Assembly (NCBI GenBank): GCA_902790015.1
Contig: CADAQF010000002.1
Span: forward strand, 1-64,000
DNA length: 64,000 nt
Direction of reading: 5' to 3'
Source: an uncultured Eubacteriales bacterium
GTDB taxonomy: Bacteria; Bacillota; Clostridia; Christensenellales; Aristaeellaceae
Shown: positions 1-64,000 of the stretch, piece by piece
Numbering within the stretch: the stretch's first letter is position 1
Layout of the letters: each line of letters opens with the position of its first letter
The notes under the pieces: model-generated
What the model was told of the DNA's origin: nothing
The model's input: the letters and a program-made list of their open reading frames with translations, nothing else
Databases searched by the model: none
Position numbers and translations under genes: made by a program

Positions 1-344
1 TACAGCGCGCCTGCGTGGTCTTCTCCCACGATGAGGGTCAAGGCGGCTTCGTCTATGCTTCCTTCGATCCCAAGCGCAGCCAGAACATCCGCCAGGCGGC
101 AGCTTCCCTGGCCCGGGAAACTCCAATTCCTGCCTTCATAGGTGAAGTCCACCGTATAGGACAGCGCAAAGCCGGAGAGGGTGTACTCCGCCGTCGCCGT
201 CTTCAGGTCCGGACGCCACCATTCACTGTAAATCGTCCCCCATTCAGCAGGCTCATTCGCCGCGCCTACTGGTGCGGCATACGATATCAGTATGATCGCC
301 AGCAGCATTGCGGTTATCCGCTTCAGCCTTGTGTTCTTGTCCAT
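1..344 (-). CDS. secreted protein of unknown function, C-terminus beyond window edge
   Basis: An open minus-strand frame begins with ATG at 344 behind a strong AGGAGG site (about 352-358) and stays open to base 1. The 114 visible residues start with a basic segment (MDKNTRLKR), then a hydrophobic signal-peptide core and an AAPVGAA-like cleavage region near residue 29. The mature part is rich in Trp, Tyr and Thr (for example EWWRPDLKTATAEYT) and contains LADVLAALGIEG. I do not recognise the family. It lies 166 bp downstream of a secreted-protein pseudogene on the same strand, so the two may once have been co-expressed surface proteins. Frame and start are well supported; the function is unknown. 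Confidence 0.75.
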   Translation of the reverse strand, partial: MDKNTRLKRITAMLLAIILISYAAPVGAANEPAEWGTIYSEWWRPDLKTATAEYTLSGFALSYTVDFTYEGRNWSFPGQGSCRLADVLAALGIEGSIDEAALTLIVGEDHAGAL

Positions 345-510
345 TCAATTTGCCTCCTCATTCTATGTTCATCCCGTTTTTCGCACCCGGCAAACTATCC
401 TGCGAAACAGGTTCACACAACTACATGAGATAATCGCTGCTCCTCGCCCGCGGTTTTTCTCCCCCGGCAGCATCCCAGCTTCGGGTCTCCCGCTGGCACC
501 GGTTGATCAG

Positions 511-1795
511 TCATTCCGCAGGCGTTCTGTTTACCACGGCACGCCAGCTGTAGTTCCTGGTGTCTTCTGAATAGGTGTAAGTCAGAGTGCTGCCATACTC
601 ATCCTCTACAGCGAAGACGGTGTGTCCGCCATCGGGTGAATACTCCCAGGTGACCACCGCCTCCGGGCCATCGACGGAGAGCACCGCGGTCAGAGTCACC
701 GTTGATCCGTAGCGCAGTTCACCCTCATAGAAAGCAGAAATCGTGACGGCTAATGGTTCGGCTTCCGTTTCCGGTTCGGATTCCTCAGTCAAGCCGGCTT
801 GCTCTTCCGCGGATTCTTCGCCCGTTTCCTCCGCAGGCTCTTCCGCGGACTCTTCGCCCGGCTCCTCGGCAGGCTCTTCCGCGGGAGCCCCAGTCAGTTC
901 TTTCTTTGGCTCGTCGATCGGTTCTTCCGCGGATTCCTCCGCGGGTTCTTCGCCAGGTATTGGGGTGGTGTCCTCTGTTCCCTCAGGCAGGCGCACAACT
1001 TTCACCACATCGTACAGCCCAGGCTCTGACAAGTCAAAGGAAACGCTGTTCCCGCCCAGATTCACCTCCGCAGAGATCCGCCTGGCCTGATCTGCAGCCC
1101 TTTGGGCATTTGCGTCATGTCGCAGCACATAAACGGAAACCGTGCTCACAGGATAAGCCTGCTGAAGGTCGGTCAGCTTCAGATTCTCCAGCTTTGCCTG
1201 AGCGCTGCCGTTCATCTCCGCCCCGGAGATGCTGTATACCGTGTGGCATATGATGATTCGTTCACCGGCCCTGATGCCAAGCACATTTTCCGCTGCGCCG
1301 GTGAAATCGCTGTTTCCGGTTTTGCTGATGTTGAGCCTCGTATCCGCGTCAAATACGCCGACTGCCGCCTTGACAGTGAGCTTCGCACCATCCACGGTTT
1401 CAGTCTGTTCAAAGGGCCCAGAAGGCCTTTCCAGTTTGGGCAGCGTTTCCTTATAACTGTCCTCGCAGCGGGATCAGGTATAGGTCACGCTGCCTTCCGA
1501 GTCATAGGTTGCTTCCGTCCGTGCCGTTTCGATATAATCGTGGCCCAGAGCCGTATCTGTCACAGCATTACGGGACAATTCCTGCCCGCAGTCCGCACAC
1601 ACAATAATAACGATATGGCTGCCGTCAGCGGTACAGGTTGCTGCAGCGCCTGCTTCCTCGAGGGATACAGTTTCACTGTGTTCGCAGGAAGGAGTCTCCG
1701 TCGTCTCCTCCGCGCGCCGGTATGCTGATGTTTGTCAGCATCATCATCCAGCACAGCAGGATTGCCGGCCAGCGCTTCTGGTTCCGTTTCTTCAT
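511..1795 (-). pseudogene. secreted Cys-motif/acidic-repeat surface protein, disrupted
   Basis: The start is ATG at 1795 (MKKRNQKRWPAIL, a clear signal peptide) behind a GGGGG-type site. That frame hits TGA at 1673-1675 just after DSFLRTQ. A one-base shift near 1680-1690 opens a frame that begins CEHSETVSLEEAG and carries paired-Cys motifs (CADCG) and GHDYIETARTEATYDSEG. That frame then meets an in-frame TGA at 1474-1476 between VTYT and SRCEDSY, where family members normally have Cys. Downstream it stays open to 511 with an acidic EEPAEEPGEESAEEP-type low-complexity stretch and an Ig-like tail (TVTLTAVLSV, YSWRAVV). Two independent lesions make this a pseudogene. Neighbouring genes end in TGA, so TGA is a stop in this organism. 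The part from 1395 could still be translated alone from a GTG, but it would lack a signal peptide. Confidence 0.8.
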
Positions 1796-2021
1796 GATCT
1801 TGTGACCCCCTGCAAGTTGAGTGATCCGGTTTTTGACAACAAAAGGCCGCTGGTCAACTGCACAGCACGGTTTCTGAAAGCCTTTTAGGTTCACATGAAA
1901 ACTGGCACAGTTATGCCGCTTGCTCGCTTGCTCGCTTGTTTGCTGGCTTGCATATATGATCACCTGCCATTAATGGGTCGCATGTGTATAACGCATGAAT
2001 AAGTATACCATCACAGTATGA
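1796..2021 (-). other. long 5' leader of the secreted-protein pseudogene
   Basis: This is the sequence between the strong minus-strand promoter at 2022-2050 and the ATG at 1795. It contains a short tandem repeat of GCTTGCTC units (about 1918-1950) and one possible small ORF. I recognise no riboswitch class in it. The rest of the gap up to 2218 shows no supportable gene on either strand. Confidence 0.45.
1891..1953 (-). CDS. possible 20-residue leader peptide
   Basis: The ATG at 1953 follows AGGTGATC with about 7 bases spacing and reads MQASKQASKRASG then ITVPVFM before TGA. It lies about 60 bases after the predicted transcription start of a strong promoter. The KQAS-like repetition comes from the underlying 8-bp DNA tandem repeat, so the ORF may be accidental. 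Only the position and ribosome-binding site support it. Confidence 0.22.
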   Translation of the reverse strand: MQASKQASKRASGITVPVFM

Positions 2022-2050
2022 GTTATATCAGAAAACAGAACGCTTGTCAA
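2022..2050 (-). promoter_or_regulatory. promoter for the secreted-protein pseudogene
   Basis: On the minus strand, TTGACA (2050-2045), a 17-base spacer and TATAAC (2027-2022) give near-consensus sigma-A elements. The downstream gene is broken, so the promoter appears to outlive its product. Confidence 0.7.
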
Positions 2051-2218
2051 TGAATATTATGTCTATGAATTTTGAAGATCTCTGTTGAGTTTTTCTAAAA
2101 CTGAACTGCCGATGGTCTTGCTGTAAAGAAAATGAAATAAACCATTTGTCCCCGATCAAAGACAGATTGGGGCTGCAAAAGTATTCAATCTGATCTGATA
2201 TCCCAGCGCAAATAGCGC

Positions 2219-2250
2219 TACTTGACATTTATCAAGTAAGATGCTATGCT
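2219..2250 (+). promoter_or_regulatory. promoter with overlapping palindromic operator
   Basis: TTGACA (2222-2227), a 17-base spacer and TATGCT (2245-2250) precede the HipA-like stub. The -35 box sits inside a perfect inverted repeat, TACTTGA-N6-TCAAGTA (2219-2238). A palindrome over the -35 box is typical of repressor-controlled toxin genes. No repressor gene is visible nearby. Confidence 0.65.
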
Positions 2251-2270
2251 GAGAGCGGAGGTGAGCAGGC

Positions 2271-2447
2271 ATGGCGCAGATCATTCATGAGCTTCAGGAT
2301 ATGACCTATCTGAGCTGGGCCAGAGTGCGCAATTCATCCGGGACAGCCGGTTCCTTTCTTAAAGCCTACGAGGAAGGAGCGGACGGCAAGATTTATTACA
2401 AGCTGTCCAACTATGACGCCTGGAAAGGCATTATCGGGCATGAATAA
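2271..2447 (+). pseudogene. N-terminal stub of a HipA-like phosphotransferase
   Basis: The ATG at 2271 follows GGAGGTGA at good spacing and encodes 58 residues before TAA. Motifs include TYLSWARVRNSSGTAGSF, KIYYKLSNYD and GIIGHE. From memory of the family, this matches the opening of a HipA-like Ser/Thr kinase group common in gut Clostridia, whose full proteins run several hundred residues and continue from GHE into a conserved Cys-Val-Asn-Glu stretch. Here the reading stops directly after GHE and the following DNA shows no continuation. The kinase catalytic region is therefore absent and the stub cannot be an active kinase. It probably marks a locus cut by the mobile-element activity seen in the next 2 kb. 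It could instead be an independent small protein, but the sharp truncation argues against that. Confidence 0.6.
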
Positions 2448-2601
2448 TTGCCGATATAATCCAAAGACAGGCGTAAGAAAAAACAAATGCATTCCAATCT
2501 TTTTCGGAGCCCAATGATCAGCATCGATATCAACTTAATAGAGTGTAAGAGTAAGTATAATTATGAGCAAATCTCCTCCACTTGCGACGATTCGTTTGGT
2601 T

Positions 2602-2683
2602 CTAAAACTGCGAAGCACTTATGCGTAGTTTAATGTGTATGCCATAGCCAAAGCCAACTTCAACTCGCTCTACCAAACTGGCA
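2602..2683 (-). pseudogene. possible C-terminal remnant of a serine recombinase
   Basis: In a minus-strand frame different from the overlapping transposase fragment, the codons up to TAG at 2602-2604 read SLVERVEVGFGYGIHIK then LRISASQF. This resembles the short beta-rich tail of large serine recombinases in Clostridia (the VEKVEVG... and ...QF pattern). Only about 27 residues remain and there is no start codon. The match is from memory and is weak. Confidence 0.3.
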
Positions 2684-3778
2684 ATACTTCTCAACTGACT
2701 CAATCAGGGTTGTGGATTCATTGAATGCGTCCCAGCGTATCTCTTCGATCCGAAGGTATCCGTCGATATCACTCATCTCCACCTTCGCGCCGAATTCTGT
2801 TTCCGCTTTCTGCTTACCACGCACGATCGGCCGCACCCACCATTGACTCAGGGATACGATTCGTTCCGCGATCCGGTGTGTCTTGCTGTCGTACATCTCT
2901 TTTTGCTGTTCACACAGCGTCATAAGAATCGGCAGTCGTTCCCGCAGCCATTTGCTTACATCCTTCATGCACTCCGGATGAGCTTGCATGATTTCGCTGA
3001 TTCTTGACAGGTTCCTGATCAGATATCCTAGCTGCTGGCGTATGCATTTTCTTGTCTTTCTGGCGTTCTTCTTGCGATCTTTCGAATAGCTGTTGTACTG
3101 CTTATGTGCCTTCTCACGATATGTTCTTGGTTTCTTGCCGTCGGTGTATCCCGCTGCATGAAGCTCATCTATGAGCCGCTCGCTGTTCTCCCGCGCTTCG
3201 TTCAACAGTGATGTGTCTGTGGGAAACCGGATGTTCTGCGGCGTACAGGTTGCATCCAGAATCAAGGTCCCTTCGTTCTTTTCTTCTGTTCCTTCTGATG
3301 AGCTCTCTTCTGCTGACCCAGCGTCTGTTCCAGTACCACTTCCGTCCTGATGATTGTCGTTCTCCTTCTCTTCCGCTTTCGGTCTGCCGATGATGATGTC
3401 GTTGACTTCGCTCAGCATCTCCGGCGTGATCCGCTGTCGAAACCGTGTCATCTGACAGGCATTGAATGGTTCTGCCGATGTATACTGCTGCAGTCCGATG
3501 AAGTATTGCAGATATGGGTTCATCGTGATGTGTTCTACCGTCGCCTCATCCGAAAACTGATACTTTTCCTTGATGATCAGCGATCCCAACGCCATCCTGA
3601 AGCTGCACGCCGGATTCCCTGTCCTGTCTGAAAACTGTTTCGCATATTTCTCTTCCAGTTTTCCCCATGGAATCATCTTTGACAGCTTCACCCATTGATT
3701 CTCTTTGTTCAGTTTGATCCCGCCGAACATCTCCGGTTCATCCAGCAGATTGATCTGATTCAGATGCCGTTTGTACAT
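2660..3778 (-). pseudogene. IS1182-type transposase, 3' end missing
   Basis: The ATG at 3778 (site GGAG about 10 bases upstream) opens 372 residues. The N-terminal part (about 1-130) is the usual DUF772-like region of IS5/IS1182 transposases (GKLEEKYAKQFSDRTGNPA, FRQRITPEMLSE). It is followed by an acidic Ser/Gly insert and then the first catalytic-Asp motif GTLILDATCTPQNIRFP near residue 175. Basic helices and the DIDGYLRIEEIRWDAFNEST block follow. Family members continue for about 100 more residues with the late catalytic Glu motif. Here the frame turns into unrelated sequence after SVEKY, near 2683, and ends at 2660. The enzyme therefore lacks its last catalytic residue and should be inactive. 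Confidence 0.8.
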
Positions 3779-3903
3779 TGCTGTTCCACTCCAAGTGCAA
3801 GGTTTTTCGTAAGTTCCGCCATTTCTCTTGCACTTATTATACCACTTTTCGACGATTTCTGCTGTTCTTACAATGTTTTTGGTCTGCTGCAGGAGACACT
3901 ATG
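2683..3903 (-). mobile_element. truncated IS1182-type insertion sequence
   Basis: The element remnant covers the transposase fragment and its 5' leader. Its left boundary is inferred at about 3903, where the ISAs1-type reading frame abruptly changes after KPIH to unrelated codons. The sequence there (minus strand) begins AGTGTCTCCTGCAGCAGACC, a candidate terminal sequence. The right end is lost, so inverted repeats and a target-site duplication cannot be paired. Confidence 0.55.
3793..3841 (-). promoter_or_regulatory. transposase promoter -10 and leader hairpin
   Basis: On the minus strand a consensus TATAAT (3841-3836) with only a weak -35 precedes the transposase. The transcript would immediately contain a 9-bp inverted repeat, AAGTGCAAG (3793-3801) and CTTGCACTT (3827-3835), upstream of the start codon. 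IS leaders often fold this way to block translation of read-through mRNA from outside; that role is an inference here. Confidence 0.5.
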
Positions 3904-4269
3904 TATTGGTTTTTGATCCTGATTCCTGCTGCCGCATAGCGTTTTTTCGTCTATACTGATGATTTCTCCTGCCGTTCTTTCATGTATCCCATTTACCCAT
4001 AGCGTAAAGCATTTCCTGAATTCCTCGGGTTCGATCCTTCCCCATATCCGCGCCAATGTGTCTGCTGACGGGATTCCATGTTCCAGCTTCAGTCCCATAT
4101 GCTCTCTGAGCCACTCTTCTTTTCCGTTGCGGAAATCTTCGATCTCATCCCATCCGTCACAATTTCCGATGACTGCTGCTATTGTCATTGCTACTATGTC
4201 GTACATCTCATGTCGTACGAATGCCTGTTTTCTTGTGTCTGTTAATCCTTTGAAGCTTTCTTTCATCAT
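3868..4269 (-). pseudogene. ISAs1-type transposase, N-terminal third only
   Basis: The start at 4269 (MMKESFKG) is preferred over 4308 because GAGGTGATC lies just upstream. The 133 residues carry the ISAs1/H-repeat N-terminal associated domain (MTIAAVIGNCDGWDEIEDF, GIPSADTLARIWGRI) and reach the first catalytic region IISIDEKTLCGS. Family members normally read SIDGKTLRGS, so this copy also has point changes there. After QKPIH the frame becomes foreign (SVSCSRPKTL) and stops. An IS1182-type element appears to have inserted here, and later deletion removed the rest. Confidence 0.75.
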
Positions 4270-4392
4270 ACCGATCACCTCGGTATTATATTCTCTGCCT
4301 CCCTCCAAAAATCCTTTTGGTAATACTTTTATAATATTTCGTAACTATTTCTTAATATGATGCGGCGGCCGTGGAAAGTCCCTTTCCCAGGC

Positions 4393-4422
4393 TTGACAGA
4401 CCGGTGAAAAGAATGGTAGAAT
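4393..4422 (+). promoter_or_regulatory. promoter of the glycine-cleavage operon
   Basis: TTGACA (4393-4398), an 18-base spacer and TAGAAT (4417-4422) lie about 20 bases before the glycine riboswitch. Confidence 0.75.
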
Positions 4423-4437
4423 GAATCCGCCGTAAAG

Positions 4438-4591
4438 AATGCCGGGAGAAACCGCGGTTTTTCCGGCGGGGCCGAAGGGGTAATACTCTCAGGCAAAAGG
4501 ACCGGTATTCGTTGGCGCTCCGGAGAGCTGATGGGCACCGAAGAAGCAATTCGCCCGCGCATGCAGGCGGAGAATCTTTCAGGTAACAGAC
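4438..4591 (+). ncRNA. tandem glycine riboswitch (gcvT element)
   Basis: The first aptamer shows the conserved GCCGGGAGAA start, GGCCGAAGGGG and CTCTCAGGCAAAAGGACCG blocks, then a CGGAGAG closing segment. A second, shorter aptamer follows at once, with GGGCACCGAAGAAGCAA and ATCTTTCAGGTAACAGACGGGGC. Two aptamers joined by a short linker are the classic glycine-sensing arrangement upstream of gcvT. The second aptamer's 3' end overlaps the expression-platform hairpin, so glycine binding should prevent termination and turn the operon on. Confidence 0.93.
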
Positions 4592-4627
4592 GGGGCACGT
4601 TTTTTAACGTGCTCCGTTTTTTCTTTT
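4592..4627 (+). terminator. riboswitch expression-platform terminator
   Basis: GGGGCACGTT (4592-4601) pairs with AACGTGCTCC (4606-4615) across a T loop and is followed by GTTTTTTCTTTTT. The 5' arm is shared with the end of aptamer 2, so the two folds are mutually exclusive. Confidence 0.88.
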
Positions 4628-4702
4628 TCCGGTCAGCGCCCGGAAGCGCCGGTCTTTTCCGTAAAACAGAACACTATGACGACTTTGGAGGTGTGGCATA
4701 CC

Positions 4703-5779
4703 ATGGATCAAAAAACGCCCATGTACGCGTGCCATGAGCGGCTGGGAGGACGCATCGTTCCTTTCGGCGGCTTTTTGCTGCCGGTGCAGTATCCCGCGGG
4801 CATCAACGCGGAGCACCTGGCGGTCAGGACGCGCGCGGGTATGTTCGACGTAAGCCATATGGGGGAAGCGCTGCTTGAAGGCCCTGACGCGCTCGAAAAC
4901 CTGAACCGCATCATGACCAACCGCTTTGACAGCCTGAAGACAGGCGGATGCAGGTATACCATCATGCTGTATGAAAACGGCGGCTGCGTGGACGACCTGA
5001 TCGTGTACAGGCGTGGCGAAGACCGTTTTCTGCTGATCCTCAACGCGTCCAACACAAAAAAGGACGTCGAATGGATCCGCTCCCATCTGGAAGGGGACGT
5101 CCGCTTTGAGGATATTTCGGCCTCCGTCGCGCAGATCGCCCTGCAGGGGCCTGAGAGCAAAGCGCTGCTTTCCGGGCTCTGCGGCGCCGAAGCGCTTCCG
5201 GACAAATACTACACCTTCAGGGAAGACGTGGATATCTGCGGGGTCAAATGCCTTGTTTCCTGCACCGGGTATACCGGCGAACAGGGATATGAGATCTATA
5301 TGCCCGCGCAGCAGGGACCACAGGTGTGGGAGACAATCGAACGGCTCGGGGTGCAGCCCTGCGGCCTGGGCGCGAGGGATACCCTGCGGCTGGAAGCGGG
5401 CATGCCGCTGTACGGCCATGAGCTCAGCCCCGAGCGCGACCCGGTCAGCGCCGGACTGTCCTTCGCAGTCAAAACGGACAAGCCCTTTATCGGCCGGGAT
5501 GCCCTGCCGCAGCCGCAGGAGTGCAGGCAGGTGCGGGTAGGCCTGAAGGCGCTGGACAAGGGCGTCCTCAGGGAAGAGATGCGCATATTTAAAGACGGGC
5601 GGGAGATCGGCGAAACCACCTCGGGCACCATGATCCCGGGAACCAGGGTCAGCTGCGCGATGGCCTATATCGACCGAGAGGAAGCCAATGCGGGCACCGA
5701 GGTTGAGGTGGAGGTGCGCGGACGCATGATCCGCTCCCAGATCGTATCCCTGCCGTTTTATTCAAGGACCAGAAGCTGA
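4703..5779 (+). CDS. gcvT: aminomethyltransferase (glycine cleavage T protein)
   Basis: The T protein takes the aminomethyl group from lipoyl-GcvH and passes the one-carbon unit to tetrahydrofolate, releasing ammonia. The start at 4703 (MDQKTPMYACHERLGG) follows GGAGGTG at 10 bases; an upstream ATG at 4676 lacks a site. The 358 residues show MFDVSHMGEALLEG, the acidic folate-site pair in ENGGCVDDLIVYR (D97/D98), LQGPES, GYTGEQGYEI and the C-terminal ARDTLRLEAGMPLYGHEL. The length is normal for bacterial GcvT. It is the first gene behind the glycine riboswitch, with gcvH 51 bp downstream. Confidence 0.97.
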   Translation: MDQKTPMYACHERLGGRIVPFGGFLLPVQYPAGINAEHLAVRTRAGMFDVSHMGEALLEGPDALENLNRIMTNRFDSLKTGGCRYTIMLYENGGCVDDLIVYRRGEDRFLLILNASNTKKDVEWIRSHLEGDVRFEDISASVAQIALQGPESKALLSGLCGAEALPDKYYTFREDVDICGVKCLVSCTGYTGEQGYEIYMPAQQGPQVWETIERLGVQPCGLGARDTLRLEAGMPLYGHELSPERDPVSAGLSFAVKTDKPFIGRDALPQPQECRQVRVGLKALDKGVLREEMRIFKDGREIGETTSGTMIPGTRVSCAMAYIDREEANAGTEVEVEVRGRMIRSQIVSLPFYSRTRS

Positions 5780-5830
5780 CTACATTTTATTCCATCAAGC
5801 ATACGAACGATCACAAGGAGGAAGACGAAA

Positions 5831-6211
5831 ATGAATACCCCGAAAGAACTCAAGTATTCCCGGACGCATGAATGGCTGCGGGTGATGGAGAACGGTCACG
5901 TGCTCATCGGCATCACCGATCACGCGCAGGATCAGCTGGGCGACCTGGTGTATATCAACCTGCCTGAGGAAGGCGACGCCGTGGAAAAGGACGCGGCCTT
6001 CGGGGACGTGGAAAGCGTCAAGGCCGTATCCGACCTGAACAGCCCCGTCACCGGCACCGTGTGCGCCGTCAATACGGAACTTCAGGACGAACCCGAAAAA
6101 ATGAACCGCGACCCTTACGGCAGCTGGATCATCGAAGTGGAGGACGCCGAGATCCCGGATGACCTGATGAGCGCCGAGGAGTACGAACAGTTCGCGGCCG
6201 AAGATAAATAA
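5831..6211 (+). CDS. gcvH: glycine cleavage H protein (lipoyl carrier)
   Basis: This small carrier shuttles the aminomethyl group between the P and T proteins and electrons to lipoamide dehydrogenase. The 126 residues include YSRTHEWLRV at the N-terminus and the lipoylation site VESVKAVSD with Lys64. The C-terminal YGSWIIEVE and LMSAEEYEQF segments are also typical. AAGGAGG precedes the ATG. The lipoate for Lys64 is probably supplied by the ligase encoded four genes downstream in the same operon. Confidence 0.97.
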   Translation: MNTPKELKYSRTHEWLRVMENGHVLIGITDHAQDQLGDLVYINLPEEGDAVEKDAAFGDVESVKAVSDLNSPVTGTVCAVNTELQDEPEKMNRDPYGSWIIEVEDAEIPDDLMSAEEYEQFAAEDK

Positions 6212-6223
6212 GGGGGAAGCGCC

Positions 6224-7564
6224 ATGGGCAGCTTTGTTCCGTGCACCCCGGACGAGCGGCGGCAGATGCTGGCAGCCGTCGGGGTCAGCGCGTTTGAGGA
6301 TATGTATGCGTCCGTTCCCGAAGGGATAAGACTCGGTGAAAACGGCCTTTCCCTGGAGAAGGGGCTTTCCGAGATGGAAGCCCTGCGGAAAATGGAGCGG
6401 CTGGCCGGGAAAAACCGGGTGTACGCTTCCGTTTTCAGGGGCGCGGGGAGCTATCGGCACTACATTCCCGCCATCGTCAGGCGGGTGACTTCAAAAGAAG
6501 AATTTCTGACCGCCTACACCCCGTATCAGGCGGAGATCAGCCAGGGCATCCTGCAGTCCATTTTTGAGTATCAGACCATGATCTGCGAGCTGACCGGGAT
6601 GGAAAGCGCCAACGCGTCCGTGTACGACGGGGCTTCGGCCGCCGCCGAGGCCGCGGCCATGTGCCGCGACAGGAAGCGCACCGGGGTGCTGGTGTCCGAA
6701 GGGCTTCATCCCCACGCCGCCCAGACTGTGCGCACCTACGCCTGGGGAGCGCTGGACATGGCTGAGGCTGTGCGGGACGGAGCTGGGCAGACGGAAACCG
6801 TGCCCCTGACGGACGGACGCACCGACCCGGAACGGCTCGGCGCCATGCTCAACGACCGGACCGCCTGCGTGATCATACAGCAGCCCAATTATTTCGGGCA
6901 GATCGAGGACGTCGAAAAAATTGCCGAGAAAGTACATAGCTGCGGGGCTAAGCTGATCGTGTCCGTCAATCCCATCGCGCTGGGGCTGCTCAAATCCCCG
7001 GGCGAGTGCGGGGCGGATATCGCCGTGGGCGAAGGGCAGCCGCTGGGGCTTCCCATGGGCTTCGGCGGGCCGTACCTGGGGTTCATGGCGGCCCGGGAAA
7101 GCATGATGCGCAAGCTGCCCGGCCGCATCGTGGGCCAGACCCAGGACGCTCGCGGCCAGCGCTGCTATGTGCTGACGCTGCAGGCCAGGGAGCAGCATAT
7201 CCGCAGGGAAAAGGCCTCCAGCAACATCTGCTCCAACGAGGCGCTGTGTGCCCTGACGGCAGGAGCCTATCTTTCCGCCATGGGCCCGAAGGGCCTTAAG
7301 GAAGTGGCTGTTTCCTGCGCGTCCAAGGCGCATTATCTGGCGAAAAGGCTTTCGGAGATCGGCTATCCTCCCGTGTTTGAAGGCCCGTTCTTCCATGAGT
7401 TCGTGACCCGGCCTCTTTCGAAAAAGACTGAAGAAAAGCTGATGGAAGCCTCCATCCTGCCCGGGCTTTCAACGCCGGAGGGGACGATCTGGTGCTGCAC
7501 GGAAATGTGCAGCAAAGAGGAAATGGACCGGGTGGTTAAACTGATCGGGGAGGCGGAAGACTGA
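6224..7564 (+). CDS. gcvPA: glycine dehydrogenase (decarboxylating) subunit 1
   Basis: This is the alpha half of the split P protein, which decarboxylates glycine with PLP held by the partner subunit. At 446 residues it has the usual length. Visible motifs are CTPDERRQML at the start, FRGAGSYRHYIPA, YTPYQAEISQGILQSIFEYQ, NASVYDGASAAAEA and the GLPMGFGGPYLGFMA loop. GGGGG precedes the ATG 12 bp after gcvH. The stop overlaps the gcvPB start (ATGA), so the two subunits are translationally coupled, as fits a 1:1 heteromer. Confidence 0.96.
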   Translation: MGSFVPCTPDERRQMLAAVGVSAFEDMYASVPEGIRLGENGLSLEKGLSEMEALRKMERLAGKNRVYASVFRGAGSYRHYIPAIVRRVTSKEEFLTAYTPYQAEISQGILQSIFEYQTMICELTGMESANASVYDGASAAAEAAAMCRDRKRTGVLVSEGLHPHAAQTVRTYAWGALDMAEAVRDGAGQTETVPLTDGRTDPERLGAMLNDRTACVIIQQPNYFGQIEDVEKIAEKVHSCGAKLIVSVNPIALGLLKSPGECGADIAVGEGQPLGLPMGFGGPYLGFMAARESMMRKLPGRIVGQTQDARGQRCYVLTLQAREQHIRREKASSNICSNEALCALTAGAYLSAMGPKGLKEVAVSCASKAHYLAKRLSEIGYPPVFEGPFFHEFVTRPLSKKTEEKLMEASILPGLSTPEGTIWCCTEMCSKEEMDRVVKLIGEAED

Positions 7565-9000
7565 TGAAGCTGATCTTTGAAAGGTCCGTCAGCGGCAGAC
7601 GGTGCACGGTGCCCGCCGGGCTGGATGTGCCTGAGTGGAAAATGGACGCTTCCCTGTGCCGGGAATCGTCCCCGGCGCTGCCGGAGGTATCCGAAAATGA
7701 GCTGAGCAGGCATTATACCGAACTGGCTAAGCAGGTTTACGGCGTCAACGACGGCTTTTACCCGCTGGGCTCCTGTACGATGAAGTACAATCCCTCCGTC
7801 AACGAGACAGTTGCCGGGCTGCGCGGGTTTACGGACATACATCCCCTGCAGGACGTAGGGGACGTTCAGGGCTGCATGGAAGCGATGTGGGAATGCGAGC
7901 GCATCCTCAGGGAAGTGACCGGCATGGACGCCATGACCTTCCAGCCCGCCGCCGGCGCTCACGGCGAGCTTACCGGGATGCTGATCATCAAAAAGTATCA
8001 CGCCCTTAACGGCGACGGCAAAAGGACCAAGGTGCTCGTACCCGATTCGGCGCACGGCACCAACCCCGCGACCGCTGCCATGTGCGGGTTCCAGGTGGTC
8101 AATATCCCCTCTGATGCGGAGGGCGGGGTGGACCTGGAGGCGCTCAGAAAGGCAGCGGGCCCGGATACTGCGGGACTGATGCTGACCAATCCCAATACTT
8201 TGGGCATATTCGACAAAAACATTTTGGAGATCACCCGCATCGTTCACGAGGCGGGAGGGCTTTGCTATTACGACGGCGCCAACCTGAACGCCGTCATGGG
8301 GTACGCCCGTCCCGGCGACATGGGCTTTGACGTCGTGCACCTCAACCTGCACAAGACCTTTTCGACGCCTCACGGCGGCGGCGGTCCGGGCGCGGGCGCG
8401 GTGGGGGTCAGAAAAGCGCTTATCCCCTGCCTGCCGGAAGACAGAGTCGTCCGGGAGGGCGGCGCCTTCCGCTTCGTCCGGGAAAAGAACAGCATCGGCC
8501 GGGTACGGGGTTTTTACGCCAACTTCCTGGTGCTTGTCCGCGCCCTCACATATCTGTATATGCTGGGCGGAAACGGCCTCAGGGAAGCCTCCGAAAACGC
8601 GGTGCTGAACGCGAATTACCTGAAAAAACGCCTGGAGGGGGCTTTCACCTGCGCCACGAAGGGTTTCTGCATGCACGAATTCGTGCTCGACCTTTCCGGC
8701 CTCAAGGAAAAAACGGGCGTATCCGCCATGGACATCGCCAAGGGAATGCTGGACCGCGGCATGCACGCGCCGACCATGTATTTCCCCCTGATCGTGCACG
8801 AGGCGCTGATGTTCGAGCCCACCGAGACCGAAAGCCGTGAAACGCTGGATCACGCGGCGGAGGTGCTTAGAGAGCTGCTGGAGGAAGCGTACGCCGATCC
8901 TGCGAGGATGCACCGGTATCCGGAGCGCACGCCGATAGGCCGCCCGGACGAGGTGCTCGCGGCCAGAAAGCCGGTCATCCGATGGCAGAAAGAGGACTGA
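7564..9000 (+). CDS. gcvPB: glycine dehydrogenase (decarboxylating) subunit 2
   Basis: This is the beta half of the split P protein and carries the pyridoxal phosphate. The PLP lysine is in DVVHLNLHKTFSTPHGGGG (about K264). Other family blocks are GFYPLGSCTMKYNPS, FQPAAGAHGELTG and DSAHGTNPATAAM. The 478 residues match the family. The start overlaps the gcvPA stop by one base, and its own 3' end overlaps lplA by 19 bases. Together with GcvPA, GcvH, GcvT and Lpd this gives a full glycine cleavage complex. Confidence 0.97.
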   Translation: MKLIFERSVSGRRCTVPAGLDVPEWKMDASLCRESSPALPEVSENELSRHYTELAKQVYGVNDGFYPLGSCTMKYNPSVNETVAGLRGFTDIHPLQDVGDVQGCMEAMWECERILREVTGMDAMTFQPAAGAHGELTGMLIIKKYHALNGDGKRTKVLVPDSAHGTNPATAAMCGFQVVNIPSDAEGGVDLEALRKAAGPDTAGLMLTNPNTLGIFDKNILEITRIVHEAGGLCYYDGANLNAVMGYARPGDMGFDVVHLNLHKTFSTPHGGGGPGAGAVGVRKALIPCLPEDRVVREGGAFRFVREKNSIGRVRGFYANFLVLVRALTYLYMLGGNGLREASENAVLNANYLKKRLEGAFTCATKGFCMHEFVLDLSGLKEKTGVSAMDIAKGMLDRGMHAPTMYFPLIVHEALMFEPTETESRETLDHAAEVLRELLEEAYADPARMHRYPERTPIGRPDEVLAARKPVIRWQKED

Positions 9001-9971
9001 CCGGCTTAGGCGTCCTGATATCGCCCCAGAACGATCCCTATCTGAATATCGCCGCGGAGGAGAGATTGTTCCTGACGGTGCCGGAAAACGAACAGTGGCT
9101 GTATCTGTGGCAGAACGAAAAGACGGTGGTTATTGGGCGCAACCAGGACGCGTTTTCCGAATGCGCCCTTTCCGCGCTGTACGCGGACGGCGGACGGCTT
9201 GCCCGCCGTCTTTCCGGCGGCGGGGCCGTCTATCATGATCTGGGAAACCTCAATTTCACCTTCGTGAACCGGGGCGAAAACGATAATGCCCGGCACATGG
9301 AGGTGATCGCCAAAGCGCTTGCGCATTACGGGATACAGTGTCAGCTGAGCGGCCGGAACGATCTGACCGCGGATTCCCGCAAGTTTTCGGGCAGCGCCTA
9401 TTATTCGTCCGGCGGCAGGCACCTGCATCACGGCACATTGATGGTTTGCGTGGACAGGGACTGTGTCGAAAGGTACCTGACGCCGCACCCGCAGAAGCTT
9501 TCAAAGAAGGGCGTTTCCTCCGTGCGCAGCCGCGTGGTGGATCTAACAGAGATCAATCCCGCCGTTACGGTCGAGGGGCTGCGCACCGAGCTTATCCGGG
9601 CGTTTGAGGAAGAATACGGGCACAGGGCCGTTCCGCTTCCTGACGGCCTGTGGACGGACCGGGAGGTGTTAACGCGAAGAGACTTCTTTGCCTCGGACGG
9701 CTGGGCCCTTCGTCCGCTGGAAACGCCGGACTGTCAGTCGGAGGTCATGCTGCTTTCAAACAGTCTGTGCCGCCTGTGCCTGTGGCGCAGGGACGGACGC
9801 GTTTCAAGGGCCGTGCTGCTGACCGACTCGCTGGATGTGGGATCAGCCGAAACTGTGGCCCGGGCGCTTAAAGGCCTGCCCTTTACCAGAAAGGCGGTCG
9901 CCGACGGGCTGGCGCGGGCCGGGCTTTCCGAATTCGCGCCGCTGGCCGCGGCGGTAGGGGAAGACGTTTGA
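8982..9971 (+). CDS. lplA: lipoate-protein ligase A
   Basis: This enzyme activates lipoate with ATP and attaches it to the H-protein lysine. The 329 residues contain NDPYLNIAAEERLF, WQNEKTVVIGRNQD, RLSGGGAVYHDLGNLNFTF and the lipoyl-AMP-binding lysine region DSRKFSGSAYY, followed by a C-terminal accessory domain as in E. coli LplA. The start at 8982 lies inside the end of gcvPB and has only a weak Shine-Dalgarno, so translation probably depends on coupling. The only lipoyl protein visible in the window is GcvH, so the gene is likely dedicated to it. Confidence 0.93.
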   Translation: MAERGLTGLGVLISPQNDPYLNIAAEERLFLTVPENEQWLYLWQNEKTVVIGRNQDAFSECALSALYADGGRLARRLSGGGAVYHDLGNLNFTFVNRGENDNARHMEVIAKALAHYGIQCQLSGRNDLTADSRKFSGSAYYSSGGRHLHHGTLMVCVDRDCVERYLTPHPQKLSKKGVSSVRSRVVDLTEINPAVTVEGLRTELIRAFEEEYGHRAVPLPDGLWTDREVLTRRDFFASDGWALRPLETPDCQSEVMLLSNSLCRLCLWRRDGRVSRAVLLTDSLDVGSAETVARALKGLPFTRKAVADGLARAGLSEFAPLAAAVGEDV

Positions 9972-9999
9972 TTATTCCAGCGAGAGGAGGAAACAGGCT

Positions 10000-11346
10000 A
10001 TGGGATATGATCTGTTCATCATCGGCGCCGGGCCGGGCGGGTACGAGACCGCGCTGGCGGCCGCCGCGATGGGAAAAAAAGTCGGCATAGCCGAGGAAAG
10101 GGAGCTGGGCGGCACATGCCTTAACCGCGGGTGCATCCCCACCAAGGCGCTGCTTAAAAGCGCGCGCCTGTACGCGGACGCTCTTTTGCGCGCCGGGGAG
10201 TACGGCGTGCGCGTGGAAACGCCAAAGGCGGATCTAAAATCCATGCTGGCTCACGCAGCCGCTGTGGAGGACGAGCTGCGCCGGGGCATCGAGGGAAGGC
10301 TTATCAAAGCCGGGGTGGATATTTATCCGGTAAGGGCCTCGGTCGCCGCGCCGGGCAGGGTCATCGCCGGCGGGAAGGAAATAGAGGCCGACCATATTCT
10401 GCTGGCAACCGGCTCCAGTCCGATGAAGCTGCCCATCCCCGGGGCTGACCGGGAGGGCGTATATTACAGCGACGATCTGCTTACCGGAAACGGGGTGGAC
10501 TGTCAGAGCATCGTCATCATTGGCGGCGGGGTGGTGGGCGCAGAAATCGCGCAGTTTTACGCGGACCTGGGCCGCAGCGTCACCGTCATCGAGGCGCTTG
10601 AGCGCCTGCTTCCCAGGATGGAGAAGGAGCTGGGGCAAAGCCTCGCCTCGTCCTTCAAAAAAAGAGGCATCCGCGTGCTCACCGGCGCCCGCGTGGAGGA
10701 GATCGGAAAAGCGGCGGACGGGCGGCTGCAGCTGACTGTGACGCAGAAGGATCAGACGATTGCGGTCGAAGGGGACGCCGTGCTGCTGGCGGCGGGGCGC
10801 AGTCCCAACACGGTGGGGCTTTTGCCTGAAGAACTGTCTGGCCTGCTTGAAAGAGGGTATGTGCGCGCCGACGCGGACGGGGCCACCGCCGTTTCCGGCC
10901 TTTACGCGGCGGGGGATATCGTGCTGGGCTCCGCGCAGCTGGCGCATACCGCCGTATACCAGGGGAAACGCGCGCTGCGGCGCATGTTTAAGGCGGAAGC
11001 GCCCGCCGCGCAGGCCCTTGTGCCCTATTGCGTATTCACCTCTCCCGAGATCGCGTCCATCGGCTTGACCCAGGAGGAAGCGAAGAAACAGGGGATCGCC
11101 GTGACCGTCAAAAAAAGCCTGACATCCCTGAATGGCCGCTCCCTCGTGGAAGGCGCGGAAAGAGGGTTTGCCAAGCTGGTATTCGGGACGGAGGACCGGC
11201 GTCTGCTGGGCGCGCAGCTGTTCTGCACCCATGCTTCCGAAATGATCGGCGCGCTGGGCGCGCTGATCGCCCGGGGCGCGGATATGGACACGTTTATGGA
11301 AACCATCTGGCCGCACCCGACGATCAGCGAGGTGCTGGCCTTGTAA
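10000..11346 (+). CDS. lpdA: dihydrolipoyl dehydrogenase
   Basis: This L-protein reoxidises dihydrolipoyl-GcvH with NAD. The FAD-binding GxGxxG motif is at the N-terminus (FIIGAGPGGYETALAA). The redox disulfide is GGTCLNRGC (C40/C45), a second Rossmann motif is IIGGGVVGAEIAQFY, and the C-terminal catalytic His-Glu region is WPHPTISEVL. The 448 residues have no N-terminal lipoyl domain. AGAGGAGG precedes the ATG. It is the last gene of the operon and is followed by a strong terminator. Confidence 0.96.
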   Translation: MGYDLFIIGAGPGGYETALAAAAMGKKVGIAEERELGGTCLNRGCIPTKALLKSARLYADALLRAGEYGVRVETPKADLKSMLAHAAAVEDELRRGIEGRLIKAGVDIYPVRASVAAPGRVIAGGKEIEADHILLATGSSPMKLPIPGADREGVYYSDDLLTGNGVDCQSIVIIGGGVVGAEIAQFYADLGRSVTVIEALERLLPRMEKELGQSLASSFKKRGIRVLTGARVEEIGKAADGRLQLTVTQKDQTIAVEGDAVLLAAGRSPNTVGLLPEELSGLLERGYVRADADGATAVSGLYAAGDIVLGSAQLAHTAVYQGKRALRRMFKAEAPAAQALVPYCVFTSPEIASIGLTQEEAKKQGIAVTVKKSLTSLNGRSLVEGAERGFAKLVFGTEDRRLLGAQLFCTHASEMIGALGALIARGADMDTFMETIWPHPTISEVLAL

Positions 11347-11376
11347 GCTGACTGTTATGACGGTTGGAATGAAAAA

Positions 11377-11433
11377 GGCGCGCTTGCCGTGCGGAGGGTT
11401 CGCCCCCGCGGGTCAAGCGCGCCCTTTGTTTTT
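11377..11433. terminator. bidirectional terminator between lpdA and the esterase gene
   Basis: GGCGCGCTTG (11377-11386) pairs with CAAGCGCGCC (11414-11423). CTTTGTTTTT follows on the plus strand and a matching T-run (from AAAAA at 11372-11376) on the minus strand, as suits convergent genes. Confidence 0.85.
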
Positions 11434-12493
11434 ACCACAGCATCAGCTGCCGCACCGCCTCCGTCAGGCGCTGCGCGGCCTTTTCCTGCGTGACCGTCGA
11501 CGGATGCCAGTCGGAGGAATAGCCGTCGGACGGGAGCTGTTCGTCAAAGCGGAGGCAGGAAATGCGCTGATCGCCCGTTTCTTCACGGTATAGTGCCGCG
11601 GCTTTTTCCATGAAGGGACAAAGCCTTGCGGTCATGATGCCTAAGGCGCAGAGGATGAAGGCGCCGGGATTGAAGTACCGGACGGTTCTGAGAAAGGCCG
11701 AATAGGCGGAAGAATACTCCTCCTGGCGGTCTTTATGGTCCAGGGTGTAGCTGCCGTCGTTGGTGCCCAGGTTGAGGACGATCAGGTCGGGAATGAACTG
11801 CGAAAAATCCCAGACCACCCGGGAGGGATCCAGGCCTCCGAAGCTTTCGTGGCAAAAGCCCAGCGTCGGATAATAGGGCTGTATCGTCTGCCCGGAAACC
11901 TTTGTATTGCCGTCGGCGGTGTAGCCGGATATGATGCCGTATCCGCTGATGGAAACCATGGAATAGTCCGCATCAAGCGCCTTCGCCGTCAGGTATGCGT
12001 AGGCTTTGGTCACGTCCTCGGTGGCGGTGGAGAAGGGATGGGTGGGGTACGGGTCGTCGATCCCGTAGCCGCAGGTGATGCTGTCGCCGATGAACTCGAT
12101 CCGCCGCGGACGGCTCAAAGCGGGCTCAAGTGTGGGCGTATCCAGCGCAATGGCCCTGATTTCACAGGTGGACATGGCTGTTTCGGACAGCTTGATGACC
12201 GTCACGCTGTGGGGTCTGCTGAGCCCCCCGTTCACGAGCGTGTAGGTTTTTTCCGGGGCGTCGATCTGATCGTCGACGAGCCTTTGCCCGTCCACCTCGA
12301 TGGCGATGCGCGCCGCGTTGGCGGTGTTGTCAGGGCGGGCGCTTTGATCCCCGGCGATGGTCACCGCGCAATAGCTCCCGGTGAAGGTGAACGTGGCGCC
12401 TGATCCGGAAAAGGCCAGCCACAGGCCGTCCGCCAATGGCTCGGTGCGTCCGAGGGGCTTCACGTTCTTCCGGTTGGGTGTATAGGTATACAT
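11432..12493 (-). CDS. GDSL/SGNH carbohydrate esterase, CE2-like
   Basis: The protein is a predicted carbohydrate deacetylase. The N-terminal 120 residues form a beta-rich accessory region (FSGSGATFTFTGSYCAVTI). An SGNH hydrolase domain follows with the nucleophile in RIEFIGDSITCGYG (S138), then NLGTND and a C-terminal SDWHPS His motif. This two-domain order is that of CE2 acetylxylan esterases. No signal peptide is seen, so it may act inside the cell. The start at 12493 (MYTYTPNRK) is chosen because AAGGGAG lies at good spacing; earlier ATGs overlap that site. It is divergent from a GH10 xylanase, which supports a role in xylan or xylo-oligosaccharide use. Confidence 0.85.
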   Translation of the reverse strand: MYTYTPNRKNVKPLGRTEPLADGLWLAFSGSGATFTFTGSYCAVTIAGDQSARPDNTANAARIAIEVDGQRLVDDQIDAPEKTYTLVNGGLSRPHSVTVIKLSETAMSTCEIRAIALDTPTLEPALSRPRRIEFIGDSITCGYGIDDPYPTHPFSTATEDVTKAYAYLTAKALDADYSMVSISGYGIISGYTADGNTKVSGQTIQPYYPTLGFCHESFGGLDPSRVVWDFSQFIPDLIVLNLGTNDGSYTLDHKDRQEEYSSAYSAFLRTVRYFNPGAFILCALGIMTARLCPFMEKAAALYREETGDQRISCLRFDEQLPSDGYSSDWHPSTVTQEKAAQRLTEAVRQLMLW

Positions 12494-12588
12494 GATCGCC
12501 ATCTCCCTTCGTTTAAAAAAAGCCTGTCCCGTCAAAACAGAAAAGGGTTCTGTCCGGCAGCGAAAAGGACCAATAAAAAACCTGCTTC

Positions 12589-12617
12589 ATGATATCACAT
12601 AAAGAAAAAGGATACAA
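12589..12617 (-). promoter_or_regulatory. promoter of the esterase gene
   Basis: On the minus strand, TTGTAT (12617-12612), a 17-base spacer and TATCAT (12594-12589) are present. It is back to back with the xylanase promoter, 33 bp away. Confidence 0.55.
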
Positions 12618-12649
12618 CCATAAACCGGAGCGATAGCTCAGCATATATA

Positions 12650-12678
12650 TTGACAACCGCCTGATCCCCGGCTACAAT
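12650..12678 (+). promoter_or_regulatory. promoter of the xylanase gene
   Basis: TTGACA (12650-12655), a 17-base spacer and TACAAT (12673-12678), about 64 bases before the start codon. Confidence 0.75.
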
Positions 12679-12741
12679 AAACCGGACAACACAAAAACCC
12701 GGCAATTCTTAAAAAGCTGCGCCGGGAAAGGAGGATGGATC

Positions 12742-13965
12742 ATGAGGTTTTTCTGCGCGCTGCTTGCCTGCATGCTGGTTTTGACCCCTGTCCTGAGCGC
12801 CCGGGCGGAGGTCAGCGCCCGTTCCGACGCGGATTATGATCCGCCGCTCAAGGATCTTGCGGCGGCCAAAGGGTTTTACATCGGGCTTTGCCTGTCGCCG
12901 AATCAGCTGGGGGACAAGGCGTATCTGTCCTTGCTGTCTTCTCAGTTCAACACGACCACCTGCACGAACGAGATGAAGGCCTATTCCCTGCTTGACCAGC
13001 AGGCCAGCCGCCGCAGCCCCGACGGGATGCCCCGCATGAACTGGACCATGGCGGATAAGATGGTTTCCTGGGCGCGGGACAACGGGCTTAAGGTGCGCGG
13101 CCATGTGCTCACCTGGGACGCCTATATGACCAAATGGTTTTTCCACGAGGGCTACGACGAGAAAAAGCCCGTCGCCTCCCGCGAGGTGATCCTGGCCCGG
13201 ATGGAGAACTATATCACCCAGACCGTCACCCATTTTGAACAGGCCTTCCCGGGCACCGTCTGGTGCTGGGACGTCGTCAACGAGGCGATGGGGGACAGCG
13301 CCGGGGAATACCAGCCGGGCGATGCCCGCCACATCCGCACGGTCAGGAACGGCGCTCCGAACCCCTTTTATCAGTACGTGGGGGACGATTACGTAGCGTA
13401 TTCCTTCCTGTACGCCCGAAACGCGGTTGAAGCGCTTGGAGCCGATATCAAGCTTTTTTACAACGACTACAATATGCTTTATCCGGACAAGCGCGGGGCG
13501 GCCCGGTATCTGGTTGAAAGCATCAACACCTTCGCCAAGGACGACGCCGGTGAATACCACAGGCTGATCGACGGCATCGGCATGCAGGGCTACATGGGCG
13601 GCTACGGCGTGCAGCAGGGCTGTATGTCCGACGACCTGATCGAAAACACCCGCAAAAGCATCGAGGCGTACGCAGCGATGGGGCTGGAGGTGCACATCAC
13701 CGAAATGGCCCTGCGCAACTACGACAAGTCCCTTTCAGAACAGCACGCCGCGTTTTACAAAAAGATGTTCCAAATGCTGGGCGGCATCAACGAAGCCCTG
13801 GGAAAAACGGTATTGACTGATGTCACCATCTGGGGTGTCAGCGACGTGACCCCGAACGCCTGGAACGAGTACACCTGGAAGCTGAACAGCACCTACGGCG
13901 GCATACTGACCGAAAAGGGGGAACGGAAAACCGCCTTTGACGCGATGTACGACGCGCTGAAATAA
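12742..13965 (+). CDS. secreted endo-1,4-beta-xylanase, GH10
   Basis: The enzyme hydrolyses internal beta-1,4 bonds of xylan with retention. A signal peptide (about 1-22, ending SARA) is followed by a single GH10 domain of about 375 residues. The acid/base Glu is in WCWDVVNEAMG (E181) and the nucleophile Glu in LEVHITEMAL (E321). NEMKAYS, RGHVLTWDAYMTKWFF and LFYNDYN are further family blocks. No carbohydrate-binding module or cell-wall anchor follows the domain. AAAGGAGG precedes the ATG. It is divergent from the CE2-like esterase, an enzyme pair suited to acetylated xylan. Confidence 0.95.
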   Translation: MRFFCALLACMLVLTPVLSARAEVSARSDADYDPPLKDLAAAKGFYIGLCLSPNQLGDKAYLSLLSSQFNTTTCTNEMKAYSLLDQQASRRSPDGMPRMNWTMADKMVSWARDNGLKVRGHVLTWDAYMTKWFFHEGYDEKKPVASREVILARMENYITQTVTHFEQAFPGTVWCWDVVNEAMGDSAGEYQPGDARHIRTVRNGAPNPFYQYVGDDYVAYSFLYARNAVEALGADIKLFYNDYNMLYPDKRGAARYLVESINTFAKDDAGEYHRLIDGIGMQGYMGGYGVQQGCMSDDLIENTRKSIEAYAAMGLEVHITEMALRNYDKSLSEQHAAFYKKMFQMLGGINEALGKTVLTDVTIWGVSDVTPNAWNEYTWKLNSTYGGILTEKGERKTAFDAMYDALK

Positions 13966-13979
13966 CAGATAACAAGGCC

Positions 13980-14010
13980 AAGGCCCCGGAAGCGACGCTT
14001 CCGGGGCCTT
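13980..14010. terminator. terminator hairpin between convergent xylanase and lysS
   Basis: A perfect 14-bp stem, AAGGCCCCGGAAGC/GCTTCCGGGGCCTT with loop GAC, sits 14 bases from both stop codons. There is no long T-run, so its efficiency is uncertain. Confidence 0.65.
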
Positions 14011-14023
14011 GATCAGTCACACA

Positions 14024-15982
14024 TCAGTACAGCTTGGCACCCGCGGGGATATGAGGATCCACCATCAGCAGATGGAGCTTTTCCTGATCCTCTTCCTTAT
14101 GGATGGCGCTCAGCAGCATACCACAGGATTCGATGCCCATCATGGACCGCGGGGGAAGATTGGTGATGGCAACGCAGGTCTTGCCGATCAGATCCTCCGG
14201 CTCGTAATAGGCGTGGATGCCGCTCAGAATGGTGCGCTCGGTGCCGGTGCCGTCGTCCAGGGTAAACTTGAGGAGCTTTTTGGACTTGGGGACCGCCTCG
14301 CAGTCAAGCACCTTGACGGCACGGAAATCGGACTTGGAGAAGGTGTCAAAATCCACGGTATCAGCGAAAAGCGGCTCGATCTGCACCTTGGAAAAATCGA
14401 TTTTTTCCTCAACTGTTTCGATCCCAGCCGAACCGGTTTCGCTTCCGATCACGCCAGGGTCTGCGGCTTGTGCCTTCTTTTCGGGCTTGGGCATATCAAG
14501 CGGCTTCATGGTGGGGAAGAGCAGCACGTCGCGGATGGAGGGGGCATTGGTCAGGAGCATCACCAGCCGGTCGACTCCGACGCCCAGACCGCCGGTGGGC
14601 GGCATGCCGATCTCCAGGGCGTTGAGGAAATCCTCGTCCACGCCCTGAGCCTCTTCGTCGCCCTGGGCTTTGAGCGCGGCCTGGGCCTCAAAGCGGGCGC
14701 GCTGGTCGATGGGGTCGTTGAGCTCGGAGAAGGCGTTGCCCATCTCACGGCCCAGCATGAAGACCTCGAAGCGCTCGGTGTAGCCGGGATGAAGCGGATC
14801 GCGCTTGGCCAGGGGAGAGATCTCCACCGGGTGGCCGTACAGGAAGGTGGGCTGCACGAGGTTCTTTTCGACGTATTCGTCAAAGAAGAGGTTCAGGATG
14901 TCTCCCTTGAGGTGGCGGGGCTCGAAGGCCAGATGGTGCTCTTTGGCGATTTCCCGGGCCTCCTCCAGGGTGCTGATCTGATCAAAATCCACCCCGGCGT
15001 ACTTTTTCACGGCTTCCACCATGGACAGGCGGGCGAAGGGCTTGTCCAGGTCCAGCTGGACGTCCCCGGCGTCCACCAGGCCGGTGCCGTTGACGGCGTG
15101 GGCGACATAGCGGAACATATCCTCCACGATGTCCATCATGCCCTCGTAGTTGGTGTAGGCCTGGTAAAGCTCCAGCATGGTGAACTCCGGATTGTGCCGG
15201 GTATCCATGCCCTCGTTGCGGAAAACGCGGCCGATCTCATACACCCGCTCAAAGCCGCCCACGATCAGGCGCTTCAGGTGAAGCTCCAGGGCGATACGCA
15301 GGTACATATCGATATCCAGGGTGTTGTGGTGGGTGATGAACGGGCGGGCGGAAGCGCCGCCGGCCTGCGTGTGCAGCACAGGCGTTTCCACCTCCAGAAA
15401 GTCCCTGCTTTCAAGGAAGGTGCGTATGGCGCTGATGACCTTGCTGCGCTTGACGAACGTGTCCCGTACTTCGGGGTTCACGATCATGTCCAGATAGCGC
15501 TGGCGGTAGCGAAGATCCTGGTCCTGCAGGCCGTGGAATTTTTCGGGCAGGGGCTTGAGGCACTTGGCCAGCAGCGTCACGGACTGGGCGTGTACGGAGA
15601 TCTCGCCGGTCTGCGTTTTGAATACGAAGCCGGTGACGCCCAGCTGGTCGCCGATGTCAAAGCCCTTGAAGGCGGTGTAGGCGTCCGTTCCGACATCGTC
15701 GCGGCGGACGTAGACCTGGATGTCTCCCTCGCCGTCCAGCATGTGGGCGAAGGAAGCCTTGCCCATGATGCTGCGGCTCATCATCCTGCCGGCGATGGAG
15801 ACGGTCTTTCCTTCCAGCTGTTCAAAATGGCCTTTGATCTCGGCGCTGCGGTTGGTCACGTCGAATCTGGTGATCTGATAAGGGCTGTTTCCGGCTTCGC
15901 AAAGGTCGCTCAGCTTCCTGCGGCGGATCTGCTCCTGCTCGGAATAGGCGCGCGCCGTATCCTTCCTGTTCTGGTCCTGCAT
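14024..15982 (-). CDS. lysS: lysyl-tRNA synthetase (class II) with fused tRNA-binding domain
   Basis: This enzyme charges tRNA-Lys. Residues about 1-150 form the OB-fold anticodon-binding region ([21 protein letters not shown]). Residues about 160-500 form the class II core with motif 1, motif 2 ([21 protein letters not shown], split here as [10 protein letters not shown] and HNPEFTMLE) and motif 3 ([13 protein letters not shown]). Unlike the usual ~500-residue LysRS, it has a linker and an extra ~110-residue C-terminal domain ([39 protein letters not shown]), which matches the Trbp111/MetRS C-terminal tRNA-binding fold. AAAGGGGATC precedes the ATG. The gene lies 16 bases after greA, so the two form an operon. 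Confidence 0.95.
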
Positions 15983-15998
15983 ATTTGATCCCCTTTGA

Positions 15999-16523
15999 TT
16001 AATTGGCTTTTTCGATCTTTTCGATGATGAAAACGACCTCGGCGTCGTCCGGCAGGCTGACGGTGGCTTCCTCGCCGACCCGCTTGCCCAGCAGAGCGCT
16101 GCCGATGGCGGACTCGTTGGAGATCATCCGTTTGGCGGGGTTGCTCTCCCGGGCGCCGACGATGGTGAAAACGTCTTTTTCGCCGGGCTCATACAGGTCT
16201 TCATTGGTGCAGCTTTTGCACTGGATGGTGACGGAGGTGCCCACGGTCACCCGGTCCGTCCGGATGTCCGATTCGTCCATGACGACGGCGGTGGCGATGG
16301 TCTGCGTGAGCTCAGCGATTTCCGCCTCGAGCTTGGACTGCTCGTTCTTGGCGGCGTCGTATTCGGCGTTTTCGCTCAGGTCGCCGAAGCCGCGGGCCAC
16401 CCTGATCTGATCGGCCACCTCGGGACGGCGGACGGTCTCCAGGTATTTAAGTTGCTCTTCCAGCTTTTTAAGACCCTCCGGGGAAACGATGATACCCTTG
16501 CCGTGGACATTGGATTCGCTCAT
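15999..16523 (-). CDS. greA: transcript cleavage factor GreA
   Basis: GreA rescues backtracked RNA polymerase by promoting RNA cleavage. The 174 residues contain the N-terminal coiled coil with the acidic tip [13 protein letters not shown] and the C-terminal FKBP-like domain ([27 protein letters not shown]). It is slightly longer than the usual ~158 residues because of an N-terminal extension and a small Cys-containing insert ([14 protein letters not shown]). AAAGGAGA precedes the ATG. It is followed closely by lysS. Confidence 0.95.
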
Positions 16524-16616
16524 AAAGATTCTCCTTTCAGCATATAAGGCTGGCTGCTGCCGAACATAATAAAGTAATAAACCGGACGAGACAATAATGT
16601 CCCGCCCTGAAAGATG

Positions 16617-16645
16617 ATTATACGCCCTTTTTTAGGAAAATGCAA
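16617..16645 (-). promoter_or_regulatory. promoter of greA-lysS
   Basis: On the minus strand, TTGCAT (16645-16640), a 17-base spacer and TATAAT (16622-16617), right behind the dapB stop codon. It leaves an 85-100 base leader that contains a small CGGGACA/TGTCTCG inverted repeat. Confidence 0.7.
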
Positions 16646-16650
16646 CAGTT

Positions 16651-17394
16651 TTACTTCATCAGATCGTCCATGCCATACAGCCCCGGAGCGCAGTTAAGGA
16701 GGAAGCGGGCGGCGCGCAGTGCGCCGTTTGCAAAAATGGCGCGGCTCTGGGCGTGATGGGACAGCGTGATCTCTTCGTCGTACAGGAAAAAGGAGATCTC
16801 ATGGTCGCCGCAGACGGTGCCGCCGCGGACGGAATGCACGCCGATCTCCCCGGGCTGGCGTTTGGAATCGTTGCCTTCCCGGCCGCAGCGCAGGACGGTG
16901 TCTTCGTTTTTGAGCACTTTAAGCAGCGCGACCGCCGTGCCGCTGGGCGCGTCCACCTTGCGGCGGTGGTGCTTTTCGATCAGTTCGATATCGGCCTCGG
17001 GCAGCAGGGCATGGGCCAGCGCGGCCAGCTTCTTGAGCACGTATACGCCTTCACTCATATTGGCGCTGACAAACAGCGGTATCTGCGCCGAAGCTTCCCG
17101 GATCATGGCGTTTTCCTTTTCGCCGTAACCGGTGGAACACAGCACGCAGGGAAGTTTGCGGGAAACCGCATAGTCCAGCAGGCCTTTAAGCGCTCCGGGA
17201 CGGGAAAAGTCGATGATGACGTCGGCCTGTTCCCGGACGGCGTCGGAAAAGGCGGGATACAGGGGGAAAGAAAGGGAGTCGCCGGAAGCCGCAGCATCGA
17301 TGCCGGCGGCTATTTCAAAACCGTTCTCCCTGGACAGCGCGGTCACCTGCCGGCCCATCTGGCCCAGAGCGCCGCAGAGCAGTATTTTTATCAT
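16651..17394 (-). CDS. dapB: 4-hydroxy-tetrahydrodipicolinate reductase
   Basis: DapB reduces the DapA product with NAD(P)H on the route to diaminopimelate and lysine. The nucleotide-binding GxxGxMG motif is at the start (CGALGQMGRQV) and the catalytic signature is ELIEKHHRRKVDAPSGTA (H142/H143, K146). The 247 residues are normal for the family. The ATG overlaps the dapA stop by four bases (ATGA), so the two are coupled. The next downstream gene, greA, has its own promoter. Confidence 0.96.
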   Translation of the reverse strand: MIKILLCGALGQMGRQVTALSRENGFEIAAGIDAAASGDSLSFPLYPAFSDAVREQADVIIDFSRPGALKGLLDYAVSRKLPCVLCSTGYGEKENAMIREASAQIPLFVSANMSEGVYVLKKLAALAHALLPEADIELIEKHHRRKVDAPSGTAVALLKVLKNEDTVLRCGREGNDSKRQPGEIGVHSVRGGTVCGDHEISFFLYDEEITLSHHAQSRAIFANGALRAARFLLNCAPGLYGMDDLMK

Positions 17395-18281
17395 TGTGGC
17401 AGTACCTCCAGTCGTTCAAGCTCCCGGCGGAGCGGCTCCAGGCCGTCGCCCGAAAGGGGAACAAGGGGCAGGCGCAGCTCATTTTCGCAAACGCCCATCA
17501 GATGCAGCGCGGCCTTGATGGGAATGGGGCTCACCTGTCTGAACAGCAGGCGGATCAGCGGCAGCAAAAGCAGCTGCGCCCGGCCGGCCTCTGAAACGTT
17601 CCCCGAAAACCAGGCGTCCGTCATGGCGCGAACGGCTTCGGGCATGGCGTTGCTCAAAACCGAAATGACGCCGCTCGCCCCGATGGAAAGCATGGGCACC
17701 GTCATTTCGTCCGCCCCGCAGTACAGGGGAAGGTCGTCTCCGCAGGCCGCCCGTATGTCGGCGGCGCGGGCGATGTCCCCCCCGGCCTCCTTGAGAGCTA
17801 CGATCTGGTCAAGGCGGCTCAGCTCCTTCAGGGTGTCTACTGAAATGGCCATGCCGGTGCGGGCCGGCACGCTGTAGAGGATGACCGGCAGCGCCGTCTC
17901 CCGGGCGATGGCCCGGTAGTGGGCCAGCAGCCCCTCCTGGGTGGTTTTGTTGTAGTAGGGCGTCACGCACAGCTGGGCGTCGGCGCCGAGCTGCCGGGCC
18001 AGGTTGGCTTTTTCGATAACGTCCCGGGTATTGTTGCCGCCCGTGCCGGCGATGACCGGGACGCGCTTTCCGACAACATCCACCGTACGGGCGATGACCG
18101 TGCGCCATTCTTCGGGGGACAGGGTCGCCGGTTCACCGGTGGTGCCGCAGGGCACCAGAGCCTGAATGCCGCCGGAAAGCTGCCGCTCCAGCAGCCGGTC
18201 CAGCGCGGGAAGGTCTATTTCCCCGTTTTTCATCGGGGTGATCAGAGCGGTGGCTGAGCCCTTGAACAGCGGCGCTTTCAT
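17391..18281 (-). CDS. dapA: 4-hydroxy-tetrahydrodipicolinate synthase
   Basis: DapA condenses pyruvate with aspartate semialdehyde. The Schiff-base lysine is in QIVALKEAGGD (K164) and the partner Tyr is in ILYSVPARTG (Y136). VPCGTTGEPATLS binds substrate. The 296 residues are typical. It lies 30 bases after asd and overlaps dapB, forming an asd-dapA-dapB operon that feeds both lysine and peptidoglycan cross-link synthesis. Confidence 0.96.
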   Translation of the reverse strand: MKAPLFKGSATALITPMKNGEIDLPALDRLLERQLSGGIQALVPCGTTGEPATLSPEEWRTVIARTVDVVGKRVPVIAGTGGNNTRDVIEKANLARQLGADAQLCVTPYYNKTTQEGLLAHYRAIARETALPVILYSVPARTGMAISVDTLKELSRLDQIVALKEAGGDIARAADIRAACGDDLPLYCGADEMTVPMLSIGASGVISVLSNAMPEAVRAMTDAWFSGNVSEAGRAQLLLLPLIRLLFRQVSPIPIKAALHLMGVCENELRLPLVPLSGDGLEPLRRELERLEVLPQ

Positions 18282-18311
18282 ACTGAAGGTCCTCCTGAAG
18301 GGATTGGTTAA

Positions 18312-19403
18312 TTATTTGCGGATGATCTCGTCCGTGGCGCAGAGCAGCTCGGCGCTCAGTACGCCGCCGCCCGCCGCGCCGCGCAGGGTGTTGTGGGACA
18401 GGCAGACGAAGCGATAGTCGAAAATCGGGTCCTCGCGCAGCCGGCCCACGCTCACGCCCATGCCCCGTTCAAAATCCCGGTCCAGCCGGGCCTGCGGACG
18501 GTCGGATTCCTGCATATAACGCACGAAGGGCGTCGGCGCGCTGGGCAGACGCAGCTGCTGGGGATAAGTGACCCAGTTTTCCCAGGCGGAAAGCATTTCC
18601 TCCACAGAGGGCTTATGGGTGAACTTCACGCTGACGGCGGCGGTATGGCCGTCCTGCACGGGCACGCGCAGGCACTGCGCGCTGATGACGGGCGCCTGGG
18701 CCGGGATCACGGCGGACGCATCTTCATTGAGCGCTCCCCAGATCTTGAGCGGCTCCTGCTCGCTCTTTTCCTCTTCGCCGCCGATATAGGGGATCACGTT
18801 GTCCAGAATGTCCGGGAAGGTATTAAACGTCTTTCCGGCGCCGCTGATGGCCTGGTAGGTGCAAACCATGATCTTTTCAATGCCGCAGGACAAAAACGGC
18901 GTCAGCGCCGGCACGTAGCTCTGGATGGAGCAGTTGGGCTTGACGGCGATAAAGCCGCGGGCCGTGCCCAGACGCTTTTTCTGGGCGGGGATCACGGCGG
19001 TGTGCGCAAAATTGATCTCTGGGATCAGCATGGGCACGTCAGGCAGCTTGCGGCAGGCGCTGTTGTTGCTGACGATGGGGGTCTCCGCCCGGGCGTAGCG
19101 CTCTTCCAGGGCGCGGGTCTCTTCCTTGGAGGCAGAGATGGCGCAGAAACAGAAATCAGCCTGACCGGCGACCTGGTCCACCTGCTCGGCATCCATGAGG
19201 ACCATGGAGCGCACGCGCTGCGGAATAGGGGTCGGCATGGCCCAGCGCGCGCCGACGGCCTCTTCATAAGTCTTTCCCGCGCTGCGGCTGCTGGCGGCCA
19301 GAACGGAGATTTCAAACCAGGGATGGTCCGCAAGCAGGGAAATAAAGCGCTGGCCGACCATGCCGGTCGCGCCGATGATGCCTACCTTGTACTTGTTCAT
19401 CAT
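18312..19403 (-). CDS. asd: aspartate-semialdehyde dehydrogenase
   Basis: Asd reduces aspartyl phosphate to the semialdehyde used by DapA. The NADP-binding start is VGIIGATGMVGQRF and the active-site Cys lies in VKPNCSIQSY (C158). A His motif is found in VPVQDGHTAAVSV. At 363 residues it belongs to the longer archaeal/fungal-like Asd group rather than the short E. coli form. The first two codons are both ATG, and either could be used. It is the first gene of the operon and has its own promoter at 19449-19478. Confidence 0.94.
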   Translation of the reverse strand: MMNKYKVGIIGATGMVGQRFISLLADHPWFEISVLAASSRSAGKTYEEAVGARWAMPTPIPQRVRSMVLMDAEQVDQVAGQADFCFCAISASKEETRALEERYARAETPIVSNNSACRKLPDVPMLIPEINFAHTAVIPAQKKRLGTARGFIAVKPNCSIQSYVPALTPFLSCGIEKIMVCTYQAISGAGKTFNTFPDILDNVIPYIGGEEEKSEQEPLKIWGALNEDASAVIPAQAPVISAQCLRVPVQDGHTAAVSVKFTHKPSVEEMLSAWENWVTYPQQLRLPSAPTPFVRYMQESDRPQARLDRDFERGMGVSVGRLREDPIFDYRFVCLSHNTLRGAAGGGVLSAELLCATDEIIRK

Positions 19404-19420
19404 TCAGTCCTCGTCTCTCT

Positions 19421-19478
19421 GTCCCCCTTCAGGGGGACGAATCACCGGATTATAGCACGTTACACGGGGTTACTACAA
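19421..19478 (-). promoter_or_regulatory. promoter and 5'-end hairpin of asd-dapA-dapB
   Basis: On the minus strand, TTGTAG (19478-19473), an 18-base spacer and TATAAT (19454-19449). The transcript should begin near 19442 and at once form a tight hairpin, GTCCCCC-TGAA-GGGGGAC (19438-19421). A 5'-terminal hairpin of this kind usually protects mRNA. The leader is too short for a lysine riboswitch. Confidence 0.6.
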
Positions 19479-19498
19479 GTTTTTTTGCTGTATCACGG

Positions 19499-21094
19499 TC
19501 AGAATGGATAACCATTTTTGATATTCTGCTGCAGGATGGTTTCCGGCCTTTCCGGCGGGGTGCAGGCCTGGCAGGGAACAAGGTCCTTGTAAAGGTCCTC
19601 CGTCAGTTCCCCGTAGGTGAAGGGGGTCAGGGGGTGATAGCGCTTGTTGACGCTTGAACAGTACTGATTCGTGTGATACCGGTTGCCCCCAACCTGGTTG
19701 TAGTAAAGCGGCAGGCTGTCGTCCGGGTAATTGGTGTAGCGGGTGGCGTCGTCCCAGATGATGACCTTGGTGTTGATGGACAGATTGTCCCACAGCCAGC
19801 GCATGTTCTGGCCGTTCTGATTCCTTTCCCGCTGCACGCGGATGCAGCCGTGGCTGGCCTTCTGGCCCAGGTACGGGACGGTGGTGGAATAATCCTTGTA
19901 GCCGGTTTCCTGGTCGCGCACCAGGGCGGGCACTTCGTGGATCAGGCAGCCGTTGTTCAAAAGAAGGCCCATGTCGCAGTAGAGGTTGCCGGCCCAGAAG
20001 CCGCCGGTCCAGCTGATGATGACGAATTCGCCGGCGGGCGTTTCGTTCCAGGGCTGGGATGAGTTCACCTTGCCGGTGGAGACCAGCAGGGAGCCGATGA
20101 TCATGCCGCCCGAAAAGATGTACATCGTCTGGGTGTATTTGTCGATCAGCAGGGCATAGTCTTCCTTGGGCTGCACCTGGCAGAGAATGTCGGTTTTGAC
20201 GTAGCCCTGGATCAGCTCCGCGGTTTTGCCGTAGCCGACGCGGTGGCCTTCCTTCATATAAGTGTCGCCGTAGGAGGTGTTGTAGACCTCTACCAGCGAC
20301 CAGCCGCTGTCCAGGTTTTCCACCACGTGAACGCCCTGCGAGCGGTAGGTGACTTCTCCGACTACGTTGTCCCGGGCGGTGGAGCTGTCCGGCGTTTTGC
20401 GAAGCTTATACGTTTCCTTGCCGCTGTGCTTGTGGTCGTCCAGCACGGTGATGGGCTGCATCATGATGTCCCAGATGGCCTGCTCGTCCTCAAGATTGCC
20501 CAGCTCCATCGTCCAGTAGCTGTTTTCATCTTCCTTAGCTTTGAGCCGGCCCGCGTAAACCGGGTGGGCCAGGGAAAGATCCTCCGTGTTTTGGACGGGC
20601 GTGAAGGAAGAAAGCTGACTCAGGGAGGACACGGGCCTGCGCACGCTAAGCTTCCACGGATCCGGCTCCGGCTCGGCCGTCGGTTCGGGCGTAGGGGAGG
20701 GAGCGGGAGAGGGGGTGGGATCGCCGGGTTTCGCGTCCTGCTGAATTTTGAGCGTCAGCCTGCGGGAGGCGCTCGAAGCGCCGTCATTTCCGACCAGCGT
20801 GAGGCTGATGGGGTAGGAGCCGTCGGGCAGGGGAAGCCCGTTTTGGCTCAATGAAACGCTGACAGAGTTGGTGCCGGCGGAAACCGGGGCGGTCCCCAAA
20901 AGCGTCTCATCCTCCTGCAGGCGTATTTCCAGCGTGCCCTCGCAGGAGGCCTGGAGATTGACGGACATGGGCATCCCGGGGGCTATGCGGACAGCCGCGC
21001 TGGTCAGCGTGAAGGAAACGGCCTGCTCCTGCGCCCGGGCGGTAAATGCCGCGGTCAGCATGAACAGCAGCAGAAGAAATGCCTTTCGGCGCAT
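19499..21094 (-). CDS. secreted L,D-transpeptidase (YkuD domain)
   Basis: This predicted peptidoglycan enzyme forms 3-3 cross-links or attaches proteins through a Cys acyl intermediate. A signal peptide (1-22, ending ARA) leads to an Ig-like region (about 25-120), a Pro/Thr linker (TPSPAPSPTPEPTAEP) and an SH3-like segment (about 225-300). The YkuD catalytic domain spans about 310-450, with the signature ASHGCIRVQRE (S414, H415, C417) and an upstream His in NNGCLIHEVP. The last ~80 residues contain paired Cys (NQYCSSVN, VPCQACTPPE). It begins 38 bases after the beta-propeller gene on the same strand. Confidence 0.9.
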   Translation of the reverse strand: MRRKAFLLLLFMLTAAFTARAQEQAVSFTLTSAAVRIAPGMPMSVNLQASCEGTLEIRLQEDETLLGTAPVSAGTNSVSVSLSQNGLPLPDGSYPISLTLVGNDGASSASRRLTLKIQQDAKPGDPTPSPAPSPTPEPTAEPEPDPWKLSVRRPVSSLSQLSSFTPVQNTEDLSLAHPVYAGRLKAKEDENSYWTMELGNLEDEQAIWDIMMQPITVLDDHKHSGKETYKLRKTPDSSTARDNVVGEVTYRSQGVHVVENLDSGWSLVEVYNTSYGDTYMKEGHRVGYGKTAELIQGYVKTDILCQVQPKEDYALLIDKYTQTMYIFSGGMIIGSLLVSTGKVNSSQPWNETPAGEFVIISWTGGFWAGNLYCDMGLLLNNGCLIHEVPALVRDQETGYKDYSTTVPYLGQKASHGCIRVQRERNQNGQNMRWLWDNLSINTKVIIWDDATRYTNYPDDSLPLYYNQVGGNRYHTNQYCSSVNKRYHPLTPFTYGELTEDLYKDLVPCQACTPPERPETILQQNIKNGYPF

Positions 21095-21132
21095 GAAGCA
21101 CCTCCTTTTTTATTGGCAGGCGGAAACAGCGG

Positions 21133-24100
21133 TTATTTGAGCTGGATGCCGTACAGGTTGGCGTTGCCCCTGGAGCAGGTGCCGATGACCAGAATATCGC
21201 GGTAAACGGCGGGAGAGCCCTGGATTTCCCCGCCCAGGTCCAGCTGGTACATATGCGCGCCGCTGCGGGCGTCCAGCAGGTGCAGCAGGCCGCTCTGGTC
21301 TCCCTGGATGATCCAGGAATCGCCAAGCTCGTTGTACACGGCCACGGGAGAGGACACGGCCTCGGCGCTCATGGCGTATTCCCATTCGACCGAGCCGGTT
21401 TCCTTGTTCAGCGCGATCAGCTTGCTGCCGCCTTCGGTCAGCTTGTTGACGGTGAAGAACACCAGATGGCTGATGGATTTCTCGCCCACGACGGGGCTGG
21501 CCTTGCAGCCGGAAGTCTCGTTTTTGTCCTGCTCGCAGGAGATCTCGTAGGTCCAGTCGATTTCGCCGGTCATGGCGTTGATGCGGCGGATGGAGACCGG
21601 CTTTTTGACCAGCCGGTAGGCGTTGGTGTTGCCCGTATAAAGCCACAGGGTGCCGTCCTCGTCAAAGTCCAGGGCGATGGAGGCGTCGGTATTGTCGCCC
21701 ATGTCGGCGGCCCATACGGTGCTCATGGTGGTGGTATCCACGCAGCGCAGCGCGCCGTAGCTGTCAGCCATGAAGACGTACTGGTTGTACATGGCCACGC
21801 TGCCCTCGATGCCTACGCGGTTGTCTTCGGACTTCTTGGCTTTGCTGCGCAGATAGACCGGATCGTTCGCCGTGACCTCCAGGCCCTCCTGGGTCAGGTT
21901 GATGTCAAAGGACATGGTATAAAGCAGCCCGTTTTCGCCGGCCACCACCATGTGGCCGCTTCTGCCGTCCTGCGGATCCTGGATCATGAGCGCGGTCCCG
22001 TCAAAGGCGCCGTTGGTGGTGTACTGCTTCTGATTGTCAGACTGCCGGCCGTTCAGGAACGTGATGCGGCTGTTGTCAGCCAGGCTGTACACATAGGTGC
22101 CGATGGCGCCGGTCTTGCCGTTGGCGAGCTTGGAAACGCCCTGGCCGAAGGAGATAAAGGGGGCGTACTGCGTGAACACGGAGACGCTGCCCTTGAGCGG
22201 GTAGCCGATGGAGATGGGGGAGCGGGTTTCCTGGCCGTCCTTCAGATCGACGAAATAGACGTTGCCGTCCTGCGCGGCGACGATCACCTCGCGCAGCGCG
22301 GATACATCCTTTTTATCGGGGTTCAGGTCCATCATTTCACGGATCAGCCGGGGCCATTTGATGATGGCGGGCTGCCCCGTCCAGCCCACGCCGTACAGGG
22401 TCCCGCTGGAGGTTTTGATGGAGGAAAGCTCCTTCTGCCACAGGATGGACATGCTGCCCTGCGCTATTTCGGCGGTGCCGAAGGATGCGTTGCGGTGGAA
22501 ATTGTCTCCCCGGAAGGTGAACACGCCGCCATCCCAGAAGCTGTACTGGCCGGGGTTCTGCGCGATGATGGGAGACACGGCGCCGGTCGTTTCGGAAACG
22601 CGCTGATAATTCTTCTGCTGCTTGCCGCCGATAAACACCGTATCCACCATTGCCAAAGCGGAATGCTCTGTGGTGGCGTTCAGCGCGGGCATGGGTGTGA
22701 AGGTGGGCGCGGGAACTTCCGTGGGCTGCGGCGTTTCGGCAGGCGCGGGTTCCGGCGTGAGACGAGGAGCGGCGGTTTCTGCGGGCTGCTCGTCCCCGGG
22801 AACGGGGTCGGCATCGGCCGTATCAGAGGGATCCCTGCCGTTCTGGGCGGAGCCGCTTTGATCAGGCGGAACGGCCGTGGAGGCCGCAAAGGCGAACCCG
22901 CCGGAGGTGGGCTGTGCTTCCTGCTGGCCGTCTGTGCCGCTTTGCGGGACCACCGCCGTCATCACATACGGGGTGGGGCCCGCCGCGGGCGCGTCGGTGG
23001 AGACGGGAGCCCAGGGCTCGGGGGTGGGTTCGGGCGGGATGTCCGTCTCAGCCGGGTCATCGGTCGGATCCAGATGCTGGACGATCACGTTATCGGGAAC
23101 GGGAGACGCGGTGGAAAGCGAGACCACCTCGGAAGAGACGGCGGCGTAGCTGACCTGCACGGACTGGTTGGAGTTGATCCATACGTTGTTGCCCTGCTGG
23201 ACGGAAGCGTACACCAGGTCGGCATAAGGGGAGGAGAAGCGGACGGACAGTTCCCATACCCGCTCAGAGTCGGTCAGGTCGCTGGCAAAGGTCACGCTGC
23301 TGGGGATCCGGCCGCCCTGACGGTCGCACAGGCCTACGCTGGTCACGTTGGGAGAGGTCGTCATGGTGAAGCGGCATTCGTCGCCCACAAGACCTTCGGG
23401 GGTATCGCAGCTGAAAGTCAGCACCTGCGCGGGCGCTTCGGTGGGATGGATCAGGCCGCTCACCCGGTCGACCGTGCCGGTGATGCCGGATTTGACTTTA
23501 TTGAGCGCGCCGATAATGCCGCTGTTGCCTTCGGGCAGGAAAAAGTAGATGCCGGCGCAGAACAGCACAGCCAGCAGCACCACGGTCAGAATGACCTTGA
23601 CAAAGCCGGGCAGACCGCCTTCGCGCTCTTCTTCCTCGGCCAGCTCCTCTTCTTCCTTCTGCGGGGGACGGACACGGGCGGGAGCGGCAGCGCCTGCCTG
23701 CGGGCGCTGGTTGGTGCGGCCGGAGGGCCGCTGGTAGATGCGCTCGGTCTCTTCCGGCTGCGGCTCGTCAGTTTGCGGGGCGGAGGGTTGAGCGGGCATC
23801 TGGCTGCGGGGCCGCTGCTGGCGCACGGTCTGCTGATAGCCGGTCTGCGTCATGCGGGTCTGCACGCTGTCGGAATTCTGGGAGGAACGGGAAAAGGAGC
23901 GGCTCCTTCTGGAGAGCAGCGCCTCGTCCGACTGGAGGTAGGCCTCGTCCGGACGTTCATAGCCGTCGTAAACGTTGCGGACTTCCCGCTGATCCGGTGA
24001 GGAAGCGGGCTCCGTCCGGCCGGGGGCTTCGGGACGGGCGTAGGCGGAATAGGGCGAAACAGGCCGCCGCGCATAAGAAGAGGCGGCGTCCCGGGGCTGA

Positions 24101-24273
24101 GAAGCGGATTCAGCATTATAAGAAGAAGCCGGCTGCCGCCCGTTTTCGGAGGCAGCGGGGTATTTTGCGCTCAGATCCAGCGGAGCGGTATCTTCCCGGC
24201 CTATATAACGGTCCATCCTTCTGTGGCGGACAGGAGGCGTCACCGATGTTTCTTTTTCGTCATAATTGCTCAT
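21133..24273 (-). CDS. membrane-anchored PQQ-like beta-propeller protein
   Basis: The start at 24273 (MSNYDEKETSVTPP) follows AAGGGGG; the frame extends upstream but without a ribosome-binding site. The 1046 residues divide into a disordered cytoplasmic Ser/Pro/Arg/Gln-rich part (1-215), one membrane helix (about 220-245, KVILTVVLLAVLFCAGIYFF), an Ig-like extracellular region (about 270-380), a long Pro/Thr linker and a C-terminal PQQ_2/WD-like propeller (about 540-1046). Repeats include DGNVYFVDLKDGQ, YGALRCVDTTTMSTVW, LIALNKETGSVEWEY and GLLHLLDARSGAHMY. Such propellers usually act as scaffolds (compare BamB). Co-transcription with an L,D-transpeptidase suggests an envelope role. The exact function is unknown. 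Confidence 0.85.
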   Translation of the reverse strand: MSNYDEKETSVTPPVRHRRMDRYIGREDTAPLDLSAKYPAASENGRQPASSYNAESASQPRDAASSYARRPVSPYSAYARPEAPGRTEPASSPDQREVRNVYDGYERPDEAYLQSDEALLSRRSRSFSRSSQNSDSVQTRMTQTGYQQTVRQQRPRSQMPAQPSAPQTDEPQPEETERIYQRPSGRTNQRPQAGAAAPARVRPPQKEEEELAEEEEREGGLPGFVKVILTVVLLAVLFCAGIYFFLPEGNSGIIGALNKVKSGITGTVDRVSGLIHPTEAPAQVLTFSCDTPEGLVGDECRFTMTTSPNVTSVGLCDRQGGRIPSSVTFASDLTDSERVWELSVRFSSPYADLVYASVQQGNNVWINSNQSVQVSYAAVSSEVVSLSTASPVPDNVIVQHLDPTDDPAETDIPPEPTPEPWAPVSTDAPAAGPTPYVMTAVVPQSGTDGQQEAQPTSGGFAFAASTAVPPDQSGSAQNGRDPSDTADADPVPGDEQPAETAAPRLTPEPAPAETPQPTEVPAPTFTPMPALNATTEHSALAMVDTVFIGGKQQKNYQRVSETTGAVSPIIAQNPGQYSFWDGGVFTFRGDNFHRNASFGTAEIAQGSMSILWQKELSSIKTSSGTLYGVGWTGQPAIIKWPRLIREMMDLNPDKKDVSALREVIVAAQDGNVYFVDLKDGQETRSPISIGYPLKGSVSVFTQYAPFISFGQGVSKLANGKTGAIGTYVYSLADNSRITFLNGRQSDNQKQYTTNGAFDGTALMIQDPQDGRSGHMVVAGENGLLYTMSFDINLTQEGLEVTANDPVYLRSKAKKSEDNRVGIEGSVAMYNQYVFMADSYGALRCVDTTTMSTVWAADMGDNTDASIALDFDEDGTLWLYTGNTNAYRLVKKPVSIRRINAMTGEIDWTYEISCEQDKNETSGCKASPVVGEKSISHLVFFTVNKLTEGGSKLIALNKETGSVEWEYAMSAEAVSSPVAVYNELGDSWIIQGDQSGLLHLLDARSGAHMYQLDLGGEIQGSPAVYRDILVIGTCSRGNANLYGIQLK

Positions 24274-24303
24274 AAGCATCCCCCTTGGAAAAAATGCTTC
24301 TAC

Positions 24304-24332
24304 ATTATATCGCATTTGTGCCTGATAAACAA
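24304..24332 (-). promoter_or_regulatory. promoter of the propeller/L,D-transpeptidase operon
   Basis: On the minus strand, TTGTTT (24332-24327), a 17-base spacer and TATAAT (24309-24304), 31 bases before the start codon. Confidence 0.65.
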
Positions 24333-24475
24333 GTAAATTATCGAGATTTACCGGAGCGGCGGGCTTTTCTGCTGATCCCCGCGGGGGAAACAGACTGTAT
24401 GAAACGGAAAGATACCGGACGTATGAAATGGATCGGAAACATACTTTGGTATTTTGTAATAAAACTGTAATAAAC

Positions 24476-24504
24476 TTGACCAAAATCGGAAAAAGAATTA
24501 TAAT
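24476..24504 (+). promoter_or_regulatory. promoter of the lipoprotein-ftsK operon
   Basis: TTGACC (24476-24481), a 17-base spacer and TATAAT (24499-24504), 37 bases before the ATG and divergent from the propeller gene. Confidence 0.75.
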
Positions 24505-24541
24505 GAATCCGTTCGATTTTAATGAAAAGGGAGGGAATCGC

Positions 24542-25753
24542 ATGCCGGGACGCCGTTTATTTGCTTTTCTGCTGGCCCTGTCCCTGATCCTCGGCTGCGG
24601 GCCTTCCCTGAGCCAGGAAACGGCGGAGGAGCTTATCATCAGCCGGACGGAAATGCCCGGCCTCACGCCGGACAGCTTTGCCGCCTGGCCGTCCCTCGCT
24701 TACGCTTCAGGCCGGACGGACGAACGGCTGGACCGCATCAACCGCCTTATCTACGACGGAAGCGGGATGACATCCTACCTGTCCGTGCTGTTCATGCCCG
24801 GCGGAAGCGCCGGCTTTAAGGCGGACTATGAGGCGCTGATCGAAAACGGCCTTTACGCCGTCCGCCTCACGGCCGAGGGGAGGATGCCCCGGGGGCTGCC
24901 GGCGCAGCATCATTATCCCTTTCTGGTTTCCCTTGAGAATGGAAAGGCCCTGACCCCGGACGAGCTTTTTTCGGACCCTGAGTCGGCGCGGGAAAGTCTT
25001 CACGTGTATCTGCGGGACAGCGTTTTGCCGGAAGCTTCCGCCTTTATGGATTCAAGCGGCTTTTTTCCCATTCCGCTGGAGCGCTTTACCATATCCCACG
25101 ACACGGTGCTTTTCGATTATGAGCCGGAGCAGCTGACCTTCCTTTCCGGCGGGGCCGCGTCTGTCAGTTTTACCCTGGAGGAATTGGCGAACATTACCGG
25201 TGAAGGGGACCAACTGCGCCGGTTTGCCTCCATGCCTTTTTCCCCAGATGAAAAGACCTCCGAGCGGATTTTTTCGGATCTTTCCCAGGGGCTTTTTCCC
25301 GGCCTGTACCTGAGCCTGACGCAGCCCGCCGGGCTGAGTGTGCCGGTGTCTCAGGTCCTTTCATTCGGCCCGCGGGAACTGGATGACACGGTTTATCCGG
25401 AAGGGTACGCCGTTCAGACGGAAAACCCCTTTTTGCGGGACATCCTGGTGATCACGGACCGTGCAGGCGTTCAGACCGTCGGCTACCTGGCCCGGCGAGG
25501 GAACCTGTACGGCCTGGCGATCGGAAGGCTAAAGCGCGGGGACTGCCTGCAGGCGCTGGGCGAACCCGCCGTTTCCATTACCTTGGACGAAAAAGCGGCC
25601 CGGGAAAGGCTTTTGTCTCCCGGCGTGATGGACGTCTATGAAGTATCCCGGGCGGACGGGAGCATAGTTACGCTTTCCCTGATTTTTGCTGAAAACGAGA
25701 CCCTTACATCGGCACTGGCGCTTGCCGGCCGCCCTCAGGAGGATATACACTGA
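24542..25753 (+). CDS. predicted lipoprotein with DUF3298-like region, function unknown
   Basis: The ATG at 24542 follows AAAAGGGAGGG. The 403-residue product starts with a signal sequence and a lipobox-like LILGC (Cys20), so it is probably lipid-anchored. Residues about 80-215 (GMTSYLSVLFMPGG, FLVSLENGKALTPDELF, FTISHDTVLFDYEPEQL) resemble the DUF3298/RsiV-type fold seen in anti-sigma factors and PdaC-like proteins; this is from memory and not strong. The C-terminal half is not recognised. It ends one base before ftsK's ATG and shares its operon. Confidence 0.7.
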   Translation: MPGRRLFAFLLALSLILGCGPSLSQETAEELIISRTEMPGLTPDSFAAWPSLAYASGRTDERLDRINRLIYDGSGMTSYLSVLFMPGGSAGFKADYEALIENGLYAVRLTAEGRMPRGLPAQHHYPFLVSLENGKALTPDELFSDPESARESLHVYLRDSVLPEASAFMDSSGFFPIPLERFTISHDTVLFDYEPEQLTFLSGGAASVSFTLEELANITGEGDQLRRFASMPFSPDEKTSERIFSDLSQGLFPGLYLSLTQPAGLSVPVSQVLSFGPRELDDTVYPEGYAVQTENPFLRDILVITDRAGVQTVGYLARRGNLYGLAIGRLKRGDCLQALGEPAVSITLDEKAARERLLSPGVMDVYEVSRADGSIVTLSLIFAENETLTSALALAGRPQEDIH

Positions 25754-25754
25754 A

Positions 25755-28700
25755 ATGAGCGCAAACGTCAAACAAAAAAGAAAAGAGGCCGTCATCACCC
25801 GCACCACGGCCCCGGACGCGCTTTTCCGCTACGCGTTCGGCGCGCTGCTGCTGGCGCTGGGACTGGCGGCTTTCGCCGCCCTTTTCATGAGCGACGGCAG
25901 CGTTACGCTGCGCCTGCTCAAAGAGAAGGCCGGCGGCCTGGCCGGCAGCGTCACCTGGCCGCTGCCGTTTCTTCTGACGCTGAGCGGCGCCATGCTGATG
26001 CTGAGCTGCTATCATGTAGTCAACTGGCGCGGCGCGGCCTTTTTGTGGCTTTTATACCTGTGCGTGCTGGCGCTTATGACCATGCTGACCTATGTGAACG
26101 GGGTCGGCCCGCTGATGAGCTATATCCGCCAGTACAACATGGAGCAGCGCCCGGCGGAGAACCCGGAATCCTTTGTTTCCTATATCAAGCAGAGCTTTGA
26201 GTGGGGCTTGAACGGCCGCTATCCCTACTGCGGCGGCGGCGCGCTGGGGATGCTGCTGGCGTATCCTGCGTATCAGCTGTTCCATCACATCTTCGGCTCC
26301 GTTTTCCTGATCGCGCTGGGTATCGTAAGTCTGCTGATGGCGTTCAGGGTGCGCGTGGGCTCCATGATCCAAGGCACGTCCGACTGGATGGAAAAGCAGC
26401 GCTCCGCCCGGGCGGCCCGCTCTTCCGGGCAGGAAGCCGCTCCGGCCCGCCGTCAGCGTCCGCAGCAGCCGGCTGAGGACATGCCGATGGAAGCCGCTCC
26501 TGCAGGCGGCGCCGCCTATTCCTACGACACCTATGACCCTCAGGCGGAGCCTGTTCCGACGCCGCAGGACTACGCAGCCTTTGCCCAGACCGATCCCTCC
26601 TCCGGCGGCCGCTTTGTGCCGGTAGGGGACGGAAACACCCTGTACAAGGAGGACTTTGTTCTTCATCCCCGGGAAGCCTCGGCCCGCACGGGGGAAGCCA
26701 GCCTGGGTGCGGACGGTCCTTCGCCGTCCGAATCCTCCCAGCTGGACGACGGCAGTTATTCAGCCCGGTATGCCCCGGTAAAGCAGGAACGGGAAGAGGC
26801 GGCCCAGTTAGCCGCGGCGCAGCCTGTTTCCTCGAAACCCGAGCCGATGACCGAGGAGGACTTTATGCCTCCCGCCCGGCGCAGAAAGACCGGCCAAATC
26901 GATACTGCCCCGACGCCTGCCCAGGCTGAGCCGGCAGCTGCCGCGCAGCCCGAAGGCCCCGTTCCCAAGGCGACACCCGCCGCGCAGAAGACCGGAAAGG
27001 CAGCGGCTGAAAAGGAGTCTGATCGTCCTCAGCGGGAGGTTCCCGCCGCGAGGACGGCTTCCGTTCAGAAGCCCGCGCCCGAGGAGCCCGCTCCCTGGGA
27101 AAGCGATGCGGCCTCTTCCGAAGAGGACGGGCTTTCCGACTGGCAGATGGAGCTGGCCCGGGTATCGCAAAGCGTGTTTGGCGCGAAGCCTGCCAAAGTC
27201 AAGGAAAAAAAGCCCCAGGTGGTGGATGTCGATCCGGCCGTCCACATGACCGAATCCGTCCGTATCAAGCCCTCTTCCGAGCAAGTCAGGGAGGAACAGA
27301 AGCCTGAAGCCCGTCTGGACGATACCCCTGTGCAGCCGGTCAGGCCTAAGGAAAACCAGTTCTTCTCCCAGCCCTATAACCCGCCGCCCATCAGCTTCCT
27401 TTCGGAGCCCAAGGCGGTCAACCGGGACGAATCCACCCAGGAGGACGTAAAGCGCGCCCAGCAGATCGAACGGACGCTGTCCACTTTCAATATCCAGACG
27501 GAGGTCCGGGAGATCACCCATGGCCCCGCCATCACCCGCTTTGCCCTGAAGATCGCCGAGGGCATCAAGGTCAAGCAGGTGGTGGGGATGCTGGACAACA
27601 TCGCGCTTGAAATGGGGTCGGATCTTCTGCGCATTGAAGCGCCGATCCCCGGCACCTCCTATATCGGCATCGAGGTGCCCAACAGCAAGGTAAGCTCCGT
27701 GACCCTGCGCGAGGTGCTGGACAGCGATGCCATGCGCGCCAACCATAACCCCCTGGTCGTGGCCCTGGGCAAGGATATCGCGGGCAAGCCTATCCTGTGC
27801 GACCTTTCCCGCATGCCCCATCTGCTGATCGCCGGCGCCACCGGCAGCGGTAAATCAGTCTGCATCAACTCCATCGTCTGCAGCCTTCTGTACCGGGCTT
27901 CTCCGGCGGACGTAAGGCTGATCATGGTCGACCCCAAGCAGGTGGAACTGCAGGTGTACAACGGCATCCCGCATCTGCTGATCCCCGTGATCAGCGACCC
28001 GAAGAAGGCCTCCACGGCGCTCAACTGGGTGGTCAACGAAATGTTTGAGCGCTACGGCAAATTCAGCGCCATGGGTGTGCGCAACCTGGAGGGCTTCAAC
28101 AAAAAGTGCGCCAAAGATAAGAAGCTGCCCAACATCGTGGTCATCATAGACGAAATGGCAGACCTGATGGAGGTCTGCCGCAAGGACGTGGAGGAGAGCG
28201 TCCGCCGCCTGGCCGCGCTGGCCCGCGCCGCCGGCATCTATATGGTGCTGGCCACCCAGCGTCCTTCTGTGGACGTCATCACCGGCGTTATCAAGAATAA
28301 TATCCCCAGCCGCATCGCCTTCACCGTGTCCAGCGGCGTGGACAGCCGCACCATCATTGATGTAAACGGCGCGGAAAAGCTTCTGGGCAAGGGCGATATG
28401 CTCTATCAGCCCACCGGCGCTTCAAAGCCCACCCGTGTGCAGGGCTGCTTCGTATCGGACGAGGAGGTCGCGATGATCACGGACAATATCGTGGCCCGCT
28501 ACTCCGCCGATTACAATATGGACATTCAGAGCCAGATGGATCAGTCCCAGGACAGCGGCGGGAAAACCGCCCAGGACGAGCCGGCCGCCGAGCCTCCGGA
28601 GGGAGAATTCAACGACCTGCTGAATACCGCCATCCGCATGGCCGTGGAAGACGGCCAGACCTCCATCAGCATGCTGCAGCGCAGGCTGCGCGTGGGCTAC

Positions 28701-28847
28701 GCCCGCGCCGGCCGGCTGGTGGACGAGATGACCAAAAAGGGGATCATTTCCGAGGCCGAGGGCAGCAAGCCCCGCAAGGTGCTGATCACGCGGGAGCAGT
28801 TCCTTGAATGGATGCGTGAAAACGGGGAGGGCTCACGCATGGAGTGA
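25755..28847 (+). CDS. ftsK: DNA translocase FtsK/SpoIIIE
   Basis: FtsK pumps chromosomal DNA through the closing septum or into the spore. The start at 25755 (MSANVKQKRKEA) is chosen from AGGAGG at 25736-25742. The 1030 residues comprise four membrane helices in about 20-185, a long Pro/Ala/Glu-rich linker (about 200-560), the RecA-like motor with Walker A GATGSGKSV (about 694-702) and Walker B NIVVIIDEMADLM, and a C-terminal gamma winged-helix (LLNTAIRMAVEDGQTSISMLQRRL). The VLATQRPSVDVITG block is diagnostic. FtsK and SpoIIIE cannot be separated from sequence alone; with no other sporulation gene visible, FtsK is the safer name. Confidence 0.95.
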   Translation: MSANVKQKRKEAVITRTTAPDALFRYAFGALLLALGLAAFAALFMSDGSVTLRLLKEKAGGLAGSVTWPLPFLLTLSGAMLMLSCYHVVNWRGAAFLWLLYLCVLALMTMLTYVNGVGPLMSYIRQYNMEQRPAENPESFVSYIKQSFEWGLNGRYPYCGGGALGMLLAYPAYQLFHHIFGSVFLIALGIVSLLMAFRVRVGSMIQGTSDWMEKQRSARAARSSGQEAAPARRQRPQQPAEDMPMEAAPAGGAAYSYDTYDPQAEPVPTPQDYAAFAQTDPSSGGRFVPVGDGNTLYKEDFVLHPREASARTGEASLGADGPSPSESSQLDDGSYSARYAPVKQEREEAAQLAAAQPVSSKPEPMTEEDFMPPARRRKTGQIDTAPTPAQAEPAAAAQPEGPVPKATPAAQKTGKAAAEKESDRPQREVPAARTASVQKPAPEEPAPWESDAASSEEDGLSDWQMELARVSQSVFGAKPAKVKEKKPQVVDVDPAVHMTESVRIKPSSEQVREEQKPEARLDDTPVQPVRPKENQFFSQPYNPPPISFLSEPKAVNRDESTQEDVKRAQQIERTLSTFNIQTEVREITHGPAITRFALKIAEGIKVKQVVGMLDNIALEMGSDLLRIEAPIPGTSYIGIEVPNSKVSSVTLREVLDSDAMRANHNPLVVALGKDIAGKPILCDLSRMPHLLIAGATGSGKSVCINSIVCSLLYRASPADVRLIMVDPKQVELQVYNGIPHLLIPVISDPKKASTALNWVVNEMFERYGKFSAMGVRNLEGFNKKCAKDKKLPNIVVIIDEMADLMEVCRKDVEESVRRLAALARAAGIYMVLATQRPSVDVITGVIKNNIPSRIAFTVSSGVDSRTIIDVNGAEKLLGKGDMLYQPTGASKPTRVQGCFVSDEEVAMITDNIVARYSADYNMDIQSQMDQSQDSGGKTAQDEPAAEPPEGEFNDLLNTAIRMAVEDGQTSISMLQRRLRVGYARAGRLVDEMTKKGIISEAEGSKPRKVLITREQFLEWMRENGEGSRME

Positions 28848-28871
28848 GCGACTGGGAAGGGGACTGACAGC

Positions 28872-28930
28872 CAGGGCCTGCCGGCCCGTTCTTCGCTGAA
28901 AATGGTCCACCGGACCATTTTCCGGGCGCT
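28872..28930. repeat. covarying hairpin element, copy 1
   Basis: A GGGCC-TGCC-GGCCC mini-hairpin is followed by an 11-bp perfect stem, GAAAATGGTCC (28898-28908) and GGACCATTTTC (28912-28922), with a 3-base ACC loop, then CGGGC. Confidence 0.75.
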
Positions 28931-28990
28931 CAGAACCCCCTGCGGCTTTTCCTGCTTTATTCCGAAGTAACCCACGGTTCGCTATGGCGG

Positions 28991-29013
28991 TTTCAGCGTC
29001 TCTGACGCTGAAA
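28991..29013. repeat. isolated perfect hairpin
   Basis: TTTCAGCGTC (28991-29000) pairs with GACGCTGAAA (29004-29013) across loop TCT. No T-run follows, so it is not a standard terminator. Confidence 0.6.
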
Positions 29014-29127
29014 ATACCATGCTCACCGGGACTTCACCGGCCTTTATCTCGCCCACTGGGCGCGGCCGCTTCCGTCCCCCGGGCGGAAAAGCCGTAAGGA
29101 CCTGTTTTCCTGACGGAAAACCCCATC

Positions 29128-29185
29128 CAGGGCCTGCCGGCCCGTTCGTCGGTGAAAACGGTCCACCGGACCGTTTTCCGGGCCC
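29128..29185. repeat. covarying hairpin element, copy 2
   Basis: It has the same layout as copy 1. The 11-bp stem is GAAAACGGTCC (29154-29164) with GGACCGTTTTC (29168-29178), loop ACC, and GGGCCTGCCGGCCC upstream. The T-A pair of copy 1 is replaced by C-G on both arms. Confidence 0.75.
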
Positions 29186-29267
29186 TCCTCACCCCGACGG
29201 CAAAGCCGCCGGGATACGATTACACCCTCCTCACCCCGACGGCAAAGCCGCCGGGATACGATTACAC
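29184..29267. repeat. two tandem 42-bp direct repeats
   Basis: Two identical 42-bp units, 29184-29225 and 29226-29267, each contain GACGGCAAAGCCGCCGGG. The first copy overlaps the end of hairpin element 2. Confidence 0.85.
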
Positions 29268-29323
29268 GCGAGGGTGTGCCCCCTCGCGCTCCCCTCGTGT
29301 TTTTCACTCACTTTGTCCGCTTC

Positions 29324-29382
29324 CAGGGCCTGCCGGCCCGTTCGTCGGTGAAAACAGGCCACTGGCCTGTTTTCCGGGCCCT
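29324..29382. repeat. covarying hairpin element, copy 3
   Basis: The stem is GAAAACAGGCC (29350-29360) with GGCCTGTTTTC (29364-29374), loop ACT, again preceded by GGGCCTGCCGGCCC. Changes from copy 2 are matched on both arms. Confidence 0.75.
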
Positions 29383-29394
29383 CCTCACCTCTTC

Positions 29395-29715
29395 GGGTGC
29401 CTTCGGCATCCGGCGGATGAACCGCCGGACTTTCATTTGAATCGGACTCCGTTCGTTCACCGGCTCCGCTGCATACTGTCCACAGGATGCATTCAATGCA
29501 AATTGTCCTCGGATGCCTGCGGCATCCGACGGTCGAACTGCCGGACTTTCTTTGAATCGGACTCAGTTCGTTCACCGGCTCCGCTGCAAACTACTCACTG
29601 GATGCACTCGATGCATATTGTCCGCGGATGCCTGAGATATCCGCGGTCGAATTGCCGGAATATCTTTGAATCGGACTTCGAAAGGGACTTCGTTCGTTCA
29701 CGAGTTCCGCTTTTA
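29395..29715. repeat. three tandem copies of a ~115-bp unit, third truncated
   Basis: Units start near 29395, 29511 and 29626 with GGATGCCTG-like sequence. They share TTTGAATCGGACT, GTTCGTTCACCGGCTCCGCTGC and a GGATGCA..GATGCA segment. The third copy diverges and ends near 29715. Confidence 0.7.
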
Positions 29716-29801
29716 TTGTTCTCAGTTTTATCCTTTGGAATTGTACTTATCGATGTTTTTGCAATTCTTGTTTATGCCGTGGAGCTAATCCTATTTTGTT
29801 C

Positions 29802-29830
29802 TTGAAATCCCAAACGTTTTGTGCGACAAT
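29802..29830 (+). promoter_or_regulatory. promoter of the ROK kinase gene
   Basis: TTGAAA (29802-29807), a 17-base spacer and GACAAT (29825-29830), 47 bases before the start codon. Confidence 0.65.
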
Positions 29831-29877
29831 AGAGTCAGCATCAATCGAATTCAATGGAGGGAAAGGAGCGCTTGCGG

Positions 29878-30840
29878 ATGGCGGAAAGCTACAACATCTG
29901 TCTGGACATTGGAGGCACCAAAACTCTCGGCGCCATTTTTGACAGCAAGGACAAGATCATATACCGGCTCAAGAAAAAGACCAAGGCCGGGGGAGACTCG
30001 GCCGGCAACGTGGAGCAGGTCATCATCAGCGTCGTGCAGGAAATGCTGGAAGCCTCCGGCATCAAAAAAAGCCAGATCCACGCCATCGCGGCGGGGGCTC
30101 CCGGCGTGATCGACCAGGGCGCCGGGGTGGTGCTGTTTTCTCCCAACCTGCCCTGGCGCGACTATGACATCAGCACGCCCATTCAGAAGGCTTTCGGCGC
30201 TCCCTTCCATATCGGCAATGATGTGAACGTGGGCGTTTTGGGCGAGCACGCCTACGGTGTGGCCAAAGGCTGCGACAATGTGGTGGGCTTTTTTATCGGC
30301 ACCGGCATGGGCGGCGGGCTTATCCTGAACGGTAAGCTTTTCACCGGCCACGGCTTCAAGGCCGCCGAATACGGACACATGGTGCTGGAGCCCGAAGGGC
30401 CGCTGTGCGGCTGCGGCCAGCGCGGCTGCCTGGAGGCCCTGTCCAGCAAGAAGGGCATGTCCGCCTATATCGTTCAGCAGACCGGCCGGGGCCGCGACTG
30501 CATGCTCAAGGACAATATCCAAAACGGTGTATTCAAATCAGGCGCCCTTAAAAAGGCGCTCGCAGCCAACGATGCCGTCGCCATGGAAGCGGTGGACCGG
30601 GCGTGCCATTATCTGGCCATCGCCACCGGCAACATGATCAACACGATAAGCCCCGAAATGGTGGTGTACGGCGGCGGCGTCATGGAGGCGGTAGGCGATA
30701 TCTTCCTTGAAAAGATCCTGGCCGAGGTGGACAGGTACTGTATGCCCTCCATCCGTAAGACCGTCACGCTCAAAGCGGCCGCCCTGGGGGACGATTCCAT
30801 CCTCTACGGCGCCCTGGCCATGATCCAGGGAAAGGACTGA
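29878..30840 (+). CDS. ROK-family sugar kinase (probable glucokinase)
   Basis: This cytosolic kinase probably phosphorylates glucose or a related sugar with ATP. The start at 29878 (MAESYNICLDIGGTKT) is preferred over 29854 because AAAGGAG lies 9 bases upstream. The 320 residues contain the ATP-binding LDIGGTKTLGAIF, the catalytic-Asp motif IGNDVNVGVLGE, GFFIGTGMGGGLI and the ROK zinc-binding CGCGQRGCLEA. There is no helix-turn-helix, so it is an enzyme rather than a ROK repressor. Substrate cannot be fixed from sequence; N-acetyl sugars are possible. It stands alone between a promoter and a strong terminator. Confidence 0.9.
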   Translation: MAESYNICLDIGGTKTLGAIFDSKDKIIYRLKKKTKAGGDSAGNVEQVIISVVQEMLEASGIKKSQIHAIAAGAPGVIDQGAGVVLFSPNLPWRDYDISTPIQKAFGAPFHIGNDVNVGVLGEHAYGVAKGCDNVVGFFIGTGMGGGLILNGKLFTGHGFKAAEYGHMVLEPEGPLCGCGQRGCLEALSSKKGMSAYIVQQTGRGRDCMLKDNIQNGVFKSGALKKALAANDAVAMEAVDRACHYLAIATGNMINTISPEMVVYGGGVMEAVGDIFLEKILAEVDRYCMPSIRKTVTLKAAALGDDSILYGALAMIQGKD

Positions 30841-30863
30841 GAGCGTTATTCAGGCTAAAACTA

Positions 30864-30905
30864 AAACGACACAGCCCGCGGCTTTTGCCGCGGGCTGTGT
30901 CGTTT
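30864..30905. terminator. strong bidirectional terminator
   Basis: A perfect 19-bp stem, AAACGACACAGCCCGCGGC with its complement, closes on a TTTT loop between two convergent genes. A-rich and T-rich flanks serve both directions. Confidence 0.9.
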
Positions 30906-30929
30906 ACAAAATCAATTGAAATCAATTGA

Positions 30930-32174
30930 TCAGTTGGAGCGCGGAACCTCGTACACGCCCTCGGCGGACATGGGGATGAAGCCCAGCTCGCCCTCGGAGG
31001 TCAGCGGGATCACGAAGTAGCCGTCCATTTCGTACTTGGCGTCGTAGGCCCTGCCGCCGACCAGCTTGTAGCCGATGTCGCCGCTGGCCGGATCGGGCGC
31101 CTGAAGGAGGTTGATATCCACCGTGCAGTAGATGAGCATCGAGCCGTCCCTTTCGACCGCCTGCCAGATATCCACCAGGTCGCTGCTGATATATACGTTC
31201 TTCTGCGGCCAGAGATAATAGCCGTTCTCAGCCGGGGTCACGGCGATCACGACCGCGCCCTTGGTGACGGATTCCGTGATCTCGGTGGAGGAGCTGGGAG
31301 AAGAGAAGAAGGAGGTCGCCTGATCCACCCGGGCGATATAGGCAACCTTCGGCTGCGGGACCTCGGGCACCGGTTCGGGAGCGGGCTCAGCCTGCTGCGC
31401 TTCAGGCTCGCTGGGCTGAACGGTTTCGGTGTTGGGCACGGTCACGGTCTGCTGCGCGGTGGCCGTACCGGCGCTGACGACGGCGCTCTGTGCGCTGCGG
31501 CGGGCATCCGCTTCGAGGATGTAGGCGGAGGAACCGTCATCCAGCTTGATCTGATAATAGCCGTTGATCAGCTGCACGGCGGGGTAAAGCTTTTCAGCCT
31601 CCAGCAGGGTCTTGACCTTGGCGTTCTCCAGCGGGAGCTCGTAGGCGTTGGCTTCTTCTTCGCTGAAGACGGAGCCGGTCAGCGCGATGCCGGTGATGGA
31701 GGAAACCGTGTCGCGGTTATGGATATAGCCGTCTCCCTGGTCGACGGTGAAGACGCGGTAATAGCTGCCGCAGATCTGGGTGACGAGCATGGGGGTGTTG
31801 GCGGAGATCACGCCCTTCTGACCGGCGCTTTCTGTCCACAGCTTCCACAATACCTTGTTGCCGGGAGCCGTCAGGATATAGGGATCAACGTCCTTTTCTT
31901 CCGGGGCGTAGCGGACCTGGGTGCCGGTATAGACGTAGCCGTGAGCGCCCTCGTAGGTGACCTCCGCGTAGGCGGAGCTGACGGGCTTCAGCTTCACCGG
32001 CGTGTAGGCCGGGATGGTGCCGACGTTGCCCTTCTGGTCGCCGGGGTTGGCGCGGATATTGACGACGTGCTCAAAATAGCCGACGAATTCGGACCCGTAG
32101 TTGGCCGCCGCGAGGGAGCACAGCGGCGCCAGCGCCAGCGCGGCCGCGATCAGCAGCAGAAAGAAACGTTTCAT
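30930..32174 (-). CDS. secreted SH3-type repeat protein
   Basis: The start at 32174 (MKRFFLLLIAAALALAP) follows GGAGG and gives a clear signal peptide ending near SLAAA. The 414-residue product has several bacterial SH3-like segments: YFEHVVNIRANPGD through GAHGYVYTGTQV, a middle region (TPMLVTQICGSYYRVFTVDQ), one after a Pro/Gln/Glu-rich linker (YIARVDQATSFFSSPSS) and a last one near the end. Such domains bind cell wall or act as modules in surface proteins. No catalytic domain is seen. It has its own promoter. Confidence 0.75.
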   Translation of the reverse strand: MKRFFLLLIAAALALAPLCSLAAANYGSEFVGYFEHVVNIRANPGDQKGNVGTIPAYTPVKLKPVSSAYAEVTYEGAHGYVYTGTQVRYAPEEKDVDPYILTAPGNKVLWKLWTESAGQKGVISANTPMLVTQICGSYYRVFTVDQGDGYIHNRDTVSSITGIALTGSVFSEEEANAYELPLENAKVKTLLEAEKLYPAVQLINGYYQIKLDDGSSAYILEADARRSAQSAVVSAGTATAQQTVTVPNTETVQPSEPEAQQAEPAPEPVPEVPQPKVAYIARVDQATSFFSSPSSSTEITESVTKGAVVIAVTPAENGYYLWPQKNVYISSDLVDIWQAVERDGSMLIYCTVDINLLQAPDPASGDIGYKLVGGRAYDAKYEMDGYFVIPLTSEGELGFIPMSAEGVYEVPRSN

Positions 32175-32218
32175 GTGAATTGCCTCCATTTCAAATAGAG
32201 ATACAAAATGACAACGCT

Positions 32219-32247
32219 ATTGTATCAGACTTTTAAGGTTACTGCAA
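32219..32247 (-). promoter_or_regulatory. promoter of the SH3 protein gene
   Basis: On the minus strand, TTGCAG (32247-32242), a 17-base spacer and TACAAT (32224-32219). Confidence 0.7.
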
Positions 32248-32263
32248 GAACATTTGGGCAAAA

Positions 32264-33682
32264 TCACCCGATAACTTCTATTTTGATCAGGTTGGTGTTG
32301 CCGGTGAAGCCCAGCGGCACGCCCGCCACGATGACGGCGACATCGCCGGGTTCCACCAGGTCGATCTGCTTGGCGCAGTCTACCGCGTGAAGCATCAGGG
32401 TGTCGTAATCCTTCTGGTATTTGGCCAGCACCGGGAATACGCCCCAGGACAGGGAAAGCTGGTGGTAGCTCTTGGACTCCGGCGTGGCGCAGACGATGGG
32501 CTGGGTGGGGCGGAACTTGGAAATGTTGCGGGCAGTCCCGCCGGATTTGGAAACGGTGATGATGGCCTTGGCGTTCAGGTCGCGCGCGGCGGAGCAGGCG
32601 GCGTCGCAGATGGCGTTGGTGATGTCGGTCTTCACGTCGTAGACCTCCACCCGCTCGGGATGGAGGATGGCCAGGTCCTCCTCCGCCTGCTCGGCGATGG
32701 CGGCCATCGTCCGGACGGATTCGACCGGGTAATAGCCCGCGGCGGTTTCGCCCGAAAGCATGACGGCGCTGGTGCCGTCGAACACGGCGTTGGCGACGTC
32801 GGTGATCTCCGCGCGGGTGGGGGAGGGATTCATCATCATGGAATCCAGCATCTGCGTGGCGGTGATGACCATCTTGCCGGCGCGGTAGCACTGGCGGATG
32901 ATGGACTTCTGTATGCCGGGCAGGCGGCTGTATTCGATCTCCACGCCCATGTCGCCGCGGGCCACCATGATGCCGTCCGACACCTCCAGGATCTCCTTGA
33001 AATTGTCGATCCCTTCGCGGTTTTCGATCTTGGAGATGATCTTGGTGTCATGCGCGCCGTTATAGTTGAGGAACTTGCGCATGTCCTGCACGTCCTTTTT
33101 CGTGCGGACGAAGGAGGCGGCGACCAGGTCGATATCCTGTTCGATGCCGAAAAGCAGGTCCTCCTTGTCCTTTTCGCCCAGAACGGGCATGTCCAGATGG
33201 ACGTTGGGCACGTTGATGCCCTTATGGTTGGACACCTTCCCGCCGTGGATCACCCGGCAGATGACCTCCGTTTCGGTGGTGCGCTCCACCTGCATGGTGA
33301 TCTTGCCGTCGTCCACCAGGAGGATATTGCCCGGCTGCACACCCTGCGGCAGCTTTTCAAAGGACATCTGCGCGCCGGTGGCGTCGCCCATGCGCTCCTG
33401 ATTGGTCAATACGAACGTTTGCCCGTCTTCGAGCATCGCGGAGCCGCCCTCAAAATCCCTGAGCCTGATCTCCGGGCCCTTGGTATCCAGCATGATGGCC
33501 AGGGGGACGTCCAGCTCCTTTCGAACCTCCTTGAGCAGCTTGATGGTTTCGGCATGGTATTCGTGGGTGCCGTGAGAGAAATTGAGACGGGCGACATTCA
33601 TGCCGGCCTGAACCATTTTGATCAGGGATTCCCTGTCGCGGCAGGCGGGGCCGATGGTGCAGACGATCTTGGTTTTTCTCAT
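32264..33682 (-). CDS. pyk: pyruvate kinase
   Basis: Pyruvate kinase makes ATP and pyruvate from phosphoenolpyruvate at the end of glycolysis. The start at 33682 (MRKTKIVCTIGPA) follows AAAGGAG; the ATG at 33700 overlaps that site. The 472 residues show MNVARLNFSHGTHE, MLDTKGPEIRL, the catalytic-Lys/Mg site ISKIENREGIDN and IMVARGDMGVE, and a C-terminal allosteric domain (AIITVSKSGGTARNISKFRP). It lacks the extra C-terminal PEP-utiliser domain found in many Bacillus-type enzymes. It lies 37 bases after an AAA+ ATPase gene and is probably co-transcribed with it. Confidence 0.96.
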   Translation of the reverse strand: MRKTKIVCTIGPACRDRESLIKMVQAGMNVARLNFSHGTHEYHAETIKLLKEVRKELDVPLAIMLDTKGPEIRLRDFEGGSAMLEDGQTFVLTNQERMGDATGAQMSFEKLPQGVQPGNILLVDDGKITMQVERTTETEVICRVIHGGKVSNHKGINVPNVHLDMPVLGEKDKEDLLFGIEQDIDLVAASFVRTKKDVQDMRKFLNYNGAHDTKIISKIENREGIDNFKEILEVSDGIMVARGDMGVEIEYSRLPGIQKSIIRQCYRAGKMVITATQMLDSMMMNPSPTRAEITDVANAVFDGTSAVMLSGETAAGYYPVESVRTMAAIAEQAEEDLAILHPERVEVYDVKTDITNAICDAACSAARDLNAKAIITVSKSGGTARNISKFRPTQPIVCATPESKSYHQLSLSWGVFPVLAKYQKDYDTLMLHAVDCAKQIDLVEPGDVAVIVAGVPLGFTGNTNLIKIEVIG

Positions 33683-33719
33683 GCGGGACGCTCCTTTCAT
33701 TATGCGTTCGGAGGGGGGA

Positions 33720-34940
33720 TCAGGCCTTTTCTATATCTTCCCTGGTCAGAGCCATCAGGTCTTCCCGGGTGATGGTGGAAAAAGAGGCCAGCCGGTCCGC
33801 CTGGGCGGACAGGGCGCGCTCAAAGAGGTTGCGCACCCCGCGGGCATTGCCAAAGCCGTCCACGTCCTTTGATTCCGTTTCGATCCTCGTTTTAAGGGCA
33901 TTTCGGGCCTCGTCGTCCTTAAGGGTGTAGCCGCTCTTGGTGCAGCGCATATCGAAAATGCCCAGCATTTCGTCCAGGGTATAGTCCGGAAAATGCATGA
34001 AGCGGTTAAAGCGGGATTTGAGCCCGGGGTTGGAATTCACGAACCGCTTCATCAGTTCGGTATAGCCGGCCACGATGACGATCAGATCGTCCCTTTCGTC
34101 CTCCATGGCCTTGAGCAGGGTATCCACGGCCTCCTGGCCAAAATCGTTCTCCCCGCCCCGGTTGGTCAGCGCGTAGGCTTCGTCGATAAACAGCACGCCG
34201 CCTTTGGCCTTGTCGATGACCTCTTTGGTTTTGATGGCCGTCTGGCCTACGTAGCCGGCCACCAGACCGCTGCGGTCGGTCTCCACCAGGTGGCCTTTGG
34301 ACAGGATGCCCAGGCTTTTGTAGACACGGCTCATGAACCGGGCGATCATGGTTTTGCCCGTGCCGGGATTGCCTGAAAACACCATGTGCAGGGACAGGTC
34401 GGGCGTGGGCAGGCCCTGCTCCTTGCGCTTTTGCATGATGGTGACGTAGTTGATCAGGCTGTTGACCTCTTCCTTGATGGTGTTAAGTCCGATGTAGCCG
34501 TTGAGTTCCTCCCTGAGGGCGTTGATATCCTCCGGCGGCTCCGCCTCGGGTTCGGGAGCCTTCTGCGTCTGCTGTGCCTTGAGGACCTGGCTGTTCAGAA
34601 CGGGCTGGTCAGGCAGACCGATATCCGGCACGGCGCCTGTGCCCTTTTTCGATTTGTCGTTCAGGTCCTTCGTCATTCTTTCGAGGGAATCGGCGCTCTC
34701 GTTGATCAGGCGAAGCAGCTCGTCGGTGCTTACGGTCAGGCCCTGAAAGGAGGGAAAGATGCTGTCCGGCGAAGCGGCGGACGGAACCCCTTCGTTCGCC
34801 TGAGGCGCTGAAGGGCGGGTGTTCAGCGACAGCTTCGGGGCCGGGCCCCACAGATCGCCGTTCAGACGGTCCAGCTGGTTTTTCATCCGCCGGTTGATGA
34901 TCTCATTTTGCAAGGATATGATTTCTTCCCTTCTGTCCAT
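33720..34940 (-). CDS. AAA+ ATPase, CbbX/SpoVK-like
   Basis: The 406 residues begin with a helical and linker region (1-135). A CbbX/SpoVK/EccA-type AAA+ core follows with Walker A SGNPGTGKT (about 189-197), Walker B GGVLFIDEAYAL, a pore-like VAGYVGQTA segment, sensor-1 DLIVIVAGY and the arginine-finger region PGLKSRFNRF, and the C-terminal lid GNARGVRNLFERAL. Family members remodel partner proteins: CbbX reactivates Rubisco, while SpoVK and EccA have less clear roles. The partner here is unknown. Pyruvate kinase lies downstream in the same operon. Confidence 0.88.
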   Translation of the reverse strand: MDRREEIISLQNEIINRRMKNQLDRLNGDLWGPAPKLSLNTRPSAPQANEGVPSAASPDSIFPSFQGLTVSTDELLRLINESADSLERMTKDLNDKSKKGTGAVPDIGLPDQPVLNSQVLKAQQTQKAPEPEAEPPEDINALREELNGYIGLNTIKEEVNSLINYVTIMQKRKEQGLPTPDLSLHMVFSGNPGTGKTMIARFMSRVYKSLGILSKGHLVETDRSGLVAGYVGQTAIKTKEVIDKAKGGVLFIDEAYALTNRGGENDFGQEAVDTLLKAMEDERDDLIVIVAGYTELMKRFVNSNPGLKSRFNRFMHFPDYTLDEMLGIFDMRCTKSGYTLKDDEARNALKTRIETESKDVDGFGNARGVRNLFERALSAQADRLASFSTITREDLMALTREDIEKA

Positions 34941-34976
34941 AGAGGCCTCCCGTGAATGTGCGGTTTGTTTTTATAT

Positions 34977-35005
34977 ATTATAAACGATTTTTGCCTGACA
35001 GGCAA
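34977..35005 (-). promoter_or_regulatory. promoter of AAA+ ATPase-pyk
   Basis: On the minus strand, TTGCCT (35005-35000), a 17-base spacer and TATAAT (34982-34977). Confidence 0.55.
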
Positions 35006-35058
35006 TGAGTTTTCGCCGCGCCGGAGAAAAAACATCCGGAAAAACATCCGGGACTTTT

Positions 35059-36037
35059 TCAGTTTCCGGCCGCCGCGATGGGGCAGGCGCAGTAGTGTCC
35101 CTGGGCGAGTTCGCTCAATTCAGGGCTTTTTTCGCCGCATTCTTTTTTTGCGTACGGGCACCGGGTGTGAAAGACACATCCCTTCGGCGGGTCCAGCGGG
35201 CTGGGCGGGTCGCCCTGCAGGCGGATCCGGTCGGTTTTATCCCCCGGCACGATGGAGGGCACGGCGGAAAGCAGCATCCGGGTATACGGGTGCGCGGGAT
35301 GGGAAAAAATCTCCTCCGTGTCGCTTTCCTCCACAAGATGGCCCAGGTACATCACGCCCACCCGGTCGGAAATATAGCGGATCACGCTCATATCGTGGGA
35401 AATGAACAGGTAAGTAAGCGAGCGCTCGGCCTGCAGGTCGCACAGGAGGTTGATGATCTGGCTTTGAATGGACACGTCCAGGGCGGACACCGGCTCGTCG
35501 CACAGGACGATTTCCGGGTTCAGGATCAGCGCCCTCGCAAGCCCGATGCGCTGGCGCTGCCCGCCGGAAAACTCGTGCGGGAACCGGTAAAAATGCTCCT
35601 GCCTGAGACCGACCTGATCGAGTATGCCCAGGGCCTTTTCCATCTGCTCGCTCCTGCTGCCCGTATGATGGATGGCTAATACCTCCATCAGCGCGTCGCC
35701 TATGCGGATACGCGGGTTCAGGGAAGTATAGGGGTCCTGGAAAACCATCTGGATGCGGCTTCTGAAGGGCACGAGCTCCCGTTCCTTCAAATGGGAGATA
35801 TCCTGCCCGAACAGGGTGATTCTGCCGTCCGTAGGCTCCAGCAGCCTGCACAGCAGGCGGCCCAGGGTGCTTTTCCCGCAGCCGGACTCGCCCACCAGGC
35901 CATAGGTCTGGCGGGCATGCAGCTGAACGGACACGCCGTCCACCGCTTTGACGTAGCCGGTCGTTTTTCCCAGGCCGCCCCTGACGGGGAACCACATGGC
36001 CGCGCGCTCGGCGGACAGGATGGGGGCGTTCAAATCT

Positions 36038-36045
<8 letters not shown>
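35059..36045 (-). CDS. oppF: oligopeptide ABC transporter ATP-binding protein (OppF type)
   Basis: This is one of two ATPases powering peptide uptake. The 328 residues contain Walker A GLVGESGCGKSTLG, Q-loop MVFQDPYTSLNPR, signature EFSGGQRQRIGLARAL, Walker B EIVLCDEPVSALD and the H-loop YLFISHDMSV. The C-terminal oligopeptide-transporter extension carries the Cys pattern GCVFHTRCPYAKKEC. Its start overlaps the end of oppD by 8 bases. It is the last gene of the opp operon. Confidence 0.93.
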
Positions 36046-37036
<991 letters not shown>

Positions 37037-37047
37037 TGGCGCTCCTT

Positions 37048-37941
37048 TTATTTCCCGGATACAGGGTCCATAAGGTCCCTCAGCCCGTCCCCGAAGAGAT
37101 TGAAGCCGAGCACGGATACTCCGGTGAATACGGCGGGATAGACAGCCATCCACCAGCCCTTGAAAAGGTACGATCTCGCTTCGTTGAGCATTCCGCCCCA
37201 GCTGGGCTCGGGCTGCGGTATGCCCGCGCCCAAAAAGCTCAGGGACGCTTCGGAGATGATGGCGCTGGCAAAGCTGAAGGTCATCTGTACGATGATGGGG
37301 GAAAGGATATTGGGCGCTATATGCCTCCACAGGATCCTGTGCTTTCCCGCGCCCAGGCAGCGCATGGCCTCTATGTAGGTCTGCTCGCGGATGAGCAGGG
37401 CGTTGGAGCGGGCCAGGCGGGCGACGCCCGGAATGGCCACGATAGTCAGGCTGATGATGACGTTTTGCATATTGGCCCCCAGCACCGCCATCAGCGCGAT
37501 GGCAAGCAGGATATTGGGGATGGCCTTCAGCCCGTCGCACAGGCGCATCAGTATGTTGTCAAGGTAGCGGTTCGTGGTGGCGTAAAGCCCCAGCGCGGTT
37601 CCCAGCAGCGCCGACACGAGCCCGACTGACAGGCCCACGATCATGGAGATCCTCGCGCCGAAAAGCACGCGCGAGAAAATATCCCGCCCGAGGTTGTCCG
37701 TGCCGAACGGATGCGCGGCGCTGGGCGGCTGAAAACGGTCCCTCACGGTGGCCTTGTACGGGTCCACGTTCATGGCTGACGAGATCACCGGCGCGAACAG
37801 CGCCAGCAGGGCTATCAGCAATACGATCGCCAGCCCAACCACGGAAAGCCGGCTTCTGACGAATTTACGAATGTTGATCTGACGCTGTTCGCGCATCAGC
37901 GTCTTCCTGATCCGGGTCAGCTCCATCTTTTGCTCACTCAT
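37048..37941 (-). CDS. oppC: oligopeptide ABC transporter permease (OppC type)
   Basis: This inner-membrane permease of the importer has 297 residues. An N-terminal helix (LSVVGLAIVLLIALLALFAPVI) is followed by the OppC_N motif AAHPFGTDNLGRDIFSRVLFG and a five-helix permease domain with the EAA-type coupling loop EAMRCLGAGKHRILWRHIAPN (here split as EAMRCLGAG and HIAPNIL). It lies 12 bases after oppB and 11 before oppD. Confidence 0.94.
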   Translation of the reverse strand: MSEQKMELTRIRKTLMREQRQINIRKFVRSRLSVVGLAIVLLIALLALFAPVISSAMNVDPYKATVRDRFQPPSAAHPFGTDNLGRDIFSRVLFGARISMIVGLSVGLVSALLGTALGLYATTNRYLDNILMRLCDGLKAIPNILLAIALMAVLGANMQNVIISLTIVAIPGVARLARSNALLIREQTYIEAMRCLGAGKHRILWRHIAPNILSPIIVQMTFSFASAIISEASLSFLGAGIPQPEPSWGGMLNEARSYLFKGWWMAVYPAVFTGVSVLGFNLFGDGLRDLMDPVSGK

Positions 37942-37953
37942 CGATAGATATCC

Positions 37954-38904
37954 TCACTTAAGCCGTATCCGGGGATCCGCGAAGCCGTAGATGACATCGA
38001 TCAGCAGATTGATAAGAACATTCAGCATCGCGATCATCAGCGTGATGCCCTGAATGACCTGATAATCCCTTTTATCGATCGAATCCACCATCAGGCTTCC
38101 CATGCCGGGAATGCCGAACAGGCGCTCAACTACGGCGGCTCCGGCAAGGGCGCTTATAAAGCCCTGGCCGATCACGGTGATGACCGTCAAGAGCGAATTG
38201 CGGAAAGCGTGCTTGAATACGATCTTTCTTTCTTTCACGCCCTTGGCTCGCGCCATTTTGATATAATCGCTGCTCAGCACCTCCAGCAGGGAGGCCTTCG
38301 TCATGCGCATCATGTAGGCCGCGTGAATGAAGCCCAGGGAAACGGCCGGCAGCGTCATATAACGAAAAAAAGGCCCGATGCCGTCCGTGAAAGGATTCTT
38401 ATAGCCGGTCGCGGGCATGAGGCGGAAGGATACGGCGAACAAAAGCACCATGCCCATGCCCATCATGAAGCTGGGCAGGCTGATGCCGGCCATGGAGAAT
38501 ACGGAAAGGGCGCTGTCCGTCAGGCTCCCGCGCTTGCGGGCGGCGATCATCCCCAGCGGCAGGGCCAGAAAAACGGTGATCAGCTGGGAATAGACAGCCA
38601 GCAGGATGGTCGGGAGAAAATGGCTGGCTATCATCCCCGAAACGCTCTGCCCTGCCACCGCCGTAGAATACCCCAGGTCGCCCGTCAGACATTTTCCCGC
38701 CCAGCGTACATACTGGACGATCAGCGGGTCATCAAGCCCCAGCCGGTTATGAAGCGCGGCGATATCCGCGGGCGTGGCGTCCTCGCCCAGCATCATGGCG
38801 GCGGGATCCCCGGGGGTCAGATGCACGATCAGAAAAACGACGACCGACACGATAAAGATGGTCGGGATCAGGGCGGCCAGCCGTTTTATAACGTATTTTC
38901 CCAT
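37954..38904 (-). CDS. oppB: oligopeptide ABC transporter permease (OppB type)
   Basis: The start at 38904 (MGKYVIKRLAALIPTIF) follows GAGGGG; an upstream ATG at 38970 lies inside the attenuator hairpin and is unlikely. The 316 residues show six membrane segments, the HLTPGDPAAMMLGEDA motif and the coupling loop YIKMARAKGVKERKI. The GAAVVERLFGIPGMG block is typical of OppB/DppB. It is the first permease gene after the oppA attenuator. Confidence 0.94.
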   Translation of the reverse strand: MGKYVIKRLAALIPTIFIVSVVVFLIVHLTPGDPAAMMLGEDATPADIAALHNRLGLDDPLIVQYVRWAGKCLTGDLGYSTAVAGQSVSGMIASHFLPTILLAVYSQLITVFLALPLGMIAARKRGSLTDSALSVFSMAGISLPSFMMGMGMVLLFAVSFRLMPATGYKNPFTDGIGPFFRYMTLPAVSLGFIHAAYMMRMTKASLLEVLSSDYIKMARAKGVKERKIVFKHAFRNSLLTVITVIGQGFISALAGAAVVERLFGIPGMGSLMVDSIDKRDYQVIQGITLMIAMLNVLINLLIDVIYGFADPRIRLK

Positions 38905-38920
38905 GTTCGGGCCCCTCATT

Positions 38921-38966
38921 GAAAAAAGGAGGGACAGGCATCCCTGAATATGGGGATGCCTGCCCC
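38921..38966 (-). terminator. attenuator hairpin between oppA and oppB
   Basis: On the minus strand, GGGGCAGGCATCCC pairs with GGGATGCCTGTCCC across an 8-base loop and is followed by TCCTTTTTTC. It lies just after the oppA stop. Partial termination here would make the binding protein more abundant than the permeases. Confidence 0.85.
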
Positions 38967-38976
38967 TCAAGGTCAG

Positions 38977-40533
38977 TTATTTGGCAAGACGGGCATTCCA
39001 GAAGTTCGTGGTCAGGAAAACGTTATAGCCGGTGAGCTTCTTCGTGCAGGCGGCAGCCTGATGGAAATGGCCCAGCATCAGCACGGGGCAGTAGTCGGCG
39101 TAGCAGTATTCCTGGATCTTTTCCCACTGGGCGAACGCTTCTTCCTTGGTGGCGGCGGTCGTCATGGCCGTCATCATTTCCTGAAGCTTTTCGTCTTCAG
39201 ACCAGCCGGCCCAGTCGGCGCTCAGGAAGCTGCGCAGGCTGGGAACGGGCACGGAGGAGAAGGTGGTGAAGAAAACGTCGTACGCGGTATCGTCCGTGCG
39301 GGTCTTGGTCATGGTGGAACGGTCCTGGCCGATGAGCTCGGAGGTGATGCCGATGGTTTCCAGTTCCTGCTTGAGGATCTCCACCATCGCGGGGGCGCCG
39401 CCGCTGTTCACATAGAGGATGCGCAGGGGCTTGGAGGTATCAAAGCTGGACTGCGCGAGAAGCTCTTTGGCCTTTTCGGGATCGTTCTGGCAGAAATACT
39501 CGCTGCCGGCGGTGGTGTACCAGCCGAGCTGGCCGTCTTCCATGAAGCAGGGATCATTGTCGTACAGGACGCCGTAGTTGACGATGTTCAGGTCATCCGC
39601 GTTGGCAAGGGCCTGCACGGCCTGGCGGAGATACTTGTCCGTGCTGCGCTTGTTCCACACCAGGGAGATCATGCCGGTCTGCTGGGAGTAAAGGGTGAAC
39701 TGGTCGTCCGCCTCGATGCGGTCCAGATTGGCGTCAGTCACCTTGACGGCGAAATCATAGTCGCCCGCCAGCAGGCCGTTGACGCGGGTATCGGCGTCCT
39801 TGGTGATGTAATACATGAGCGTCCCGGTATAGGCGTGCTTATAGCCCCACAGGCCGTCCAGTTCAGCGTCCGGATCGCCGTAGGGAGCGTAATCGTCAAA
39901 GCGCTCCAGCTTGACATACTGGTCGACCGCCCATTCGGAGAACTTGTACGGGCCGGTGCCGATCAGCTGGTCGGCGGGGATGAAGCCGGTCTCGGCGTTG
40001 ACCGCCGCAATGGACTCGGCGGGGTAGATCACCGCGCACTGCGCAGCGCCGGCCAGCATGTCCAGCAGCATGATAGCGCTGTTATTGAGCGTCAGCGTCA
40101 CGGTATAGTCGTCCGAGGCCTCAAAGCGGGCGTCGCCCACCATGTTGCGGACGGTGGAGAAGCTTTCGATCCAGCGGTTCAGGGAAGCAACGACGTCCGC
40201 GCTGGTCATTTCCTTGCCGTTGTGGAACCTGACGCCCTTGCGCAGATGGAAGGTGAACGCGGAATTGTTTTCGTTCACTTCGTAGCTTTCAGCCAGCTCC
40301 GGGCCGATGGAACCGTCGGCCTTCAGGGTGACCAGCTGCTCCATGACCGTCCCGCGCAGCATATTGCGCGCGTTGACGGACGTGTCCTTGTGCAGGTCGT
40401 AGGAGGATGCCTGGTTGTCGTCCGCGATGCGGATGACATCAGCGTACTCTTCCTCCGCCAGCGCCGGGATAAAGCAGCCGGTCAAAAGCGCGAGTACAGC
40501 GGCGAGGGAGAGCAGTTTCTTGAAGTTATTCAT
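38977..40533 (-). CDS. oppA: oligopeptide-binding lipoprotein
   Basis: This extracellular solute-binding protein (SBP family 5) delivers peptides or similar ligands to OppBCDF. The 518 residues start with a lipoprotein signal (LALLTGCF, Cys20), followed by LVTLKADGSIGPELAESYEV, FHLRKGVRFHNGKEMTSADV and GTGPYKFSEW, all family landmarks. The ligand cannot be told from sequence; nickel- and sugar-oligomer-binding relatives exist. It has its own strong promoter and ends at an attenuator. Confidence 0.93.
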   Translation of the reverse strand: MNNFKKLLSLAAVLALLTGCFIPALAEEEYADVIRIADDNQASSYDLHKDTSVNARNMLRGTVMEQLVTLKADGSIGPELAESYEVNENNSAFTFHLRKGVRFHNGKEMTSADVVASLNRWIESFSTVRNMVGDARFEASDDYTVTLTLNNSAIMLLDMLAGAAQCAVIYPAESIAAVNAETGFIPADQLIGTGPYKFSEWAVDQYVKLERFDDYAPYGDPDAELDGLWGYKHAYTGTLMYYITKDADTRVNGLLAGDYDFAVKVTDANLDRIEADDQFTLYSQQTGMISLVWNKRSTDKYLRQAVQALANADDLNIVNYGVLYDNDPCFMEDGQLGWYTTAGSEYFCQNDPEKAKELLAQSSFDTSKPLRILYVNSGGAPAMVEILKQELETIGITSELIGQDRSTMTKTRTDDTAYDVFFTTFSSVPVPSLRSFLSADWAGWSEDEKLQEMMTAMTTAATKEEAFAQWEKIQEYCYADYCPVLMLGHFHQAAACTKKLTGYNVFLTTNFWNARLAK

Positions 40534-40584
40534 GTCTCAGCCTCCATTCTGTTGTCGATAATAAGTCAAAAGAGCTACAAATCC

Positions 40585-40613
40585 AGTATAGGGGAAACGG
40601 AGCGCAAAGTCAA
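40585..40613 (-). promoter_or_regulatory. promoter of the opp operon
   Basis: On the minus strand, TTGACT (40613-40608), a 17-base spacer and TATACT (40590-40585). Confidence 0.75.
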
Positions 40614-40625
40614 TCCGTTCCCCAT

Positions 40626-40657
40626 AAAAAGCCGCCCGCCGCGAACGCGGCAGACGG
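40626..40657 (-). terminator. terminator of rplJ-rplL
   Basis: On the minus strand, GCCGTCTGCCGC pairs with GCGGCGGGCGGC (two G-U pairs) across a GTTC-type loop and is followed by TTTTT. It separates rplL from the opp promoter. Confidence 0.88.
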
Positions 40658-40674
40658 CATAGGAAACACATGAA

Positions 40675-41049
40675 TTACTTGATTTCGACGGTGGCGCCGA
40701 CGGCGGCAAAGGCTTCCTTGATCTTCTCGGCCTCTTCCTTGGAAGCGCCTTCCTTGATGGTCTTGGGGGTGGATTCGACGAATTCCTTGGCTTCCTTCAG
40801 GCCCAGGCCGGCGACGTATTCGCGGACAGCCTTGATGACCTTGATCTTTTCGGAGCCGGCATCCTTCAGGATGACGTCAAATTCAGTCTGCTCTTCCACG
40901 GGAGCAGCGGCAGCGGCGGCACCGCCGGCAACGACGGCCACGGGGGCAGCGGCGGAAACGCCGAACTTCTCTTCCAGAGCCTTGACCAGATCATTGAGCT
41001 CGATGACAGTCATCGACTCGATCGCGGCGATAAATTCCTCATGAGTCAT
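40675..41049 (-). CDS. rplL: 50S ribosomal protein L7/L12
   Basis: L7/L12 forms the flexible stalk that recruits translation GTPases. The 124 residues show the N-terminal dimerisation part ([18 protein letters not shown]), the Ala-rich hinge and the C-terminal domain with [20 protein letters not shown] and [15 protein letters not shown]. It lies about 60 bases after rplJ and is followed by a terminator instead of rpoB. Confidence 0.97.
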
Positions 41050-41108
41050 GGATCAATTCCTCCAATAATTTTTTCTTTCGATTCTGGTTTCAATAATGAT
41101 GATTCAGA

Positions 41109-41612
41109 TTATTCTTCGCCGGCCTTCTGCTTGCGGATCGCTTCGACCACATAAACCAGCTTGGTGATGGAAGAATTCAGGCTGCCCACCAAACGGGCCA
41201 GCAATTCTTCGCGGGAGGGCATCGCGGCCAGGTTCTGCACGGCGTTGACATCCATCACTTCTTCGCCCATCAGACCGATCTTGACAGACATATGGTCATT
41301 CTTGGCGTTCTTGATGAAATCGCACAGGATCTTGGCGGGAGCGACAGCGTCCTTGGTGCCGAAGGCATAAGCCGTGGGGCCTTCCAGAACGTCGTCCCAG
41401 CCGTGGATGCCCATGTCATCCAGCGCGCGGCGCACCAGGGTGTTCTTGAGCACGCAGTAATCCACGCCTGCCTCACGGCACTGGGCGCGCAGCTTGGTGA
41501 CTTCCTCCACGGTCAGGCCGGAGTAATGCACCGCCACGACGGACTGGGCGTTCTTGAACTTTTCGGTGATTTCGCTGACGACTACCTTTTTGTTCTCGAG
41601 GTTCTTGCTCAT
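41109..41612 (-). CDS. rplJ: 50S ribosomal protein L10
   Basis: L10 anchors the L7/L12 stalk to 23S rRNA. The 167 residues include VVSEITEKFKNAQSVVAVHY, LRAQCREAGVDYCVLKNTL and the C-terminal L12-binding helix. An L10 leader lies directly upstream, so the pair should be autoregulated by excess L10(L12)4. rplK and rplA are not upstream, where they are usual. Confidence 0.96.
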   Translation of the reverse strand: MSKNLENKKVVVSEITEKFKNAQSVVAVHYSGLTVEEVTKLRAQCREAGVDYCVLKNTLVRRALDDMGIHGWDDVLEGPTAYAFGTKDAVAPAKILCDFIKNAKNDHMSVKIGLMGEEVMDVNAVQNLAAMPSREELLARLVGSLNSSITKLVYVVEAIRKQKAGEE

Positions 41613-41644
41613 TGTGTTGTTTCACCTGTTTTCCGGCGTAAATT

Positions 41645-41770
41645 AAAAGAGTCACTGCGCTTCAGGCACAGAGACTCATTACATCACACTCATCCCTGTT
41701 CCTCGGCGGGCAATTTTAAGCGCTTATAAAAGCGCGCCAGCTGTCTTCGGCACAGACTCTTCCGAGCCGA
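41645..41770 (-). ncRNA. ribosomal protein L10 leader
   Basis: On the minus strand the leader contains the conserved GCCGAAGACAGCTGG and, after a short stem region, GCTTAAAATTGCCCGCCGAGG, the two halves of the L10 binding kink-turn. Downstream, GAGTCTCTGTGC/GCGCAGTGACTC followed by TTTTAATTT (41677-41645) can act as an attenuator terminator. Confidence 0.88.
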
Positions 41771-41775
41771 GAGAA

Positions 41776-41804
41776 ATTATATCAGGGTACGGGTGTTCTG
41801 TCAA
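41776..41804 (-). promoter_or_regulatory. promoter of rplJ-rplL
   Basis: On the minus strand, a perfect TTGACA (41804-41799), a 17-base spacer and a perfect TATAAT (41781-41776). It is one of the strongest promoters in the window. Confidence 0.88.
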
Positions 41805-41811
41805 GCTTTTT

Positions 41812-42333
41812 TTATCTGGTGACGATCCACAGGCTGGACAGGCCGTTATAGATCAGCACGCCGCCCAGTATCTGCACCAGCAGCTCCATGGTGCCGAAGG
41901 GATTGGCAAGGATGATGGCGCCCAGCACGATGGTGATCACGGCCAGCAGTACGCTCATGTGCCATCTGTCAAACCCGGCGCGCTTTGAATCGAGCGCCTG
42001 CAGCACGTTATAAACGCCGCTCAGTATGATCAAAAGGCCCGCTATGGTCGGGAACAGGTTGATCAGGCTTTCGGGGCTGAACAGCAAAAACAGCCCGCCC
42101 AGCACGGCGATGACGCCGCCGCCTGCGTCCAGATAGCTGACGCCCGCTTCGTTGCGCCTGCGCGTCCAGGAAACGATGGCGCTGCATCCGCCGATCAGCA
42201 GCGCGGCGCCGCCCAGACGGACGATGCTGCGGAGCATCATGCCCGGGTCCAGCAGCAGCACGATGCCCAATACGGTCAGTATAACGGATAAAGCCCAGGG
42301 CTTCCTGAAAAAGGATTGCATTTTGTCTTTCAT
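41812..42333 (-). CDS. DUF308 (HdeD-like) membrane protein
   Basis: The start at 42333 (MKDKMQSFFRKPWALSV) follows GAGGAGG. The 173 residues form about six membrane helices arranged in pairs (SVILTVLGIVLLLDPG, GGVIAVLGGLFLLFSP, TIAGLLIILSGVYNVLQAL and AVITIVLGAIILANPFG are examples). This is the pattern of the DUF308/HdeD family, whose biochemical role is unknown in Firmicutes. It has its own promoter at 42396-42424. Confidence 0.85.
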   Translation of the reverse strand: MKDKMQSFFRKPWALSVILTVLGIVLLLDPGMMLRSIVRLGGAALLIGGCSAIVSWTRRRNEAGVSYLDAGGGVIAVLGGLFLLFSPESLINLFPTIAGLLIILSGVYNVLQALDSKRAGFDRWHMSVLLAVITIVLGAIILANPFGTMELLVQILGGVLIYNGLSSLWIVTR

Positions 42334-42395
42334 GTTCAACAGTCCTCCTCGCATACGGATGATCCGGCCGGCCGAGTCTGCCGGCGGCAAAGGGT

Positions 42396-42424
42396 ATTAT
42401 AGCACAGTCCTTCGGTTTTTCCAA
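42396..42424 (-). promoter_or_regulatory. promoter of the DUF308 gene
   Basis: On the minus strand, TTGGAA (42424-42419), a 17-base spacer and TATAAT (42401-42396). Confidence 0.6.
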
Positions 42425-42432
42425 ATCAATCT

Positions 42433-43911
42433 TCAGGGAAACGCCGTGACCAGATCCCGCCAGGCGCGGTCGATCGTAAAAAGACTCACCCCGTCCACAT
42501 ACAGGATATCCTCCACCGCGTCCCCGGGAAGGATGGATACGTTCCGGGTAACGGTGCCCCGGGCATTGGTGAGGGATATCTCAAACGCGGGCTCCGCGCC
42601 AGGGCCAGGGCTCGTCCTGTCGGAAAGCCTCGTGGCGGTCATGCCGCTCAAAAGGCCGTACCAGCTGAGAAACGCTTCCGTATCAACCGGCTGTCCTTCT
42701 CGGGTCACCTGAAGGTCGTACAGGAGATTGCCGTATTCGTCTGTTTCCAGTTCGTTGTTGGGAAGCACGCGTTCGGAATAGGAGACCAGGTATTCCGCCT
42801 CGCTGCCGTTCAAGCGGCAGTATATGCGGGACAGATCGTTGGTCGGGAAGGAAACGGGGACGGCCGACAGGTATTTTTCCCAGGAAAAACTGGTCAGGAA
42901 GCTGAAGGATAAGACGGTGACGCTGTAGACCTCGTCCTCATACAGAAGGTAATAGCTCGTGTCGTTCTTCTGATCGCCCAGGGAAAACACCATCCGGTTC
43001 TCGGGCAGGGAGAAGGTGACGTTTTCCCCGTTTTCATCCGGGGCGCTGACCGAAGTCTCCGCGAAGGTCAGCGTCAGCGTTTTATTCGCGGGGGAAAGGC
43101 CCAGCGCCTTGAGATCCATGTTTTCCGCCTTCCCCAGCCAGTTGGCGAAGCGGATCCCGTCCAGCTGGCTCATCAGGTTATCCATCAGCGCGTCAGACAG
43201 GGGATAGACGTAAGGAGACAGCATTTCCCAGCCCGCGTCCGTCCGCCTTGCGTCGAAGGTCACCGTTCCTTCCACCTGGACGCGGTCTATAAGATCGCTG
43301 TTGATCTGCGGCCGGGACACGGGATGGATGCTTTCCATGGTGGGGCTCACGGCGTCCCTTACGTCCTGGGTGACTGCATACAGCGCGCTTTTTGTGGATG
43401 CCATCGCGTAATAGCGCGGGTTTTCAATCGGCATCAGATTGCCTGTGGAAAGTACGATCTCGCTGCCGTCGTGGAAGCGGAAACAGGCGCTGCGCCGGGC
43501 GGGGGAAAGGCCGAAGCGGGAAAGCTCTTCGTCAGAAGGCGGGGATTCAAAGTCCATCACGTGCGCGTCCGCGGTGAGGGAGGCGGCGGTTTCCAGCAGG
43601 CTTGAAACGATATGATCGTTTATCGGGAAAGAGGGATCGCCTTTTAGGACGAGCGCGCCGTTCAGATACTCAAATACGATCTCCGTTTCCCCGTCCCGCC
43701 GGATCTCTATTTCTGCAAGCTGCGCCGTGTCCGTCTGATACAAAAGCAGATTTTCTTCCGCTGCGCGCTTTTGTGTTTCCTGCGGTTCCTTTTTATCCGC
43801 GCTGCGTAAAAGCGTCGATAGCGCGACGGTCAGAACGATCGCGGAAAACACCAGGATGAGCGCCCATTTTCCCGGCCGGGCGCGCCGGGTCCTTTTAGTC
43901 ACCTTCTGCAT
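42433..43911 (-). CDS. DUF4340-domain membrane-anchored protein
   Basis: The 492 residues begin with a basic stretch and one membrane helix (ALILVFSAIVLTVALSTLL); the rest is predicted outside the cell. Two DUF4340-like repeats are visible, each with an ELSRFGLSPARRSACFRF or LKALGLSPANKTLTLTF type block followed by YYAMASTKSALYAV or YYLLYEDEVYSV. In other Firmicutes and Bacteroidetes this family is encoded with GldG-like ABC systems, as here. It is the last gene of that operon, 4 bases after the GldG-like gene. The molecular role is unknown. Confidence 0.82.
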   Translation of the reverse strand: MQKVTKRTRRARPGKWALILVFSAIVLTVALSTLLRSADKKEPQETQKRAAEENLLLYQTDTAQLAEIEIRRDGETEIVFEYLNGALVLKGDPSFPINDHIVSSLLETAASLTADAHVMDFESPPSDEELSRFGLSPARRSACFRFHDGSEIVLSTGNLMPIENPRYYAMASTKSALYAVTQDVRDAVSPTMESIHPVSRPQINSDLIDRVQVEGTVTFDARRTDAGWEMLSPYVYPLSDALMDNLMSQLDGIRFANWLGKAENMDLKALGLSPANKTLTLTFAETSVSAPDENGENVTFSLPENRMVFSLGDQKNDTSYYLLYEDEVYSVTVLSFSFLTSFSWEKYLSAVPVSFPTNDLSRIYCRLNGSEAEYLVSYSERVLPNNELETDEYGNLLYDLQVTREGQPVDTEAFLSWYGLLSGMTATRLSDRTSPGPGAEPAFEISLTNARGTVTRNVSILPGDAVEDILYVDGVSLFTIDRAWRDLVTAFP

Positions 43912-43915
43912 GGCT

Positions 43916-45412
43916 TTACAGGTTCCTCCGGGGCAAAAGCACGAACAGCGCTGCCAGGAAAACCATAAGCGGCAGCGCCAGGGACAGCGCAGCCGGAAGG
44001 CCCGGCCCGGATATCCTCAGCGGGGCGCGGACAGCGTCCTTCTGCACGATATCAAGGTCGATCTCCTTTCCGCCGTTCAGGGTCTTCATGAGCGCCATCA
44101 GGAATTCCGGGGCATAGGTGTTGTTCAAAAGCCATTCCTCGCAGAAAAGGTCAGCATTTCCCACCAGGATCATCCGGCTGGAAGTATCATCGTCATAATA
44201 GCGCCGCGCGTACACGGCCAGGTCAAAATAGCCCTCCGGGTCGCCCTCGGCCCGCTCCAGGGACTGGTTTTCGTCGTCGGGCTGATGCAGATAGGCCGCG
44301 CCGGACCTGAGCAGGGATTCTGAAAAAACGGACGCGTCCCTTTCAGGCAGTATCTCAAACGCGCGGGCGCCGGGCAGCAGCAGGAAATCCCGCCCGCTGC
44401 GGGTGAGGGCCGTCAGTTCCGGCACGTCCTGCATGTAGGGTGCTAAAACGGCGGGGGATGCGTTGTAATAGCTCTCGGTGTCTTCCGCCTGCGCCACGCA
44501 CAGGCCCGGCAGGACCCGGACGCCGAAATAGAGGTACAGCTGGCTTATGCGGGGCAGGGCGGAAGGGTCAGAATAGCGGGAAAGCGTGAGGAACGCGCCT
44601 CCGCTCCGGGCATAGTCAAGAAGGGCGCTCAGCTCGTCCTCCGTCAGGTCGAACTGCGGGCAGGCGATCAGAAGCGGACGGTCCGTGTCGAGCTGATCCA
44701 GGGCGGAAACGAACACGGTTTCATAGCTGTTGTCATGCAAAAGCTGCGTCATTAGCCCTAAGTCCGCCGCGGTCAGCTCCCCGTGGCCGGTCAGTATCTG
44801 AAGGCCCGGCACCTCCTCCCGGGACACATAGAGGATGGCCTCGGTGAGCTTTTTTTCCACCTGGTAGCCAGAAACATAGTAGCTGCCGGTTTCCAGGTCG
44901 TAGGACCTGGACAGCAGATCGTTTTCAGAAAGCACCCTGACCCGGTCAGTATCGGGGCAGTGCACCACCAGACACTGGGCGGGAATGGATTCGCCGTTCA
45001 GCTGCGCGGAAAAACGCTCCTGAAACGAAGGATTCCTGACGATGTCCTCCTCAGACCAGGAGAGCTTTCCGCTCTGCGCCCGGTAGCGGTTTAAGATCAG
45101 CTCCGCGTCCTCAAAGGAAAGGGCGGACGTATCGTAGGCGGCGGAACGGACATAGTACACATGAACATCCCTGTCCAGCGCCGCAAGTACTTTACGGGTG
45201 GTTTCGCTCTGCACCGTCAGGCTGTTGAAGGAATAGTCCCGGGTCAGGGCAAACCGGTCCTCCAGATAGCCTGAAAGGATGTTGATCAATACCGCCAGTA
45301 CGATCACTCCGGCGGTCAGGAGCGCGGCGTAACCGCCTTTAAATACGCGCGCGCCGGCGAAAAAGGCTTTAATCCCTCTGGCCGTATCCTTGCGTCCGTC
45401 TGTCTGCTTCAC
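43916..45412 (-). CDS. GldG-like ABC-associated extracellular protein
   Basis: A GTG start at 45412 overlaps the permease stop (GTGA) and follows GGAGGG, giving 498 residues. A membrane helix near 30-50 (LLTAGVIVLAVLINILSGYL) is followed by a large extracellular domain with the family's ARDYSFN-like LTRDYSFNSLTVQSETT, PGLQILTGHGEL and RSGGAFLTL, and a C-terminal helix (ALSLALPLMVFLAALFVLL). This matches the GldG / ABC-type uncharacterised transport family (DUF4350-like). No gliding genes are seen, so the name reflects homology only. Confidence 0.82.
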   Translation of the reverse strand: MKQTDGRKDTARGIKAFFAGARVFKGGYAALLTAGVIVLAVLINILSGYLEDRFALTRDYSFNSLTVQSETTRKVLAALDRDVHVYYVRSAAYDTSALSFEDAELILNRYRAQSGKLSWSEEDIVRNPSFQERFSAQLNGESIPAQCLVVHCPDTDRVRVLSENDLLSRSYDLETGSYYVSGYQVEKKLTEAILYVSREEVPGLQILTGHGELTAADLGLMTQLLHDNSYETVFVSALDQLDTDRPLLIACPQFDLTEDELSALLDYARSGGAFLTLSRYSDPSALPRISQLYLYFGVRVLPGLCVAQAEDTESYYNASPAVLAPYMQDVPELTALTRSGRDFLLLPGARAFEILPERDASVFSESLLRSGAAYLHQPDDENQSLERAEGDPEGYFDLAVYARRYYDDDTSSRMILVGNADLFCEEWLLNNTYAPEFLMALMKTLNGGKEIDLDIVQKDAVRAPLRISGPGLPAALSLALPLMVFLAALFVLLPRRNL

Positions 45413-46119
45413 GCGCTTTCCCTCCACCTTCTCATGTCCAGCACGCGGACGCATAAAAACAGCATCACCAGCGTGAAGCTCAGGTCAAACAGCAGGTCTG
45501 AAAAGCTGAGCCTTCCGCTGAGGAAAGGGGAGATCCGCCTGTACAGGCTCAGAAAGGACAGGACGGAGCTGACCGCGGGAACGGGAAAGGCCTGCGCCAG
45601 CAGGTCGGACAGCCATATCAGCAGATGCGCCCCGAAGCAGGCGATGGCCGCCACCATCTGCGTTCTGGAAAGGGAAGCGATCAGCATGTCCATCGAAAGA
45701 AATGCGCAGCCCATCAGGAAAAACCCGAGATACCCCACCAGCGTTTCACTTACGTACAGCGTTCCGTATACGGCGATCATCAGCGGGTAAAAAAAGGACA
45801 GCGCCACCGAGATCAGCAGTATCGTGCAGGCGGCCAGATATTTGCCGGCCACGATGCGCGTGAGCGTGACCGGGGATGAAAAAACCGCCTGATCCCCGCC
45901 CGTGAGCCTCGCGCTGAGCAGCCTGACCGCCAGTACGGGGGAGAGCAGCATCCATACGTAGCTCATGCTGGACAGAAGCGTCAGCATGCTGCTCACCCGG
46001 GCCGCCAGGTTGCCGATGATAAAAAGGATGCTTCCCAGCAGCAGAAATACGCCGATGTAGACATAGCCCACCGGCGTCAGGAAATAGCTCTTGAGTTCCC
46101 TTTGGTATATGGCAAGCAT
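45409..46119 (-). CDS. ABC-2 type permease (GldF/NosY-like)
   Basis: The 236 residues hold six predicted membrane helices. It begins MLAIYQRELKSYFLTPVGYV, the usual opening of GldF-type permeases, and includes FLLLGSILFIIGNLA and LLSPVLAVRLLSARLTGGDQ. It lies 4 bases after the ATPase gene and overlaps the GldG-like gene by 4 bases, so all are translated together. Confidence 0.87.
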   Translation of the reverse strand: MLAIYQRELKSYFLTPVGYVYIGVFLLLGSILFIIGNLAARVSSMLTLLSSMSYVWMLLSPVLAVRLLSARLTGGDQAVFSSPVTLTRIVAGKYLAACTILLISVALSFFYPLMIAVYGTLYVSETLVGYLGFFLMGCAFLSMDMLIASLSRTQMVAAIACFGAHLLIWLSDLLAQAFPVPAVSSVLSFLSLYRRISPFLSGRLSFSDLLFDLSFTLVMLFLCVRVLDMRRWRESA

Positions 46120-46123
46120 CCGT

Positions 46124-47047
46124 TTACTCCTTCATGGCAGCCAGAAAAACCTCTTCCAGGGTGCTCCTGCGGCGCGTCAGGCGCAGGATCGGGGCGTTCA
46201 GCGCGGCCATCTGTTCAAACAGCAGCCGTTCCACCGGCACGTATTTTTCGGCCATCAGCAGGGCGTCGGTGATGCCGGGCGTGTCGCTTTTGAGGATCGT
46301 GAAGGAGGAAAGCCCGGGAAGACGGCTCAGCTGCTTTTCCAGCTGATCCTTTCCAAGCGCTATCCGCGCTTCGACCTGCAGAAGGCCTTCCTCCCCGTTT
46401 CCGGGAGCGTAATCGCGCAGGAGTTTTCCGTCCCGCAGGATCAGCACGCGCCGGCAGATCTGTTCCATATCGGCCAGGATATGGGAAGACAGCAGCACCG
46501 TATGATCCTGCTGGAGGCTTTTGATGAGCTGGCGGAATTCGGCCGCCTGCAGCGGGTCAAGCCCGGCCGTGGGTTCGTCCAGTATCAGCACCTCCGGATC
46601 GCCGCACAGCGCCTGGCACAGCCCCACCCGCTGCTTAAATCCGCGGGACAGGTTGCCTATGCGCCGGGGAAGCACCGCTTCTATGCCGGTCAGACGGCTG
46701 ATGTCCGCGATGTGCCGGTCCCGCTCAGCGGGCACTACGCCGCGCAGCCTGCAGAGAAACAGCAGGTAGTCCCTGACCGTCATTTCGTCGTACAGCGGCG
46801 CCTGTTCGGGCAGGTATCCTATCAGCGCCTTCGCTTCCTCGGGCGAGCGGATGATGTCGAACCCGCCTACGGATACGGCGCCCGACGTGGCAGCCAGCTG
46901 GCCTGTGACGATGTTCATCAGCGTCGTTTTGCCCGCGCCGTTGGGGCCGAGCAGGCCCACAGTCTCGCCCCGGGCGATATGGGCGGTGAGCCGGTCCAGC
47001 GCCAGGACGCGGCCGTAGCGCTTGCTGACGCCGTTCAGTTCGATCAT
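46124..47047 (-). CDS. ABC transporter ATP-binding protein (GldA/NosF-like)
   Basis: The start at 47047 (MIELNGVSKRYGRVLALD) follows TGGAGA. The 307 residues include Walker A GLLGPNGAGKTTLMN, signature NLSRGFKQRVGLCQAL, Walker B EVLILDEPTAGLDP and the H-loop VLLSSHILADM, then a C-terminal regulatory tail. It is the first gene of a four-gene operon with the permease, GldG-like and DUF4340 proteins. The substrate is unknown. Confidence 0.9.
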   Translation of the reverse strand: MIELNGVSKRYGRVLALDRLTAHIARGETVGLLGPNGAGKTTLMNIVTGQLAATSGAVSVGGFDIIRSPEEAKALIGYLPEQAPLYDEMTVRDYLLFLCRLRGVVPAERDRHIADISRLTGIEAVLPRRIGNLSRGFKQRVGLCQALCGDPEVLILDEPTAGLDPLQAAEFRQLIKSLQQDHTVLLSSHILADMEQICRRVLILRDGKLLRDYAPGNGEEGLLQVEARIALGKDQLEKQLSRLPGLSSFTILKSDTPGITDALLMAEKYVPVERLLFEQMAALNAPILRLTRRRSTLEEVFLAAMKE

Positions 47048-47196
47048 GCGCTTCTCCAAAAAAGTCGTTGATGATAACAGCGGGAGAGATATTTTACCAA
47101 ATCATGAAATCTGATAAAAACACGCAGGAAATCCCCACAAAGCTGTTAAAAAAGTAATAAAAAAAGGTTAATAATTCCACTTTGATGCCGAAATGA

Positions 47197-47224
47197 TTGC
47201 GTTTTAAGGAAATTGTGCTATACT
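47197..47224 (+). promoter_or_regulatory. promoter of the small membrane-protein gene
   Basis: TTGCGT (47197-47202), a 16-base spacer and TATACT (47219-47224). It leaves a leader of about 100 bases ending in a hairpin. No other gene lies in the 47048-47334 gap. Confidence 0.55.
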
Positions 47225-47298
47225 GTTCATGAAAACAGCGAAAAAACAGGCTTGCCTTTTCCGCTTTGCGCCGGGCCGGCCGCTTCGCTGAAAACCCC

Positions 47299-47328
47299 TT
47301 CTTATAAGGATCTTATAAGAAAAGGAGG
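47299..47328 (+). promoter_or_regulatory. hairpin abutting the Shine-Dalgarno
   Basis: TTCTTATAAG (47299-47308) and CTTATAAGAA (47312-47321) form a perfect 10-bp inverted repeat with loop GAT. It ends at the AAAGGAGG ribosome-binding site (47321-47328). It could work as an RNA control element or a protein-binding palindrome. Confidence 0.6.
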
Positions 47329-47334
47329 AAGCCG

Positions 47335-47817
47335 ATGTATCAATATGCCGCGCAGAATCAGCACCGTGCCGGTTTTGTGACCATGCGCAACCGGGTGCTG
47401 CTGATCCTGACTTTGGTTCTGCTGGCCCTGGTGGTTTTCCTGGGCATCAGGACGATCACCCTTCAAAGCTACCGCACCCGGTCGGAGGACGCTTATTATC
47501 ACAGCCTCAGCAGTGACGTGGCCTCGGCCATTTCCGTTGCCAACCGGCTGGATTCCACCACCAGCTCAACTACCTCCTACACCCTGGGCCTGGTCAGGCA
47601 GTATGTTTACTCCATGGAGCGGGTGAACGGCATGTGCTCGTCCCTCACCGGGCGTACCTATGTGCCTCAGGACGCCTTTGCCGCCCTGTATACCGACCTG
47701 GACAATTACCAGACCCTGGTGCTGGGCAACAAGAAATCCACCGTGGAGACCCGGGAAATGCTTCTGACGCACCTGAACCTCGTGCAGGGCTATATCAACG
47801 GGGTGCTGGCCTCCTGA
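47335..47817 (+). CDS. small single-pass membrane protein, function unknown
   Basis: The ATG at 47335 follows AAAGGAGG at 6 bases. The 160 residues have a short cytoplasmic N-terminus, one membrane helix (about 19-38, VLLILTLVLLALVVFLGI) and a helical extracellular part rich in Ser, Thr and Tyr (YYHSLSSDVASAISVANRL, DLDNYQTLVLGNKKST). I do not recognise a family. The stop codon lies inside the oppositely oriented ispE gene, giving a 28-bp tail-to-tail overlap. A long leader with a hairpin suggests regulated expression. Confidence 0.75.
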   Translation: MYQYAAQNQHRAGFVTMRNRVLLILTLVLLALVVFLGIRTITLQSYRTRSEDAYYHSLSSDVASAISVANRLDSTTSSTTSYTLGLVRQYVYSMERVNGMCSSLTGRTYVPQDAFAALYTDLDNYQTLVLGNKKSTVETREMLLTHLNLVQGYINGVLAS

Positions 47818-48671
47818 CAGGTATTTGCCCTGGCTGTGAAAAGCCCGTTTCTTTCTTCCCTGATCTTCTGCGCGGCATAGTCCGCGCTTTTTTCATCCCC
47901 GAAAACGCCGAACAGGGCGGAGCCGCTGCCGGTCATGGCGGCAAAAAGCGCCCCTTTTTTATACAGCAGGGACAAAAGCTCTTGAAGCTCCGGCAAAAGC
48001 CCTTTGGCGGGCGGATAGAGCGCGTTGTGCAGCAGCTCCCGCAAAGCCCGGTAATCGCCCTTTTGAAGGGCCGCGATCGCTTCGGGGATGCGGGAGGGCG
48101 GCGCTTTCTCACCTTCGTCAAACGCCCGGTACACAAGGGGCGTGGAAAGCCCCCGCTCAGGCTTGATGATCACCAGCGGCGCGGCGCCGCCCAGGTTTAC
48201 GGGCGTCACCCTTTCGCCGACCCCCCGGACCCGGGCGGCACCATTTTTCAGGCAGAAAGGGATATCCGCTCCCAGGGACAGGCCGATGTCAGAAAGCGCC
48301 TGATCGTTTAATGGAAGCTCCCACCAGTCCCTGAGCGTGCGCAGGGCGCAGGCCGCGTCGGCGCTGCCGCCCCCAAGTCCCGCCTCTGAAGGGATATTCT
48401 TGATGAGGGTCAAATGCGCGCCGTGTTTGCCGGACGAAAGCTCCAAAAGCTTCCTGGCTGCCCGGAAAACGAGGTTATCCTCCGTTTCGAGCGCGGGCGC
48501 GCCGATAACCTCCACAGAAAGCTCTTCGCTTTCCCTGATGATCAGCTGATCGCACAGGGAAACGGGCTGCATCAGCATATCCAGCAGGTGATACCCGTCT
48601 GCCCTGATACCCGTGATATCCAGCGACCAGTTGATCTTGCCAAAGGCCGAAAAAACCTGTTCTTTCATCAT
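47790..48671 (-). CDS. ispE: 4-diphosphocytidyl-2-C-methyl-D-erythritol kinase
   Basis: IspE phosphorylates CDP-methylerythritol in the MEP isoprenoid pathway. The GHMP-kinase ATP loop is in IPSEAGLGGGSADAACAL (about 93-108). AFGKINWSLDITGIRADGYH at the start and ALFAAMTGSGSALFG near the end are further GHMP blocks. The 293 residues are normal. The start (two ATGs) has a weak site and lies 8 bases after the histidine kinase stop, so it is probably coupled as the last gene of the zapA operon. Confidence 0.94.
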   Translation of the reverse strand: MMKEQVFSAFGKINWSLDITGIRADGYHLLDMLMQPVSLCDQLIIRESEELSVEVIGAPALETEDNLVFRAARKLLELSSGKHGAHLTLIKNIPSEAGLGGGSADAACALRTLRDWWELPLNDQALSDIGLSLGADIPFCLKNGAARVRGVGERVTPVNLGGAAPLVIIKPERGLSTPLVYRAFDEGEKAPPSRIPEAIAALQKGDYRALRELLHNALYPPAKGLLPELQELLSLLYKKGALFAAMTGSGSALFGVFGDEKSADYAAQKIREERNGLFTARANTCQEASTPLI

Positions 48672-48679
48672 GCGGCAAT

Positions 48680-50161
48680 TTACGACAAAGCAGCCTGCTC
48701 GCCGCCGTTTGGCAGCGCGGGCGCTTTTCCTTTTTCCAGGGTGAACTCAAACGCGGCGCCCTCATCAGACGGCACAAGGAAGATCTTCTGCCCGTGCTTT
48801 TCCATGATCCGCTTGCATATGGCCAGGCCGAGCCCCGTGCCCTTTCCCACGGTATGGGCCTTGTCGGCCTTGTAGAAGCGGTCGAACAGATGGGGGGCGT
48901 CCTCGGGGGAAACCTTCTCTCCGTTGTCCCAAATGATCACATGGATCAGGTCCTTTTCGATACGGCTCCTGATGCCGATGCGGCCGCCCTTGGGGGTGAA
49001 TTTGAGCGCGTTGTCCACGAGGTTCACCAGCACCTGGGTGATCTGCTCAGAATCCGCCCGGGCATAGCAGGGATCCTGGGCAAAATCCACCTCCAGCTCT
49101 ATCTCGTTGTCCTCGATCTGCTGCATCTTGGTGATCAGCACCCGGCGGGTCAGCTCGTTCAAGTCAAAGTCCGTCAATGCCAGCTTGACCTCGTCCCGCT
49201 CCATGCGGGAAAGGTTCAGCAGGCTGTTGATCAGCCTGGACAGCCGTTTGGTTTCGGACAGCACCGTCTCCATGTATTTTTTGTGTTCTGTCTGGGGAAT
49301 GGTATCGTCCAGCATGCTCTGCATGTAGCCCTGGATGGAGGTGATGGGGGAGCGCAGCTCGTGGGATACGTTGGCCAGGAACTCCCGCCGGGAATTTTCA
49401 AGCTCCTCCAGCTGTACGGCCATGCCGTTGAAGGCACGCGCCAGGGCCACGGTCTCCCGGCTGCCGCTTTCCTCGGCCCGGGTGGCGAAATTGCCTTCCG
49501 CCAGGGCGTTGGCGGCGTGCTCCATCTGGGTCAGGGGCCTTACGATGGAGCGCGTCATCAGGAAAATCAGCACGGCTGAAATCAGAATCGTGGCCACGCT
49601 CACTAAAAACACCGGCCAGTTGGTCTGAAGAAAGGCGCTTCGCATGGCGTGGGCAGCCGTCTGAATGACCACCGCGCCCATGACCCGGTTGTTCTGCCGC
49701 CAGGGAATGGCGACGGTGAACATCGTGCCGTCAGGCGTATCGACCTTGTTCAGCACCTCCTGCCCGTCCAGCACGGCGCTGATGGCCTGTTCCATGTTTT
49801 CGGTGTCCAGGGTGTTCTGCAGGTCCTCGTAGCTGAAATTCTCGTCCAGATAGATGTTTTTTTGCCCGTTCCTATCGACGATGATGCAGTAGGCGTTGTA
49901 ATCCCTAAACAGCTGCTGGGTGATCTGCTTGATGAATTCCCGGTTGGTGGTGCTCAGGGTATACGAAGTGCCGGTGCGCACGTTGTACCCGCCGCTTCCG
50001 GCCAGAAAAGCCAGGTTCTGGGCCTGGCTTATCAGATAGTTATAGGCTGAGTCATAGAAATTCTGCTGGGCGGAGGCGTAATAGATTGCCCCGATGACCA
50101 CCGTGCTGACCAGCACCGCCACCAGAAAGACCGTGATCAGTCTGGCAAACATGCTCCGCAC
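48680..50161 (-). CDS. membrane sensor histidine kinase
   Basis: The 493 residues have a first membrane helix (about 7-28), an extracellular sensor part (about 29-180), a second helix (about 182-202) and a HAMP domain (MTRSIVRPLTQMEHAANALAEG). The phospho-acceptor His is in ANVSHELRSPITSIQGY (H267). The ATP-binding domain has LVNLVDNALKFTPKGG, WDNGEKVSPED and GTGLGLAICKRI. It resembles PhoR/ResE-type kinases. It starts one base after its response regulator gene, so the two are a cognate pair. The stimulus is unknown. Confidence 0.92.
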   Translation of the reverse strand: MRSMFARLITVFLVAVLVSTVVIGAIYYASAQQNFYDSAYNYLISQAQNLAFLAGSGGYNVRTGTSYTLSTTNREFIKQITQQLFRDYNAYCIIVDRNGQKNIYLDENFSYEDLQNTLDTENMEQAISAVLDGQEVLNKVDTPDGTMFTVAIPWRQNNRVMGAVVIQTAAHAMRSAFLQTNWPVFLVSVATILISAVLIFLMTRSIVRPLTQMEHAANALAEGNFATRAEESGSRETVALARAFNGMAVQLEELENSRREFLANVSHELRSPITSIQGYMQSMLDDTIPQTEHKKYMETVLSETKRLSRLINSLLNLSRMERDEVKLALTDFDLNELTRRVLITKMQQIEDNEIELEVDFAQDPCYARADSEQITQVLVNLVDNALKFTPKGGRIGIRSRIEKDLIHVIIWDNGEKVSPEDAPHLFDRFYKADKAHTVGKGTGLGLAICKRIMEKHGQKIFLVPSDEGAAFEFTLEKGKAPALPNGGEQAALS

Positions 50162-50162
50162 G

Positions 50163-50852
50163 TTATTTTACCTCGAATTTATAGCCTACGCCCCAGACGG
50201 TCTTGATCTGCCAGCCCAGCATTTCGCTGCCGGTCAGCTTTTCGCGCAGGCGCTTGATGTGAACATCCACCGTCCGGCTGTCGCCGAAAAAGTCGAAGCC
50301 CCAGACCTGCTCCAGCAGCTGCTCCCGGGTAAAGACGTGGTTGGGATGGGAGGCCAGGAAATACAGCACCTCCAGCTCCTTGGGAGGGAGATCCAGCCGG
50401 TTTCCCTGGAAATAGACCTCGTATTTGTCCTGGCTGATGCTCAGGCCGGGGAAGGACAGGGTGCCCTTTTCGGTCTCGTTCTGCCCGGTGCGGCGCAGCA
50501 CCGCCTTGACGCGGGCCACCAGCTCCTTGTTTTCAAAGGGCTTGGTGATATAGTCGTCCGCGCCCAGCTCCAGGCCCAGCACCTTATCGAAGGTGTCGTC
50601 CTTGGCAGTCAGCATGATGATGGGGATGGAGCTGGACTGGCGCACGGCGCGGCATACCTGCCAGCCGTCCATACCCGGCAGCATGACGTCCAGCAGCATG
50701 AGGCTGGGCGGGTTTTTCTGAAACGCGGCGACCGCCTCGTCTCCCCGCTCCTGGACGTTGACTTCGTATCCCTCTTTTTCCAGGAGCAGCTGTATCAGCT
50801 GGGCAATGTTGGGATCGTCGTCCACGATCATGATGGTCTGCTTGTCGCTCAT
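50163..50852 (-). CDS. OmpR/PhoB-family response regulator
   Basis: The 229 residues comprise a receiver domain with acidic MIVDDDPN, phosphorylated Asp55 (LMLLDVMLPGMDGW), MLTAKD and the Lys motif DDYITKPFENKEL, followed by a winged-helix DNA-binding domain (ELEVLYFLASHPNHVFTREQ, RTVDVHIKRLREKL). It lies 13 bases after mutS2 and one base before its kinase gene. Its targets are not known. Confidence 0.94.
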   Translation of the reverse strand: MSDKQTIMIVDDDPNIAQLIQLLLEKEGYEVNVQERGDEAVAAFQKNPPSLMLLDVMLPGMDGWQVCRAVRQSSSIPIIMLTAKDDTFDKVLGLELGADDYITKPFENKELVARVKAVLRRTGQNETEKGTLSFPGLSISQDKYEVYFQGNRLDLPPKELEVLYFLASHPNHVFTREQLLEQVWGFDFFGDSRTVDVHIKRLREKLTGSEMLGWQIKTVWGVGYKFEVK

Positions 50853-50865
50853 AATACTCTCTCCT

Positions 50866-53217
50866 TTACTTGAGGGTCACAATGGTGACGCCGTCCTCGC
50901 CCTCGCCGTATTTACCCAGCCGGCTGGACTTGACGAGCGGGTGCTTTCGCAGATGCTGCTGTATGCCGGCGCGCAGCACGCCGGTCCCTTTGCCGTGCAC
51001 GATGGTGACCTCGTGATACCCTGCCATCACCGCGTTTCCCAGATACTGGTCGGTCTCCTGTACGGCTTCTTCCAGGGACATCCCCCTGACGTCGCAGGAA
51101 AGGGAGATGGCGGGGATGTCCTTCATATCCTTGTGGGCGGTGACGTGGGTCTTGTCCGGAGCCTTCTTTTCTTCCAGCAGTTCCAGCTGGCTTTGGTGCA
51201 CCTTGCATTTGAGTATGCCCGCCTGCACCAGTACCTCGCCTTTTTCGTCAGCGGGCTTGAGCACGGTTCCTTTGCCGCCGATGGTCAGGATGTTTACTGA
51301 ATCACCCGGCTGCAGGGGACGGGTGTTCTTTTTGACGATGCGGGGTTTTTGCGCCTGAAGGCCTTCCTGCAGGCTGTCCAGGTCGCCCTCGAGCTTGCGG
51401 TAGAGCTGGTTGGCGCGCGTCTTGTCCTCGCTTTGCTTCAGGTGCTTGAGCTCGTTGACGATATCCAGCGCCTCGCGCCGGGCGTTTTCCAGTATGCGGC
51501 GGGCTTCCTCCTTGGATTTCTGGGTGGCGCTGCGCTTTTTTTCCTCCATTTCGGCATAGAGCTTTTCGGCCTCATTGCGCAGCCTCACGGTTTCCTGCCG
51601 GGTCTGCTCGGCCAGGATACGCTCCTTTTCCGCCACCTGCTTATGATATTCGGCGTTGGCGATCACGTCTTCAAAGCGGACGGCCTCGTGGCTCAAAAGC
51701 TTCCGCGCGTCCTCGATCAGGCCCTCGCTCAGGCCCAGCTTGCGCGATATTTCAAACGCGTTGGATTTTCCGGGAACACCGATGGACAGCCGGTAGGTGG
51801 GGCGCAGGGTGGCGATGTCAAATTCCACGCTGGCGTTTTCCGCGCCGGGGGCGGTCAGGGCGAAGGCCTTGAGCTCGCTGTAGTGGGTGGTGGCCACCGT
51901 GCGGATGCCGCGATTGAGCAGGCTCTGAAGGATCGCCTGCGCCAGGGCGGCGCCCTCGGTGGGGTCCGTGCCGGCGCCCAGTTCGTCGAACAGCACCAGG
52001 TCCTTCTCCGTAACCTCCTGCATGATGTTCACGATATTGGTCATGTGGGAGGAGAAGGTGGACAGCGACTGCTCGATGGACTGCTCGTCCCCGATGTCCG
52101 CGAACACCTGGCGGAAGACCGAAAGCTCCGTACCAAGGTCCCCGGGCACCTGCAGGCCGGCCTGAGCCATCAGGGTCAAAAGGCCCACGGTTTTAAGGGT
52201 GACGGTTTTGCCGCCGGTATTGGGGCCGGTGATGATGAGCGAAGTGAACGCCCCGCCCAGCTCCAGGCTGCAGGGCACCACCTTTTCAGGGTCGATCAGC
52301 GGGTGCCGGACTCTGGTGAGGCGGATGAGGCCGTCCTGGTTGAGCTTGGGGGATACGCCGCGCATATCCCTGGCCAGCTGGCCCTTGGCGAACACAAAAT
52401 CAAGATGGGCCAGGATCGCGATGTTCTGTTCGATCAGATCCGCCTTGTCTCCCACGGCGGCGGAAAGGGCGGAAAGGATGCGCTCGATCTCTTCTTTTTC
52501 CTTGGCGGTCCATTCGCGGATCTCGTTGCTCAATTCAACCACCGCCAGCGGCTCAACGAAAAGCGTCGCCCCGGTGGAGGACTGATCCTGCACGATGCCC
52601 GGGACGCTGCCGCGGTATTCAGACCTTACCGGCACCACGTACCGGCCGTTTCGCACCGTGACGATGGCCTCCTGCAGATATTTGGACATTTCGCCCCGGA
52701 CCATCTGGTTGAGCCTGGTGCGGACCTTTTCGTTGGCCTTGGCGATATTGCGGCGGATGTCGTACAGAAGGGGGCTGGCGTGATCGGACATTTCCTCTTC
52801 GGACAGGATGGCTTCCGTGATGTCCTTTTCCAGCTGGGTAAACAGCTGCAGCCGGGAGGCCCCGGAGGTGATGAGCGGGGTGTTTTCCCGCTCTGTCACC
52901 AGGCTTGAGCGGGCACTTCGGGCGGCCCTCAGGGCCTCCGCCACCATGAGCAGCGCTTTTTGAGAAAGCGTCGACCCCTTTTGGGCCAGGGAAAGGTAGG
53001 GCCTGACGTCCGAAAAGGAGATCAGCGGGTTGCCGCCCTGATAGGTCAAAATGATGACGGCCTCCTCCGTCTCGTTCTGCGCTTTTCTGATCTCCTGAAA
53101 ATCATCCGAAGGAACAAGCGCAAGACACCTTTCCCTGCCCAGGTCGGTCAGGGCAAAAGCGGCCAGCTGTTCCCGGATCTTGGTGAATTCCAGCACGCGC
53201 AGCGCTTTTTCGTTCAT
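50866..53217 (-). CDS. mutS2: MutS2 protein with Smr domain
   Basis: MutS2 acts on recombination intermediates and, in Bacillus, on collided ribosomes through its Smr domain. The 783 residues contain the MutS-like ATPase with Walker A ITGPNTGGKTVTLKT and Walker B VLFDELGAGTDPTEGAAL. A long coiled coil (AEKERILAEQTRQETVRLRN region) and the C-terminal Smr domain with LDVRG-like SCDVRGMSLEEA and TIVHGKGTGVLR follow. It sits between the U32 gene and the two-component genes in one operon. Confidence 0.96.
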   Translation of the reverse strand: MNEKALRVLEFTKIREQLAAFALTDLGRERCLALVPSDDFQEIRKAQNETEEAVIILTYQGGNPLISFSDVRPYLSLAQKGSTLSQKALLMVAEALRAARSARSSLVTERENTPLITSGASRLQLFTQLEKDITEAILSEEEMSDHASPLLYDIRRNIAKANEKVRTRLNQMVRGEMSKYLQEAIVTVRNGRYVVPVRSEYRGSVPGIVQDQSSTGATLFVEPLAVVELSNEIREWTAKEKEEIERILSALSAAVGDKADLIEQNIAILAHLDFVFAKGQLARDMRGVSPKLNQDGLIRLTRVRHPLIDPEKVVPCSLELGGAFTSLIITGPNTGGKTVTLKTVGLLTLMAQAGLQVPGDLGTELSVFRQVFADIGDEQSIEQSLSTFSSHMTNIVNIMQEVTEKDLVLFDELGAGTDPTEGAALAQAILQSLLNRGIRTVATTHYSELKAFALTAPGAENASVEFDIATLRPTYRLSIGVPGKSNAFEISRKLGLSEGLIEDARKLLSHEAVRFEDVIANAEYHKQVAEKERILAEQTRQETVRLRNEAEKLYAEMEEKKRSATQKSKEEARRILENARREALDIVNELKHLKQSEDKTRANQLYRKLEGDLDSLQEGLQAQKPRIVKKNTRPLQPGDSVNILTIGGKGTVLKPADEKGEVLVQAGILKCKVHQSQLELLEEKKAPDKTHVTAHKDMKDIPAISLSCDVRGMSLEEAVQETDQYLGNAVMAGYHEVTIVHGKGTGVLRAGIQQHLRKHPLVKSSRLGKYGEGEDGVTIVTLK

Positions 53218-53270
53218 GGTTCAGCACCAGCTTTCAAAGAATAAAAAGAATGATCAGAAGCGATGGAACG

Positions 53271-55625
53271 CTACAGCACGCCTGTTTCCAGGCGGTCCGG
53301 GGAACCGGGCGGAGGAGAACCCGCGGGGGTTTTCCCGTCCAGTATGGTCCGCCATCGGCGGGTAAGCAGAACGGAGTCGCGCGGGGCTTCCGTGGTGAAT
53401 ACAAGCAGGGGAGAGAGCTTTAAGCCGCGCAGTTCCTTCCAGTAAGGCTCAAGCTGGACCGGAACCGGGCTCATCATATTCACGCGGCAGCCGTCCGAAA
53501 ACCGCTCGGGCAGCAGGGGATAGCGGGAACCCTTCTGGTCGGTCAGCAGCTGAGACCGGGTACCCTGCCCGCCCGCACAGAGCGCGCAGCTTTTTTTGCC
53601 CTGAGAAAGCCCTCGGTAAGTCCTTTCCGGGCAGTGGGAAAGCAGCATCAGCCGCTGCAGCCCGTACACCTGCAGGAGCCTTTCGCAGCAAGGGGCGGGG
53701 AGGGAGCGGATATCGCCAATGCTCATTTCCCGGGACAGCGTGACGCCCTGAACGCCCTGTGAACAAAGCATCCTCTCGGCCTGCCCGTTCATCACGGGAA
53801 CGGAGGGTCCGGCGTAAAGCGTCCTTTCAAAGCCGAGGCCCAATTGCCCGACCGTGCCCAGGGAGATAGTCACGCCGGATGAGGCGGCCCACTCTCTGAC
53901 CATTAATAGATCGCTGTCCGGCGCGACAGCGGGCAGTTGGAGGATGAGGCGGGGATCCCACCGGGCGGGAAGGAGGCAAAGTGCGTCCTTTCGCCAGTCC
54001 GAAAGGCGGACGATCACCCGGTCAGCCCCGGCGGACAGGCAGGCGCCCGCCCAGGAAGGATCCGGCACGGAAACATACAGCCGGGGCTGATCGAAAGCAA
54101 AAACTGGCGCGTCAGGAAAACAGACTGCGGTATCTTCTTGCTTTGGGCGATGGGATTCCCGCACCGCGTTCTCAAGCATTTCCGCCGCCTGACGACGAAG
54201 CCTGTTCAGCTCCCCGGCGGAAAGAAAGGCGCCTTCGGAATCAAGGGAAAGGGATTCGAGCGTAAACGGCGTATCGCCCAGGCGGGAAATGAAGCGGAGG
54301 GCGGTCTCCTCATTGAGAGCGCGGGCCTGCGCCTGTTCGGCGGCGGCCCCAACGGCTAAGACGGAAACTTCCCCGCAGGAAAAGCGCAGTCTCGCGGGAA
54401 CGCCGGGGCGGGCAAAAAGCTCCGCCCTGACGGGCAGGGGCCTGCGGGCGCGGAGGGCCTTGTCCGTATAGCCCTCCCGCGCACGATTAAGCTGCGCTTC
54501 TGATTCGGTGCGCCATACTTCGGTATGCGGCGCGGCGGCCTCCCTGAGGCGCAGAACGGCCGTGCCGCTGGGGACAGACGGCCCGCTGTAGCGCACGGTC
54601 TGCTGATCCAGACGAAGCCCGTCCTGATCGTTGAGCGGACGCGAAAGCGCAACCTCGGCCAGATAAGCGTCCTTGCCCTTGCGGCAGGAAAGGGTTTCGC
54701 CGATATTCAGTCCTTTGGCGGCGGCAAATTCCGGGTAAATGATCCCGCGGTCTTCCTTTCCCGCGGGATAACCGGCGGTAAACGAACCGCGGGAAAAGAT
54801 CTGCGTAAGCTCCTCCATGGCCTTTTCGTCGTGCGGCCTGAAGGTGCCGGAAAGGATCTGATCCAGCGCTTCCCGATAAAGGCGGGTGACGGTAAAAACA
54901 TACTCCGGTCTTTTTAGCCGGCCTTCGATTTTGAGCGAGCTTACGCCCGCCGCAAGCAGCAGCGGAAGCTGATCCCGCGCGCACAGATCGGCCGGGGAAA
55001 GCCAGCAGGCCTTTTGCCCGCGGTATTCGTAGCTCAGCCTGCAGGGCTGCGCGCACCGGCCGCGGTTGCCGGACCGCGGCCCTATCCAGGACGACAGCCC
55101 GCACTGCCCGCTCACGCTGACGCACAGCGCGCCGTGCGCGAACACCTCCGTTTCAAGCCCGGCTTCCCGGGCCGAAGCGATGTCCTCCAGGCTGCATTCC
55201 CGGGCCAGCACCGCCCGCTTAACGCCTATTTTCTTAAGCCAGGCCACGCCGCTTTTCTGGTGGATGGTCATCTGCGTGCTGGCGTGCACGGTGAGGGAAG
55301 GAAATTCCTCCCGGAGGATTTTGAGCACCCCCAGGTCCTGCACGAGCACCGCGTCGGCGCCCATGGCTTCAAGCATACGCAGGGTGTCCCTCACCCGGTC
55401 AAGCTCCTGCTCCTTGCACAGGGTATTGACCGTCACGTGTATGCGGCAGCCGTACAGGTGGGCAAAATCGATGGCTTTTTTTGTGTCCTCTTCAGAAAAG
55501 CCGACGTCCGCCCGGGCGCCGAAAAAGCTGGTGCCCAGGTAAACGGCGTCCGCCCCCGCGGATACGGCGGCGCGCAGGGCCTCCATGCTGCCTGCCGGAG
55601 CCAGCAGCTCCACCCGGTCAGGCAT
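53271..55625 (-). CDS. U32-family peptidase-like protein with DUF3656 region
   Basis: The start at 55625 (MPDRVELLAPAGSMEALR) follows AAAGGAG and overlaps zapA by 8 bases. The 784 residues begin with the U32 TIM-barrel (AGADAVYLGTSFFGARAD) and carry the U32 signature EVFAHGALCVSVSGQC and the further Cys pair NRGRCAQPC. A DUF3656-type region and a second barrel-like part follow. Characterised relatives (TrhP, RlhA) hydroxylate tRNA or 23S rRNA using prephenate and an Fe-S cluster, so an RNA-modifying role is more likely than proteolysis. Which RNA is modified cannot be told. Confidence 0.88.
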   Translation of the reverse strand: MPDRVELLAPAGSMEALRAAVSAGADAVYLGTSFFGARADVGFSEEDTKKAIDFAHLYGCRIHVTVNTLCKEQELDRVRDTLRMLEAMGADAVLVQDLGVLKILREEFPSLTVHASTQMTIHQKSGVAWLKKIGVKRAVLARECSLEDIASAREAGLETEVFAHGALCVSVSGQCGLSSWIGPRSGNRGRCAQPCRLSYEYRGQKACWLSPADLCARDQLPLLLAAGVSSLKIEGRLKRPEYVFTVTRLYREALDQILSGTFRPHDEKAMEELTQIFSRGSFTAGYPAGKEDRGIIYPEFAAAKGLNIGETLSCRKGKDAYLAEVALSRPLNDQDGLRLDQQTVRYSGPSVPSGTAVLRLREAAAPHTEVWRTESEAQLNRAREGYTDKALRARRPLPVRAELFARPGVPARLRFSCGEVSVLAVGAAAEQAQARALNEETALRFISRLGDTPFTLESLSLDSEGAFLSAGELNRLRRQAAEMLENAVRESHRPKQEDTAVCFPDAPVFAFDQPRLYVSVPDPSWAGACLSAGADRVIVRLSDWRKDALCLLPARWDPRLILQLPAVAPDSDLLMVREWAASSGVTISLGTVGQLGLGFERTLYAGPSVPVMNGQAERMLCSQGVQGVTLSREMSIGDIRSLPAPCCERLLQVYGLQRLMLLSHCPERTYRGLSQGKKSCALCAGGQGTRSQLLTDQKGSRYPLLPERFSDGCRVNMMSPVPVQLEPYWKELRGLKLSPLLVFTTEAPRDSVLLTRRWRTILDGKTPAGSPPPGSPDRLETGVL

Positions 55626-55887
55626 GAGTGTCCTGCTCCTTTTTGGAGGCTTCGTACAGGCGGGTGCGCAGGGCCTGGTTTTCCTTCTGCGCCTCAAACA
55701 GCTCCTCCGCGATGGACAGCGCGGCCACTACCGCGGCGATCTCCTGACTCATGGACGTATGCAGGGATACTTCGCCGATCTTGCGGTCCACGTAGCTGGC
55801 GACGCGGCGCGTCCATTCCTCGTCGCCGGAGCTGCTCAGGGTGTACTCGCGGCCCCCGATATTGACCGTGAGCGTATTTTTGTTCAT
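55618..55887 (-). CDS. zapA: cell division protein ZapA
   Basis: ZapA bundles FtsZ filaments at the division site. The 89 residues show the ZapA start KNTLTVNIGGREYTLSSSG, YVDRKIGEV and a C-terminal coiled coil (AEELFEAQKENQALRTRL). AGGAGG-like sequence precedes the ATG. It is the first gene of the zapA-U32-mutS2-regulator-kinase-ispE operon. Confidence 0.9.
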   Translation of the reverse strand: MNKNTLTVNIGGREYTLSSSGDEEWTRRVASYVDRKIGEVSLHTSMSQEIAAVVAALSIAEELFEAQKENQALRTRLYEASKKEQDTHA

Positions 55888-55925
55888 GAAAATCCTCCAG
55901 ACTATCTTCTTTACGCTTTATGATA

Positions 55926-55954
55926 ATAATAATATTGTTTTGACGCTTTGTCAA
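55926..55954 (-). promoter_or_regulatory. promoter of the zapA operon
   Basis: On the minus strand, TTGACA (55954-55949), a 17-base spacer and TATTAT (55931-55926), just beyond the stop codon of the ABC fusion gene. Confidence 0.75.
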
Positions 55955-55955
55955 A

Positions 55956-58610
55956 TCATTCGGTCCGCAGGGCGGCCACCGGGTCCTTCCTGCGGGCGGC
56001 CCCGGAGGGAATCAGCCCGGCAAGCAGTGTCAGCAGCATGGATATGGCGATCAGGATGCCCGCGCTTCCGGCCGGCAGTACGGCGGTGGCGCTGATGCCG
56101 GTCAGGTTATGGATGATGATATTGACTACCACGTTGAGCCCCAAAGTACACAGGATGCCTATCACGCCGGACACGAAGCCGACGATGAGGGTCTCTGCGT
56201 TGAACACGCGGCTTACGTCCCGCTTGGAAGCGCCGATGGCGCGCAGGATGCCGATCTCCTTGGTGCGCTCCAGCACGGAAATATAGGTGATGATGCCTAT
56301 CATCAGGGAGGACACCACCAGGGAAATGGCCACGAAGGCGATCAGCACATAGCTTACGGCGTTCACAATGTCGGTGACGCTGGACATGAGGGCGCCCACC
56401 ACGTCCGTGTAGGTGATGGCGCTTCCTTCCCCGGCCTCTTCGTTGTAGCGGTCGATGAGGGCGGCGATTTTTTCCTTGCTCTCAAAGTCCCGGGCGTAGA
56501 TATAGATGGTCGAGGGATCCTCCAGGTCAAATACGCCCAGCTTCTCCAGGTTGTCCTCATAGGTCGCGTCGGACGCGTATTCGCCGGAGGCCATCGCAGA
56601 CTGTATCATTTTCTGCAGCTGCTCTTCGCTCATGGTGCCCAGCATTGCCTTGTACATGGCGGGCATCTCCTTGCCGGTCGCCTGCCTGTAAAGCTCCGGT
56701 ATGCTTTCCCGGGTGACGGTGAACGCCGCAGACGCCTCGCTTCCCGGGAAGGGGAAGCCGGTCATCACGTCCACCTCCGGGTTTGCCCGCTGCGCCTGAA
56801 CGACCGCGCTTTTTTCGGTGTATTCGGAGGCGAAGCCGTTAAGCGCGCTCAGATACCCGATCGCGCCCGAAGCGCCGGCCTGGGTGGAAACGGCGTCCTC
56901 CCGGGGCCGGATGATGCCCACGATCTTAAGCTCCGGCGAGTGTTCCAGCGCCCGGCGGACAAAAGCGGGGTCGGAGCTTTTGTCCAGATAGGAGCCGTTT
57001 TCCCGGGCCTCGTACAGGTCGCAGGGCATCAGCAGCCGGAAAGAAAGGCCCATGAGTTCCTCATAGGTGTAGGTGGTGACAGGAACGCTTATTTCCTCTC
57101 CCTGGATGGTGCGCCTGGTCAGCTCGGCTATTTCGCTCTGGTCCCGCAGGCCTAAGGTATACAGCGTATAATCGCTGATCGATCCGCGGCGGGTGGTGAT
57201 GATGACCAGCTCGTTATATTCCCGGGGGAAGCGGCCGCACATGACCTCGTACTGTTCGTTCATCATCTCCTCGTTATCCAGCAGCTGGGAAAAAACGTCC
57301 ATGTAGGAAAGGCCCATGCCCGCCAGTTCCGAGGAACTGATCACGCCCATCATCGCGTTGTCGGTGCCGATCAGTCCTGACTGGCTGAGCACCTGGCTGG
57401 GGTTCACCTGGATGTATTCCCCGTCCGAAAGGCGGTAAATGTTCAGGGTATCCTCATAGCCGTAGCGGATATCGGACACCAGCGGCCTCACGTCGCTGTC
57501 TTTCCCGTCCAGCCAGCGTTTGAAGGACTTGAGGTCGTTATGGGTCATGGTGGCGTTCATGCTGTTGAGCATGCGGCTCATGACGTCGCCGGATATGACG
57601 GTGCCTGCCTCGGCCTCCCGCCGGGTGTCCTCCTGGGCCATCATGGCGGCCATCATGCCCGACATATCCATGGAGCTGCGCTGTATCTGCACCGGATAGG
57701 TGGACAGCGTATCCCGCTGCACGCGGTCTATGTACATTTTGACGCCGGTCGAGATGGACAGTATCAGCGCGATGCCGATGATGCCGATGGACCCGGCGAA
57801 GCTGGTCAGGAAGGTGCGGCCCTTCTTGGTCATCAGGTTCTGGAAGGACAACGACAGCGCCGTCAGAAAGCTCATGGAGGGCTTTTTTTCGGCGGGCGGG
57901 GCGGTCAGGCTTTCCTGAACGAGCTCCTCCTGGGAGCAGGGGGCGCTGTCGCTTACGACCCGGCCGTCCTTTAACTGTATGATGCGGGTGGCGAACTCGT
58001 CGGCCAGATCCGGGTTGTGGGTCACCATGATGACCAGCCTGTCCCGGGCGATTTCCTTGAGCAGGCCCATCACCTGAAGGCCCGTCTCGCTGTCCAGCGC
58101 GCCGGTGGGCTCGTCGGCCAGGAGTATTTCCGGGTCGTTCACCAGCGCGCGGGCGATGGCCACGCGCTGCATCTGCCCGCCGCTCATCTGGTTGGGCTTT
58201 TTCTTCGCCTGGTCCTCAAGCCCCACCTGTCTGAGCGCCTCCATGGCGCGCGTCTTTCTTTCCTGCCGGCTCACCCCGGACAGGGTCAGCGCCAGCTCCA
58301 CGTTTGAAAGCACGGTCTGGTGGGGGATCAGGTTATAGCTCTGAAATACGAAGCCGACGCGGTGGTTGCGGTAATTGTCCCAGTCCCTGTCTCTGAATTC
58401 GCGGGTGGAGCGGCCGGAAATGAGCAGCTCCCCGCCGTCTGCGTGATCAAGCCCGCCGATGATGTTAAGCAGCGTCGTCTTGCCGCAGCCGGAGGGCCCC
58501 AGCACCGCCACGAACTCGCTGCGGCGAAGGGACATATCCACCCCTCTGAGCGCTTCCACGCGGGTGCTGCCCGCCTGGAAATATTTGGTCAGTTGCCGAA
58601 GTTCCAGCAT
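55956..58610 (-). CDS. MacB-like ABC transporter, ATPase fused to FtsX-type permease
   Basis: The start at 58610 (MLELRQLTKYFQAGS) follows GGGGG; the frame upstream lacks a ribosome-binding site. Residues about 1-230 are a LolD/MacB-type ATPase (Walker A GPSGCGKTTLLN, signature QMSGGQMQRVAIARAL, Walker B EILLADEPTGALD, H-loop VMVTHNPD, here preceded by Ile). A membrane helix near 295 is followed by a very large extracellular domain (about 320-720) and three C-terminal helices of FtsX type (LVVSSLMIGIITYISVLERTKEIGILRAIGA is split as ITYISVLERTKEIGILRAIG). Such mechanotransmission systems export peptides or drive envelope processes. No partner gene is adjacent. Confidence 0.9.
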   Translation of the reverse strand: MLELRQLTKYFQAGSTRVEALRGVDMSLRRSEFVAVLGPSGCGKTTLLNIIGGLDHADGGELLISGRSTREFRDRDWDNYRNHRVGFVFQSYNLIPHQTVLSNVELALTLSGVSRQERKTRAMEALRQVGLEDQAKKKPNQMSGGQMQRVAIARALVNDPEILLADEPTGALDSETGLQVMGLLKEIARDRLVIMVTHNPDLADEFATRIIQLKDGRVVSDSAPCSQEELVQESLTAPPAEKKPSMSFLTALSLSFQNLMTKKGRTFLTSFAGSIGIIGIALILSISTGVKMYIDRVQRDTLSTYPVQIQRSSMDMSGMMAAMMAQEDTRREAEAGTVISGDVMSRMLNSMNATMTHNDLKSFKRWLDGKDSDVRPLVSDIRYGYEDTLNIYRLSDGEYIQVNPSQVLSQSGLIGTDNAMMGVISSSELAGMGLSYMDVFSQLLDNEEMMNEQYEVMCGRFPREYNELVIITTRRGSISDYTLYTLGLRDQSEIAELTRRTIQGEEISVPVTTYTYEELMGLSFRLLMPCDLYEARENGSYLDKSSDPAFVRRALEHSPELKIVGIIRPREDAVSTQAGASGAIGYLSALNGFASEYTEKSAVVQAQRANPEVDVMTGFPFPGSEASAAFTVTRESIPELYRQATGKEMPAMYKAMLGTMSEEQLQKMIQSAMASGEYASDATYEDNLEKLGVFDLEDPSTIYIYARDFESKEKIAALIDRYNEEAGEGSAITYTDVVGALMSSVTDIVNAVSYVLIAFVAISLVVSSLMIGIITYISVLERTKEIGILRAIGASKRDVSRVFNAETLIVGFVSGVIGILCTLGLNVVVNIIIHNLTGISATAVLPAGSAGILIAISMLLTLLAGLIPSGAARRKDPVAALRTE

Positions 58611-58780
58611 TCCCGTATCCCCCGAAATGATAAATGCGGTAGACAGAAATATCCCAGTCCAGTTTAACACAATAAGATGAAAATGAAAATGAACAATAAA
58701 GCGGGAAAAGGGACAAAATCGTGTCAAAAGGGAAACGCCGCAGCCACGCCAATTGTCGGACGAAAATTTCAGACGGTCGA

Positions 58781-58809
58781 TTGACAGATGGTATATTTGG
58801 CATTATACT
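58781..58809 (+). promoter_or_regulatory. promoter of mgtE and its leader ORF
   Basis: TTGACA (58781-58786), a 17-base spacer and TATACT (58804-58809). The predicted transcript starts near 58816 and has a leader of about 175 bases before mgtE. Confidence 0.8.
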
Positions 58810-58842
58810 TTACTTACAACACAACAAAAGGAGGTGCCGGTA

Positions 58843-58920
58843 ATGGACGACGGAAGATGTCAGGCGGGCGATGACATACCTTTATCGCGGACAGTGCCGG
58901 CTCCGGCGCTTTTCGGATAA
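58843..58920 (+). CDS. candidate mgtE leader peptide, 25 residues
   Basis: The ATG at 58843 follows a very strong AAAGGAGGTG site at 7 bases and encodes MDDGRCQAGDDIPLSRTV then PAPALFG before TAA. It is acidic at the start and has prolines later. A small GCCGG-CT-CCGGC hairpin followed by GCTTTT overlaps its end. Ribosome behaviour on acidic or proline-containing leaders controls Mg2+ transporter genes in enterobacteria (MgtL); a similar role here is an inference. No homologue is known to me. Confidence 0.55.
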   Translation: MDDGRCQAGDDIPLSRTVPAPALFG

Positions 58921-58992
58921 AAACATTCATCGATCGCTCTTCTTCTGTTTCTCGAACGACTGACAATCGTACGGCAGAAAGGAGGGATTCCC

Positions 58993-60360
58993 TTGGAATG
59001 GGAAAAAATGGTCGAACGCCTGACGGCGCTGTTGAACAACGGCAAGCACAGTGAGCTCCGCGGCGCGCTGATGATGCTCAACGAGGTGGACATCGCGCAT
59101 TTCATGGAGTCGCTGGACAAGGAAAAGCTGCTGCTCTGCTTCAGGGTGCTGCCCAAGGACATTTCGGCGGACGTATTCACCTATATGTCCGGCGAGCAGA
59201 AGCAGACACTGATCGAATCCATCGGAGACAACGAAATCCGTTCCCTGATCGAGGACATGTTCCTGGACGACACGGTGGACTTTCTGGAGGAGCTTCCGGC
59301 CAACGTGGTCCGCAGGGTGCTGCAGAATACCAGCGAAGAAAAGCGGAACCTGATCAATCAGTTCTTCCGCTACCCCGAAAATTCCGCGGGCTCCCTGATG
59401 ACCATCGAATATATGGAGCTCAAGACCGGCCTGAACGTCCGCCAGGCCATGGACCTGATCCGCGAAACCGGCCTGGACAAGGAAACCATCTATACCCTTT
59501 ACATCATTGACAGCGCCCGCCGCCTGATCGGCACCATTGCCTTAAGGACGCTGATCCTTTCCCGCGACGAGGTGCTGATCGATTCGCTGATGGATACCAA
59601 TATCATCAGCGTCCGCACGCTGGACGACCAGGAAAAGGTCGCCGAGACCGTGCGCGAATACGACCTGATGACCATCCCGGTGGTGGATAACGAAAACCGC
59701 CTGGTGGGCATCATCACCGCCGACGACATCATGGACGTCATCGAAGAAGAGAACACCGAGGACTTCGAAAAGATGGCCGCCCTGACGCCCTCGGAGGAGG
59801 AATACTTAAAGACTTCTCCCTGGAAGCTGGCCAAGAACCGCATGCCCTGGCTTCTGCTGCTGGCCACCGTGGCCATTTTCACCGGCATGATCATCACCAA
59901 CTATGAAGACGTGCTCAGCACCTCCGCCATGGGCATCGTTCTGACGGCGTGCATCCCGATGCTGATGGATACGGGCGGCAACTGCGGCGCGCAGGCCTCC
60001 ACGCTGATGATCCGCGGTATCGCGCTGGGCGAGATCGAGTTCAAGGATATCGGCCGGGCCCTGTGGAAGGAATTCAGGGTCGCGCTGATCGTGGGCGCGG
60101 TGCTGTCCGTGTTCACGTTCCTGCGCGTATTGCTGATCAACCATGCCACGGTCCCCGTGTGTCTGATCGTGTCCGGCTCGCTTTACTGTACGGTCATCCT
60201 GGCCAAGGCGCTGGGCTGCGCGCTGCCGCTGACCGCCAAAAAGCTCGGCTTTGACCCCGCGCTGATGGCCAGTCCCCTGATCACCACCATCGTGGACATG
60301 ACCTCCCTGACCATCTATTTCTCCATCGCCACCGCGGTGATGCATCAGATAAACGTCTGA
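58993..60360 (+). CDS. mgtE: magnesium transporter MgtE
   Basis: MgtE is a Mg2+-gated Mg2+ channel. A TTG start at 58993 is supported by AAAGGAGGG at 8 bases; the first internal ATG has no site. The 455 residues comprise the superhelical N domain (about 1-125), a tandem CBS domain (about 130-260, TLYIIDSARRLIGTIALRTL, LMTIPVVDNENRLVG) and five membrane helices (about 280-450). The pore signature is in MLMDTGGNCGAQASTLMIRG and the end is DMTSLTIYFSIATAVM. The family's cytoplasmic domains close the pore at high Mg2+. A leader ORF lies upstream and a terminator downstream. Confidence 0.96.
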   Translation: MEWEKMVERLTALLNNGKHSELRGALMMLNEVDIAHFMESLDKEKLLLCFRVLPKDISADVFTYMSGEQKQTLIESIGDNEIRSLIEDMFLDDTVDFLEELPANVVRRVLQNTSEEKRNLINQFFRYPENSAGSLMTIEYMELKTGLNVRQAMDLIRETGLDKETIYTLYIIDSARRLIGTIALRTLILSRDEVLIDSLMDTNIISVRTLDDQEKVAETVREYDLMTIPVVDNENRLVGIITADDIMDVIEEENTEDFEKMAALTPSEEEYLKTSPWKLAKNRMPWLLLLATVAIFTGMIITNYEDVLSTSAMGIVLTACIPMLMDTGGNCGAQASTLMIRGIALGEIEFKDIGRALWKEFRVALIVGAVLSVFTFLRVLLINHATVPVCLIVSGSLYCTVILAKALGCALPLTAKKLGFDPALMASPLITTIVDMTSLTIYFSIATAVMHQINV

Positions 60361-60420
60361 CCGTTCCCTTTGCCGGCTTCCCGGCTTCGCGCGGCCGGCC
60401 ATATCGACCCCGGCAAATAA

Positions 60421-60455
60421 GCCTGCCTTCATAATTCGCGAAGGCGGGCTTTTTT
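60421..60455 (+). terminator. terminator of mgtE
   Basis: GCCTGCCTTC (60421-60430) pairs with GAAGGCGGGC (60440-60449) with one G-U pair, followed by TTTTTT. Confidence 0.9.
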
Positions 60456-60705
60456 GCAGGCTGATTTTTTCGGCCTGATCAGGAAAAAATGTAAATAATT
60501 GTATTCGCCAAAGCATGCGAATGCTCCGCTTTGCGCTGCCGAATCAGATATATTTATATGATATGCCCGTTTTCGGGACGGCTGTCAGCCTCCTGCTTCC
60601 CAGGCCTTTTTCGTTGACGAAAGCAAGGTTTCGCGATAAAATCAAAAATGTGCTGCTGCGCTTTTTTGCCCGGAGAAAGCATATGTACGGAATGGAGGCT
60701 TATCC
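60456..60705 (+). other. gap upstream of the large SH3 protein gene
   Basis: Apart from the promoter at 60614-60642 and a small AGCAT/ATGCT hairpin near 60514-60528, I see nothing in this AT-richer stretch. Confidence 0.5.
60614..60642 (+). promoter_or_regulatory. promoter of the large SH3 protein gene
   Basis: TTGACG (60614-60619), a 17-base spacer and TAAAAT (60637-60642), 63 bases before the GTG start. Confidence 0.7.
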
Positions 60706-63700
60706 GTGAGGAGGCATCTAATAAAAATCCTGTGGCCCCTGCTGCTGGCGCTGTGCCTGACGCTGTCCCTGCCCGCGCTGGCGGGGGACGCGCTGCTTGA
60801 CACCTACGGCATGGACCTGGACCTTTTTTTGACCTATCCCGACCCATACGGGGAAGAGATGAGCCTTTATCCGGAGCCTGCCGGCATCACGGACGGCGCC
60901 ATCGCGCTGTGGTGCTATCTGCCCGACGGGGACGTGTCCCAGGTCACCCTTCATGTAAGCGATGTGAACGGGCTTTACACCTTCATGCCTTCCGAAGGCA
61001 CCGTGTTTCCAGTGACGGACGCGGGGGAAACACTGTCCGGCCCCTTTTTGTGCGAGGTGACCGCCCTGTCCGAGGACGGGGAGGAGGTGACCCTCAGGGT
61101 ATACCTTTCGCTTTCCGCACAGGCTCCTTCGCAGGAAGATGCGCCTGCGTTTTCAGAAACGCCGCTGCCTGATCCCACCGAGGCGCCCGTGCAGGGAGAA
61201 CCGATCTCCGTGACCGTCCATTTCGTGGACGAGGAGGGCCGCTTCATTGCCCCCGACCGCGTGACGACGGTGTGGACCGGCCAGCTGGACGCCGTTTACG
61301 CCGACAATATCGAAGGCTATACCCGCCTGGGCGACGTCGCCCGGATGGTGAACCTGCCCCTGGGCGCAACGGAGGCGGACGATATATATTTTGTCTATCA
61401 GGCCCCTGAACCCACCCCCGTTCCGGCCGATGCCCAGGTGGTCATTGAATACCGGGACACCGCCGGGGAAAAGCTGGCGGAGGATACCGTCGTCATCTGC
61501 CCGGGCGGCGTCACCACGACCGTTTCGGCCGAGCCTGAGGGCCTTTCCGAAAACTACGTTCCTGAAGGGCAGCTTACCCAGGACGTGACCGTGGACGCGG
61601 ATGGCGCCCACCCGGACCGGGTCGTCTTCTATTACACCTACCAGGAGCCCGCTTCTGCCCCCGTCGTCCGCGTGACAGTCCGCCATGTGGATATGCAGGG
61701 CAACGAGCTTTTTCCTGCCCAGGAGCTGATCCTCCCGGAGGGTGAACAGACGACCGTCACGGCGCTGTCATCGGATGCGCTTGGCGGAAACTGGTTTGCG
61801 GCGGACGGGGCCAGTAAGGATCTGACCGTACACGACGAGGGAGACGGGACGCAGACGGTGTTCTTCGTTTATGTGCCCTCGCCTGCGCAGGACGCGGAAA
61901 CGTCCGCGCCCGCGCCTGAGGCCACGCAGGTCCCCGCCGCGCCCACCTTCACGCCTGCGCCCGCGCCGGTGGTCAAGCTGGTGCAGGTGCTGTATGTTTA
62001 TGAAAACGACGAGCTGACCGGTTATTCCAGTTCCCGGCTGGAGCCTGTCTCCGAAGGGGATACGCTGCTGTTTGCAGAGGAGCCCAAACCCGGCTACCGC
62101 CTGGACGGGGACGATGCCCAATTGGTCACGGTCTACGCGGACGGGACGGCGGAACCGGAAACGGTCACCTTCCATTATGTTCAGGCCGCAAAGCCTGAGG
62201 AGACCCCGCCGCTGACCGCGTCCGTGTCCGTCTATTTCCGTACCGAGGACGGCATCAACGTGGCCACGCCCACCATGGCGAAGGTCACAGCCGGCACGCA
62301 GCTCATATACGCCGATCCTCCGGATCTGCCGGACGGCTATGACCAGATCACCCAGCCGCAGACGGTCACCCTTTCGGAAGACGGCACGCTCTACCCGGAC
62401 ACGGTGACCTTCTACTACCGAAAAAGCCAGCCCGAAGAGACCGAGCAGTTTGACGGCCGGACGGACTTTTCCCTTCAGCCCTACAGCGGCTACGCCAAAG
62501 CCCTGCGGACGGTGAATCTGCGCTCTTATCCCGACCAGGGCGACAGCGCCAATATCGTCGCTTCCGTCTCAAGCGACGATCTGATCTACCTGAAAGGCGT
62601 AACCACTTATAAAAACAGCAACTGGTTTTATGTGTCGGTCAACGGGCGCATGGGCTACGTCTCGTCGTCCGTCGTCCGCGAGCTTACCGAGAAGGAAACT
62701 GCCCGGCTGGGCGTCGAAAACCTGGCCGAGGGCACGGACCCTCCAGCCGTGGACCCGGAAACGGGCCTGGTTGAACGCTGGGGGAAAACCACCACCAAGG
62801 TGCGCTACCGTTCTGAGCCCAACGGAAAGGTCATCCGGGAACTGTCAAAAGGCTCCGAGCTCTTCATCCTCTCAGAGGAAGAGACGGACGGGGTCGTCTG
62901 GTACAAAGCGCTTTATAACGGCCGGGAAGGCTGCATCATGGCTGAGTATGTGGATCTGTTCAGCCAGTCCCAGTCCGCGCTCAAGCAGTCCCAGCTGAAA
63001 ACGCCGGTCCCCACCCATACCGTGATGATGACGCGCGTTCCCACGGCCACGCCCACCGTGTTCGTGCCCACCGCCGTCCCGACCCAGACGCCCGTCCCCA
63101 CCACGCCCGCGCCCACTGACACGCCGCCCCTGTACGCAGGATACGGCCTGACGGTATCCCGCACCGCCGTCCGCTCCGGGCTGGACCGGGCGGACGAGGG
63201 CATCCGGGAAATGGTGTCGGTGGATACGCTGGTCACCATCCAGGGACAGGCCTACGTGGACGGCGTCTGCTGGGATTCCGTCACCGTGCTTTCCACCAAT
63301 ACTTCCGGTTTCATGGAGGACAGTCATCTGCGCCGCATTTCCAACGAAGAGGCCGAGATATACCGCCGGGAGCTGGCCACCGCGACGCCCGCCCCCGTGA
63401 TCGATTCCACGCCGGAGCCTTTTTCAGGCATGGCCCGGGCACTGGGAGATTTTATCCCCCTGCGGGCTGACATGAGTTCCAACGCGCAGATCCTGGCGCT
63501 GCTGATGCGCGATTCGGTGGTAAGCGTTCTGAACCAGGAAACCCTGCCGGACGGCCTGACCTGGTGTCTGGCCCAGTACGGGGCGGACATCGGCTACGTC
63601 CGCCGGGATATGATCGAACAGATGAACGACTGGGAGATCGCCGGCTATCTGGCCTCCCTGCGCACGCCCACGCCCGCCCCCGAGGCCACGCAGACGCCCC

Positions 63701-64000
63701 GCACGGCCAGCCAGCGGGTGACGGCCTACGGCACCGTGAACCGCGACCGGGTCAACCTGCGCGCCGAGCCCAATACATCCAGCACTTCCCTGTATATGAT
63801 GAGCCGCAACGAAATGGCCTATGTGCTGGATACCATACAGGTTCAGGACGAAAAGCAGTCCCAGGACGCAAAGCAGACACCGGGCGTAAGGCTTTGGTAC
63901 TATATCACCATAAGCGGGCATACAGGCTATGTTCGCTCCGATTACCTGGATATCCTGACCCAGTACCAGCTGGACAGCTTCCTGGATACCGAGGAGTTCC
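60706..64000 (+). CDS. large secreted MucBP-like / SH3-repeat protein, C-terminus beyond window
   Basis: A GTG start at 60706 follows GGAGG at 7 bases and opens a frame of 1098 residues that runs off the edge. A signal peptide (1-26, ending LPALAG) leads to an Ig-like part (about 40-140). Five MucBP-like repeats of ~70 residues follow (about 167-231, 244-313, 322-390, 423-492 and 504-573), each ending with a VFYYTY, VTFHYV or VTFYYR type strand. Five SH3-like segments follow (about 592-661, 693-752, 811-878, 908-974 and 1008-1085; for example LRTVNLRSYPD, RDRVNLRAEPN). Thr/Pro linkers (TPTPAPEATQTP) separate them. No catalytic domain is visible yet. A surface or cell-wall-binding role is likely. 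Confidence 0.85.
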   Translation, partial: MRRHLIKILWPLLLALCLTLSLPALAGDALLDTYGMDLDLFLTYPDPYGEEMSLYPEPAGITDGAIALWCYLPDGDVSQVTLHVSDVNGLYTFMPSEGTVFPVTDAGETLSGPFLCEVTALSEDGEEVTLRVYLSLSAQAPSQEDAPAFSETPLPDPTEAPVQGEPISVTVHFVDEEGRFIAPDRVTTVWTGQLDAVYADNIEGYTRLGDVARMVNLPLGATEADDIYFVYQAPEPTPVPADAQVVIEYRDTAGEKLAEDTVVICPGGVTTTVSAEPEGLSENYVPEGQLTQDVTVDADGAHPDRVVFYYTYQEPASAPVVRVTVRHVDMQGNELFPAQELILPEGEQTTVTALSSDALGGNWFAADGASKDLTVHDEGDGTQTVFFVYVPSPAQDAETSAPAPEATQVPAAPTFTPAPAPVVKLVQVLYVYENDELTGYSSSRLEPVSEGDTLLFAEEPKPGYRLDGDDAQLVTVYADGTAEPETVTFHYVQAAKPEETPPLTASVSVYFRTEDGINVATPTMAKVTAGTQLIYADPPDLPDGYDQITQPQTVTLSEDGTLYPDTVTFYYRKSQPEETEQFDGRTDFSLQPYSGYAKALRTVNLRSYPDQGDSANIVASVSSDDLIYLKGVTTYKNSNWFYVSVNGRMGYVSSSVVRELTEKETARLGVENLAEGTDPPAVDPETGLVERWGKTTTKVRYRSEPNGKVIRELSKGSELFILSEEETDGVVWYKALYNGREGCIMAEYVDLFSQSQSALKQSQLKTPVPTHTVMMTRVPTATPTVFVPTAVPTQTPVPTTPAPTDTPPLYAGYGLTVSRTAVRSGLDRADEGIREMVSVDTLVTIQGQAYVDGVCWDSVTVLSTNTSGFMEDSHLRRISNEEAEIYRRELATATPAPVIDSTPEPFSGMARALGDFIPLRADMSSNAQILALLMRDSVVSVLNQETLPDGLTWCLAQYGADIGYVRRDMIEQMNDWEIAGYLASLRTPTPAPEATQTPRTASQRVTAYGTVNRDRVNLRAEPNTSSTSLYMMSRNEMAYVLDTIQVQDEKQSQDAKQTPGVRLWYYITISGHTGYVRSDYLDILTQYQLDSFLDTEEF

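Follow-up and report, generated by a model that had tools for sequence, protein, structure and literature searches.

Dispersed double-hairpin repeats with maintained pairing, found downstream of ftsK in an uncultured Eubacteriales bacterium

Three hairpin repeats behind ftsK

What are the hairpins that follow ftsK in this uncultured Eubacteriales genome, and how did they come to be there? Within the 64,000-nucleotide stretch analyzed here ("the window"), a preliminary description had noted three copies of a mini-hairpin GGGCC-TGCC-GGCCC followed by a GAAAA stem, with stems that differ and stay paired, and had read them as a functional RNA or cruciform, such as REP-like elements or binding sites of a RAYT transposase. 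All three copies were found: GGGCCTGCCGGCCC stands at 28874, 29130, and 29326, in 3 of 3 cases followed by GAAAA-stem-3 nt-stem'-TTTTC, and the stems, which differ (AATGGTCC, AACGGTCC, and AACAGGCC), pair without a mismatch in every copy, around loops ACC, ACC, and ACT. The GAAAA stem is real, its true start lying one base earlier than described and its length being 11 bp (GAAAAnnnnCC), and the preliminary description had overlooked an outer stem, which in copy 1 reads GTTCT/AGAAC. We refer to the family of dispersed double-hairpin repeats that includes these copies as "E".

The three full-length units lie on the + strand between ftsK, whose stop is at 28847, and the ORF predicted as the following gene, which starts at 29854. 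Copy 1 (28871–28936; 95.5 bits with the covariance model R1 introduced below), of the GTTCT/AGAAC subtype, is composed of a mini-hairpin (28874–28878/28883–28887), an outer stem (28888–28892/28932–28936 and 28895–28896/28928–28929), an inner stem (28898–28908/28912–28922, loop ACC), and a conserved CGGGC (28923–28927), all on the + strand. Copy 2 (29127–29192, +; inner stem 29154–29164/29168–29178) belongs to the TCGG/CCTC subtype, the commonest in its own genome, and is identical at five other genome sites; copy 3 (29323–29388, +) has its inner stem at 29350–29360/29364–29374, with loop ACT. Around them extends a probable host repeat, a MITE-like chain of hairpins of the kind called type 3 below (28830–29782, +), whose ends were placed by their likeness to those of the other type-3 repeats. 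It comprises a left terminal hairpin (GGCTCACGCA..GTGAGC, 28830–28849, +), a tandemly duplicated 42-bp unit holding a GACGGC-AAA-GCCGCC hairpin (29183–29266, +), and a right part with CGGATGAACCGCCGG hairpins and TTTGAATCGGACT (29408–29667, +), itself partially duplicated (29436–29528 and 29551–29643). The right end is degenerate, near 29764–29782, and no target duplication was found around this host.

The upstream ftsK-like ORF (25686–28847, +) has nucleotide orthologues in six same-genus genomes. Its last codons and stop (28830–28847) are formed by the left end of the type-3 island and the same-genus orthologues end differently, i.e., the host end appears to supply the ftsK stop here, with repeats reshaping gene ends. 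An E-bearing island also follows ftsK in one same-genus genome (G007), and in three others (G001, G003, and G005) the gene after ftsK begins within a few tens of bases; the position downstream of ftsK is incidental for E. Elsewhere in the window, Rfam identified a tandem glycine riboswitch (4433–4599, +) and a ribosomal L10 leader (41636–41768, −).

The same plan was seen in the genome itself and nine relatives: CCA, a mini-hairpin GGGCC-TNCC-GGCCC, and a long hairpin. The outer stem of the latter starts with GTT and ends with AAC (or GC...GC), continues through a symmetric TC/TC mismatch to two further pairs, and leads to an internal loop, T opposite CGGGC, and then to an inner stem of 11 bp (GAAAAnnnnCC/GGnnnnTTTTC) closed by a 3-base loop, ACC, ACT, or ACA. 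E measures ~62–67 bp, and a short form 43–47 bp. Hairpin folding of the window copies is far beyond chance, with z from −3.7 to −4.8 as + strand DNA and from −3.9 to −5.1 as RNA.

The claim that pairing is kept while the stem sequence drifts was borne out in a larger, ungapped alignment of 55 distinct copies and 23 pairs. Standard pairs occupied 93.4% of pair cells, and double changes occurred at 17 of the 23 pairs (10.8 expected from shuffles) and in 160 cells (41 in shuffles); the covariation score was 0.380 compared to 0.123 in shuffles, and the signal was lost when pairing partners were slid. The covariation is thus real. Compensated outer stems include GTTCT/AGAAC, GTTGC/GCAAC, GTTAT/ATAAC, GTCCT/AGGAC, GCTCT/AGAGC, and GCTGT/ACAGC, and compensation is rare in the mini-hairpin (CG to UA at two pairs). 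The commonest own-genome subtype (GTTCG-TCGG ... CCTC-CTCAC) has lost two outer pairs (columns 20–64 and 21–63); an alternative pairing, AGGGCC/GGGCCCT, is predicted for it, and the bases concerned hardly vary.

Copy number, host islands, and a second phylum

E is dispersed well beyond the three copies first described, and with the covariation above, both outcomes that the preliminary description had named as refuting it (no more copies, no covariation) are contradicted. A BLAST search with one copy against its own genome returned 85 alignments, including six in which all 67 bp were identical, and 87 of 87 scored own-genome candidates were matched by R1, a covariance model trained on Christensenellales E copies that scores the short form poorly. 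Copies were taken from the stretches around matches in the genomes searched. R1 matches numbered at least 87 in the own genome (G000, from a gut-type Christensenellales bacterium) and at least 87 in G004, 82 in G002, 28 in G017, 16 in G022, 10 in G005, 8 in G007, and 2–4 in three other genomes, while 50 of 60 genomes were E-free by R1. The location is intergenic: 0 of 92 copies overlapped predicted genes, as called by a simple codon-usage script and not by curated annotation. An exact 20-mer was shared with the relatives Christensenella sp. UBA4379 and uncultured Clostridia. Exact 20-mer matches in Streptomyces, Vicinamibacterales, and Syntrophobacteria had unconvincing second hairpins and were treated as chance. 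A phage search gave no match to E; a 41.5-kb contig classed as viral (IMGVR_UViG_3300031760_000174, L245) holds two copies. No description of the family was found in the open-licence literature.

E copies sit in MITE-like islands of other hairpins, up to ~1000 bp long, either within larger inverted-repeat elements, in tandem with a 67-bp period, or nested in the tip of another E hairpin (L058, L069, L203, and L240; triple in L234). Islands of types 1, 2, and 3 start with GTAACTGTTCAG, GTTACTATT, and GGGCTCACGCATG, respectively, and the opposite end of each type carries its inverted counterpart. Target duplications of 8 bp accompany type 1 and 2 hosts (TGTACATC/TGTACATC at L067, TCCGTTTT/TCCGTTTT at L053, and nGGAAAAT at L064) and are weaker for type 3. 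Host types 1–3 may possibly belong together in a structured mobile element family that is much larger and marked by 8-bp target duplications. Read by eye rather than quantified, they display the same hairpin order with different stems (L041–L074 and L193–L244; e.g., L063, L072, and L228). IS66 was considered as the mover of type-1 hosts because of their GTAA ends and 8-bp duplications, and was rejected, with no PF03050 gene in the own genome. In the L051 island (3329–4169, minus strand), a T-box-like leader (GGGTGGTACCGCGG), for which Rfam gave no confirmation at its gathering threshold, comes just after the E-bearing repeat.

Since each host junction usually has its own E subtype, much of the copying of E was done by its hosts, and independent E insertions in the own genome are accordingly few, amounting to about 8 types of host junction and the nested cases. 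At these junctions, E replaces 0–6 target bases, and no target duplication was seen. Flanks include several unrelated ones, and some hosts have no E at a given site (L228, L195, and L226), the type-3 host being seen both with E and without it (L228). Among host types 1–3, 79 copies follow the host orientation and 5 are opposite, counts that include copies by descent; the five all represent one subtype belonging to another host, and copies in type-H hosts are opposite. In G005, all 9 copies share one common context.

A search of plasmids matched Rhodobacter, and the same architecture recurs in Rhodobacterales. The long form there, CCGGGGCTCCGCCCGTTC-stem-TGAAA...TTTCC-NNGAC-stem'-TCACCC, was found in Rhodobacter, Cereibacter, Sagittula, Rhodovulum, and Ruegeria, as well as in a marine Bacillus velezensis plasmid whose record could be a contaminant. 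Its best R1 score corresponds to an E-value of 4e-11 in 63 kb, or roughly 5e-6 when scaled to the whole plasmid collection by our own arithmetic on rough E-values. Twelve plasmid and alphaproteobacterial long-form copies covary independently, with 98.1% of cells paired, double changes at 10 of 18 pairs, and a covariation score of 0.424 compared to 0.133 in shuffles. An R1 survey of 96 alphaproteobacterial genomes gave matches in 3; E thus extends to distant marine and soil bacteria. Three Ruegeria plasmids (L253, L254, and L255) have an intergenic copy at one and the same position between gcvH and gcvP, which is why this insertion may have been kept through speciation.

The short form, GTTCGTCGGGAAAACAGTCC-CCC-GGACTGTTTTCTGATCCTCCTCACT, lacks the mini-hairpin and occurs in 35 plasmid records, nearly all alphaproteobacterial. 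It breaks transposase regions resembling IS5 (L279, L249, and L281), IS3 (L278, L283, and L285), and IS481 (L272), and intact homologues of the interrupted sites are abundant in plasmids. Three filled sites were aligned with intact ones (IS5: L279 with L288/L289 and L281 with L290; IS3: L278 with L291), yielding net inserts of 43, 47, and 43 bp; a few bases of the target had gone, and none were duplicated. About 8 of the transposase insertion sites are antisense and one (L276) is sense, a bias that is suggestive and not significant. Rhodobacter sp. CZR27 (NZ_CP023549.1, L257) has six IS5 copies, all with the same E and all identical to one another over a 748-bp stretch. Their transposase frame contains at least two hairpin inserts, yet the element multiplied. 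These six E-bearing copies led us to consider that E in transposase ORFs is bypassed by the ribosome or spliced out; given the insert lengths and possible trans-mobilization, this stands as one candidate explanation. Taken together, the two phyla and the nesting suggest that E travels with other mobile elements.

What might move E

To our knowledge, bacterial palindromic repeats have been explained where a RAYT is present, and families without a RAYT have no known mover. E offers a defined recognition structure, empty sites, and many copies in Y1-free genomes, which makes the question of what moves orphan palindromes directly testable. We give about even credence to the reading that E is a non-autonomous mobile palindrome that a putative enzyme acting in trans recognizes in folded, single-stranded form and moves. 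What is conserved would then be the folded single-stranded shape and the unpaired signals GTTC, T/CGGGC, ACC-type loop, and TCACC, the stem sequences drifting with compensation. An E strand would fold during replication or repair, and the enzyme, supplied in trans, would recognize the bulged hairpin and join E into other DNA where that is single-stranded, for instance at loops and junctions in MITEs rich in hairpins, at the tip of an E hairpin, or in transposase genes. A few target bases would be lost in the process and none duplicated, and host MITEs would then carry E along. The strand-specific unpaired signals beside a bulged hairpin, the lack of target duplication, and the insertion at loops and junctions seem to fit such an enzyme. 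Copy number, structure and covariation, intergenic location, nesting, occurrence in two phyla, and three empty sites are directly observed; that the intermediate is single-stranded, that the enzyme acts in trans, and that E is active at present are inferred. Our confidence is very high that E is a real dispersed element with conserved structure, moderate that it moves on its own, and lower than moderate that a specific enzyme acts on its folded strand. Several points weigh against mobility of E: the loss of target bases also fits recombination or template switching, orientation has exceptions (opposite in type-H copies, sense at L276), much of the own-genome copying is by hosts, and the commonest subtype has lost two outer-stem pairs and has an alternative predicted fold. 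A broader version, in which the Christensenellales and Alphaproteobacteria copies constitute one cross-phylum family of minimal, Y1-free single-strand hairpin transposons, moved by an unknown class of hairpin-processing enzyme with strand-specific targeting of mobile elements, strikes us as rather improbable.

The strongest alternative to an enzyme acting on the folded strand is that E is a mere MITE passenger spreading by recombination: an immobile hairpin domain of larger MITEs, dispersed by their transposition and by exchanges between palindromes of the kind seen in mosaic BIMEs (recombination, gene conversion, and template switching). The tendency of host junctions toward their own subtype, the hosts with inverted-repeat ends and 8-bp target duplications (L067 and L053), and the single context in G005 can all be explained in this way. 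However, the short form occurs by itself in ORFs of IS5, IS3, and IS481, where the empty sites are clean, E is found nested in the tip of its own hairpin, and the copy between gcvH and gcvP is intergenic, and we regard a passenger role as possible though on the unlikely side.

The compensation itself might also stem from mutation rather than selection, if template switching between arms (quasi-palindrome correction) keeps the stems perfect. Inner stems are paired in 99.0% of cells among the 55 distinct copies, differ by blocks of bases, and display no strand bias, as such a process would predict. Against it, the same stem positions are nearly fixed (AA and CC ends) or variable (middle) in both Bacillota and Alphaproteobacteria, and the TC/TC mismatch and the T/CGGGC loop stay uncorrected in most copies. 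We consider this origin of the pairing unlikely, if a real possibility.

The dedicated RAYT transposase envisaged at the outset is not supported. No Y1_Tnp (PF01797) gene was detected in the own genome, and E lay beside 0 of 20 Y1_Tnp loci. Of 10 E-bearing genomes, 7 had no Y1_Tnp, among them G022, which is 99% complete; of 50 E-free genomes, 11 had it. A REP moved by a RAYT (Y1 HUH) transposase that is missing from the assembly or has since been lost would account for the REP-like bulged hairpin with strand-specific signals; the own genome is 92% complete with contigs broken by repeats, and E-rich G004 has three Y1 genes. Given the Y1-free genomes and the lack of a conserved GTAG tag, we deem this very unlikely.

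A functional RNA or bidirectional transcription terminator, as the A-tract, GC stem, T-tract, and strong RNA fold might suggest, is equally hard to credit. A strand-specific RNA is expected to tolerate G-U pairs and not A-C, whereas inner-stem mismatches in 115 distinct copies were near equal (16 G-U and 13 A-C), so neither strand is preferred and a strand-specific RNA is not indicated. An Rfam search gave no match to E, and E was not flagged as a terminator (a GC hairpin close to a gene 3' end, with a tail containing ≥5 T). The E sites examined had no preferred gene ends, gene context, or orientation (22 codirectional, 5 convergent, and 4 divergent, close to background).

Relation to known palindromic repeats

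The REP-like character proposed in the preliminary description survives in part: E is a dispersed hairpin family with maintained pairing and REP-like behavior, but the tag that defines REPs, GTAG or CGTC, is missing or varies among copies. Like the REP/REPIN repeats of the GTAG superfamily with their RAYT (TnpA-REP), E forms high-copy, mainly intergenic palindromes that are tandem or clustered, with a bulged hairpin; it differs in having two hairpins, mostly no Y1 transposase, and copies inside transposase genes and MITEs, and no GTAG was found at either palindrome end in the 55 aligned copies. Integron attC hairpins read 5' RYYYAAC ... GTTRRRY 3', while E has the reverse order, GTTNN ... NNAAC, and does not follow the attC rule. 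CGTC-tagged repeats, which have a CGTC end, an 8–9 bp stem starting with A-T pairs, a loop of 4–5, and a CCA tail, lack a known dedicated transposase and are common in Alphaproteobacteria; the text of that survey names neither Firmicutes nor Clostridia (PMC3733652). One E subtype and the short form likewise have CGTC before the stem, but CGTC is missing in subtypes TTCGC, GGTAC, GGCAC, and GCAAC, and E has a stem of 11 bp and a loop of 3.

Rickettsia palindromic elements are, like E, small palindromes inserted in genes in Alphaproteobacteria; they are ~150 bp long and in-frame in metabolic genes (PMC10969869), whereas intragenic E copies break transposase frames. Bacterial MITEs share with E the nature of non-autonomous intergenic repeats. 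Inverted-repeat ends with target duplication are found in host types 1 and 2, themselves MITE-like; E itself duplicates no target and, apart from its own hairpin, lacks inverted ends of the transposase type. By anatomy and behavior, E also resembles yeast mitochondrial GC clusters, which have short repeats, AG or ACT, on their flanks (PMC4478555), and the mitochondrial double-hairpin elements cited in PMC5910586, a class marked by a double hairpin, sporadic insertions, and no encoded enzyme: these too are tiny palindromes that proliferate, merge, and shuffle with no known enzyme. We file E as a family of palindromic repeats that form double hairpins, lack a RAYT, and occur in two phyla.
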